From: Strigomonas culicis
Lineage: Eukaryota > Euglenozoa > Kinetoplastea > Trypanosomatida > Trypanosomatidae
NCBI GenBank assembly: GCA_000482145.1
Contig: AUXH01000092.1
Span: 1 to 42,729, forward strand
Reading direction: 5' to 3'
DNA: 42,729 nucleotides
A program made the position numbers and the translations under genes. Of the stretch, positions 1 through 42,729 are shown in pieces. Under the pieces are notes generated by a model, which was not told where the DNA came from, did not search any database, and saw nothing but the letters and a program-made list of their open reading frames with translations. Positions within the stretch are counted from its first letter, which is position 1. Each line of letters starts with the position of its first letter.

Positions 1-150
1 CGCGCCAGCGGCCGTCGCTCATCTCCGCGGCGCGCGCGCCGCGGGGCGGCGGCGCCAGTCTCCCGCCCGTCGTGGCGGTGCGGCGGGGGCCATGATGCGC
101 AGCCGGCGCCCCCCTCTCTCCCCGTTGGCATCACCATCCTCATCCTCTAG
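1..150 (+). CDS. 3' end of an unidentified gene (partial)
   Basis: The first 150 bases have the GC-rich composition typical of coding DNA here, and the sequence turns T-rich straight after the TAG at 148-150. Frame 1 is open from the window edge to that stop. Its last eight codons (read as GITILIL and neighbours) nearly all end in C, which fits the codon bias of the other genes. Frame 3 is also open but stops earlier, at 93-95, with equally strong third-position GC, so the true frame is not certain. The fragment is Arg/Ala/Pro-rich with no recognisable domain, and no function can be given. The long T-rich stretch that follows would be its 3' UTR. Confidence 0.4.
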   Translation, partial: RASGRRSSPRRARRGAAAPVSRPSWRCGGGHDAQPAPPSLPVGITILIL

Positions 151-246
151 GGTGAGAGCTTTTTTTTCTTTTAGTTTTCTGCCATCAATATGGTGGTTTC
201 ATATTTCTTCTCTGTTACAGTGTTCACACATAGTAAATTTAGACTT

Positions 247-247
<1 letters not shown>

Positions 248-282
<35 letters not shown>

Positions 283-301
283 GTTGTCTGTGTGTGTGTG
301 A
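248..301. repeat. (CA)n-(TA)n-(TG)n compound microsatellite
   Basis: A run of about six CA units passes directly into about ten TA units and then, after a short interruption, into TG units. Because CA and TG runs are complementary and flank the self-complementary TA core, the whole tract is a near-perfect inverted repeat that could form a hairpin or cruciform. It lies in a probable UTR. Confidence 0.85.
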
Positions 302-1670
302 TTTTGATAATGACAGTGCAATGAATTCTGTCTCCTTCGCAATGCAGTATGGTGTGTCTTTCCACATTTTTTGTTGTTTCTTTTGAGTTCAATCGTGTTC
401 ACGTATGAACTGTTTCGTTGTACACACACCGATTGAGTATCTTCTTAATAAAGATTATCTTTACACTTGGTGTCTTTAATGGTTTGCGTGTCAGTTTTTT
501 GTTTGTTCCTCTTTAACTCGTAGGCTACATTGTATTTTGTATGTGTTTTCTTTTTTTCTTCTTGATGGATTGCCGTTGTTATTCTACTGTTACGATTGTA
601 TCTTATTATTTTTGTTGTTTATGCTTATTTCGTTTCATTCTTTCTATTCCCTTAAACAAAACAAGAAAACTACTTGTATTACTTTTCAATTCTATTAGTA
701 TTCTTACGAAAGATGCATCTACGTGTCTTATGTATATATGTACTTGTTTTCTACATGCTCCCTGTTCTTGCCGCCGTGGAAGAAATGGTGAAGATGAAAA
801 AGAAAAAAATGACCTTCCTCTCCTCTCTTATTCTCTCCGTTGCGTACATAATTTCATAGAAAGTATAGTTTTGAAAAAAAAAGGAAAAAAAGGAAGACCT
901 TTTTTATCGTACCTTTTTATTGATTTTCTGTTCTTTTTTTTTTTTTTGGAGATTCGTTAGTATTTTTCTTGTCATTGTTGTGTTCTTTAGTTTTCTTCAT
1001 TTCTCTTTTTTTTTTTGAAAATATCTGATTCATAAATATATATTTATATATATATTTCTTCGTTTTGTTATTGTTTACTTTCATACGAGTAGGCAGTAGC
1101 AAGCAAAAGCGTAGGCACGACGGATCCGCAATACTGCTGCCACGGACACTACTACACCGAGAACAGGTTTCTTTTGTTCACACAGACGCACATTCTCTCT
1201 AGTAGTCGTACTAGCGGTAGTAGTATTACCTATTCGTTGTTGTTTTGTGCTTTTTTTAAAAAAAAAAAACCTGTTTGTTTGTTTATTTTCCTTGTTAACC
1301 CTCGTGGCAGCAGAAGTATACACTGTATAGGTATTTATCTATCGTATATATATTCTATATACATACATACACACAAATACATACCCTTCTCGTGTAAAGC
1401 ACACTTGGACACCCACCCACACACACAAAAAAAAAAAACAGTAACAACAACGAAACGAACAAAGACAAAACGCTAACACATAAGATAACACAATTTGCTG
1501 CACACTGATTTTTTTGTGTTGTTGTTGAGCACAACAGTAAACCGAGTATACCCTCGAAACAAAGCAACAACAGCAAAAAGAAACAGTGTGATAATAATCA
1601 TTTTTTATTGTTCTTCATTAATTATAAAAAAAAAGGTATCTTTGCACAATACAGCGAAACGTAGGCTGGC

Positions 1671-1710
1671 TTTTTTTTTTTTTGCATCTACTTCCTTTCA
1701 TTACGCATAG
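1671..1710 (+). promoter_or_regulatory. Probable spliced-leader acceptor for the cyclin gene
   Basis: A T-rich pyrimidine tract (about 1671-1700) is followed by the first downstream AG at 1709-1710, some 72 nt before the cyclin ATG. In trypanosomatids this arrangement marks the trans-splicing acceptor. A second AG at 1773-1774, after a weaker tract, would give a much shorter leader. Confidence 0.5.
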
Positions 1711-1782
1711 CAAAACAAAGGGAAGGAAAACAAGAGCAGCCATCGACATAAAGCGTGTCCTTTTGTACTCGTAGCGGCTGTC

Positions 1783-4194
1783 ATGAAGGACGGCGTTGGT
1801 TTCAGTGCGGCCCCGCCGCCAGCAGACCCGCAGTCCCCGGCGGCGCCGCCGCCGCTGCGCGTGTCGCAGATGGTCGTGACTGTACATGGGCTGTTCGACA
1901 TGCCACGCGCCATGACGCAGCTAGACGCCCGTCGCGAGTCCTTCGAGATCGTGATGCGGCCCAAGGCGAAGTACTACCTCGGCGACGAGCGGCGCTGCCA
2001 GTTGGAGCTGCCGGACCAGGTCATCCCCTTCTCGCCCTCGGCCATCCTCTTCAAGCACGACCGCTTCACCCTAGACTTTGACAACCTGTCGTCGGTCAGC
2101 CGCAACGGGTCCCCGCGGCAGGCGGCGACCTCCGTCTCGCAGGGCAACAGCATGATCAGCAGCGCCACGGAGTCCTTCTCGTTCGTCGTGAACAACGGCG
2201 CGAGCGGCGGCGGTGGCAAGGGGTTCGACAGCGTCGAGGAGACGGGCACGGAGCCGACCGAGGAGGAGCTTTACCTGCGCCGCCACCGCCGCGCGAACAC
2301 GGTCGTGCTGCAGTACCCGACGCGCGACGACCTCAAGGTGATCGTTGAGGTGCTCATCGGGGTGCGCACGCGCTGCATCAACTCCGCCTCCGTGCGCTGG
2401 ATCACGCCGTCGCCGCAGGACAGCGTGTCGTCCTCGTCGACGAAGCGTGCGCAGATCGCGACTTTCGCGGCGGCGGAGAGCGAGGTGTCGCACTACAAGA
2501 TCATCAACCGCTTCGTAGGGCTGATGGTGGGGCACCTCAGCTGCACCATCAGCCTCCCCCACGCGCGGGAGGACCTGCGGCTCGTGCCGGAGTCCGCCGC
2601 GCTCATCGCGGTCGCGGCCGCGCGCCTCTCGCGGGACTGCGAGCACTTCGCGCGGCTTTACCCGGCCGCCCCGGCGAGCGAGCTACCGACCGTCGACGAG
2701 CTGCGTGCGCGGCTGGAGCAGGGCGAGTCGGAGCTGGCCCTCTGGAAGTACATCTTTTCTATAGTCTACCCCACCTACTACGAAGACCGCGTGCGGCGCA
2801 TCCTCACCATGTACCCCCCGGGGCCGCAGAGCCTCGAGTGGGTGCAGGCGAGCGCCGAAGAGCTCGTCACGGCGCACCGCGGCGCCGAGGAAGACCTCGT
2901 GCGCCACCTCTGCGCGGAGCTGGGCCCGGAGGTGAGCAGTGTATACCCCCGCACGCGCCGCGCCGCCTACCGCTGGCTCTACGACCTCTCGGACAGCAGC
3001 ATTAAGGCCTGCATCGAGGCTGTCTACCCGAACCCCAGGAGCCTGCTGGACACGGACCCGGACGTGTACATGCGCACGCTCGAGAGCAAGTTCGGCCCGG
3101 AGACGGAGCCGATCCGCTACAACTTCCCCCCCATTAGCTACACACCAGACAGCCGCGCCTACTTCAGCGGCAGCCTGCACTTCCCCTCCAGCCACGCGCA
3201 GACGCGCGACCAGGTCCTCGCGGCGCGGTCGGAGCGGCCGCCGCTGCAGAACACGCCGTACGAGCGGCCGCTCGACCTCCCCGCGATCAACCACAACGGC
3301 CGCCGCATGGGCGAGATCGACTTTCTGCTGTACAAGTACAAACCGGAGTTCCAGCAGATCATCCCGTCCATCGCGGACGCAATGGAGGCGGTCGTGTCGC
3401 ACAACGAGACGCTGCTGCAGCGGCGCCGCGTGGAGAACGACCCGGCCTTCGACAGCTTTCACACGGTGCAGCCCGTGCACCAGTACACGGTCATCCTTAG
3501 TCGGCTCGCGGAGTACACGTACGTGTCGCCGAGCTCCTTCCTCGCGGCGCTCATCTACATGGACCGGCTCGCGATGCGCTACCCGTCGCTGTACATCACC
3601 GTCTTCAACGTGGAGCGGCTGCTCATCACGGCGGTGCGCGTGGCGAGCAAGGTGGTGGAGCTGCGCAGCGTGAACAACCGCAACTTCGCCGGCGTCTTCT
3701 CCATCCCCACCGCGGAGGTGAATCAGATGGAGGAGCAGCTGGTCAAGCTGCTCGAGTTCGACTTCTTCCTGTCGCCGGAGGAATTCCGCAGCTACGCGGT
3801 GCAGATGGAGCCGCCGGCGGCGCTCACGCAGATGCGCAACAGCGTGCGCCACCTCGGCAAGGACAGCGGCACGCGCCAGCCCTCCGGCGTCGCGGAGGAG
3901 GAGGAGGACGACGTGCGCAACGGCCCCACCGCGGGCGCGAAGGACGTGAGCCCCACGACGACCTCCGGCACGCCCGCGCGGCGCGCGCCGTCGTCGGCGC
4001 CGTACGACCGGCCGCGCAACGCGGCGAGCTACGACGGCGGCGCCATGCAGCCGTCGCCGCCGCTGCAGCGGCCGCCCTGCGGTGTCCCGGTGCGCGCGAG
4101 CGTGCCGATCGTCGGCGGCGCCATGTACGAGCAGTCACAGCCGCTCCCGCAGCAGCAGACCTTCTTTGGGGAGGACATCAAGAATAAGGCATGA
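1783..4194 (+). CDS. Large PHO80-type cyclin with kinetoplastid charged-repeat units
   Basis: The 803-residue product has a cyclin fold at about residues 566-675, beginning at HQYTVILSRLAEYT. It contains helix segments typical of the PHO80/PCL (P/U-type) cyclin family: a start helix, a PSSFLAALIYMDRL second helix, an INR-like segment followed by VASKVVEL, and a closing LLEFDFFLSPEEF. Such cyclins bind and activate cyclin-dependent kinases, in trypanosomes CRKs. Family members are usually 150-250 aa, so this one has a very long N-terminal extension. Residues about 332-384 match a repeat unit found in many kinetoplastid proteins (tyrosines, a central G-EE-L, ending GPEV), and a weaker second copy ends near residue 445. 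The C-terminus is Pro/Arg-rich and looks disordered. The start is the first ATG with coding bias; an internal Met at codon 30 is a possible alternative. The CRK partner is unknown. Confidence 0.85.
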   Translation: MKDGVGFSAAPPPADPQSPAAPPPLRVSQMVVTVHGLFDMPRAMTQLDARRESFEIVMRPKAKYYLGDERRCQLELPDQVIPFSPSAILFKHDRFTLDFDNLSSVSRNGSPRQAATSVSQGNSMISSATESFSFVVNNGASGGGGKGFDSVEETGTEPTEEELYLRRHRRANTVVLQYPTRDDLKVIVEVLIGVRTRCINSASVRWITPSPQDSVSSSSTKRAQIATFAAAESEVSHYKIINRFVGLMVGHLSCTISLPHAREDLRLVPESAALIAVAAARLSRDCEHFARLYPAAPASELPTVDELRARLEQGESELALWKYIFSIVYPTYYEDRVRRILTMYPPGPQSLEWVQASAEELVTAHRGAEEDLVRHLCAELGPEVSSVYPRTRRAAYRWLYDLSDSSIKACIEAVYPNPRSLLDTDPDVYMRTLESKFGPETEPIRYNFPPISYTPDSRAYFSGSLHFPSSHAQTRDQVLAARSERPPLQNTPYERPLDLPAINHNGRRMGEIDFLLYKYKPEFQQIIPSIADAMEAVVSHNETLLQRRRVENDPAFDSFHTVQPVHQYTVILSRLAEYTYVSPSSFLAALIYMDRLAMRYPSLYITVFNVERLLITAVRVASKVVELRSVNNRNFAGVFSIPTAEVNQMEEQLVKLLEFDFFLSPEEFRSYAVQMEPPAALTQMRNSVRHLGKDSGTRQPSGVAEEEEDDVRNGPTAGAKDVSPTTTSGTPARRAPSSAPYDRPRNAASYDGGAMQPSPPLQRPPCGVPVRASVPIVGGAMYEQSQPLPQQQTFFGEDIKNKA

Positions 4195-5585
4195 CGGACC
4201 CGCGCGGTGGAACTTACCTTGCCCGCTAGCATCACACACACAGACACGGGTATCCAGGTGACGGGAACCGATGTGATTGCGATTTCAAAGGGGGGGAAAA
4301 TGTAGAAAACAGAATCACGTATGTAATTTCTTTTTTGCACCCCCTTCTACATTTCTATTATTATTGTTTTTCTTATTTACTTGTACTGGTGATCGTCTCA
4401 TTGCTGTTGTGTTTTCGTTGTTTTGTCATCACTTTTTTCCCCCTTTTTGCGATGCCAAATATATAATCTATATATACAAAAATGACTAAATGATGATAGT
4501 GGAAGAGTCTGTTTTCTCACAAAATGCCGACACCTTTTTTTGTTTGTTTGTTTGTTTTAAGGGTAGACTGTTGTGAATAAAACCGATCTTTCCCTGTTTG
4601 CTCTGTAGATGCATACATCTATCGATCTATATGTACGTACACAATACATAAAAATCTATGTTATTCTTTTTTTTCAATGCTTGTTTGGTTATGAGAAAAG
4701 ACCGCCACTTCCTCATACGATTGTGGTTCATGGAAAGGTAAGAACAAAAAGAAAGCCAATGAGAAAAAAAAAAGCGAGCAAACATGTATAAAAAAGAAAA
4801 AAAAACAGACGAAGAGAAGCAAAAAAAAAAGTGTGTGTGCTTGTTCTCTTTGTAAACAGAAGGGAAAAAATAAAGTTCTGAAATAGAAATGGAATACACA
4901 TGTAATAGTGTTTTTCGTAAAGAAGAATAAAAACACTTCGACAAGGTTTACTCTAAGTATAGTTCTTTTTCTATATCGACACAGGCCAGTGTTTTTTATT
5001 TTATTCTATTTTTCTGTTCATGATTTCCTCTCTATTGAGTATGCTTTTGTTAACATGTATACGTTTTTCTTTATTCTCTTATTTTCTTGCTTTTTTCTCC
5101 CGTTCCTTTCTTTTTTTTTTCTGTGTTGTTGTGTTTTTCTCTGTCTGTTTATCGTGAACTCCAGTTGCCTTTGTAACAATGTATTTGTTTAATTTCGATT
5201 TAAAAAAAAAACTCTTTCTGTTTTATTGTGTATTATATGTTTCTCCATAATTATTGTTCAACAATTAGTTTAAAAAAACAACTTTTTTTCCTATTACAAG
5301 TATTGAGCTGCTGCCTGTGAAAGTCATGTGATTTGCACGGATCTCCCACGATTCTATGTTATTCGTTAATTCCCTTTTCTCTACTTCTACTTCTGCACAC
5401 AAAAGAAACAGTATGGCCGCAGCAAATTTGCTACACGGCCTCCTTTGCTCTTAAACCCAAACAGAAGAAAAAAAAAAGAAGCAGAACCAAGTTAACTGTT
5501 TCTTTTTTCGTGTGATCCCACTCTCTATTGCTTTTGCGCTATACCAGGCACGTGCCGAACGTGCGGGAGTGAGCGTGTGCGCACC
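4195..5585. other. AT-rich intergenic region, no gene seen
   Basis: About 1.4 kb of T- and A-rich sequence with many homopolymers (poly-A near 4770-4830, poly-T near 5100-5125). All open frames are low-complexity Phe/Lys peptides without third-position GC bias. It likely carries the cyclin 3' UTR and the leader of the SPRY gene. Confidence 0.6.
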
Positions 5586-7502
5586 ATGTTCTACTCTCAG
5601 TGGCGCCTGCGCCCCCCTTCGCACTTCCACGTGGCGCTGGGTGATGCGCAGACCGAGGCGGAGAGCGGCGGCGACCGCTTCGTCACGCAGCGCTGCCAGC
5701 CGGACGGCCACGTCGTCGACACCCTCCAATTCCACGCGCCCTCGAGCACGCCGCCCAAGACGGCCGCCGCGCGGCTGCAGCGGCGCCGGGCCCTCTTCGA
5801 CCGCTACCACGTCAAGACGAGCGAGGCGCTGCAGCCGACGTGCGGCCTCGTGTACATGGAGCTGCAGCTCGCGGCACTGCAGGACCCGCCGGGCGCCGCG
5901 GCGGTGCTGCCGCCGCCCATCGTGCTGGGCCTCTGCCGCGAGGGGCTCGCGCCGTCGCGGCTGCCCGGCGTGGAGCGGCTCAGCGTCGGCTGGTTCACCG
6001 CGCAGCGCACCGTCTTCAGCGGCGGCGAGGAGGAGGGCGCGCGCCTCCCGGTCGCCCTGCGCGGCCCGCCGCCGCTCGCCGCCGACGGCGCGCCGCGCCC
6101 GCCGTTCGCCTCCACCGTGCCGCGCCGCTGCCTCGCCGTCGGCGACGCGGTCGGCTGCCTCGTCAGCTTCGCGCAGGGCTCGGTGGCCTTCACGCTGAAC
6201 GGGTACCTGCTGCCGCTGCGCGTGCCGCTGCCGCCGGTCGGGCCGCGCGCAGGGTACCACTTCGCGGTCGGTGTGCAGCGCCGCTCCCCTGGCCTGACGC
6301 TGCGGGTGCGGTTCGCCGCCGGTGCCGTCGCCGGGCCCTCCGCCGGGCCGCCCGCGGCGGAGGGGCACACCGTCTTCGACGTGGAGGCGTACAGCCGCGT
6401 CGTCGCCGCGCACGTCGCGCAGCGCGTCGATCCCACGACGCTAACGCGCAGCGGCGCGGCCGGCGCGGACGCCGACGACCGCCGCGCGGTGCGGCTGCTG
6501 CGACAGTACTTCGCGGCCCACGGGCAGCCGCGCGCCCTCGCGGCGCTCGAGCGCGAGTGTCGCGACCTGCTGCCGCCCGACGCGGCGCGGCCGGCGGCGC
6601 AGGCCGCGGAGGACCAGGCGCACGCGGCGTGGGTCGCGGAGCTCCGCCGGCTGACCCACACGCCGCACGGGGCGGCCGCCGCGCTGCGCGCGCTGCAGGC
6701 CCACTGCCTGCCGTACCCGCAGGTGCAGCAGCGCCTCCTCGCGCTGGCGGTGCCGCCGGCCGCGGACGGGCCGCCGGCACCGCTGCGCCGAGAGGACTGG
6801 GCGTGGGTCGTGGCGCAGCGCGCGGACGTGCTCTTCGCGCTGCGCTGCCTCGGCGTCGCGGACGCGGTGTTGGACGCGGCCGGCGGCGCCACGGCGCTGT
6901 CCCCCGCGGCGGCGCTCGCCGCCTTCAGCGCCGCGGTGCTGCAGCCGCCGGCGCCAGCGCCGCCGCACGGCCGGCTGGGGTCTATCCTCGGGCACCACGC
7001 CGCGCCGCCGCAGGCCGCGCAGCTTGCGCTCGGTCACGCGATGGTGTCGCTGCTGACCGCCGCGGCGCGCTGGCCGACAGCGGCGCGGTCGGCGCTGCGC
7101 ACGCTGCTGGAGGCCGCGCGCGCCGCGTACCAGCACGCCGCGTGGTGTGCGCTCGAGCACGCGATGGAGGAGGCGCAGTGCGACCTCAGCCGCGTGCTCC
7201 TCCCCCTGGCGCAGGCGGCGGAGGCCTCCAGCACGCTGCGGCTGCTGTGGCGCCGCGTGCATGGCGTGGGGGCCCTGCGTCCCGGTCTGCACATCGTCGC
7301 CGAGGCCTTCGCGGCGCAGCTGCAGCGCAGCGTGCTGGCGCACGGGGGGTCCGTCGGCGCCGGCCGCCACCACCACGGCGATGCGGCGGAGGAGGACTGC
7401 GCGGACGCGGTGCTTGTGCCCGATGTCAGCGAGGCGGAGCTACTGCGCGTCGCGGAGATCCTCCACCACATCCATGATGGGATGTTCTCTCATATTTGCT
7501 AG
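5586..7502 (+). CDS. SPRY-domain protein with LisH/CTLH-like C-terminal half (RanBPM-like)
   Basis: The product has 638 residues from the ATG at 5586. The frame is open slightly further upstream, but only a GTG lies there. Residues about 115-219 look like a SPRY/B30.2 domain: a VGWFTAQRTVFSGG strand near 134, then a GDAVGCLV stretch and FTLNGYLL near 202, the usual SPRY NG turn. After a Pro/Ala-rich linker, residues about 301-328 (RLLRQYFAAHG followed by ALAALERECRD) resemble a LisH helix pair. The remaining Ala/Leu-rich helices could be CTLH/CRA-like. SPRY-LisH-CTLH order is that of RanBP9/10 and yeast Gid1, scaffolds of a ubiquitin ligase, so a GID/CTLH complex role is possible but inferred. 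The extreme Ala/Arg/Pro content makes weak matches unreliable, and the SPRY call is firmer than the rest. Confidence 0.65.
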   Translation: MFYSQWRLRPPSHFHVALGDAQTEAESGGDRFVTQRCQPDGHVVDTLQFHAPSSTPPKTAAARLQRRRALFDRYHVKTSEALQPTCGLVYMELQLAALQDPPGAAAVLPPPIVLGLCREGLAPSRLPGVERLSVGWFTAQRTVFSGGEEEGARLPVALRGPPPLAADGAPRPPFASTVPRRCLAVGDAVGCLVSFAQGSVAFTLNGYLLPLRVPLPPVGPRAGYHFAVGVQRRSPGLTLRVRFAAGAVAGPSAGPPAAEGHTVFDVEAYSRVVAAHVAQRVDPTTLTRSGAAGADADDRRAVRLLRQYFAAHGQPRALAALERECRDLLPPDAARPAAQAAEDQAHAAWVAELRRLTHTPHGAAAALRALQAHCLPYPQVQQRLLALAVPPAADGPPAPLRREDWAWVVAQRADVLFALRCLGVADAVLDAAGGATALSPAAALAAFSAAVLQPPAPAPPHGRLGSILGHHAAPPQAAQLALGHAMVSLLTAAARWPTAARSALRTLLEAARAAYQHAAWCALEHAMEEAQCDLSRVLLPLAQAAEASSTLRLLWRRVHGVGALRPGLHIVAEAFAAQLQRSVLAHGGSVGAGRHHHGDAAEEDCADAVLVPDVSEAELLRVAEILHHIHDGMFSHIC

Positions 7503-7958
7503 CGTGTTGTGGCATTTTCGCTCTTGTGTATCATATGAACCGACGAAGGCAATGTTTTTTTTTTTTTGTGTGTGTGTGCGTGCTTCCTTTTTTCTTCTTG
7601 CTCTTTTTACTTATGTGAACCACATGTACTAACATCACTCCAATTACAGCAACAACAACAAGACGTAGGTGTTTTAATCAAAGAAAAAAAGGTATGATAT
7701 TGGTGATTGCTTGCTCCTGGTTGTCCGCCTCTTCCGTTGCGGCGCCTTTCTCACCGTGCCGCTCTCCTCTGTATTGTGCATTCTCCTTCCCCCCCCCCCC
7801 CTTCTCTTCTTGAATATATTTTGTGTATGTACGCATGTAAGATCCAGGGGCGTCGAACACCTTATAGAAGAAGCACGGTTAGAGCGCCGAGCACGGACCG
7901 CACGCACACGCGCTAGCCACTCCACACACCCCCACACACACTCTCTCTCCCATCCGAC
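7503..7958. other. Intergenic region, no gene seen
   Basis: T-rich 3' flank of the SPRY gene with a TG repeat near 7567-7580. It is followed by a C-run (about 7792-7802) within a pyrimidine tract that probably directs trans-splicing of the next gene. Open frames entering from 7711 are out-of-frame shadows of the gene starting at 7959. Confidence 0.55.
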
Positions 7959-9212
7959 ATGCCTTACTTCAACGCCGCGACGGGCCGCATGCAGCCGACG
8001 CCGCCGCGCCGGCCCCCACCGCGCCGCAGCTCCATCATGCGCGTGCCGACGCACCGCTACCGCCAGGACGCGGCGGCGAGCCACGCGCGGCAGTCCCACA
8101 GCCCGCCGCGCCGCGCGCCGGTGGACGGGCCGCACGCGCCCCTCGTGCCGGCCGTCGGCCGCCAGCCCTCCGCGCCGCGCCGCGCGCCCAGCATCGACAG
8201 CTCCGCCTCCTCCCGCAGCAGCCCGCTGCTCGGCGGGCGCGGGGGCAGCCCCATCGGCGTCACGCTCGCCGACCGGTCCGCGTCGCGCTACGTGGACGTC
8301 CGCGCGCGGGCCTCCATCTCGCGTCGCGACATTGTCGACAGCTACGTGCGGGAGCCCAGCTACGGGGTGCAGCAGGCGGCGGCGCGCGACCGCAGCGCCG
8401 CGAGCGCCGCGGGGCCGCGCGAGCCCAGCCGCCCGCAGACGCGCGAGAGCGGCTCGAAGCGGCCGTCGATCGCGCGCACGGAGGACGAGGACCCGTCCGA
8501 GCGCCTGTGGCGGCCGACGCCGCAGCACGCGCACGCGGCGGCGTCCTCCAGCGGCGGCTTGGGTCGCGTCGGCAGCTCGCGGCGCAGCAGCCAGCGCTCG
8601 CCGGTGCCGCGGGAGTCCGCCTACCGTCCGTTCGCGAGCACCCCGGTCGCCCACCACCCGCAGCCGCTGCCGCCGTCGTCGCACTACGCGACCAGCCTCC
8701 ACAAGGAGGAGCCACTGGACCGGCGCCTGCAGCGTTACGCGTGCGGCCCGCCGCGCACCGCGCACCTCCTCGGCGGCACCGAGCTGCTGCCGCGCCGGCC
8801 GCGGCTCCAGGGCATGCGCGGCGACGACCGGCGGTACTACCGGACCATCACGCGCTTCATCGAGAACCAGCCGGCGCGGCAGCAGCCGGAGCTGCGCGCG
8901 ATGCTGGCCGAGTACGAAGGGCGCGAGGACGAGCTGTGCGACGCGCTCACGGAGGCCTACGGGGACGACTTCGACGTCATGAAGAGCACGCTGCCGGCGC
9001 AGCGGATGCAGACCACCCAGCTGCTCGCGCCCTTCGTGAACAATAGAGACCCGTGGCGCGCGAGCGCGGCGAGCAGCATCTTGACGGGCGCAGGGATGCC
9101 CAGTTGCAACCCGCATGCGAATGTGTTCACGGGTGCTGGTGAGAGCGGCAGTATTAGCAGCCACTACGTCGCACTTGATATGCTCACGCCGCCGGTGCCC
9201 ACCAAATTGTAG
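7959..9212 (+). CDS. Basic low-complexity protein with C-terminal kinetoplastid repeat unit
   Basis: The 417-residue protein starts MPYFNAATGRMQPTPP at the first ATG after a CT-rich leader. Residues 1-280 are rich in Arg, Ser, Pro and Ala and are probably disordered. Residues about 289-339 form the only structured-looking part. It opens with RRYYRTITRF, has a central EYEGREDELCDAL and closes with an AYGDDF-type end. This has the same layout as the unit seen in the cyclin at 1783-4194 and in many kinetoplastid proteins, where it is often found in cytoskeletal or trafficking proteins (recalled, not checked). I recognise no enzyme or membrane segment. A structural or cytoskeletal role is a guess. 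Confidence 0.7.
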   Translation: MPYFNAATGRMQPTPPRRPPPRRSSIMRVPTHRYRQDAAASHARQSHSPPRRAPVDGPHAPLVPAVGRQPSAPRRAPSIDSSASSRSSPLLGGRGGSPIGVTLADRSASRYVDVRARASISRRDIVDSYVREPSYGVQQAAARDRSAASAAGPREPSRPQTRESGSKRPSIARTEDEDPSERLWRPTPQHAHAAASSSGGLGRVGSSRRSSQRSPVPRESAYRPFASTPVAHHPQPLPPSSHYATSLHKEEPLDRRLQRYACGPPRTAHLLGGTELLPRRPRLQGMRGDDRRYYRTITRFIENQPARQQPELRAMLAEYEGREDELCDALTEAYGDDFDVMKSTLPAQRMQTTQLLAPFVNNRDPWRASAASSILTGAGMPSCNPHANVFTGAGESGSISSHYVALDMLTPPVPTKL

Positions 9213-9674
9213 ACGAAACCATTATATATAAAGAAAAGGGTGCCGAGGAGGTGAACACACGCACCTGTGTATATCTCTATCCATATATTCACACATATTT
9301 ATACTCGGTTTATGTACGTCTCTCGTCTGTTTTCTCGTTTTTTTTTTGCAGTTGCGGGTGTTACTTCTTGCGGTTTGTTTGTACAACTATGGAAACATTG
9401 CTTTGTGTTGTGCAATGTACGTAAACTATATATTTTCTTTTAAACAAAAGTACATGTATACCAATTGTACCAATCATCTCCTTCCATTTCCAGGATGGGG
9501 TCTTTTTCTCTACCTTTTTATCATCCTGTTAAGGCAGCACTTTATTACGGTAAGTGTAGAGGTGCAAAAGGGTCGGAGGAACCGGATCGTACTCTCTACG
9601 CACATGTGCGTCAACTCCCTTCTCTCTTCCTTCCGCCTCTCCCTAGGATCGACCTACATACGCATAGCCTCACG
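9213..9674. other. Intergenic region with leader of the next gene
   Basis: AT-rich spacer containing the 3' UTR of the preceding gene and the trans-splicing signals of the membrane protein gene. The frame of the next gene stays open back to about 9465, but that extension has no codon bias and lies upstream of the likely acceptor, so it is treated as non-coding. Confidence 0.55.
9614..9646 (+). promoter_or_regulatory. Probable spliced-leader acceptor, 28 nt before ATG
   Basis: A nearly pure pyrimidine tract from about 9614 ends in CCCTAG with the AG at 9645-9646. It is followed by a 28-nt leader and the ATG at 9675. This supports using the downstream Met, and hence the signal peptide, as the true N-terminus of the next gene. 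Confidence 0.6.
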
Positions 9675-10583
9675 ATGGTGTCCACCCCCTTCGACTGGTG
9701 CCGTCTGAGCCCTCTCTTCCTCCTCCTCGTGCTGCTGCTCTGCGGCGGGCGCGCGGCGGCCGACGACGCGGACGGCGCGGCCGGGAAGGTACAGCTCTCG
9801 GACAGTCTCGTGCAGCTGCTGAGCGAGGCCGAGCTCGGCTGGGAGGTGCACGTGCGCGTCGGCGACGCGTGGCACGCGCTCGGCGCCGCGCGGGTGGAGG
9901 CGCAGCCGGCCGAGCACGCCGCGGAGCTGCTGCTGCCGCCCCTCCCGCCCGGCGGCGGCGCCGTGGACAAACTGACTTGTGAGGAGTACCGCGGCACGCG
10001 CGGCGCCGCGGGCGACCTCACCGGCCGCTGCTTCCTCGTCGGCCGGCCGCTCGCGACGGACCTCTTCGTGCCCTACGCGGTGGTGCCGCCCGCGGGCGCG
10101 AAGACGGAGGCGCAGCGACGGGCGAGCCGCCGCGAGCGGCCGCGCGGCGGCGCGGCGCCCGACGTGCCCACCCACCGCCGCTCGCAGGGGCTCCTCCGCG
10201 AGGAGGTGCTCAGCGCGGAGGGCGCCAGCGAGACGGAGCGCGTCGTCGGCAGCGTGGTCTGCGACGAGGTGGTGCGGCGCGGCGCGGCCACCAACTCGCT
10301 CTTCTACAACCTGACGCTGCAGCTGGAGCTGCCGGCCGCGCTGCGGGAGGCGCTGCAGCTCAGCGGTCTGCGGCTCGTCGGCATGTCGGGCAGCTACCGG
10401 CACGCGACGCAGCAGCGCGCGCAGCTGGCGCGGGCGGCCGAGGGCTCGTCCTTCTATCGTCGCTGGATCTACCCCTTCGTGTTTGTCGCCGGCCTCTACG
10501 GGACGCTGCTGGTGATCGGCTACGGCGTCGGCAAGTACGCCGCCGCGCAGCAGGCGAAGCAGGCGGCTGCAAAGCAAAAATAG
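9675..10583 (+). CDS. Type I ER/secretory membrane protein, possibly EMC10-like
   Basis: The 302-residue protein begins with a signal peptide: a short polar start, then a Leu-rich core LSPLFLLLVLLLCGG, with cleavage likely after the following Ala-rich segment near residue 28. A luminal region follows. Near the C-terminus, residues about 264-286 (WIYPFVFVAGLYG onwards) form one membrane helix, followed by a Lys/Gln/Ala cytosolic tail ending KQK. The order signal peptide, beta-rich luminal domain, FYRRWIYP-type helix and short basic tail resembles ER membrane complex subunit EMC10, whose helix also starts with an aromatic-Tyr-Ile-Pro pattern. The luminal similarity is weak, so EMC10 is only a suggestion. 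Other single-pass ER proteins such as EMC7 remain possible. The start was chosen because it follows a clear splice acceptor and gives the signal peptide. Confidence 0.75.
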   Translation: MVSTPFDWCRLSPLFLLLVLLLCGGRAAADDADGAAGKVQLSDSLVQLLSEAELGWEVHVRVGDAWHALGAARVEAQPAEHAAELLLPPLPPGGGAVDKLTCEEYRGTRGAAGDLTGRCFLVGRPLATDLFVPYAVVPPAGAKTEAQRRASRRERPRGGAAPDVPTHRRSQGLLREEVLSAEGASETERVVGSVVCDEVVRRGAATNSLFYNLTLQLELPAALREALQLSGLRLVGMSGSYRHATQQRAQLARAAEGSSFYRRWIYPFVFVAGLYGTLLVIGYGVGKYAAAQQAKQAAAKQK

Positions 10584-10959
10584 GCACGCCGCTGTGGCGT
10601 CTAAGGAACAAGAAACAAAAGGAAAAGGAGGGAAGAAATATGTGAACTCATGATACTCAGTCGTGGACGTATGAAGTGAACCTGTGAACGGCGGTTGCGT
10701 AATTCCTATCATTATCATGTGTGACTCTGATGATATTTGTCTACTTGCAGCTGTGCGTGATAGCACACGCGCACACAGCTGTTGCAATACTAGAATGACC
10801 ATGATGGGTGTGCCGTCCCCCGGCAATATATTGAATCCAACTACAACACTATATATATATATATATATACATAATAAAAACAATAATAAAAAACATCTAT
10901 TATTACCATTCTATTGTTTTCATAATACAAGAGTAGCTTAAAAAAAAAAAAAGAATAGC
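10584..10959. other. Intergenic region with (TA)n tract
   Basis: AT-rich spacer. A (TA)n run of about ten units lies at roughly 10849-10869, and an A-run precedes the ATG of the hydrolase gene. Nothing gene-like is visible. Confidence 0.6.
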
Positions 10960-12021
10960 ATGGCAACAGACTCACCCGTGCAGCAGCTCATCATTATCTT
11001 CGTTGCCCTCGTTGTGGGCCTCTCCCTTCAATTTGGTCTACAGCACTACGACACGTATTATCAATACGAAAGCACCGCCGCACACAAAGGAAACGCCTCC
11101 TCACCCCACCCTGCCCCGTCCCCTTTGACAGCCTCCGACGCGATGGATATTGACGCGACGAACCTGCTGGGTCCCAACATCCAGGAGATGTCCAACACGC
11201 AGATCAAGGAGGAGCTCAAGACGCGCTACGCCGTCACGAACGTCGCGGACTGCATCGAGCCGGGCGACCTCCAGCGCAAGCTGGCGACCGTGCGCGACAC
11301 GCAGCCCATCACCTACGGCCTCCGCTACGGCACGTACCTGGAGATCGGCAACAAGAAGTCCGCCACCGGCATCGTGACGCTCTCGCACGGCCTCGGCGAC
11401 AGCGCGCGCGGCTGGGAGGACGTCGGCGAGGAGCTCGCGCAGCGGCTGCCGTACCTGCTCTTCCTGCTGCCCACCGCGCCGAACCGCCCCGTCACGATCA
11501 ACGGCGGCATGGCGATGCCGGCGTGGTACGACATCCGCAGCATGCTCTCCATCGGCCTCCGCAGCGGGGAGCAGGACAGCGCGAGTCTCTTCCAGTCGGT
11601 CGACTACGTGCGCAGCATGGCGCACGTGGCCGCGAAGCGCTACAAGATCAACCCGCGCCGCGTCGTCTACGCGGGCTTCTCGCAGGGCGCCGCGACGAGC
11701 ATCGCGACGGCCCTCACCGCCCACCTCGCGCCGGCGGGCGCGGCCATCATGTCCGGCTACTTCGCGGGGCTGGACGACACGCTGCCGAAGGTGGTCAACC
11801 GCGACGTGCCCTTCCACTTCTTCCACGGCTCCGCGGACAACGTGGTGCCGCTGCAGGCCTGCAAGGACTCCATCGAGGCCCTGGCGAAGGACGCCAAGGT
11901 GACGGTGCCCGTCGCGTTCAAGGAGTACCCGGGGATGATGCACGCCGCCTGCCCGCAGGAGGTGAACGACCTCGAAGCCTTCCTGCGCAAGGTGCTGCCC
12001 GAGAAGCAGAGTGGTTTGTAA
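10960..12021 (+). CDS. Membrane-anchored acyl-protein thioesterase / carboxylesterase-like hydrolase
   Basis: The 353-residue protein belongs to the alpha/beta-hydrolase phospholipase/carboxylesterase family, which includes acyl-protein thioesterases that remove palmitate from proteins. The family strand LSHGLGD is at 141-147. The nucleophile elbow GFSQG places Ser241, the acid is Asp293 in GSADNVVP, and His328 in MMHAACP completes the triad. Cytosolic APTs are about 230 aa. Here about 110 extra N-terminal residues hold a hydrophobic segment at 8-27 (a signal-anchor) and a small helical segment at about 75-112 (MSNTQIKEELKTRY followed by IEPGDLQRKL). That segment resembles a SAP/MANF-C-like helix-turn-helix. 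The enzyme is therefore probably membrane-tethered. True substrates (S-acylated proteins or lysophospholipids) cannot be told from sequence. Confidence 0.85.
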   Translation: MATDSPVQQLIIIFVALVVGLSLQFGLQHYDTYYQYESTAAHKGNASSPHPAPSPLTASDAMDIDATNLLGPNIQEMSNTQIKEELKTRYAVTNVADCIEPGDLQRKLATVRDTQPITYGLRYGTYLEIGNKKSATGIVTLSHGLGDSARGWEDVGEELAQRLPYLLFLLPTAPNRPVTINGGMAMPAWYDIRSMLSIGLRSGEQDSASLFQSVDYVRSMAHVAAKRYKINPRRVVYAGFSQGAATSIATALTAHLAPAGAAIMSGYFAGLDDTLPKVVNRDVPFHFFHGSADNVVPLQACKDSIEALAKDAKVTVPVAFKEYPGMMHAACPQEVNDLEAFLRKVLPEKQSGL

Positions 12022-12465
12022 AGGAGGGCGTGCGAGACGGCCAGTCACACACCGTTCCTGCTTCACAGTCACGCACATGTATGCATACACGTATATCTAT
12101 ATATGATGTATGTGTGACTCCTTATAAGGAGGAGCAGAAGAACAGTTAGTAACAACACATACTTACTCTAGGAAAAGGCAAAACAAAATTTTTAACTATA
12201 TTAAAAATATTTTTTATTATTATAAACGAGCGTAATTCTCTTTTTGTTTTCCACATGGAAAGACAGTAACATACCAACTACAACGACTCTTTTGTTTATG
12301 TATATATGATGGATGTTTCTGTGGCGTTTCGCTCCCCTTGCATCATTCTTTTCTGCTCTCTCTCTCTCTCTCTCTCTTGCTTTCTCGCTCTCTCAAGCAT
12401 TTTTCTTTTTTGCCGCTTGTACAGTACCCTTCTATATACAGCCTTCTTTTGTTTCTTGCGACTCC
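12022..12465. other. Intergenic region, no gene seen
   Basis: AT-rich spacer with a (CT)n tract at about 12356-12378 and a T-rich run before the next gene, probably its trans-splicing signal. The frame of the next gene is open upstream to 12313 but reads through the CT repeat as Ser-Leu, which is not believable protein. Confidence 0.55.
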
Positions 12466-13140
12466 ATGCTGCGCCGCGCCCCGCGTGTCCTGGGCGGGTA
12501 CAAGTTCTTCGAGGACATGTACCCCCGGCACGAGCCCGCGCCGCGCTACGCGAGCTACGAAGAGCAGCTGCGCGGCGGCACCGTCACGTCGCTGGAGCCG
12601 AAGAAGCAGCTGACGGAGAGCGAGAAGCTGCACCATCTCCACGAGTGGAAGCAGGACCAGGAGGGCTACCACGCGCCCAAGGAGTACGGGTGGCCGGAGG
12701 AGTGGGGCCCGGAGCCCGGCGAAGACGGCCACAGCGCGTGGTACGAGAAGAACCGCATGTACATGTCCTACGAGGAGAAGTCCAAGTACGACCTGCGCAT
12801 CGGCGTGCCGGTCGAGAAGAACGCGATGCGGCACCAGGAGATGCCCTTCCAGAAGCGCATGAAGGCCGCCTACCACAACCTGGAGGAGCGCGACCCACAG
12901 TACTTCGACCCCCGGCAGCGCGGCTACTGGGCGAACTACAGCTACGAGGACCAGAAGGACACGATGGCCAAGGCGCGCGACGACTACCTGAGTGAGTGGC
13001 TGGAGAAGCCGGGGGTCACCAAGGAGAACGTCGCGAAGAAGATCGGCGACTACAACGGAACCGCGAAGAACCACAACGTCCAGTCCGTGCAGCGCCGGCC
13101 GGAGTGGGAGCTGGCGCCGCTGCCGGAGTACGATGACTAG
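12466..13140 (+). CDS. Unidentified protein, probably mitochondrial
   Basis: The 224-residue product starts MLRRAPRVLGGYKFF. The short basic, Arg-rich N-terminus without acidic residues suits a kinetoplastid mitochondrial presequence. The rest is highly charged and rich in Tyr, Trp, Glu and Lys, with many Pro-Glu and Tyr-Glu pairs and no membrane segment. Such composition is common in accessory subunits of respiratory complexes or mitoribosomes, but I recognise no family. The upstream ATG-less open stretch was excluded because it translates a CT microsatellite. Coding bias is strong from the chosen Met onwards. The gene sits just ahead of two dehydrogenase genes, with no functional link evident. 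Confidence 0.8.
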   Translation: MLRRAPRVLGGYKFFEDMYPRHEPAPRYASYEEQLRGGTVTSLEPKKQLTESEKLHHLHEWKQDQEGYHAPKEYGWPEEWGPEPGEDGHSAWYEKNRMYMSYEEKSKYDLRIGVPVEKNAMRHQEMPFQKRMKAAYHNLEERDPQYFDPRQRGYWANYSYEDQKDTMAKARDDYLSEWLEKPGVTKENVAKKIGDYNGTAKNHNVQSVQRRPEWELAPLPEYDD

Positions 13141-13492
13141 GTGGAGGTGTGTGTGTGTGTGTGTGTGTGTGATGTATGGGTTGTTATGTTGGCCCCTGTG
13201 TGCAGTGATCCGCTTGCTTTACTTTTTAAGGATAAGGAATGAAAAAAAAAATGAAAGAAGAATGTTAGGTGTGGCGGTTTGACGTGAACTGCGGGTTTTG
13301 AGTTGCGTCATGGAACGATATGACGCTCCACTGGACTCATACGATGCTTATTTGTTTTCCCTGTACTCTTTCCTTTTTACTATCACTAGTCCTTGTAGCA
13401 CAGAAATACCATACACACAAAAAGGGTGCATCTCTTATTAGTGTAACTATTCACAGCTTCCTCTTTTTCGTTTCTACCGCCTCTGTAGCTTT
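13141..13492. other. Intergenic region with (TG)n tract and short leader
   Basis: A (TG)n run of about a dozen units follows the stop codon (about 13147-13171). A pyrimidine tract from about 13458 ends with AG at 13487-13488, only four bases before the next ATG. If that acceptor is used the leader added to the spliced leader is almost nil; an earlier AG near 13454-13455 is the alternative. Confidence 0.5.
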
Positions 13493-14821
13493 ATGTTCTC
13501 TCTCCCGAGAAGGCTGCTCTGTCGGCCGGTGAGCGCACCGGCGGCAGCGACTGCGGGGGCGGCCGCGGCCGCCGCGCCGCGGCCGAAGCGCAAGGCGCCG
13601 ACCGCCGCGCCGCCGAAGCTCAGCAGCAACACAGCAGACGCCTACGGCACCGGCGCGGATGAAATTGCGTCCTACTCAGCGCTGCGCCACACGGGGTACC
13701 TGCTGCTGCACGGCCGGCGCATGGGTCTCGCGGCACTGCTGGGCCTCGGCTACGCGGCGCTGGGCCCCACCTTTGCGGCGGCCGGCACCGCGGCGGCGCT
13801 GCAGAAGGGGCTGTACCTGACGGGCGCCGCGGTGCTGCAGCGGTGCAGCATCCACGGCGCCTCCAACCGGCAGCGCAAGGACCTCACCGGACGCGTGTGC
13901 GTCGTGACCGGCGGGACGAGTGGCATCGGGCTCTACACCGCGCTGCAGCTGCTCGGCATGGGCGCGACCGTCGTGCTGCCCGGCAAGGAGGAGGCCGCCC
14001 TCGCCTTCCTCGAGGCGAACACGCCGGCGGGGGCGGCGCCGGTGAAGGAGCGCGTCACGTTCATCGCGATGGACTACAACGATCAGCTGAGCATCGTTGC
14101 GGCGGCCGCGCGCATCAAGGGCCTGTACCAGGACCGCATCGACCTCCTCGTGAACTGCGCCGGCATCTGGCGCGAGGAGCCGGCGCTGACGAAGCAGCAG
14201 TACGAGCAGCACATTGGGATTAACTTTCTCGGGCCCTTCCACTTCACCGAGGCGATGCTGCCGTCGCTGCGCAAGAGCGCGCACGGGGCCGGCCGCATCG
14301 TCTACGTCACCTGCGCGGGCCACAACGGCGTGTCGCGGCCGAACGTCGTGCAGGAGCGCATGCTGCTGCGGCCGACGGACGCGGACCCGCAGGTGACCGC
14401 GCGCTGCTACAGCGCCTCCAAGCTGGGGAACATCTACCACGCGCAGAGCCTCGCGGAGCGGCGCTACGAGGGTATCCCGCTCAACCGCCCAAGCGACCTG
14501 CGCCCCGTCGACGTGTGCTGCGCGGACCCCGGCTTCAGCTACACGAACCTGCAGCGCGAGGTGCCGCCGCTGCTCGGCCACAGCCTACTGGCGCGCGCGC
14601 TGCGCTCCCTCTGGGGCAAGGACGCCTACGAGGGCAGCCAGACCGTCGTGCACTGCTGCCTCTGCGACGAGGTCGAGAACGGTGGGTACTACGCGGAGTG
14701 CCGCCTCATGCCGAGCGGCCTCAGCCGCCGCGCGCAGGACACGAACAGCCGCGACGAGGTCGTGCGCTGGGCCATGGCCAAGACGATCGCCAAGTACTAT
14801 AGCACAAGGCCGGAGAAGTAA
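13493..14821 (+). CDS. Short-chain dehydrogenase/reductase (retinol dehydrogenase-like), tandem copy 1
   Basis: The 442-residue protein carries a Rossmann-fold SDR domain from about residue 130. The NAD(P)-binding TGGTSGIG is at 139-146, NCAG at 221-224, and the YSASK active-site motif is at Tyr306/Lys310. The SDR catalytic Ser position, in the strand GRIVYVTCAGH, appears to be Cys274. The N-terminus (about 1-60) is basic and Ala/Pro-rich. It is followed by hydrophobic segments around 78-115 that may anchor the protein in a membrane, as in RDH11-14-type enzymes. These enzymes reduce or oxidise lipophilic carbonyls and alcohols; the substrate here is unknown. The next gene is a diverged paralogue, sharing a C-terminal block (EGSQTVV, CC, NGGYY). 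The start is the first ATG after a pyrimidine tract. Confidence 0.88.
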   Translation: MFSLPRRLLCRPVSAPAAATAGAAAAAAPRPKRKAPTAAPPKLSSNTADAYGTGADEIASYSALRHTGYLLLHGRRMGLAALLGLGYAALGPTFAAAGTAAALQKGLYLTGAAVLQRCSIHGASNRQRKDLTGRVCVVTGGTSGIGLYTALQLLGMGATVVLPGKEEAALAFLEANTPAGAAPVKERVTFIAMDYNDQLSIVAAAARIKGLYQDRIDLLVNCAGIWREEPALTKQQYEQHIGINFLGPFHFTEAMLPSLRKSAHGAGRIVYVTCAGHNGVSRPNVVQERMLLRPTDADPQVTARCYSASKLGNIYHAQSLAERRYEGIPLNRPSDLRPVDVCCADPGFSYTNLQREVPPLLGHSLLARALRSLWGKDAYEGSQTVVHCCLCDEVENGGYYAECRLMPSGLSRRAQDTNSRDEVVRWAMAKTIAKYYSTRPEK

Positions 14822-15097
14822 ATCAAAAGATCTGTCTAACGAAGCATGAAGAAGGAGAAAAAATGGTATTCACATGGGTGTGTCAGCCGTAAGCATCACT
14901 AATGTCCGTAGTTTGTATAGTATTACACACAGGTGAGTGTGACAACCAATGAGGAAAAAAAAAGGTGCATGCATCCCGTGCAGTCTATGTCACTTTGGCT
15001 CCCCTTTCACTCCTTCTCTATCTACACGCATGTTCGTCTTTTTTTTTGTTGGTGTTGTGGTTGACGGTTGAGTACACCTCCTCTTAGCATACCTGAC

Positions 15098-16450
15098 ATG
15101 TTGCGGCGCCTCGCGGGCCGCACGAGCGTCTCTCGGGCGGGGCGCTGCAAGTCGGCCCCGACCTTCTCCAAGATCCGGCAAGAGCCGCTCTTCCCCGGCA
15201 AGTACCGGCAGGTGACGCAGTTCGAGGGCGAGCACGTCTACGAGTACGGGAAGCACACCAAGGCCCTCGCGCGCGAGTCCACCGCGCTGGGCGTCATCCC
15301 CGCCGGCTCGCTGCTGGCCTACATGGCCACGTGGTACCCCTCCTTCCCCGTGCTGCCGCTGGAGGTGCAGGCGGGCTACATGCTGGCGCTCTTCGCGCTG
15401 TCGCGCGTCGCCGCGCGCGGGCGCACGAACGGCATCCGCCGCGACCTCACCGGCCGGCGCGTCGTGCTGACGGGGTGGTCGAGCGGCATCGGGCTGCAGA
15501 CCGCGGCGCAGCTCGCTGGCATGGGCGCGGACCTCGCACTGCTGGGGCGCGCCAGCCCGCACGCGGCGGCGGCGCTGCGGCACGTGCAGTCCTGCGCCGC
15601 GCCGTCGCAGCGCGTCGAGGCGGTGCCGCTCGACCTCACGGACTTCATCGCGGTGCGGGACTACGGCAAGCGCGCGCGGCAGAGCGGCGACGGCGTTGAC
15701 CTGCTCGTGCACTGCGCGGGCGTCATCCACGAGGGGCGGGTCACCACGCGCTTCGGCGACGACGCGCAGCTCGCGGCGAACTACCTCGGGCCCTTCCTGC
15801 TGACGGAGGGGCTGCTGCCGCTCGTGCGGCAGGCGCAGGGCCGCATCGTGTACGTGTCCTGCTCCGCGCACGTGAGCGTCGCGGGCCGCATCGTGCGCAC
15901 GTACCTGTCCGGCCGCGGCGTCTGGTCCCCGCGCGTGGCGGACCGCTACGACGGGCTGGAGCAGTACGGGTTCACCAAGCTGGGCAACATCTACCACGCG
16001 CAGGACCTCGCCGTGCGCGCGTACCCGCCGCCGGCGCGCCAGCGGCTGAGCGCGCGGCTCACGGCGCTGAAGGACCCGAAGCTGCAGCCCGGCACCGCCG
16101 CGCCGACCGCGGCCGAGGCCGCGCTGGCCGCGGACCGCGAGCCCTCCTACACGAGCTGCGCCTGCGCGCCCGGCGGCGTCATGACGCGCCTCTACCGCCA
16201 CGCGCCGCTGCAGCGTTTCGTCTTCACGTACCTGACGCCGCTGCTGCTGCTGGTGATGCGCACCGCGCACGAGGGCAGCCAGACGGTCGTGAACTGCTGC
16301 CTGCGTGACGAGCTGCGCAACGGCGGGTACTACATGAACTGCCAGTACGCGCCGACGGGCCTCAGTCAGACCGCCTGCGACGTCGCGGAGCGCGCGGAGG
16401 TGATGGCGTGGACACGGAAGAAGATGCAGCCCTACATGAAGTGGGACTAG
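15098..16450 (+). CDS. Short-chain dehydrogenase/reductase, tandem copy 2
   Basis: The 450-residue protein starts at the ATG at 15098; the frame is open a little further back but only from a TTG. The N-terminus MLRRLAGRTSVSRAGRCKS is Arg/Ser-rich and could be a mitochondrial presequence. A hydrophobic stretch at about 64-103 may contact membrane. SDR motifs are TGWSSGIG at 125-132, HCAG at 205-208 (Asn replaced by His), YVSCSAH with Cys255 at the usual catalytic Ser position, and YGFTK at Tyr290/Lys294. A 30-40 residue insertion (about 310-350) follows the active site. The C-terminal block EGSQTVVNCCL, then NGGYYMNC, matches the upstream paralogue. The two genes are 276 nt apart and probably arose by an old tandem duplication. 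The substrate is unknown. Confidence 0.87.
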   Translation: MLRRLAGRTSVSRAGRCKSAPTFSKIRQEPLFPGKYRQVTQFEGEHVYEYGKHTKALARESTALGVIPAGSLLAYMATWYPSFPVLPLEVQAGYMLALFALSRVAARGRTNGIRRDLTGRRVVLTGWSSGIGLQTAAQLAGMGADLALLGRASPHAAAALRHVQSCAAPSQRVEAVPLDLTDFIAVRDYGKRARQSGDGVDLLVHCAGVIHEGRVTTRFGDDAQLAANYLGPFLLTEGLLPLVRQAQGRIVYVSCSAHVSVAGRIVRTYLSGRGVWSPRVADRYDGLEQYGFTKLGNIYHAQDLAVRAYPPPARQRLSARLTALKDPKLQPGTAAPTAAEAALAADREPSYTSCACAPGGVMTRLYRHAPLQRFVFTYLTPLLLLVMRTAHEGSQTVVNCCLRDELRNGGYYMNCQYAPTGLSQTACDVAERAEVMAWTRKKMQPYMKWD

Positions 16451-16766
16451 ACGTGTGCCGACGGAGGGGGCAGCGGTGGAAACACCCCCTGTCGGGCAAG
16501 CCGTGGCGATCCCTCTTGTTGTTAGTTTTCCTCACCTGTTTAATTAATCACACAAAAAACACGATAAAAAGAAAAGAGCCTCTTGTTATGTTCTTTGAGC
16601 TGGATGTACGGAAGATCCATTGTCCTTTGGAAATATAATAGTAATAAAAACGGTCATAATGCCATGCCATTGAGACAGAGAAAAGGGGGAAAAAAGCGGT
16701 CTCTCCTCTCCATCTCGATAAAGCTCTTTCTCTCTCCACATCCTAACAAGAATCTAAGAAGCAATA
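16451..16766. other. Intergenic region, no gene seen
   Basis: Short AT-rich spacer. A CT-rich tract (about 16699-16742) followed by AG shortly before the ATG at 16767 is the likely trans-splicing signal of the next gene. Confidence 0.55.
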
Positions 16767-17087
16767 ATGGGCCTCACCGCCGAAGAAACACAGCGCGTGA
16801 AGACCGCCTTCCTCTCCTACGCACAGGGGCAGCCCAAGGTGACGGAGGCGATGATCGATCAGATGATCTGCGGTGCCGTGCCGGGGATCGGTTGGGAGGA
16901 CCTGCAGAAGCGCAAGCACGTCAAGCACGTCGGTGCCGACGGCTACAGCCTGCCGGACTTCTTCGCGGTGGTGAACAGCGACCCCGTCTACCTCAAGTTT
17001 ATTTGTCAGTACTTCCCACCACAGCCCAAGGAGGAGAAGCCGCCGGTCATCGACGGTCTCGATGTGAAGACCGCAAAGGGATTCTAA
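16767..17087 (+). CDS. Small unidentified protein (106 aa)
   Basis: The frame has good codon bias from the ATG onwards and encodes MGLTAEETQRVKTAFLSYAQ and a compact, mildly acidic protein. Helical stretches lie at about 5-20 and 26-50, then a YSLPDFFAVVNSDPVYLKF segment and a Lys/Pro-rich tail ending KTAKGF. There is no signal peptide, membrane helix or Cys/His metal site. The second residue is Gly, but position 6 is Glu, so N-myristoylation is not well supported. The size and pattern recall small kinetoplastid-specific proteins of the flagellum or mitochondrion, but I cannot name it. Confidence 0.75.
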   Translation: MGLTAEETQRVKTAFLSYAQGQPKVTEAMIDQMICGAVPGIGWEDLQKRKHVKHVGADGYSLPDFFAVVNSDPVYLKFICQYFPPQPKEEKPPVIDGLDVKTAKGF

Positions 17088-17617
17088 GACAGGATCCAAC
17101 GCAGATGAACAGAAGAGCAGTGTGAAAAGGCATGGAAAGGTATTTATGTATACTTATCCCTCTATTCTTTTTTCGCATGTTCATTTCGTGGTGTAATTGT
17201 TCTTTCTCTTTGTTCTTCCACATACAGCGCGAACTCTCTTTTGCATATAAAAAACAAAATGTAAATTTGCTTCTATATACATCTATATACATATCAACTG
17301 TCTTGAAAGAGATATCGTTTTTTTTTTTTCACTTTGTTCGAAAGACTGTGATGCCCGGATGTGTTAAGCAAACAGAAGCTTGGCACGGCAATTGAGCTCA
17401 TGCTGAAGTGACACTTTCACAAGTGAATATACGTATGTATAGAGAGGAAGAAGGTGAGTAGAAAAAATCGATATATACAGAAGCAAGCGTAATAGTGTTC
17501 GTCTTTACAATGACACAAGCGGTTTACTCCCCCATCTCCTCATTCTTTGAATAGATACACATTCTAAGTAGATTCTGAAGAAGAACACGCCTCTATCATA
17601 ACACCTTTCATTTACAA
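17088..17617. other. Intergenic region, no gene seen
   Basis: AT-rich spacer of 530 nt. The open frames in it lack coding bias. It presumably contains the 3' UTR of the small protein gene and the 5' leader of the RNA-binding protein gene. Confidence 0.55.
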
Positions 17618-19298
17618 ATGGACATTGAAGCAGAGCTCGCGCTCGTGCAGGCGCAGCTGGACAGCGACGACGCCCTTCGGCAGCAGATGCAACAGCAGAA
17701 CCCCTTTTTGCAGCACCAGCCGCAGCAGCAGCAGCAGCAGCAGAACCTGTCTGGTGGCATGCCCACTACTGCGTTTCTGGGCAACGCCGCCAGTGGCAGC
17801 CAGATGACTGGCCAGCAGCAGCAGCAGCAGCAGCAGATGCTGCAGCGTGGGCAGCTCTCGTCCGGCGCCGCGCCGTTCCAGCCGCCGGCACCGCAGGCGC
17901 AGCCGCAGGCCCCGCCGCACGGCGGCCAGCGCGTGGACGACGCGTCGGCCGCCGCGGCCGCGGCCGCGCACCACTTCTCGAAGGATTCGGACGGCCGGTC
18001 CATCTTCATCGGCAACCTGCCCAAGGGCGGCGGCGGCGCCGCGGCGACGACACCGGAGGAGCTCGCGGCCTTCTTCCAGGACTGCGGGGAGGTGCTCAAC
18101 TGCACTGTATTGAAGGACCGCGCGACCGGCGAGCTCAAGGGCACCGCGTACATCGAGTTTGCCAAGTACGCCTCGATGGGCTATGCCATCGACTCAAAGA
18201 ACAACGCCAACTTTAAAGGTAATAACATAATTGTAAGTTGAACACTTTCCGTGTGAGTATTCTTTCTTTTTTTTTCCTCCCCCCCCTCCCCCTCCCTTCC
18301 CCCCCCCTTCCTCTCCTCCCTCTGTGTGTGCTCTGTTGCCTGTAGCGATGGTAGGGGGCCTTGCTTTCTACCATTGCGCCGGTAGGGCTCCTGTTGTTGG
18401 ATGATTCATATGGGCAAAAAAAAAAAAGCAACAATAAATAACACAAAAAAAAAATACTCCAAACAAAAAAAAATACTCCAAACAAAAAAAAATACCGCAC
18501 AAAAAAAAAAGGCAAGAAAGTGCCCTCGTGTGCCGCAAGCGACCGTTCATACCTATCAGTCTCACTGAAGCCAAAAAAAAAAAAGATGAATATTGAAGAA
18601 GAACCAAAAAAAAAAAAACCGAAGAAGATACACAGACATATGATGACTCACATAAAGGAAAGCTCCGCCAGCATGCGCAGCGAAGGCTCACAGCAGCGGA
18701 TGCAGCGTTGACAAGCCAAAGGCCCATTTTTAGACAGAACATGTAAGGGACAAGGTAGTTCTCATAAGCACAGGAATAAGAGTGTTGATACTCTACGCCC
18801 GATGTCTTCTCTCTCTTCTCTCTTTTACTCCTCTTTCGGATTTCCTTTTCTTTTTAGTTTTACTCGACTTTTTTTTTTGCCATATGCGTTAATACAACGG
18901 GAAACAGTTTAGCTACAGTTTTCTCTCACGTATAACGCGAAAGAGAAGCTGCAGCAAACCGTTCACAGAGGGAGAGAGATACCTTTTTTTTTCCAACTCA
19001 TACATCTCTCTCCCTCACAACCCAAAATAATCTTCTCTCCCCTCTCTCTCTCTCTCTTTCTCTCCTCCTGTCTGTAAAGGTCACCAAAAAACGTTCCAAC
19101 GCGAAACCAGCACGGGGCCGTGGGCGGGGTGCCGGCCGCGGAGCCGGCGCAGACCCCTACCAGGCCTTCGCGGCCATCATGGGGATGATGGCCGGTGGCG
19201 GGGGCTACCGTGGCGGTCGCGGCCGCGGCCGCGGCGGTCGCGGCGCTGGCGGTGGCTCCGTGCTGGGGAGTGGAGCTGGTGGCTACACGCCGTTCTAG
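17618..19298 (+). CDS. PABPN1-like RRM protein, coding sequence split by an apparent cis-intron (join 17618-18232, 19080-19298)
   Basis: Exon 1 encodes 205 residues. An acidic start is followed by Gln tracts (CAG repeats near 17722 and 17813) and a Pro/Ala region, then most of an RRM from about residue 128 with RNP2 IFIGNL and RNP1 KGTAYIEF. The frame then runs into a stop within a few codons (VS, TGA at 18239), before the last RRM strand is complete. Exon 2, 847 nt later, resumes in phase 0 with VTKKRSNAKPARGRGRG. This completes the strand as in nuclear poly(A)-binding protein PABPN1 (family pattern I-K-V-x-P-K-R-T-N) and adds the arginine/glycine-rich tail typical of that family. The joined protein is 277 aa. 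PABPN1 binds nuclear poly(A) and stimulates tail extension. If the join is wrong, exon 1 would be a truncated RRM and exon 2 an orphan GAR peptide. Confidence 0.82.
18345..18377 (+). other. Predicted hairpin inside the intron
   Basis: Positions 18345-18354 and 18368-18377 are complementary over ten pairs (one G-U), enclosing a 13-nt loop rich in G and T. It lies about 110 nt after the 5' splice site, directly after a polypyrimidine/C-rich run. Confidence 0.5.
18445..18500. repeat. A-rich short tandem repeat in the intron
   Basis: A unit of about 18-19 nt, an A-run followed by TACTCCAAAC, is repeated twice, with a third degenerate copy (TACCGCAC). It lies within the candidate intron and may simply reflect replication slippage. 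Confidence 0.75.
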
Positions 19299-19691
19299 GT
19301 CTCAGTCTCTCCTCTGTCTTCTTTCTTCTTAAGTTAAGGAAAGCTCTCCCTATGATATACATGATCATTGTTATTATTGTTGTTGCTCGCTACAGAAGAT
19401 TTTAAGAACTACAAATACAGAAAAAAAAATGTCACCATGATGCCCTTTCAGAAACAATATATATTACTGTATATTGTGGTATATTGATCGTTCACTTCGC
19501 TTCATGGCGTTAGCGCATCGGCGCCCAGCGTGACGTGTTCTTGGAACCTTTCATGCATCTTCTCTCCTTTCCTTTCTTTCGGTCCTTTTCTTTAGTTTTT
19601 CGTGCTAATCCTCTTTTATCCAATTATATCTCCGTTTGCGCTTTCCATTTCTATACCTTTTTTATTGTTATTTTGATTGCTATTATCCGCC
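19299..19691. other. Intergenic region, no gene seen
   Basis: AT-rich spacer between exon 2 of the PABPN1-like gene and the peptidase inhibitor gene. A T/C-rich stretch at about 19555-19675 is the likely trans-splicing signal for the inhibitor gene. Confidence 0.55.
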
Positions 19692-20018
19692 ATGTACACC
19701 ACTGCCGACAACAACACCACCATCACTGCCAAGGTGAACGCGCAGCTGCGCATCATGCTGGAGGGCAACCCGAGTACCGGCTACAGCTGGCAGCGCGACA
19801 AATTCGTCGGCAAGGACACGCAGAGCGACGCCACCTTCACCGTCACAAGCACCTACGCGCAGAGCACGAAAGGACTGATCGGTGCGCCCGGTGAGTACAC
19901 GTTCCAGGTCGTGCCACTCAAAGCGGGCACGCACACCCTCACCCTCGTCTACGCGCGGTCCTTTGAGGGTGTCAAGAGCAGTGATGAGAAGTTCGTGCTG
20001 CACATCACCGCCGAGTGA
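19692..20018 (+). CDS. ICP: Chagasin-family inhibitor of cysteine peptidases
   Basis: The 108-residue protein carries the three conserved loops of the I42 (chagasin/ICP) family: NPSTGYSW at 26-33, GAPGEYTF at 64-71 and YARSFEG at 87-93. In the family these loops form a wedge that enters the active site of papain-type (clan CA, family C1) peptidases, where the NP-TG loop contacts the catalytic centre. The length matches chagasin (about 110 aa). There is no signal peptide, as in trypanosomatid ICPs. Trypanosomatids use it to restrain their own cysteine peptidases and in some species host or other target peptidases. The start at 19692 was chosen over an upstream TTG in the same frame because coding bias begins here. 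Confidence 0.95.
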   Translation: MYTTADNNTTITAKVNAQLRIMLEGNPSTGYSWQRDKFVGKDTQSDATFTVTSTYAQSTKGLIGAPGEYTFQVVPLKAGTHTLTLVYARSFEGVKSSDEKFVLHITAE

Positions 20019-20492
20019 GACGACCGAACGTATGAAAAGAAGAAAAATGTCGTAACCTGCATTCTAGGATACCGTCAATTACCTGTTTTTTTTTTTTAAC
20101 GTCAGGCAGTGTATGCATTTTTTTTTCTTCTTGCTTTTTCTTTTCTCCTTCTGAACAATGTTTCCTCTTTTCTTTATTCAAAAAAAAAAGCTATCTGTTT
20201 TTTGAAAAGGGAAAAGTGTATGTTGCTTTTTTTACATGAGAAAAAGATATCCCCTTTTGTTCGATGAGGAAAGGTGAGTTTGTTTTCTGTTCACTTACCT
20301 TTCTTTTCTCCGTTCTCTTCTTGCTTTATTTTTGATCGCTGGGGCTACGAGTCTTGCCGTTCTGTGTCGATCTGAAACAGATTTTCGGTTGTCGGACCGC
20401 TGCATACGCACTGCTTAGATTTGCCCTTTCCTGTGCTGATAGGTCGAGCTAGAAGGTACATTGCTGCATACCGGAGTGGTGCGCTGTCAGAT
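20019..20492. other. Intergenic region, no gene seen
   Basis: T- and A-rich spacer with several homopolymers of 8-11 nt. The frame of the next gene is open from 20421, but only from a TTG and without coding bias. Confidence 0.55.
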
Positions 20493-21140
20493 ATGAGCGC
20501 TGCCGCGCCGCTGCAGGTGGGCTCCTACTATGCCCTCGGCTTCCACGGCCTGACGGACGCACCCGCCATCCACGCCGCGCTGCGGTCGCAGCATGTGGAC
20601 GCGGCGGTCGTTGACCATCAGTACCTCGTGTCGGTGTTGCACGTGGCCGCCGCGCTGCACCGCGCGGAGCGTGGCGCCGTGACACCGGGCACCATCACTG
20701 CGGACTGCAGGAGGTCGCCGGGGGAGCGCCAGCGGCACGACGGCGTGCTCTTCGTCGCGCTCGCCACGACGCGCCGCCTCGACCGCGCGCGGCGCGCGCT
20801 GGCCCCGTCCCCCGAGACGCGTGCGGTCGTCGTTCTTGTGCGATCGGCGGCGGGCGGCGACGGCACCGACGGGCTCCTCGCGACGGTGCGGCGCGCGGCG
20901 GTGGAGCGCGGCGGGGGCGCGGAGCACGCCCTCCGCCCGTGCGGGGCGGCCGCGGCGGGGTCTCTGTGTGTGGATGAGCGGCTGCATGGTTTCGCGCCTT
21001 ACGTGGCGGTCGACAAGGTGCTGGCCTTCTACGGCATCCCGCGCGCGGAGTACGAGGGGTGGTGCCGTGCCGCGGCCACGGCGCCGCTGATGGCGCTGGA
21101 GCGCTGCGTGCTGAGCCGCTTGGCGGTGAGTGACTGTTGA
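20493..21140 (+). CDS. CGI121: Cgi121/TPRKB-like KEOPS subunit
   Basis: The 215-residue protein has the layout of Cgi121 (TPRKB), the KEOPS/EKC subunit that binds the kinase Bud32 and the tRNA 3' end during t6A modification of ANN-decoding tRNAs. The N-terminal part reads DAPAIHAALRSQHVDAAVVD, then the helix YLVSVLHVAAALHRA, corresponding to the family segment where residues after 'L-P' run into LLxAxxKA. Next, RHDGVLFVALATTRRLDRA matches the family strand-helix 'hsElifnLs-t-nI-eal', then RAVVVLV. The C-terminus LERCVLSRLAV resembles the closing helix before the family 'riAl' motif. The loop at about 80-95 and the region 140-175 are longer than usual. The start is the first ATG with codon bias. 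Identification rests on pattern only. Confidence 0.72.
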   Translation: MSAAAPLQVGSYYALGFHGLTDAPAIHAALRSQHVDAAVVDHQYLVSVLHVAAALHRAERGAVTPGTITADCRRSPGERQRHDGVLFVALATTRRLDRARRALAPSPETRAVVVLVRSAAGGDGTDGLLATVRRAAVERGGGAEHALRPCGAAAAGSLCVDERLHGFAPYVAVDKVLAFYGIPRAEYEGWCRAAATAPLMALERCVLSRLAVSDC

Positions 21141-21380
21141 ACGTGCTACTTGTTGCGAATCCTACTAAACGAAAGCAAATTAGTTGTATGTAAAAGGGGA
21201 AAAGAGAGAGAACAGGAGGCGCCGGCAGTATCTCTCTCCTTCTCTACGCACCCACGAGAATCGCTACTGTACGGTTGTTGTTCTTATTTGCTTTCTTCTC
21301 TTTTTTTTTTCCCCCGCCTCACTTCTAGCGAAGATAGCCACTAGAGCAACAGTACCACCATCAACATTGTATCTATTACT

Positions 21381-21404
21381 CCCCCCCCCCTCCCCCCACT
21401 TTAG
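21381..21404 (+). promoter_or_regulatory. Probable spliced-leader acceptor 10 nt before IBA57 start
   Basis: A C-rich pyrimidine tract ends with TTTAG, AG at 21403-21404, only 10 bases before the ATG at 21415. It rules out the long upstream extension of the frame, which starts at a TTG. Confidence 0.65.
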
Positions 21405-21414
21405 GTTACCGAAC

Positions 21415-22434
21415 ATGTCTGCTCTAGCGAACGTCATCACACTCCCGTTTCGCAGTCGACTGAACACCCGCGCTCTTCTGCGCGTCAGCGGGCGCGACGC
21501 GCACGAGTTCCTGCAGGGCCTCTTCACGAACGACCTGCGCCAGCTGCAGCCCGGGGGCAGCCTCTGGGGCTGCTTTCTGTACTTCACCGGCCGCGTCATG
21601 TGCGACGCCCACCTCTACCAGAGCCAGCACACGTACAAGGACGAGGCCGCCATCCTTGTCGACGTGCACGCGGCGGCCGCGGAGGAGCTGCTGGAGCACC
21701 TGCGCGAGATGAAGATGCGCAAGAAGGTGGCGCTGGACGACGTGCGCACCCAGCTGGCCGTGCTCGCGGACACCAAAGGGCTAGACACGGTCGCCGACGC
21801 GACGCTGCTGCGACACGCGGAGGTGTTCGCGGACCCGCGCGCCTTCGCGCTCGCGGCGGCGCCGGCGGCGGCGGCGCCCCCGGCCGCGGGCGACCCCCCG
21901 GCCGCGGCCGCGCCGGCGGTGCCGCTGCGGAAGATCGTGGCGCCGGTCGAGTGGGCGCCGGCGCCGCTGCTGGACGAGCCGGCCGCGCTGTACCACACGC
22001 TGCTGTACGCGAACGGGGTCGGCGAGGGGCCGGCGGTGTTCCGCCACAACAAGACGCTGCCCTTCGAGGCGAACACGGACTTCCTGCGCGGGGTGGACTT
22101 CCACAAGGGCTGCTACGTGGGCCAGGAGCTGACGCACCGCACCCACGTGATGCTCGTCACGCGCAAGCGCACGGTGCCGCTGCGCTTCGCGGCCGCCGCG
22201 GATGCGCCCGAGGTCGGCGACGCGCTCGTCCTCGAGACGGGGGAGCGCATCGGCGAGGTGACGGCCATCGAGGGCGGCGTCGGGCTGGGGCTGCTGCGCA
22301 TGCGCTATGTCGACAAGAGCACCTGGCACCTGCCGTGCGCACTGCACGTGAAGGGGAAGGCGGTGACGGCGGACACCTTTATCCCCACGTGGTGGCCGCC
22401 AAAGGCGGTGAAAAAAATGCTGAAGAACAACTAA
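21415..22434 (+). CDS. IBA57: IBA57-type iron-sulfur cluster assembly factor
   Basis: The 339-residue protein belongs to the YgfZ/GcvT-like folate-binding family. Near the N-terminus, RALLRVSGRDAHEFLQGLFT followed by NDL is the family opening. LYFTGRVMCDAHLY corresponds to the 'nakGRil-d' strand, and KGCYVGQE at 231-238 is the diagnostic motif with Cys233. IBA57 acts with ISCA1/ISCA2 in mitochondria to build [4Fe-4S] clusters for aconitase, lipoate synthase and respiratory complexes. The N-terminus MSALANVITLPFRSRLNTR is basic and amphipathic, compatible with mitochondrial import. An Ala/Pro-rich insertion (about 145-180) interrupts the middle domain. Only the KGC motif family is certain; assignment to IBA57 rather than another GcvT-like protein rests on length and eukaryotic context. 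Confidence 0.9.
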   Translation: MSALANVITLPFRSRLNTRALLRVSGRDAHEFLQGLFTNDLRQLQPGGSLWGCFLYFTGRVMCDAHLYQSQHTYKDEAAILVDVHAAAAEELLEHLREMKMRKKVALDDVRTQLAVLADTKGLDTVADATLLRHAEVFADPRAFALAAAPAAAAPPAAGDPPAAAAPAVPLRKIVAPVEWAPAPLLDEPAALYHTLLYANGVGEGPAVFRHNKTLPFEANTDFLRGVDFHKGCYVGQELTHRTHVMLVTRKRTVPLRFAAAADAPEVGDALVLETGERIGEVTAIEGGVGLGLLRMRYVDKSTWHLPCALHVKGKAVTADTFIPTWWPPKAVKKMLKNN

Positions 22435-23072
22435 AGAGAGGGCACACGTGTCGTTGCGCTGTTGTGTTTCTATTACAGATCATCCACTAATACGTGTATT
22501 TTGTTTCGACGTTACAGGTTTGTTTGTGTTTGCTATATATGTATTAGAGTGCATTCGAGTCGTGTAGGATGGAGAAGGAGATGTGGACGTCCGAGTGGAG
22601 ATGTATAAACAAAAAACAAGATACTCTTTGATTCCCTCACTCTTTTTTCTCCCCTCAGTAGTTACAGTTTTTTCATTGATTACTTTTTTATTGTATATTT
22701 TAGTTGTTGTTTTTCTTTCACTTTTCTATATACGTATATATACATTTGTGACCCTTTTTTGTTTACTTGGTTTTGTTCTTATTTTGGTACATTTGGGCTT
22801 TTTTTTTTCCACATATTAACAGTTGCTAGAGGGGTAGATTTACACCTGTTACTTGCATATATAGTCTTTCTTTTTTCTTCGTGTTTCTCGGTTGGAAAAA
22901 AAAAGGGCACAACGGACAGTGTAGATCCATTTATCGGTTCCTGTGTATACTTTTCAGGTGATTCTCTCGCCCGATAAAGAACACACAGAAAAAAAAACTA
23001 GAAGGGAAAGGCGATCAACGCCAACGCGCACAGCTCTTGCGTATCGGCATAATACACACCACTTAGACCACC
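22435..23072. other. AT-rich intergenic region, no gene seen
   Basis: T-rich spacer of 638 nt. Open frames are Phe/Leu-rich and lack codon bias. No RNA gene recognised. Confidence 0.6.
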
Positions 23073-26000
23073 ATGGGCTGCGGCACCTCCGTCACCCAAG
23101 TCGACGACACGACGCCCAGTGGTGCGTACATGAACTCCGTGTCCCCCTCCAACCGCGCCACCGCGAGCGAGAAGATCGATGGCCATGACCACGACCGGCA
23201 GCACAACGGCGACCACGCGTCGCGCGAGGAGGAGGCGGACGCCGGGCCGCGGCGCTACCAGCGCCACGGCGCGGAGCGCACCGCCTCCTTCGGCAGCAAC
23301 GGGAACGGCGCGGGCCGCGACGGGCTCGCGGTGCAGCGGCGCCTGTCGAACTCCACCGGCGGGCGGCGCGGCGGGGGGGAGCGGCCGCTGCGCAGCGGCG
23401 CGGACGGGGGCCACCTGCAGTCCGTGCGCGAGGAGTTCGACCTCGACTCGGGCGCTGACGACTACGCGCGTCCGCGGAGCGGGAGTGCGAACGACGAGTG
23501 GAGCGCCGGCGGCCGCGAGAGCGTCACGAACTGCAGCGTGCTCGACGAGAACGAGATGCAGGGCAACCGCGAGAACCTCGGCTCGCTCCACTCCTTCACC
23601 CAGCCCAAGAGCATGGACCAGGGCACCACCGGCGGGCTCGCGCTCTTCTGTAACAAACCGAAGGAGTGCCGCGGCTGCGGCAGCGCGGCGGTCGCCTACA
23701 TGTGTGAGAAGTGCGAGGACTGGTTCGTCTGCGAGGACTGCCGCTTCGACCGGGAGCTCATGGACGACCACGATATCCGACACCCCATCGTGTCGCTCGT
23801 CGAGACGCACTGCAACTCCAGCCGCACCTTCGGCGGCGACAGCTACTCCCTCATGACGGTGGACGGCAACACGAGTAGTCTCTTCTACGACCCCTGCTCC
23901 GTGTGCGGGCAGTCCATCGAGGACACGGAGGTCGTGTACCGCTGCGAGCAGTGCAACCTCATCATGTGCGAGCGCTGCTACAAGAACCCCGCGAACAAGC
24001 ACGAGCACGAGCTGCGCCGCTTCAAGCGCCGCGCGCGCAGCAGCAACGTGCCGGAGACGACGCTGGTGAACAAGTCGCGCAGCAGCGACGGCAACAAGAT
24101 TATCAATGACTACGTCGTGGTGAAGGTGCTGGGGCAGGGCTCCTTCGCGAAGGTGAAGCTGGTGCAGCACATCCGCACGCGCGAGCTCTTCGCGCTCAAG
24201 ATTCTAAAGCGCAAGCGAAAGCAGGCGCAGAGCAGCGGTATCAAGCGGAGCATCAAGACGACCAACGTCGAGATGGACGAGGACGACCTCCTGCGCGAGA
24301 TCGCGGTCATGAAGTTCATCGACCACCCGAACGTCGTGCAGCTGAAGGAGGTGATCGAGGACGTCGACTCGCTGCGCGTGTACATCATCATGGAGTACTG
24401 CGAGCGCGGCCCGGTGCACATCCTCGGGCGCCCCCCGCTGCCCATCTCCCAGGTGCGCAAGTACGGCTCCGACATCCTCCGCGGGATCCTCCACCTCCAC
24501 TCCGAGTTCCTCTACCATCGCGACATCAAGCCGGCCAACTGCCTCGTGGACGCCTACGACACGGTGAAGCTGGCCGACTTCGGCACCTGTAACAGCCGCG
24601 CCAAGGCAGACACGCAGCAGACGCCGGCCTTCAGCACGCCCGAGCAGATCCGCGGCGAGTCCGTCATCGGCTCCGTCGTGGACAGCTGGTCCTTCGCGCT
24701 GACGCTGTACCAGATGGCCTTTGGCCGCCTCCCGTACTCCACCACGTCGCTCTACGTGTTGCGAAACGAACTGATGAGCCCCGACCCGGTGAACATCGGC
24801 GAGGACGGCGACGCGCAGCTCACGGACCTCCTCCGCCGCATGCTCTGCAAGGACCTCTCCCGGCGCCTCATGGTGGAGGCGGCCGCCACGCACCCCTTCT
24901 TTGGGCTCGAGATGGACAGCCAGCGCAACGTGCGCCGCGTGTCGAAGGAGGTGCAGATCAGCAGCCCGAGCAACCAGGAGCTGTACAAGAAGGCAGCCCA
25001 GGAGGTGCGGCGTGGCAAGAACCTCAACGAGTGCTTCCACGGCGTCAAGGCGATCCGCACGCTGCGCAACAAGGAGGCGAACTACGCAGCCGAGAAGGGC
25101 GTCGCGAACGCGCTGGAGGCGGACGAGGAGGGCTGGCTCTACGACCTAGACTCCAACAACAACAGCGTGCTGGAGCTGGAGGGCGTGAACGACCGCAGCG
25201 GCGTCTCCACCGCGAGCATCACGGACTTTGTGCAGCAGGCGTCGGCCGGCGCCCTGCAGCCGGACCACACGACGGACCGCGCCGGGCCCGAGGTGCTCGC
25301 GCTCATCCGCAAGTGCGTCGAGGCGAAGGACCGCAAGCTGCAGCTGCTGAAGCTGCCGATGGGCGCGCCTCCGGCGGAGCTGTCCGACGTGGCGCCGTAC
25401 GTGACGGAGATGCGGCTCTCGTACAACGGGCTGCAGCGCATGTCGCTCGGCACGTTCGCGAGCTTCAGTCTGCTGAAGGACATCACCATCACCTTCAACA
25501 AGCTCGCCGTGTTTCCCGAGGAGCTGCTGCAGGCGCCGCGACTGCTGCGCCTCGACCTGTCGACGAACCGCATCGCAGACATCCCACCCGCGGTCGCGCG
25601 CGCGCGCTTCCTGCAGCGGCTGAACCTGCACAACAACCTCATCACGCAGGTCGGAACGGGGGCCGACGGGCGCTCCGTGCTGGCCTCGCCGTGCCTGCGC
25701 CACGTGCGGCTCAGCAGCAACCCGCTGCGCTCCATCCCGTCCGCGCTGGACACGACGAACAGCCTGGAGCTCGTGATGGACACCATCCCGGCGCTCACCG
25801 AGGCGTGGGACGCGCTCGTGCAGCGGTGCATGCCGGACAACCCGCCGGCGCTCGTCGTGTGGGACGACTACTTCCCCGAGCGCATCCGCGACTGCGCGTA
25901 CCCCATCTGGGTCGCGAGCAGCAACCTCGCGCTGTACCGCGTGCACACACTGACGACCTGCGCCGTGCAGCACGCGGTGCTCTTCCAGTGCAACGACACG

Positions 26001-26513
26001 CGCTTCCCCTGCGGCTTCTTCCCGAGCAAGGACCTCACGACGTACTTCATCAAGCTCGCCGCGCGCGTGAGCATGGCGATCCAGCAGACGGGTAGCAACG
26101 GCAGCAACGGGGCCGCGTCGCCGACGCGCAGCATGGGCAGCCGCGGCTCCGGCACGAGCCTCGGCGACCCCGCCGAGCGCGCGCGGCACGGGGTCGCGAA
26201 GGCTCTGCGCACGCTGCCGTCTGTCGTGAGCCGCTCCGCGCGGAACCAGATCCAATCCTACTTCTTCATCAGCGACAACCTGGAGGACAGCGAGGGCGGC
26301 TACAAGAAGTTGTGCGACTTCATCCGCGAGGTGCTGCAGGCGCGCGAGTCCATCATCTTCTTCATGACCCCGGGCAGCGAGGGCAAGGACGCGCGGGACA
26401 TCGCCACGGGGGCGCTCGCCGAGATCTGGAACGAGCAGACGCACGGCACGGTCGACCAGGTGCAGGATAAGCTGGAGCGCGTGATGGAAGCGGCCAAGTG
26501 TTTATATGCGTAG
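23073..26513 (+). CDS. Acylated zinc-finger protein kinase with LRRs and a C-terminal phosphatase-like domain (kinatase-type)
   Basis: The 1146-residue protein starts MGCGTSVT: Gly2, Cys3 and Ser6 form a typical dual myristoylation/palmitoylation signal. After a disordered region come two Cys/His zinc fingers of B-box/ZZ type (from Cys199 and Cys275). A Ser/Thr kinase domain follows (about 348-605): GQGSFAKV from Gly354, Lys376, HRDIKPAN with Asp484, DFG at Asp502 and an activation loop TPAFSTPEQ, closest in feel to CaMKK/LKB1-like kinases. Leucine-rich repeats occupy about 777-900. The C-terminal 200 residues fold-match a dual-specificity phosphatase (SYFFISDNLEDS, then a helix, IIFFMTPGSEGKD, then a helix). 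However, the CX5R signature positions read Met1098 and Gly1104, so it should be inactive. TriTryp genomes are known to encode kinase-phosphatase 'kinatases'. The kinase itself keeps all key residues. Confidence 0.88.
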   Translation: MGCGTSVTQVDDTTPSGAYMNSVSPSNRATASEKIDGHDHDRQHNGDHASREEEADAGPRRYQRHGAERTASFGSNGNGAGRDGLAVQRRLSNSTGGRRGGGERPLRSGADGGHLQSVREEFDLDSGADDYARPRSGSANDEWSAGGRESVTNCSVLDENEMQGNRENLGSLHSFTQPKSMDQGTTGGLALFCNKPKECRGCGSAAVAYMCEKCEDWFVCEDCRFDRELMDDHDIRHPIVSLVETHCNSSRTFGGDSYSLMTVDGNTSSLFYDPCSVCGQSIEDTEVVYRCEQCNLIMCERCYKNPANKHEHELRRFKRRARSSNVPETTLVNKSRSSDGNKIINDYVVVKVLGQGSFAKVKLVQHIRTRELFALKILKRKRKQAQSSGIKRSIKTTNVEMDEDDLLREIAVMKFIDHPNVVQLKEVIEDVDSLRVYIIMEYCERGPVHILGRPPLPISQVRKYGSDILRGILHLHSEFLYHRDIKPANCLVDAYDTVKLADFGTCNSRAKADTQQTPAFSTPEQIRGESVIGSVVDSWSFALTLYQMAFGRLPYSTTSLYVLRNELMSPDPVNIGEDGDAQLTDLLRRMLCKDLSRRLMVEAAATHPFFGLEMDSQRNVRRVSKEVQISSPSNQELYKKAAQEVRRGKNLNECFHGVKAIRTLRNKEANYAAEKGVANALEADEEGWLYDLDSNNNSVLELEGVNDRSGVSTASITDFVQQASAGALQPDHTTDRAGPEVLALIRKCVEAKDRKLQLLKLPMGAPPAELSDVAPYVTEMRLSYNGLQRMSLGTFASFSLLKDITITFNKLAVFPEELLQAPRLLRLDLSTNRIADIPPAVARARFLQRLNLHNNLITQVGTGADGRSVLASPCLRHVRLSSNPLRSIPSALDTTNSLELVMDTIPALTEAWDALVQRCMPDNPPALVVWDDYFPERIRDCAYPIWVASSNLALYRVHTLTTCAVQHAVLFQCNDTRFPCGFFPSKDLTTYFIKLAARVSMAIQQTGSNGSNGAASPTRSMGSRGSGTSLGDPAERARHGVAKALRTLPSVVSRSARNQIQSYFFISDNLEDSEGGYKKLCDFIREVLQARESIIFFMTPGSEGKDARDIATGALAEIWNEQTHGTVDQVQDKLERVMEAAKCLYA

Positions 26514-27865
26514 CCACCGGGGCTCCACTGGCAGAGGTATCGGACCTGTGTTCACTCCTCCGCTATAGTTTTGCCTTCTTCTTCTTTTCGATTCTGTTTC
26601 ATTGTGTAGATGTGAAAGGAAAGGAGAAAAGAAACCAATGGTGAGTGCGAGCAAAAAAAAAAATGAAAAATGAACGATCCAACAGCAATACTAACAAGTA
26701 CAGGAAACGTGTTGTGACAATACATTTTACTTCTGTACAGATTGTATTCTTTTACCTGGAGATGAGCAGTCAAAGAAAGAAATTATATATATATATATAT
26801 ATATAATGCGTGTGCTTTTGTTTGAAACACAATTGTTTCTTTAGCTTTTGTGCCTCTTTTTTTTTCTTTATTTGCGCACACTGTTTTTTTTTTTTTGAAC
26901 TATATCTTGATTGCATGATTCACGTAGTTCATTTCTGTTTGCTTTGCAGTGTTTTTGATCGTATTTTTCTACTTATCTCTTTTATTCGTGTAGATGTACA
27001 ATTTGTGTCTGTTTCTTTTTCTTTTTGTTATTTTTGTTTTGTTGAGTGTACTTTTTACAGGTGTTCTCTTTCTCTTTTCCTAGTTGTACATTTTACCTTT
27101 CTGATATATATTTATATGTATGTATGTATGTGTATGTATTTGCAATGGAAAGGAACAACGAAGCAAATGCATGTCGTTTTATGTGCTACAATTGTATTAA
27201 TATATAAGAGTACTATGGAGCTCTTATTATTGCACGTAGTATACCAGTATTATGTATAATTTCTGTTTCTTGTGTTTTTGTTTACCGGCTCTCTTTCTTT
27301 TGTTTGATTTTTCAATAATTCAGGTCACTCAAGCATATATTACACACAAGGAAAAAGATGTTTGGATACATTTGATGAAGAGTACTCTTCAGTTGAATTG
27401 TAGATGTTTTGATACGCATATGTGCATTCACGCTTCTTACCATACATCTCTGCATCCTTCCCTCCTCTTCTTGTCACACTAATTCAATATTTTGTCTTAC
27501 TACACTCAAAGAGTTTCTTTTTCAATTTCTCTATTTTTTTCTTTTTTTTATTTGTTGTTCTTGCAAAGCGTGAGAAGAGCAAAGAAAAAGAGAAAAAAGT
27601 GTTTTGTCTTTCCAACACACTTTGAAGTAGCAGAAATACCCGGCTTCTAAGCCCCTCTTTTTTGTTTTCCTGTAAACTATCAAACCACTGTACTCTATTC
27701 ACTTGATTCCATTTTTTTTTTGTATATACTTTTTTTTTTTTCACCTTCCTGTTGTTTGTTTGGTGGCGCTGTACTTCCCACCCAACGCCCCATTTTCTTT
27801 CCCATCGTTGTAGTTGTGTCTTTTCTTTTTCTCTGTGTGTGTGAGTGTGTGTTCGCTCAGCACGT
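26514..27865. other. Long AT-rich intergenic region
   Basis: About 1.35 kb of T-rich sequence. It contains a (TA)n tract at about 26783-26806, a TATG repeat near 27115-27135 and poly-T runs. Open frames (for example 26810-27259) encode Phe/Cys-rich peptides without codon bias. The final part, from about 27790, is pyrimidine-rich and ends with an AG at 27859-27860 just before the next gene. Confidence 0.6.
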
Positions 27866-29674
27866 ATGGAAGGCACTTTCAACACCCCCCTGCGAGGGCA
27901 GCGCCCGCCGATGACGCTCGGCAGCGCGTCGCCGATGCCGTCCTTCAGCTCTCCCCTCCAGCAGCAGCAGAGTCTGCTCCACACGCCGGTCAGCGCGCCG
28001 CCGGGGGACCGCTTCATTGGGTCGCGCGCGTCGCAGGACAACACCTTCTCGCACTACCTCCTAACGTCGAAGGAGAACCAGACGCCCATGGCCCGCCTCT
28101 ACGGCGCCAGCCCCTCGCGAGAGGGCTCCATGGCGTCCTCCGCCGCTGCGTCCCCGCCGCGGGCGAGTGAGCCGGCGCCGGAGCGCAGCGCGTCGCGCGC
28201 GGCGAGCAGCTCGCGCGCGGGGAGCCCCGCGGGCGTCGGCGGCGTGGGCGGCGTCTTCGCGAAGCTGCGGCTGGACGGCAGCGCGTCGCACACCCACGCG
28301 GCGGCGTCGCCGCCGGCGGGGGCGGCCGCGGACACGGAGCCCTACTCCAGCAAGCTCGCGCGCGCGCTCTTCCGGGACACCCCCCAGACGTCCGTCCTGG
28401 GGCTGCACAGCACCCTCGCGGCGGAGCCGCAGCCGCAGGAGGAGTCGCGCTACGCGAGCTCGCTCGGCGTCGTCTTCGAGTGCAACCGCATGCGCAACTT
28501 CCGCAGCAAGAACTTCCGCGTGATCCCGCAGACCCCGGAGCGCATCCTCGACGCGGCGGACATGATCGACGACTTCTACCTGAACCTCGTGGACTGGTCC
28601 TCCAGCGACATGCTGTGCGTCGCGCTGCAAAAGGCGGTGTACCTCTGGGAGGCGTCGACCTCCACCATCACGCAGCTGCCGACGCCGCGGGGCGCGGAGG
28701 GCCCCGGCGGCATCGTGTGCGGCGTGAACTGGGCGCCGGACGGGCGCCACCTCGCGATCGGCATGAACGACGGCGCGGTCAACGTGTGGGACGTCGAGAC
28801 GCAGACGGTGGTGCGCTCGTGGCACGACCACCACGGCCGCGTCGGCAGCCTGCACTGGACCGGCGGCGGCGGCATGCTCGCGAGCGGCGGCAAGGACACG
28901 CACATACGCCTGCAGGACATGCGGGACCGGCCGGTCGCCGGCGTGCTGCGCGGCCACGAGCAGGAGGTCTGCGGGCTGCGCTGGAGCCCCACCGGGCAGA
29001 CCCTCGCGAGCGGCGGCAACGACAACCAGCTGCTGCTGTGGGACCGCCGGCTGCTCACGAACGTGAGCTCCGCGTCGCGGCCGCTGCTGTACCTCAACCA
29101 GCACACCGCCGCCGTGAAGGCCATCGCGTGGAACCCCGTGCAGCCCTCGCTGCTCGCCAGCGGCGGCGGCACGGACGACAAGACGCTGCGCTTCTGGAAC
29201 ACGGCCACCGGCGACTGCGTCAACCACGTCGACACGCAGAGCCAGGTCTGCGGCCTGCTCTGGAGCCGCAGCGGCACGGAGCTCGTCAGCTCGCACGGCT
29301 TCTCACTGAACCAACTGACCATCTGGAAGTACCCCTCGCTGCGGCGCGTCGCGGACCTCACCGGGCACACCTCGCGCGTGCTGCACCTCTGCCTCTCCGC
29401 CGACGGCGAGGTCGTCGTGTCGGCCGCCGGCGACGAGACGATCCGCTTCTGGCGCTGCTTCCCGCCGGCGCCACGCGAGGCGTCGCCCTTCAGCCCGCTC
29501 GCGGCCACCAGCACCAACACCGCCACTTACGCGTACGGCGCCAGCAGCCCGGACCGCAGCTACGCGCACTACTACGGGGGCGGCGGCGGGTCCTCGGCCA
29601 AGAAGAAGCAGCGCGCGACGTCCAACCCGGCCCTTCACTGCGACTTTATGCAAGATGATTACATCCTGCGTTAG
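27866..29674 (+). CDS. CDC20/CDH1-family APC/C coactivator (WD40)
   Basis: The 602-residue protein is a WD40 activator of the anaphase-promoting complex. A C-box-like DRFIGSR begins at Asp48 (family DR-F/Y-IPxR, with Pro replaced by Gly). IDDFYLNLVDWSS near 233-245 opens the propeller exactly as in Fizzy/Fizzy-related proteins. The blades carry family signatures EVCGLRWSPTGQTLASGGND, HTAAVKAIAWNP, LLASGGGTDDKTLRFWNT and SAAGDETIRFW. The C-terminus ends DYILR; the usual APC/C-binding tail is Ile-Arg, here Leu-Arg. Wording around the blades is slightly closer to CDH1/FZR than CDC20, but the two cannot be separated by eye. It recruits substrates for ubiquitination in mitosis/G1. The start is the ATG at 27866; upstream in-frame codons begin at a GTG. 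Confidence 0.93.
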   Translation: MEGTFNTPLRGQRPPMTLGSASPMPSFSSPLQQQQSLLHTPVSAPPGDRFIGSRASQDNTFSHYLLTSKENQTPMARLYGASPSREGSMASSAAASPPRASEPAPERSASRAASSSRAGSPAGVGGVGGVFAKLRLDGSASHTHAAASPPAGAAADTEPYSSKLARALFRDTPQTSVLGLHSTLAAEPQPQEESRYASSLGVVFECNRMRNFRSKNFRVIPQTPERILDAADMIDDFYLNLVDWSSSDMLCVALQKAVYLWEASTSTITQLPTPRGAEGPGGIVCGVNWAPDGRHLAIGMNDGAVNVWDVETQTVVRSWHDHHGRVGSLHWTGGGGMLASGGKDTHIRLQDMRDRPVAGVLRGHEQEVCGLRWSPTGQTLASGGNDNQLLLWDRRLLTNVSSASRPLLYLNQHTAAVKAIAWNPVQPSLLASGGGTDDKTLRFWNTATGDCVNHVDTQSQVCGLLWSRSGTELVSSHGFSLNQLTIWKYPSLRRVADLTGHTSRVLHLCLSADGEVVVSAAGDETIRFWRCFPPAPREASPFSPLAATSTNTATYAYGASSPDRSYAHYYGGGGGSSAKKKQRATSNPALHCDFMQDDYILR

Positions 29675-30461
29675 ACTTTTTTTTTTGTCTTCCTCTTTGG
29701 TTGAGGTTGTTTTCTGCTGTCGTAGTTGTCTTTTAGGTGTGTTGTGTTTATTCCCGGAGCACTGGTGATGCGGAGCGGTGCATTGAAAAAAAAAACACAA
29801 TTAGTCTGATAATAAACACAGAACATTAGTGGACACTGCTGTACATTTATAAACACACGGCCATGCACAGATACACCAAAAGACAGACAAGCAAGCAACC
29901 AAACCAAACAGAGAAGAGAAGCAGTATCTCCTCCGTGCATACACAACGTTTGGAATTATATACAAATGAAGAGAAACAAACAATAATACTTTATACTAGA
30001 TGCATTTTTTTTTTACTCACGCTTTCTGTTTACAGCTCTCCAACCAGGCGCACGCAGACACGTATGGTATTACTCTGTCAAGGCTTCTTTTCTTATCACC
30101 ACTGTTTATTCAGCTCCCCAAAAAAGAGCGAAATAAAAGAAAAAAGAATGACGTAGATTTTGACAGCCGTTGTACCCTCTTGTACTCTTATCTCACTATT
30201 CGAAAAAAAAAAGATGAAGAATGAAATCGGAGGAATGTCCTTCTCATTGTGCAGAGCGGCAATTGTTTTTCTTTATTAAGTAATGTTCATACATGTTTTT
30301 TTTTTCGGATCCCTCTCTGCCCCTTTCACGAACACTCTATCATTCTTGACACACATACACATAAGAAGAACGAGAACGAAAAAAGAGAAACAGATTCTCC
30401 CATTTTTTTTTCCTTTTGTATTCTAAAACGTTAAACTAACACGTACACTATCGTAGCTTCC
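29675..30461. other. AT-rich intergenic region, no gene seen
   Basis: Spacer of 787 nt with poly-T and poly-A runs and pyrimidine-rich segments. No frame shows the local codon bias, and no tRNA-like A/B box pair was noticed. Confidence 0.6.
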
Positions 30462-31010
30462 ATGAGTCTCCGCAAGCGTGTGGCCGACGCAAAGGCCAAT
30501 CTTCAGACAGCGACCACGGAGCGCGTGTCAGAGGCGCTGCTCCGCATCCAGGAGGACATGAGCAAGCTGCCCAAGACGACCAGCACCATCGAGCGCGACG
30601 TCGTGATGAATCCCTACGAAGTGCGCGTGACGGTCCATCCGCAGACGGGCATCTGGCAGCACGGCACGTTTGTCTTCGCGCTGCGCTTCTCGGAGAGCTT
30701 TCCGCATGAGGGGCCCAAGGTGGATTACCGCGGCCCGAACCGCATTTTCCACCCCAACATTGAGGGCGAGGCGCGGCGCGTGGGCGACACTCAGCAGTGG
30801 GGCGTCTGCCTCGGCCTCCAGCTGCGCTGGGAGCCCAAGTACACGATTGGCCAGCTCATCCTGTGCATCGAGATGCTCTTTCTGGAGCCCAACGCGGACG
30901 ACTCGCTCCCCGGCATTGCGAAGACGGCAGCGGAGCTCATGCGCCGCGATCCGAAGCGCTTCGAGCTGATCGCGCAGGCGTGGATGGCGCAGAACTACAT
31001 CACGCCGTGA
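30462..31010 (+). CDS. UBC12: UBC12-type NEDD8-conjugating E2 enzyme
   Basis: The 182-residue protein has a complete UBC fold. After a short basic N-terminal helix come LLRIQEDMSKLPKT, GTFVFALRFSESFPHEGPKV, the HPNI motif and WGVCLGL with catalytic Cys116. MLFLEPNADDSLP matches the UBC12 signature (LFLEPNPEDPLN) rather than ubiquitin E2s, and the C-terminus ...NYITP is shortened like UBC12. UBC12 accepts NEDD8 from the APPBP1-UBA3 E1 and transfers it to cullins, activating cullin-RING ligases. An insertion of several residues lies between HPNI and the catalytic Cys (EARRVGDTQQ). The neighbour upstream is an APC/C coactivator, but co-transcription does not imply a shared complex. Confidence 0.9.
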   Translation: MSLRKRVADAKANLQTATTERVSEALLRIQEDMSKLPKTTSTIERDVVMNPYEVRVTVHPQTGIWQHGTFVFALRFSESFPHEGPKVDYRGPNRIFHPNIEGEARRVGDTQQWGVCLGLQLRWEPKYTIGQLILCIEMLFLEPNADDSLPGIAKTAAELMRRDPKRFELIAQAWMAQNYITP

Positions 31011-31395
31011 TAGCGAACGTATTAACAACGAGAGATGGGGGTATGTTAAGGGTATAAATACAGATATTTCCTTCTTTTTTTTTATTTGTTTGTTTGTGGA
31101 CCATATTCGATACCTTTAAGTGTACCTTCTCTCATAAAAACAGGAATCGCAAGGCGAAAACAGAAGTCAAAAAAAGGTGACGTGTTGAACATGCGAATCC
31201 ATCATTTCCCTGTGGTATCAAGTTTTTCTTTCTCTTTTCTGTACCATCCGCTTCTCTCTTTTCCTGTCTTTTCTATCTATCAACGTATTTCTTTTTTTTT
31301 CTCTCTCTTCTGTCGTGATTATCAAAAGAGAGAGAGACAGAACAAAGAGTTGGTTCGCTACCCTTTTGCCTGTGCGGGCGCCTTCACTCCATCAC
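31011..31395. other. Intergenic region, no gene seen
   Basis: AT-rich spacer with a T/C-rich tract (about 31252-31313) ahead of the next gene. The frame of the next gene is open from 31315, but from a GTG. Confidence 0.55.
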
Positions 31396-32736
31396 ATGTC
31401 ACATGGGGACCGGGCCGAGGCGGACCCCCGCGAGGCGCACCGCCGCGCACTGCACGAGGCGGACGTGAGCGCCCCCACGACGGAGCTGGTGCAGCAGCGC
31501 CCGACGGAGGACACCGGTGCCGGCGGCGAGTACATCTCACAGCCGGGCGTCTTCGCGTTCTTCGCCTTCATGCAGCGCGGGCTGCAGGCGGAGCGGCGGC
31601 GGCCGGACAGCATCGACATGGCGGTGCTCAACGCCACCATGCAGCACCGGCCGCCGTGCTGGCTCGAGAGCAAGGACGTCGCGATCGATGGCACGCCGCT
31701 GACGACGGCGGACTACCGCGCGCAGGGCGGCCAGCACTTCAGCGTGCGCTACGAGCGCGAGCTGACGATCGGCGAGGCCGTCGCGGAGGTGAAGCGGCAG
31801 AAGCGTTTCGAGGAGCAGCACGACGTGCTGAGCGTCTTCGAGGGCGTGCGCCGCTTCCTGGGCTTCGCGCCGCCGCTGGACGAGGGGCACGCGCGCCGCA
31901 CGGCGGAGGAGCGCTTCCGACTGCAGGAGGCAGCGCGCCGGTGGCGGGACGGGCAGGACGAGGGCGCGCCGCCGCCGGAGGAGGAGGGGGAGCGGGACGG
32001 TGGCCACGGCGTCATGCGCACGCGGGAGGTCGAGTGCAAGGACCTGAGCGAAACGTGGAAGGGCATGCTGCGCTCACTGGAGGCGGGGCAGCCCTTCGCG
32101 CGCACGGCGCAGGCGTACCGCCCGCGCATTGACTTCTACGGCATCGACCCCTTCCTCGACTCGGCGCCGTCGCTCGTGTGGTTCAGCACCAAGTGCGGCA
32201 TCGCGGTCGGCCTCGTGCAGGGCACCATCAAGACACTGCAGGCGGTCAGCGTCGATGTGCAGTTCCTGAAGGCCTCCGGCGTCGGCGTGCTGTCTATCCT
32301 GAACACGTCCGTCATCGCGAGCGTCATCAAGTGGGGTGGCAACACGGCGCTGCTCTCCATCGCCTTCTGCTGCGGCGACCGCCTCGCCGCGGCGGTGAAG
32401 CGGCGGACGCTGCCGCCGCACGACGCGGCGCTGCGCTCGACGAGCAACTACGTGGCCGGCCTCTCGTGCGCCGGGGCGACGGTGGGGATCATGCCGTGGT
32501 GGCTGCTGCGGGACGGCGCGCTCGCGGTACGCATGGCCGCCTCCGGCGCCATCGTCGGCGGCGCCCTCGGCATCGTGGTGGGCCTCACCTTCAGCCGGCT
32601 GGTCGCGACGAACCTGGACCGGCTGGACGCTAGCAGCCGGCATCTGCGGCGCTACGAGGCACTCATGCTGCGCGAGCGCGCCTGGGCGAAGCAGGTGTTG
32701 GAGAACGAGAAGAAGGGGGCGCGGGTGTGGTGGTAA
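31396..32736 (+). CDS. Multi-pass membrane protein with Tim17/22/23-like C-terminal half (tentative)
   Basis: The 446-residue protein has a hydrophilic, acidic/Arg-rich N-terminal half without known motifs. From about residue 255 onwards there are four probable membrane segments (VWFSTKCGIAVGLVQGT..., GVGVLSILNTSVIASVI with NTALLSIAFCCG, YVAGLSCAGATVGIMPWW, and ASGAIVGGALGIVVGL). The Gly/Ala spacing (GxxxG-like, GGALG) and four-helix pattern resemble the Tim17/Tim22/Tim23 fold, which also includes complex I subunit NDUFA11. A mitochondrial inner-membrane location is therefore likely but not shown. The C-terminal 40 residues are charged and helical. Whether it is a translocase or respiratory-complex subunit cannot be said. 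The start is the first ATG; an alternative in-frame GTG upstream was ignored. Confidence 0.72.
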   Translation: MSHGDRAEADPREAHRRALHEADVSAPTTELVQQRPTEDTGAGGEYISQPGVFAFFAFMQRGLQAERRRPDSIDMAVLNATMQHRPPCWLESKDVAIDGTPLTTADYRAQGGQHFSVRYERELTIGEAVAEVKRQKRFEEQHDVLSVFEGVRRFLGFAPPLDEGHARRTAEERFRLQEAARRWRDGQDEGAPPPEEEGERDGGHGVMRTREVECKDLSETWKGMLRSLEAGQPFARTAQAYRPRIDFYGIDPFLDSAPSLVWFSTKCGIAVGLVQGTIKTLQAVSVDVQFLKASGVGVLSILNTSVIASVIKWGGNTALLSIAFCCGDRLAAAVKRRTLPPHDAALRSTSNYVAGLSCAGATVGIMPWWLLRDGALAVRMAASGAIVGGALGIVVGLTFSRLVATNLDRLDASSRHLRRYEALMLRERAWAKQVLENEKKGARVWW

Positions 32737-33074
32737 GGAGCGGCGGCGGCAGTGTGCCACCCGTGCGAGCGGGCCACATCGTTGGACGGCGGCGCTTGAG
32801 CTTTGCAGGAGTCCTTGTATATTTGGCACTCTATCTTCACTTGTGATTAACCCTAAACGGAAGCGAAAAACTGAATACCGAAGATGCGGCGGCGGACACA
32901 AGAAACCCATATTCTGTGAAGGGCGGCCGACAAGCAGCGAAAGGGCTTCCGTCGTCTCTTTTGGGGGAGGTTTATCCGTCTCTTGTGGTACTACCGTGCG
33001 TGCCTTCTCCTTCCCTTCTTCTCTGCATAGTGGTCGTTTATCCATCTACATTTATCTATCGTCCGAGTGGTGCG
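32737..33074. other. Intergenic region, no gene seen
   Basis: Short spacer, less AT-rich than most. Pyrimidine-rich stretches at about 33003-33065 probably carry the trans-splicing signal. Long open frames entering from 32843 and 32916 start at non-biased sequence. Confidence 0.5.
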
Positions 33075-34256
33075 ATGCCGCCTCCGACGGCGAGCAGCGG
33101 CGCGAAGGCGGCCGACGCCCTCAAGCGCCACTGCCACCACATGATCAACACGCTCGGCCCGGCCGCGCCGCCGGAGGCCTTTCTGTTCCGCGCGAACGCC
33201 TACTACGCGCTGGGCCGGCCGTACCTCGCCCTCGCGGACTACAACACCGCGGCGCTCGTGCTGCACCTCTCCGGCAGCCACCAGGTGCGCTGCCACCGCG
33301 CGATCGAGCGGTTCCCCGCGCGGCAGGTCGCCACGTACCCCGGCACGGACTCCCACCTGCACATCTTCGTGCGGCCGCGCCTCGGGCCCGCCGTCGCGCT
33401 CGTGGCGGCGGTGGACGCGGCGTGCGGCCGCGGCCTCGTCGCCGAGGCGGACCTGCCCGCCGGCGCGACCGTGCTGCGGCAGGACGTGCCGTGGCTGCAG
33501 TACGCGACGCTGGACGAGAGCTGCGCCTGCTGCGGCGCCGCGCTGCCGGAGCGCGCCTTCGCGTGCGTCAACCCGGAGTGCCACGAGGAGTACTGCAGCC
33601 GCGACTGCCGCACGGCGGCCATGGCGCTGTACCACGCGGCCGTGTGCACGAACAGCGCCTTCCAGGGCATCGAGCTCGACCTGTACACGCAGATGCGCAC
33701 GGCGGCGCACGAGGGCGCCGCGCGGGCGCAGCGCCGGCTCGCGCAGGAGCTGCTCATGGTGCGGCTCATGGCCGTCGCGGTGCAGGCGCAGGTCGTGCCC
33801 TCCGCCATGCCGCAGCTCCGCTTCCTCAGCGGCCGCATCGCCTACGCGCCGGCCGAGCTGAGCGGCGCGACGCTGCACCTCTACGAGCGCCTCGCGCAGG
33901 CGCTGCGGGTGCACACGATGGTGTCCTACGAGGAGATGCTCGGCATCCTTGCGCGGGTGCGCACGAACGCCACCTTCACCGACGAGACCATCGCGCTGCG
34001 GCTGTCGCGCACGATGGTGAACCACAGCTGCGCGCCGAACGCGGCCGAGGACGCCGCGAGCGGCGAGCTGCGCACGACGCGGCCGGTGAAGGCGGGGGAG
34101 CAGCTGACGGTGGACTACTTCCCGGCGGTGGAGAGCGGCCTCCCCGCGGCGGAGCGGGCGCGCGTGCTGGACCGGGAGTACGACTTCCACTGCCACTGTG
34201 CGCAGTGCCACGCCGCGCCGGCGGCCGCAGCGGCGTGTGGGGCGAAGACGGAATAG
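33075..34256 (+). CDS. SMYD-like SET/MYND protein methyltransferase
   Basis: The 393-residue protein begins with a TPR-like pair (FLFRANAYYALGRPYLALAD). It then has a split SET domain enclosing a MYND-type zinc cluster (CACCGAAL, CVNPECHEEYC, SRDC, ending in a distant H-AVC), as in SMYD enzymes. The SET core motifs are NHSCAPN from Asn316 and TVDYFP with Tyr348, the S-adenosylmethionine/catalytic Tyr positions. A post-SET cluster FHCHCAQC closes the domain. SMYD enzymes methylate lysines on histones or cytosolic proteins. The TPR at the N-terminus instead of the C-terminus differs from animal SMYD1-3. The target is unknown. The start is the ATG at 33075, where GC3 bias begins. Confidence 0.88.
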   Translation: MPPPTASSGAKAADALKRHCHHMINTLGPAAPPEAFLFRANAYYALGRPYLALADYNTAALVLHLSGSHQVRCHRAIERFPARQVATYPGTDSHLHIFVRPRLGPAVALVAAVDAACGRGLVAEADLPAGATVLRQDVPWLQYATLDESCACCGAALPERAFACVNPECHEEYCSRDCRTAAMALYHAAVCTNSAFQGIELDLYTQMRTAAHEGAARAQRRLAQELLMVRLMAVAVQAQVVPSAMPQLRFLSGRIAYAPAELSGATLHLYERLAQALRVHTMVSYEEMLGILARVRTNATFTDETIALRLSRTMVNHSCAPNAAEDAASGELRTTRPVKAGEQLTVDYFPAVESGLPAAERARVLDREYDFHCHCAQCHAAPAAAAACGAKTE

Positions 34257-34549
34257 ACTCGAGCGTCCCTCGCGCAGATGCGGTGCCTTTTGCGAGACGT
34301 GATCACATGGTATGATAAGTATTGTGTATTACTCGTATAATACATCCGCTTTGCGTCGCCCTTACTCGAGTACGGCTCTCGCTTCGTCTTGCTATTACAT
34401 TAGAGGATCTCTCTCTCTGTGTGTCCCTCCTTTACACCGATGCTCCCTCGCTCTCGCTCTCTTAAAGCCTTTTGATACGGTCAATTCATAATTAAAGAAT
34501 AGGGAAAGGAAAATAGTAGCGAAACAGAGTTAGTAAACACGCATAACGC

Positions 34550-35485
34550 ATGGACGCCGTGCCCCCGTGCCCTGAGGCCTCCAGCTTCTACCTCATGCTG
34601 GCTGTGTTTGTATTCGTCTTCATTGCCTCCCACATCCACGACAACTACTCCTGGGTGGACCGCACCTGGTCGATCGTGCCCGTCGTGTACGCGTGGATGC
34701 AGGCCTCCCACACGCTCGCCGCCGCCACCGCGCCGGTGCCGCTGCTGAACACGGTCACCGTCTTCTGCGTCCTCGTGACCGCGTGGGGCCTGCGCCTCAC
34801 GTACAACTTCCACCGCCGCGGCGGCTACTGCCGCGGCGGGGAGGACTATCGGTGGAACCACGTGCGCACGTGGCCCGTTCTCTCCACGCACCCCGCCGTC
34901 TGGGTCCTCTTCAACCTGCTCGTCATCTCCCTCTTCCAGACGTGGCTGCTGTGGGCCATCACGCTGCCCGTGTCGAGCCTGCCGGCCACCGCGCTCACCG
35001 GCCGGGACGCCGTCCTCGCGCTGGTGCTGGCCGCGCTGCTGCTGCTCGAGATGGCCTGCGACAACGAGCAGCAGCACTTCCAGCGCGCGAAGCGCGGCCC
35101 GCGCGCGGCCGAGGACCCGACGCTGCGCTACGGCTTCTGTGTGACCGGGCTCTTCGGCTACAGCCGGCACCTCAACGTGTTCTGCGAGGGCGCCGTGTGG
35201 GTGGTGCTCGCGCTCGCGGCCTACCTGCAGCCGGCCGCCGCGCCGCTGCCGTGGCACCGCCTCGCCGGCTGCGTCGTGCTCGAGGTGCTGACGTGGTTTT
35301 CGACGGGCCTCATCACGGAGCGGCTGACGCGCGCCAAGTACCCGCTCTACGCGGTGTACCAGCGCACGACGCCGATGCTGCTCCCGGCCCTCACCTCCAC
35401 GACGGCCCGCACGCTCGCCTTGCTGCAGCTGCGGGAGGGAGGCGCGAGGAGCGGGAAGGCGGCGGAGGCGGCACCGCAGGAGTAA
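34550..35485 (+). CDS. DUF1295 / steroid 5-alpha-reductase-like membrane protein
   Basis: The 311-residue protein has six or so hydrophobic segments. It carries the DUF1295 order: DRTWSIVPVVYAW near 37-49, WGLRLTYNFHRRGGY with GEDYRW in the second loop, CDNEQQHFQ, and the C-terminal FGYSRHLNVFCEGAVW from about Ser205. In most family members the last motif is S-R-H-P-N-Y-F-G-E; here P is L, Y is V and G is C. The family is related to NADPH-dependent 3-oxo-5-alpha-steroid 4-dehydrogenases and sits in the ER or other membranes. The true substrate is unknown even in model organisms. The C-terminal tail is short and Ala/Glu-rich. Gene borders are clear from codon bias. Confidence 0.85.
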   Translation: MDAVPPCPEASSFYLMLAVFVFVFIASHIHDNYSWVDRTWSIVPVVYAWMQASHTLAAATAPVPLLNTVTVFCVLVTAWGLRLTYNFHRRGGYCRGGEDYRWNHVRTWPVLSTHPAVWVLFNLLVISLFQTWLLWAITLPVSSLPATALTGRDAVLALVLAALLLLEMACDNEQQHFQRAKRGPRAAEDPTLRYGFCVTGLFGYSRHLNVFCEGAVWVVLALAAYLQPAAAPLPWHRLAGCVVLEVLTWFSTGLITERLTRAKYPLYAVYQRTTPMLLPALTSTTARTLALLQLREGGARSGKAAEAAPQE

Positions 35486-35711
35486 CGGCAGCCGCATCCG
35501 CATGGACGTCTGGGTGAACTGGATGTTGGTTCATGTATACTTCTAGCATGACCGGAGTAGAAACAACTTTTTTTTTTTAAGTCATCTGTGTTTGTCTTTT
35601 TTGTGCATTGCTTGCACATCATTCCTTTTTCTTTTTGATACACTCCCTATACCACTGACTGCGCCTCCTCTTTTCTCTACTCACCATTCAAAGAGTATAG
35701 AATTATCACTC

Positions 35712-36854
35712 ATGCTGCGTACCGTGCTGCTGTTGGATGGCAGCGAGGCCATGAACATCAACAACGACTACCTCCCCTCCTACCTGCTGGCGATCCGGCG
35801 GCCGCTGCTGGACTTCATCGGCTATTATCTCAACAGCACGCCGCTGGCCTCCCTCGGGGTCGTCGTCATGCGGGATGGCGTGAGCCGCCGGCTGGCGCCG
35901 CTGACGACGAACTACACGGAGCTGGAGGCGGTGCTGGAGAAGATGTACTTCCTTTACGGCGGCTCCGGCGCCCTCTCGCTGGTGAACGGGCTGCGCATGG
36001 CCCTCTCCGAGCTCGTCGACGTGAAGAAGCTGGCGGCCGCCACCGCCGCCGCCGGCGCGAGCGCGCCGCTCCACGAGAAGGGCAGCGTGCGGCCGCTCGC
36101 GCCGCAGACCGCGGCGCAGCGGGCGCAGAAGCGCCACATCGTCCTCTTCTCGGCCGCCGTGACGGTGATCGACCCGGCCGACGTGTTCCGCACGATCCAG
36201 ACGGTCGCCGCGTGCGACGTGGTCGTCTCCGTTGTCTCCTTCGCGGGCGCCGTCCACGTCTACGAGAGCTGCGCCCTCGCCACCGGCGGCGCGCTGCACT
36301 GCCCGCTCTCCTACGACCACTTCCTGCGGCTGCTCCGGCCCCTCGCGCTCGAGGCCGGCCAGGCGCGCCGCCACGCACCCAAGCGCGGCCGCGCGGAAGC
36401 GGAGGAGGCGGACGCGCCGGCGCTGCTGCCCATCGGGTTCCCTGTGTACGTGTGCGGCCCGCGGGACGCGCAGCGGCGGTACCTGGCCTGCCCGCAGTGC
36501 CACCTGCCGCAGACCGCGATCCCGTCCACCTGCCCCCTCTGTCAGCTGCTGCTGTGCAACGTGGCGTACCTGTACCACACCATCACGGCGCATAACCGCT
36601 TCCTGCCGCCCACCGCGGCCACCACGGCCCTGCCCGACCCCACAGTGAGCGAGGCGCGCAGCGGGGAGAGTAAGGAGGGGGCGGCGGGGTGGCGGTGCAC
36701 CCTCTGCTGTAGCGATCTCCGCCACGGCGGCAGCGCGGCGGGGGCAACCGAGCGCCACACGTGCACCGCGTGCGGCAGCCACCGCTGTGGGCCGTGCCAG
36801 CGGTGGGTGGAGGAGAAACTGGGGCTGTGCCCCACGTGCATTGCCCTCAAGTAA
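35712..36854 (+). CDS. SSL1: TFIIH core subunit SSL1/p44
   Basis: The 380-residue protein starts with a von Willebrand A-type domain (RTVLLLDGSEAMNINNDYLP near 3-22), as in p44/SSL1. Later segments are LGVVVMRDGVSRRLAPLTTN, HIVLFSAAVTVIDPADVF and ALATGGALHCPLSYDHF. The C-terminal half has the C4 zinc finger (CPQC from Cys260, CPLC) and a RING-like finger (Cys329 to CPTC near 374), the order found in GTF2H2. SSL1 stimulates the XPD helicase in TFIIH. In trypanosomatids TFIIH is needed for spliced-leader RNA transcription as well as repair. The start is the Met at 35712 just after AG at 35697-35698. A Lys/Ala-rich insertion lies within the vWA domain. Confidence 0.9.
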   Translation: MLRTVLLLDGSEAMNINNDYLPSYLLAIRRPLLDFIGYYLNSTPLASLGVVVMRDGVSRRLAPLTTNYTELEAVLEKMYFLYGGSGALSLVNGLRMALSELVDVKKLAAATAAAGASAPLHEKGSVRPLAPQTAAQRAQKRHIVLFSAAVTVIDPADVFRTIQTVAACDVVVSVVSFAGAVHVYESCALATGGALHCPLSYDHFLRLLRPLALEAGQARRHAPKRGRAEAEEADAPALLPIGFPVYVCGPRDAQRRYLACPQCHLPQTAIPSTCPLCQLLLCNVAYLYHTITAHNRFLPPTAATTALPDPTVSEARSGESKEGAAGWRCTLCCSDLRHGGSAAGATERHTCTACGSHRCGPCQRWVEEKLGLCPTCIALK

Positions 36855-37139
36855 GTGTATATTTGCGTATATAGTAGTTATTGAAGCGCGAACAGAAAGA
36901 ACAACAAAAAAAAAATGATGCTCATGAAGTGTACACAGGCACACACGACACGCTTTCTTCCTCAGAGTGTGTGTCTCTCCTTGTCATGTGCACAGCGCTT
37001 TCCTTCTTCCATTACCTTTGTCTACGTTTTCTTTTGCGTTTCTTTGCGTGGGGTCAGTACAACGTTTTAGTTTTTTTTTCTGGTTGTTATTGTTTTTCAC
37101 TTCTACTGCGCGTTTAGGCGTTGCTTGTTATTCTTACCT

Positions 37140-37952
37140 ATGCTTCGCTTCACGCGGAGTTGGCTAGCCGGCGTAGCCGCGCTGACGCCGTCATGTTGGA
37201 CGACCGCACCGGCGGGGTGGTACCTGCACCCCCGCAGCGACGTCGCGGAGGGCGAGGAGCTCCGCGTCAGCAAGCTCTTCGAGTTTCTCCAGCACGGCGC
37301 GCAATACCTCTTCCTGGGGCAGTCCATGGCGCTCGCGGGCGAGCTGGGCTGTGTGCCGCGCGTCGAGTGGTTCTTCTCGGAGCTCTTCGTCACGCTGCCG
37401 CCGGTGCCGCAGGCGGAGATCCTCGCGAACTACATGAACGACCAGGAGCGGTGGCGCTGCGGCGTGCGCAACTCGTCCAAGGGCACGAGCGTCTCGACCG
37501 TGCTGTGGAGCCGGGAGCTGGCGCAGCGTGTGGAGGAGCGCGCGGCGAGCGACTTCTGCTGGGTGCTGACGCAGGACCAGGGCAAGACGGAGCGCTTCCT
37601 GCAGGAGACCTACGTGCAGTGGCACCACCGCGCGGACTACCTCGTCACCCGCAAGAGCCGTGAGAAGCGCGAGTTCCGGCCGGACCTGACGCTGCAGCAG
37701 GTCATCCAGCAGGGGCACGAGCGCAAGCGGCGGATGCAGCGGCGGCGGCAGCGCGACGACGCGCGGCAGGCGAACCTCGCCGCCGGCCGCGAGAGCGAGT
37801 GGGACAACTTCACGCACGACGTGCTGCCGCGCGAGCTGCGCGAGGCGCTCGACCGCGAGAGCGACGGCATGGAGGACGTGCGCCTCGCGCGCGCGGGGAC
37901 GGCCACGGGCGGCTGGTCCAAGAGCTACCGCACGACCTCCAACATGCGGTGA
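37140..37952 (+). CDS. Unidentified protein, probably mitochondrial
   Basis: The 270-residue product begins MLRFTRSWLAGVAAL, a basic amphipathic stretch typical of kinetoplastid mitochondrial presequences. The middle (FEFLQHGAQYLFLGQSMALAGELG, then ERWRCGVRNSSKG) contains no motif I recognise. The region 195-230 is very Arg/Gln-rich (ERKRRMQRRRQRDDARQ), and the tail is charged. The size and basic nature would suit a mitoribosomal or RNA-processing protein, but this is inference. The ATG at 37140 is the first Met; an in-frame TTG precedes it. It lies between SSL1 and a SpoU methyltransferase that is also probably mitochondrial. Confidence 0.78.
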   Translation: MLRFTRSWLAGVAALTPSCWTTAPAGWYLHPRSDVAEGEELRVSKLFEFLQHGAQYLFLGQSMALAGELGCVPRVEWFFSELFVTLPPVPQAEILANYMNDQERWRCGVRNSSKGTSVSTVLWSRELAQRVEERAASDFCWVLTQDQGKTERFLQETYVQWHHRADYLVTRKSREKREFRPDLTLQQVIQQGHERKRRMQRRRQRDDARQANLAAGRESEWDNFTHDVLPRELREALDRESDGMEDVRLARAGTATGGWSKSYRTTSNMR

Positions 37953-38283
37953 GCTCTTCACACGCTGCGAGCCCCTTTTGGATGCCTCCCCCTTGTCCCG
38001 TGTATAATGCTTCTAATGGCTGTCCTTCCGATACTACGGTAACGCATATAGATACCGAGGCGAATGGTTCATGCGCGGTAAACGAGCGATGGGACCAATG
38101 TCATGGCGTTCACTGCCCCGCCTCTCTGCCAGCACCTTTCCTCCTCCCTCTTTCCCTCTTTCTGCTTTCTGTTCAACTCCCCTCCTCTGTTAGCCAGAAC
38201 TAAGTTTCATAACAGACCCTCCATCGGTGCGCAGCTCCTCGCAACCCCCCCCCCCCCCACCCCCCTCCTCTCGCCTGCGCGCT
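37953..38283. other. Intergenic region with C-rich tract
   Basis: Spacer with pyrimidine-rich runs, notably a C-run of about 15 bases inside 38246-38276. No AG separates this run from the next ATG. The acceptor may be an earlier AG (near 38233-38234), or the C-run may be decorative. Confidence 0.5.
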
Positions 38284-39492
38284 ATGTTTGCTCTGACCGC
38301 GAGGCTGCTCCGGCCACGCGTGCGGACGCGACAGGTGCACCCCACCGCCTTCGCGGCGCAGCAGGCGGCGCGGGCCGTGGTGCCCACGCGCCCCTCCCGC
38401 CCCACGGTCCTGGAGCACGACGGCGACGACGGCGCGCTCACCGCCGCCAGCGCGAGCGCGCCGACGGCTGTGAGCGCGCAGCAGCTGTGGAACGGCTCCC
38501 GCGTCGTGCGCCAGAGCCGGGACGTGCGGCGCACGCAGGCGAGCTGCGTCGTCGGCGGCGCCAAGGCGATCGCGCGCCTGTGGCGCCAGTACGGCGTCGC
38601 GCCGTCCGTTGTGTACGTGCCCAACACGGCGCCGGTGCCAGCGTGGTGCCTGCAGGCCGACCTCCCGGCGTACGTGGTGCGCTGCTCGCCCGTCGCGGTC
38701 CGGCGCCAGCTGCTGAGCGCGGAGCACAGCGACGGCTTCGCGGCGGAGTTCCCGCTCCCCGCCGACGTCGTGCGGCCCGCCGCCGCGCTGCTCGACCACG
38801 GCGCGGCGCCGCCGGCCGCCGCGGAGCCGAGCCCGCCGGCCGCGCGCCCCATCGCGTCCATGGTGGTGCTGGTGGGGCTGCGCATCCCGAGCAACGTGGG
38901 CCAGCTCGTGCGCGCGGCGGTCGCGTGCGGCTACGACAGCGTGCTCCTCGTGAACAGCGTCGACGCACTGCACGAGAAGGTGCTGCGCGCGAGCGAGGGC
39001 ACGCTCTTCGACCCGCGCGTACAGGTCTTCGAGCACACCGTGCCGGACGCCTCCTGCGTCGCGCTGCTGAGCGCCGTCGCGGCGCGCCACGGCCTGCTGC
39101 CGCTGCTGGCCGTGCCCTCGCAGGAGGCGGAGCCGGCCCTCGACGTGGCGCGGCGCCTCTGCCGCCACAACCGCGGCGCGCCGCAGGCGCCGCTGGGCCC
39201 CATGCTGGTGCTGGGCAGCGAGGCGCGCGGGCTGCGGGACCTGCAGGGCGCGTGGACGGTGCCCGTCGTCGCGACGACGCTGCCACTGCCCAACCCGGCG
39301 ATCGACTCCTTCAACGTGTGCGTCGCGGGGTCCGTGCTGCTGCACCTGCTCCGGCCGGGCGCGGCCGAACATCTGCGCGAGCTCGACCGGCACACAGGCG
39401 GCGGCACGCGGGCACTCCCCCGCATCGAGGCACCGGTGCCGCAGGACCTCGGAGGATCAGCGGCGGCGGCAGCAGACCCGCCCTCCCCGTGA
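38284..39492 (+). CDS. Mitochondrial SpoU/TrmH-family RNA 2'-O-ribose methyltransferase (MRM1/MRM3-like)
   Basis: The 402-residue protein starts MFALTARLLRPRVRTRQ, a typical mitochondrial presequence. The C-terminal SPOUT domain holds all three SpoU motifs: motif 1 VGLRIPSNVGQLVRAA around Gly198, with Asn and Arg of the catalytic pocket; motif 2 VLGSEARGL around Gly311; motif 3 LPNPAIDSFNVCVAGSVLL near 336. SpoU enzymes transfer a methyl group from S-adenosylmethionine to ribose 2'-OH. The N-terminal region (about 80-170) fits an RNA-binding L30e-like substrate domain seen in MRM3/TrmH proteins. The likely substrate is mitochondrial 12S or 9S rRNA. The Ala/Pro-rich C-terminal tail looks disordered. 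Start: Met at 38284; upstream in-frame codons begin at a GTG and read through a C-run. Confidence 0.86.
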   Translation: MFALTARLLRPRVRTRQVHPTAFAAQQAARAVVPTRPSRPTVLEHDGDDGALTAASASAPTAVSAQQLWNGSRVVRQSRDVRRTQASCVVGGAKAIARLWRQYGVAPSVVYVPNTAPVPAWCLQADLPAYVVRCSPVAVRRQLLSAEHSDGFAAEFPLPADVVRPAAALLDHGAAPPAAAEPSPPAARPIASMVVLVGLRIPSNVGQLVRAAVACGYDSVLLVNSVDALHEKVLRASEGTLFDPRVQVFEHTVPDASCVALLSAVAARHGLLPLLAVPSQEAEPALDVARRLCRHNRGAPQAPLGPMLVLGSEARGLRDLQGAWTVPVVATTLPLPNPAIDSFNVCVAGSVLLHLLRPGAAEHLRELDRHTGGGTRALPRIEAPVPQDLGGSAAAAADPPSP

Positions 39493-39840
39493 TCCTCACC
39501 ATATTCTTTTCGTCAGGGCCACAACAGCCACCCTTGTACACACCAACCAACACAAACATCTTGACGAGCAGCACAGCTTTGTGTGCCGCGATTGCTGCTG
39601 TACGTCTGGCCGTGAGACTGTGTGCACTGTGTCTTCTCTCCGCTCCTCTGTTTGTATCCTGCTGACGACTTAGATTTCTCTTCGTGTAGGACTTACGAGC
39701 AAATCATAACAACAGCATGAGTCTTCTTTTGTCATTTTTGGATGTCTTTTTTTCTTTGGTTCGTGTATTCGGTGGATGTTATCTTGTTGTTATATATGTT
39801 TTCTTTGCGGAAAAGCGCCCACACTATTCTCCTGGTCCAC
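39493..39840. other. Intergenic region, no gene seen
   Basis: Pyrimidine- and T-rich flank between the SpoU gene and a degraded region. No codon bias in any frame. Confidence 0.5.
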
Positions 39841-40357
39841 TGAACGGCGGAACCGGGGGTAGCGCGGCTGTTAACGCCTTTTGGAAGCTGCTTGGGTACG
39901 CTCCTGCGCTGTGTGCCTACACCTGTAAGGCTGCGAACGACCCCGACCACGGCAGGATGTCACACAGCTGTGAATTAATTGAGAGGCGTGCATACTACAC
40001 CGTGTGGCGGGACAACGAAACAGAGACACTGTACCTTGCCTTCCGTAAAAGCGATTTGTGTACGTTGCAAGACTTGCGGACCAGACTACAGACGTTCTTT
40101 GTGCGTCGCAGGCGGACAGATGGGAGCAGGGCTTGTGGGGAGGGACTACCGAGGTGCGGAAACGCGAGAATCCTATATACGCGAGAAGTGTAGAAAGTGG
40201 CTCTCTTCTAGATATAACACACGGATACCTTACTGCAGCAGATGCCGCACGCATGTCCTCCTAACGGGACGACACGAGAGCAGACGCAATGAGGTGACTG
40301 GCCTCCGCCCGTCCGCGTGTCACGGCCGTGGGCTCCCTGTCCACCGGCGACAGTAAT
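39841..40357 (+). pseudogene. Possible degraded class 3 lipase-like gene
   Basis: Unlike other spacers this stretch is GC-balanced and codes in broken frames. Frame 3 reads YAPALCAYTCKAAN, then AYYTVWRDNETETLYLAFR and TLQDLRTRL, ending at a stop near 40191. This has the feel of the class 3 lipase segment 'YVVxRDxxxxxIYVAFRGT--xDxxTDL'. Frame 1 continues with KCRKWLSS and THVLLTG, where a lipase would have its nucleophile elbow (TGHSLGG), but the elbow itself is destroyed. No start codon with bias is seen. At least one frameshift and loss of the catalytic Ser motif would be needed. The match is by eye and weak; a decayed retroposon (SIDER/DIRE-like) is the main alternative. Confidence 0.35.
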
Positions 40358-41272
40358 ATTGGGGCTCACACAAGTAAAGGGGGGCGAGGGGAGGGGGGTT
40401 CGACAGCGCTGCGCACCGCGTCGTACAGCACGGGGACCTGGGTGTGCGCTTAGCTAGGCTCTTACGCACGTGTGCATATATCCTGTTTTGGTACCACCTC
40501 TGCTACGGTGCGTCCTGTCGCGAACTGCCCGAACCTCTCTTGTCTGCGCTACCCTCTCTCTGGTGTCACTGGTTGAATGCATGCGTGCACTCTGCGACGG
40601 TCTGTGGGCGCTGCATCATCCGCCCGGCCTTGTCCGACTCCAACTGGACTTTTGGCTCTGCTGTACACTATGTTGGATGAAGTTCAACTTGCGATACGCA
40701 CCACTTGTAACAGTTTTACGGTACGTCTCATTTGCTATTTGTGTTCTTCCTTCACTGGAGAAGCATTTGTTTGGGAGCGGAATACACCACACACGTCTTC
40801 TTGCATCCCCGTGGCTTACAGAGTGGTTTTCCTTTTTCTGTTATTATTGAGCTCTTCTTTATTTATTGGCTTCACTCCTTGCACAGCAATCATTATGACT
40901 CTCCTCGTTACAAGCCGTCCACGGCTGAACCGATTTCTTAATTAGTATTATTATTATTTCGCACGAAGGAAAGTGTTTTTTAATTAATCGATTGTTGAAG
41001 GAAGAAATGAAAGGTACCGGTCTTCGGTTTATCATGGACAGACGAACATATCGTCTTCCTTTTTTCAATGCTCCTTTTATAGTTTTCTTTTTTCGTCCAC
41101 TTCTCGCCTTTTGCTCTTTCTATTGCCATTTCAACACTGCGAAAGTGACACATCCCCTACCGAGCTACCACGGTCGGTTGACGATTGGTATAACACCGAG
41201 GGCACAAGCCTGTGGAGCGGTGCAGCTGCCCCCTTACATCTCCACACCTCCCTACAGAAGGCATGTATGTAC

Positions 41273-41273
<1 letters not shown>
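40358..41273. other. Unassigned region, possible continuation of the degraded element
   Basis: The first part (to about 40680) is GC-balanced and has overlapping open frames (40444-40680, 40470-40850) without codon bias or a recognisable motif. The rest becomes T-rich like normal spacers. A G-rich run lies at about 40378-40399. I cannot assign a function. Confidence 0.4.

Positions 41274-41330
<57 letters not shown>
41274..41330. repeat. (CT)n microsatellite
   Basis: About 24 CT units followed by one ATCT interruption and more CT. It is long enough to act as a polypyrimidine tract for trans-splicing of the following zinc-finger gene, though it lies some 230 nt upstream of the ATG. Confidence 0.9.
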
Positions 41331-41558
41331 GTTCGCCTCAAGTATAACCTATTGTGCTCACACCCATTTTCATTTCAAATCCCCACAACATAAACTCCAA
41401 CCGACGCCGCGCACCCAACTCCGCCACAGCACCGTGAGCGAAATAGACACTGCCTTTCAGTTGGATTCCCTCGGTACCGTTAACCCCCGGCCCCTTACCT
41501 CTCCTACCCCCCTCCCTCCACCGCATGTTGGCAGAGCACGAGCAGCGCATCCACGCTC

Positions 41559-42542
41559 ATGTGCAGGGACACGCGCATCGCGCAGCTGGAGGGCATGACC
41601 AACGCGCCCTGCAGGGAATGCTTCGAGAGGGAGCGGCAGGTCAGCAAGGCGGAGATGGAAGCGTTCCGTGCGCAGGAGCAGCTCAAGGGCGTCACGCTGC
41701 AGCTCGCGGCACAGGAGGAGGTGAAGGAGGTGCTGAAGGCGCAGGTCGCCGCGCAAGCCGAAATCATCAAGAACTTCACAGCGCCCAAGGAGCTCGAGTC
41801 GCACGTCCAGTCCCGCGTGACCACGAAGGACGCGCACGCCGACGGCGCTCTGGCAGGCGACCAGCGCTGCCAATCATGCGGCAGGGCGCTGGACTGCGCG
41901 AGCTGGTTCCGCTGCCACGAGTGCGAGGACTGCAACTTCTGCCGCGCTTGCTTTGAGAGAGAGACAGCGCGGCACGTCAGGGGCACGCACTGCTTCACCG
42001 ACATGAGCGTCTTCTTCCGGCCTGTGCTGAACCGGCCGGACGCTCATACAACTGCCATCAGCACCTTCGCTTGTGCCATGTGCGATGGTTGCGGTGCACA
42101 AAGCTACCCGAACAGCAGTAAGTGGTATCGCTGCAACACGTGTGAGAACTACGACCTCTGCGGTACGTGTTGGGCTAGTAAGCACGCGGAACACCAAGAA
42201 GGGAAGCACACCTTCACGGACATGTCCACCGTGCTGCGCAACACGTGCGGCTTCCCCATTATCGAGAACCAGGGAGAGTGGTACGGCAGCGAGCCGTATG
42301 AGACGTGTACATGCAATGGCTGTGGGTCCATCGTTCGTAATCATCGCTTCTACCATTGCAATGAATGCCCTCGACCTGGGTACGACCTGTGCGTGGAATG
42401 CATGATCACAAAGGATCTGTGGCGCACGCACAGCGGCCCGGACGGTGCCGCGCACACCTTTACGAATGCCATGCCCATACACATGCGTGGGATGCTTGGT
42501 GTTTTGGCCCTTGGTCACCTTCTTAGCCAAATGCAAAGTTAA
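41559..42542 (+). CDS. Triple ZZ-type zinc-finger protein with N-terminal coiled coil
   Basis: The 327-residue protein starts MCRDTRIAQLEGMTNAPC. Residues about 25-85 are heptad-like and charged (ERQVSKAEMEAFRAQEQL onwards) and probably form a coiled coil. Three ZZ-type fingers follow, starting at Cys104 (CQSCGRAL, then CHECEDCNFC, and a distal H-H pair ending in HCFTDM), Cys175 (CDGCG, CNTCENYDLC, ...KHTFTDM) and Cys252 (CNGCG, CNECPRPGYDLC, ...AHTFTN). The HxFTxM end is repeated, showing internal duplication. ZZ domains bind N-terminal peptides and other proteins, for example in p62/SQSTM1 and Nbr1, often in selective autophagy or scaffold roles. No PB1, UBA or other domain is present. Third-position GC bias is weaker than in neighbours. 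The start could lie elsewhere because no strong upstream signal fixes it. Confidence 0.85.
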   Translation: MCRDTRIAQLEGMTNAPCRECFERERQVSKAEMEAFRAQEQLKGVTLQLAAQEEVKEVLKAQVAAQAEIIKNFTAPKELESHVQSRVTTKDAHADGALAGDQRCQSCGRALDCASWFRCHECEDCNFCRACFERETARHVRGTHCFTDMSVFFRPVLNRPDAHTTAISTFACAMCDGCGAQSYPNSSKWYRCNTCENYDLCGTCWASKHAEHQEGKHTFTDMSTVLRNTCGFPIIENQGEWYGSEPYETCTCNGCGSIVRNHRFYHCNECPRPGYDLCVECMITKDLWRTHSGPDGAAHTFTNAMPIHMRGMLGVLALGHLLSQMQS

Positions 42543-42707
42543 CTATTCTTCTTTTTTTTGTTTTTATTTTTATCTTGACCATTATTAGCACTCACGTGAC
42601 CATTACTTTACATGAAACCAACAACTTATCGGATAGTCCTCAGCACACTGCCACGGCGTGTCTCCACCGCCCTCATTTGTGACCGCTTGCACTTCCCTAA
42701 TTCTCCA

Positions 42708-42729
42708 TCTCTCTTTCTCTCTCTCTCTC
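42708..42729. repeat. (CT)n tract at window edge
   Basis: CT-rich run reaching the end of the window, probably the trans-splicing pyrimidine tract of the next gene. Confidence 0.6.

Follow-up and report, generated by a model that had tools for sequence, protein, structure and literature searches.

A 42,729-nt contig of Strigomonas culicis, analysed here over its whole length and called the window (contig C92 of a 17.7-Mb assembly in 670 contigs), carries an RRM gene whose reading frame ends abruptly and appears to resume 847 nt downstream. The question raised by this locus is whether the gap is a cis-spliced intron, the space between two genes, or a fault of the assembly. Our analysis makes it very likely that the gene is an RBP20 orthologue with a conserved spliceosomal GT-AG intron, and that 18232 is joined to 19080.

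Organization of the interrupted gene

Exon 1 (17618-18232, plus strand) is a frame of 205 codons open from its ATG, which encodes a Q-rich N-terminus followed by the RRM. According to the initial annotation, this exon stopped before the last RRM strand. The stop at a GTAAGT, at 18232, was confirmed, but it lies inside the end of that strand: Pfam RRM_1 matched residues 129-204 (E 2e-15), and exon 1 alone covered the profile to position 69 of 70. Thus, the contribution of exon 2 is mainly a basic RGG tail and, as the RRM is nearly whole without it, domain integrity alone does not require splicing. Exon 2 (19080-19298, plus strand) has 72 codons and a stop, and encodes the end of RRM strand 4 and the RGG-rich tail. 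Joined, the two exons give 277 aa, whereas the unspliced frame adds only V-S to exon 1 before a stop at 18241, giving 207 aa.

The predicted phase 0 intron (18233-19079, plus strand; 847 nt, GTAAGT...AAAG) contains stops in all three frames, and its description as non-coding sequence with a pyrimidine tract and an AAAG end was accurate. Its 5′ splice site, GTAAGT (18233-18238, plus strand), shares the core GTAAG with the donors that we assigned to PAP1 and DBP2B in this genome. A 39-nt polypyrimidine tract (19031-19069, plus strand) precedes the 3′ splice site AG (19078-19079, plus strand), which is possibly a spliced-leader acceptor too. Thus, the GT donor, AG acceptor and polypyrimidine tract of spliceosomal GT-AG introns were all present. 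The acceptor is the first AG since 18977-18978, and 99 nt upstream of it (18979-19077) are free of AG; this stretch alone is weak evidence, because AG-to-AG distances of 100 or more occurred 32 times among the 2192 AGs of the same strand. GC content fell from 66% in exon 1 to 43% in the intron, and exon 2 reached 74%. An alternative donor within exon 1, GTAATA, was not preferred, as the residues beyond it are kept in relatives.

Exon 2 and the reading frame in relatives

The tail encoded by exon 2 was searched for with a profile HMM built from seven C-terminal tails of other species, the window's own tail being excluded; one of the seven, P0038, had originally been found with an alignment that contained the window's tail. 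A single frame matched, starting at profile position 1 and at base 19080 (E 1.8e-13), and the runner-up among 979 stop-to-stop frames of at least 20 aa had an E value of 0.1. In addition, a six-frame scan of the window gave 19080 as the only site of the motif [VI][ST]KKR. The earlier proposal that exon 2 resumes in phase 0 with the expected residues was therefore borne out. Searches with six single proteins (tblastn) did not reach significance on exon 2, which we attribute to the RGG-rich nature of the tail. P0005 picked up from its residue 279 exactly at 19080 with 50% identity (E 1.9), P0038 matched from 19077 (E 0.03), P0004 gave exon 2 fragments only (E 0.43), and P0006, P0032 and P0034 gave no exon 2 match; except for P0038, these E values were within the range of chance matches elsewhere.

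Comparison with orthologues, which the initial annotation had proposed, was carried out at the protein level with residues 122-245 of the spliced protein as query; the best 8000 candidates were scored and 37 matches were listed. By reading, 35 of the 37 belong to the RBP20 family, with aligned-part identities of 69-79% in 26 and 53-68% in nine; the other two, P0036 and P0037, are other RRM proteins. The frame broke at the junction residue in 28 of the 37 listed relatives (27 by script and P0029 by eye), in which the RRM runs to the Val of strand 4 and is followed by Cys and unrelated residues or a stop. One further relative, P0001, terminates at this Val. Six (P0004, P0005, P0006 and P0032-P0034) read straight through the junction, with [ST]KKRS next. 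The breaking group spans Leishmania, Porcisia, Novymonas, Leptomonas, Trypanosoma and Bodo. The protein-level comparison places the predicted intron at the same codon across relatives, and the annotations in the breaking group most likely stop at an unrecognised intron. RBP20 orthologues of many Leishmania and Trypanosoma species would therefore stand in databases in a truncated form that lacks the RGG tail.

These data also bear on the idea of an insertion or misassembly in an otherwise continuous gene, or of a pseudogene. Fragmentation of the assembly into 670 contigs leaves some room for such an error; however, the same break in 28 of 37 listed relatives from many genomes, the canonical splice sites, and the coding composition kept in both exons reduce its probability to almost nothing.

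Two separate trans-spliced genes could also account for the arrangement, exon 1 encoding an RRM protein complete at 207 aa, and exon 2 standing as a small gene of its own or as a non-coding RNA. The nearly complete RRM_1 match in exon 1 and the database entries for Leishmania and Trypanosoma orthologues, which stand without exon 2, agree with this possibility, as do two facts about exon 2 in T. brucei, its former annotation as a lncRNA and the spliced-leader reads found there (PMC12592628). However, the first ATG in the frame of exon 2 does not come before exon-2 residue 34, beyond the KKRS motif, six of the 37 listed relatives have continuous proteins, and junction reads are reported for T. 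brucei in the same source, so that two genes are very improbable here.

Among the continuous proteins, P0006 is a Bodo-like RBP20 from a 13,688-base contig, and its continuity on a contig of this size suggests that one Bodo-like lineage has lost the intron. P0004 and P0005, with source contigs of less than 2 kb, may be transcripts rather than genomic sequences. Two further pieces of exon 2 came from the tail search. One of them, P0039, belongs to a JGI relative in which exon 1 was predicted as a protein of its own (P0026), on a contig with the same listed length, 11872.

The 28 breaking relatives have V-C across the donor, which implies a GTNTGY donor (e.g., GTATGT) in contrast to GTAAGT here; the fourth donor base has apparently changed in the S. 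culicis lineage.

Gene identity and published RBP20 introns

We take the window gene to be the orthologue of T. brucei RBP20, which is Tb927.8.6440 (PMC12592628). Immediately downstream in the window is a gene for a chagasin-family cysteine peptidase inhibitor, ICP (19692-20018, plus strand; Pfam PF09394, E 5.7e-21). The T. brucei ICP is given as Tb927.8.6450 (PMC2680270), and we infer adjacency of RBP20 and ICP in that species from the gene numbers. Synteny was also assessed with the SET gene of the window (at 33075), whose identity is 50% with Phytomonas EM1 and at most 56% with other relatives, apart from P0040, which is identical over 76%. Eleven named species were present in both protein lists; contigs carrying RBP20 and the relative of SET were listed at identical size in five (L. 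pyrrhocoris, L. enriettii, Porcisia, L. martiniquensis and L. utingensis) and at different sizes in five, and none was listed for the remaining one.

The Leishmania orthologue of the window gene is LPMP_241760, on chromosome 24 by its locus tag. The initial annotation also mentioned that introns in RNA-binding protein genes may have been predicted in Leishmania. Such a prediction exists, and the gene meant was probably LmjF32.0850 (PMC3990616). We rejected it as the same gene, since it lies by its name on chromosome 32, whereas the RBP20 orthologue lies on chromosome 24.

The RBP20 intron is already known, having been reported in 2024-2025 as belonging to a third kinetoplastid intron gene. PMC12592628 lists three cis-spliced transcripts in T. 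brucei, PAP1, DBP2B and RBP20, and credits the RBP20 intron to Kostygov et al. 2024 (BMC Biol 22:281); the count of three is repeated in PMC12621601. A T. brucei transcriptome study of 2010 did not extend the number of introns beyond two (PMC2936537), and a count of two is still given in a 2025 paper (PMC11888146); we consider both overridden by PMC12592628. Introns are very rare in trypanosomatid genes, and it had initially been stated that poly(A) polymerase and a DEAD/H-box helicase were the established intron genes; both could be assigned in S. culicis (see below), but RBP20 has to be added as the published third. Both classical introns are reported to be absent from Phytomonas EM1 and HART1 (PMC3916237). 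According to PMC12592628, kinetoplastids have retained their cis-splicing machinery for about three introns, each lying in a gene for a nuclear protein that acts in RNA processing.

The gene is orthologous to that of T. brucei and other Kinetoplastea, and it shares with them the ICP neighbour and the protein-level intron position. According to PMC12592628, the T. brucei junction is supported by split reads and RT-PCR, and spliced-leader reads are present at exon 2, where spliced-leader addition competes with cis-splicing; all three signals shift upon depletion of DRBD3. A cis-intron in a PABPN1-like RRM gene, as first suggested for the S. culicis locus, is the best reading. Spliced-leader reads at exon 2 and junction reads had been set against each other as the way to decide the case; this opposition is too sharp, because T. 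brucei has both.

Our preferred explanation is that a U1-containing cis-spliceosome would join 18232 to 19080, yielding a protein of 277 aa with the RGG tail after the RRM. Trans-splicing of the spliced leader to the acceptor at 19079 is probable as well and would give an RNA of exon 2 only, and intron retention would give the 207-aa protein without the tail. Dependence on the PTB-like protein DRBD3 would be expected by analogy with T. brucei. A variant of this explanation is that the intron is real, yet mostly retained as a switch, the tail-less protein being a regular product. PAP1 cis-splicing looked inefficient in L. donovani (PMC6467909) and unspliced RBP20 RNA is present in T. brucei (PMC12592628), both of which are compatible with frequent retention. 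On the other hand, PMC12592628 reports split reads from control cells of T. brucei and a drop of tagged RBP20 upon DRBD3 depletion, and the residues past the donor differ between species, which argues against a conserved tail-less end. We regard predominant retention as unlikely, and regular joining of the two exons remains the preferred reading.

Relation to PABPN1

The best structure matches of the RRM in the spliced protein were PABPN1 (PDB 2jwn and 3ucg), with 45 bits to 2jwn, and the similarity to PABPN1/PABP2 extends across the exon junction. The sequence comparisons give fair support to the label PABPN1-like RRM. However, RBP20 is not the best PABPN1 match of the genome. Another RRM gene (C18:5672-6250, minus strand), a single open frame with an RGG tail and 67% identity to a Novymonas protein, scored 72.5 bits to 2jwn. 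Since this gene is closer to PABPN1, the link of RBP20 to poly(A) appears weak, and the suggestion that cis-splicing occurs in two or more poly(A)-related genes was not upheld.

PAP1 and DBP2B introns in the same genome

Candidates for both classical intron genes were identified. A poly(A) polymerase-like gene, which we take to be PAP1 (locus L003 on contig C48, minus strand), is interrupted at ...GSDIDL by a 201-nt phase-2 intron (GTAAGG...CAAG); the other match of the poly(A) polymerase family in the genome is one open frame. A DEAD-box gene on contig C205, taken to be DBP2B, has a 1319-nt intron (L042 2486-3804, GTAAGT...ACAG) that splits motif VI as HRIG|RTGR; it was the only frame ending within motif VI among the frames listed for 30 of 37 DEAD matches. 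Both are GT-AG introns, as in RBP20, and all three donors have GTAAG. The introns differ in other respects: that of PAP1 lies in phase 2 of another gene and, like RBP20, has a C-rich pyrimidine tract, whereas that of DBP2B lacks a long tract near the donor. Both are longer in L. donovani, at 841 nt for PAP1 and 4470 bp for DBP2B (PMC6467909).

Since the introns of PAP1 and DBP2B, each with a GTAAG donor, appear to be conserved, cis-splicing should be active in S. culicis, which would be a further lineage with seemingly all three introns intact; this agrees with the idea of a regulatory reason for their retention. An Rfam search of the genome did not find U1 snRNA, and the same search of 14 control genomes likewise gave nothing; two motif searches for U1 gave three matches, none U1-like, versus two in reversed controls. 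Two pattern searches of the whole assembly for the conserved 
end of a spliced-leader exon (T and A variants) were negative, so that the spliced-leader array may be missing or diverged.

Pyrimidine tract downstream of the donor

The RBP20 intron contains a second pyrimidine tract close to its donor. It is C-rich, comprises 64 uninterrupted nt from intron position 28 (18260-18323, plus strand) and is the longest of the window; PAP1 has a comparable tract of 58 nt from position 18. Only three tracts of at least 45 nt were present in 189,899 bases searched on both strands (three duplicate loci dropped, some remaining loci overlapping), namely those of RBP20 and PAP1 and a TC repeat at 41274. The RBP20 and PAP1 tracts were equalled in none of 1048 overlapping intergenic windows, taken with our own list of 22 genes. 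For DBP2B, the longest run was 18 with one purine, a length also reached in 301 of these 1048. CCTCCC followed by 29 pyrimidines, a pattern picked after the tracts had been seen and in a search that possibly skipped simple repeats, gave 22 genome-wide matches, distributed over 17 places that include the RBP20 and PAP1 introns, versus 12 in the reversed control.

Read-through peptides of relatives suggest that pyrimidine richness after the RBP20 donor also occurs in Leishmania relatives and Bodo. In 20 relatives with readable tails, mostly close kin, the residues F, S, P and L, which have pyrimidine-rich codons, accounted for 53% of the segment next to the donor; their share was 27% in the later part of 17 tails and 38% in 364 control frames, with P0028 (25%) and P0035 (5%) showing the opposite trend.

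DRBD3 is described in PMC9639853 as the trypanosome PTB homologue, which pulls down U1-70K and U1C and has the motif UUCCCCUCU. Exact copies of this motif were absent from the RBP20, PAP1 and DBP2B introns. With one mismatch, six copies were found in the 2367 nt of the three introns versus 24 in low-GC sequence from elsewhere (88,800 nt), a count of six being reached by 2 of 300 shuffles. However, four of the six were in DBP2B and none was within the donor-proximal tracts, so that the motif lends no support to the tract as a DRBD3 site. PTB-like proteins are encoded on contigs C75 and C255, both below the family cut-off, and one of 14 control genomes also matched.

A role of the tract is conceivable. 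It might define the intron: PTB-like DRBD3 would bind the C-rich tract after the donor in RBP20 and PAP1, hold U1 snRNP at the donor and silence trans-splicing, and cis use would then be limited to a few donors, although GT occurs by chance at thousands of sites. This proposal is tentative and we regard it as doubtful. Literature searches, with the full text of Kostygov et al. 2024 outside their scope, found no paper on such a tract, and its occurrence in the RBP20 and PAP1 introns, DBP2B excepted, is possibly new. If it holds up, the tract would offer a handle on telling cis donors from spliced-leader acceptors.

Elsewhere in the window, a 49-nt TC dinucleotide repeat (41274-41322, plus strand) is the one further pyrimidine tract to reach 45 nt.
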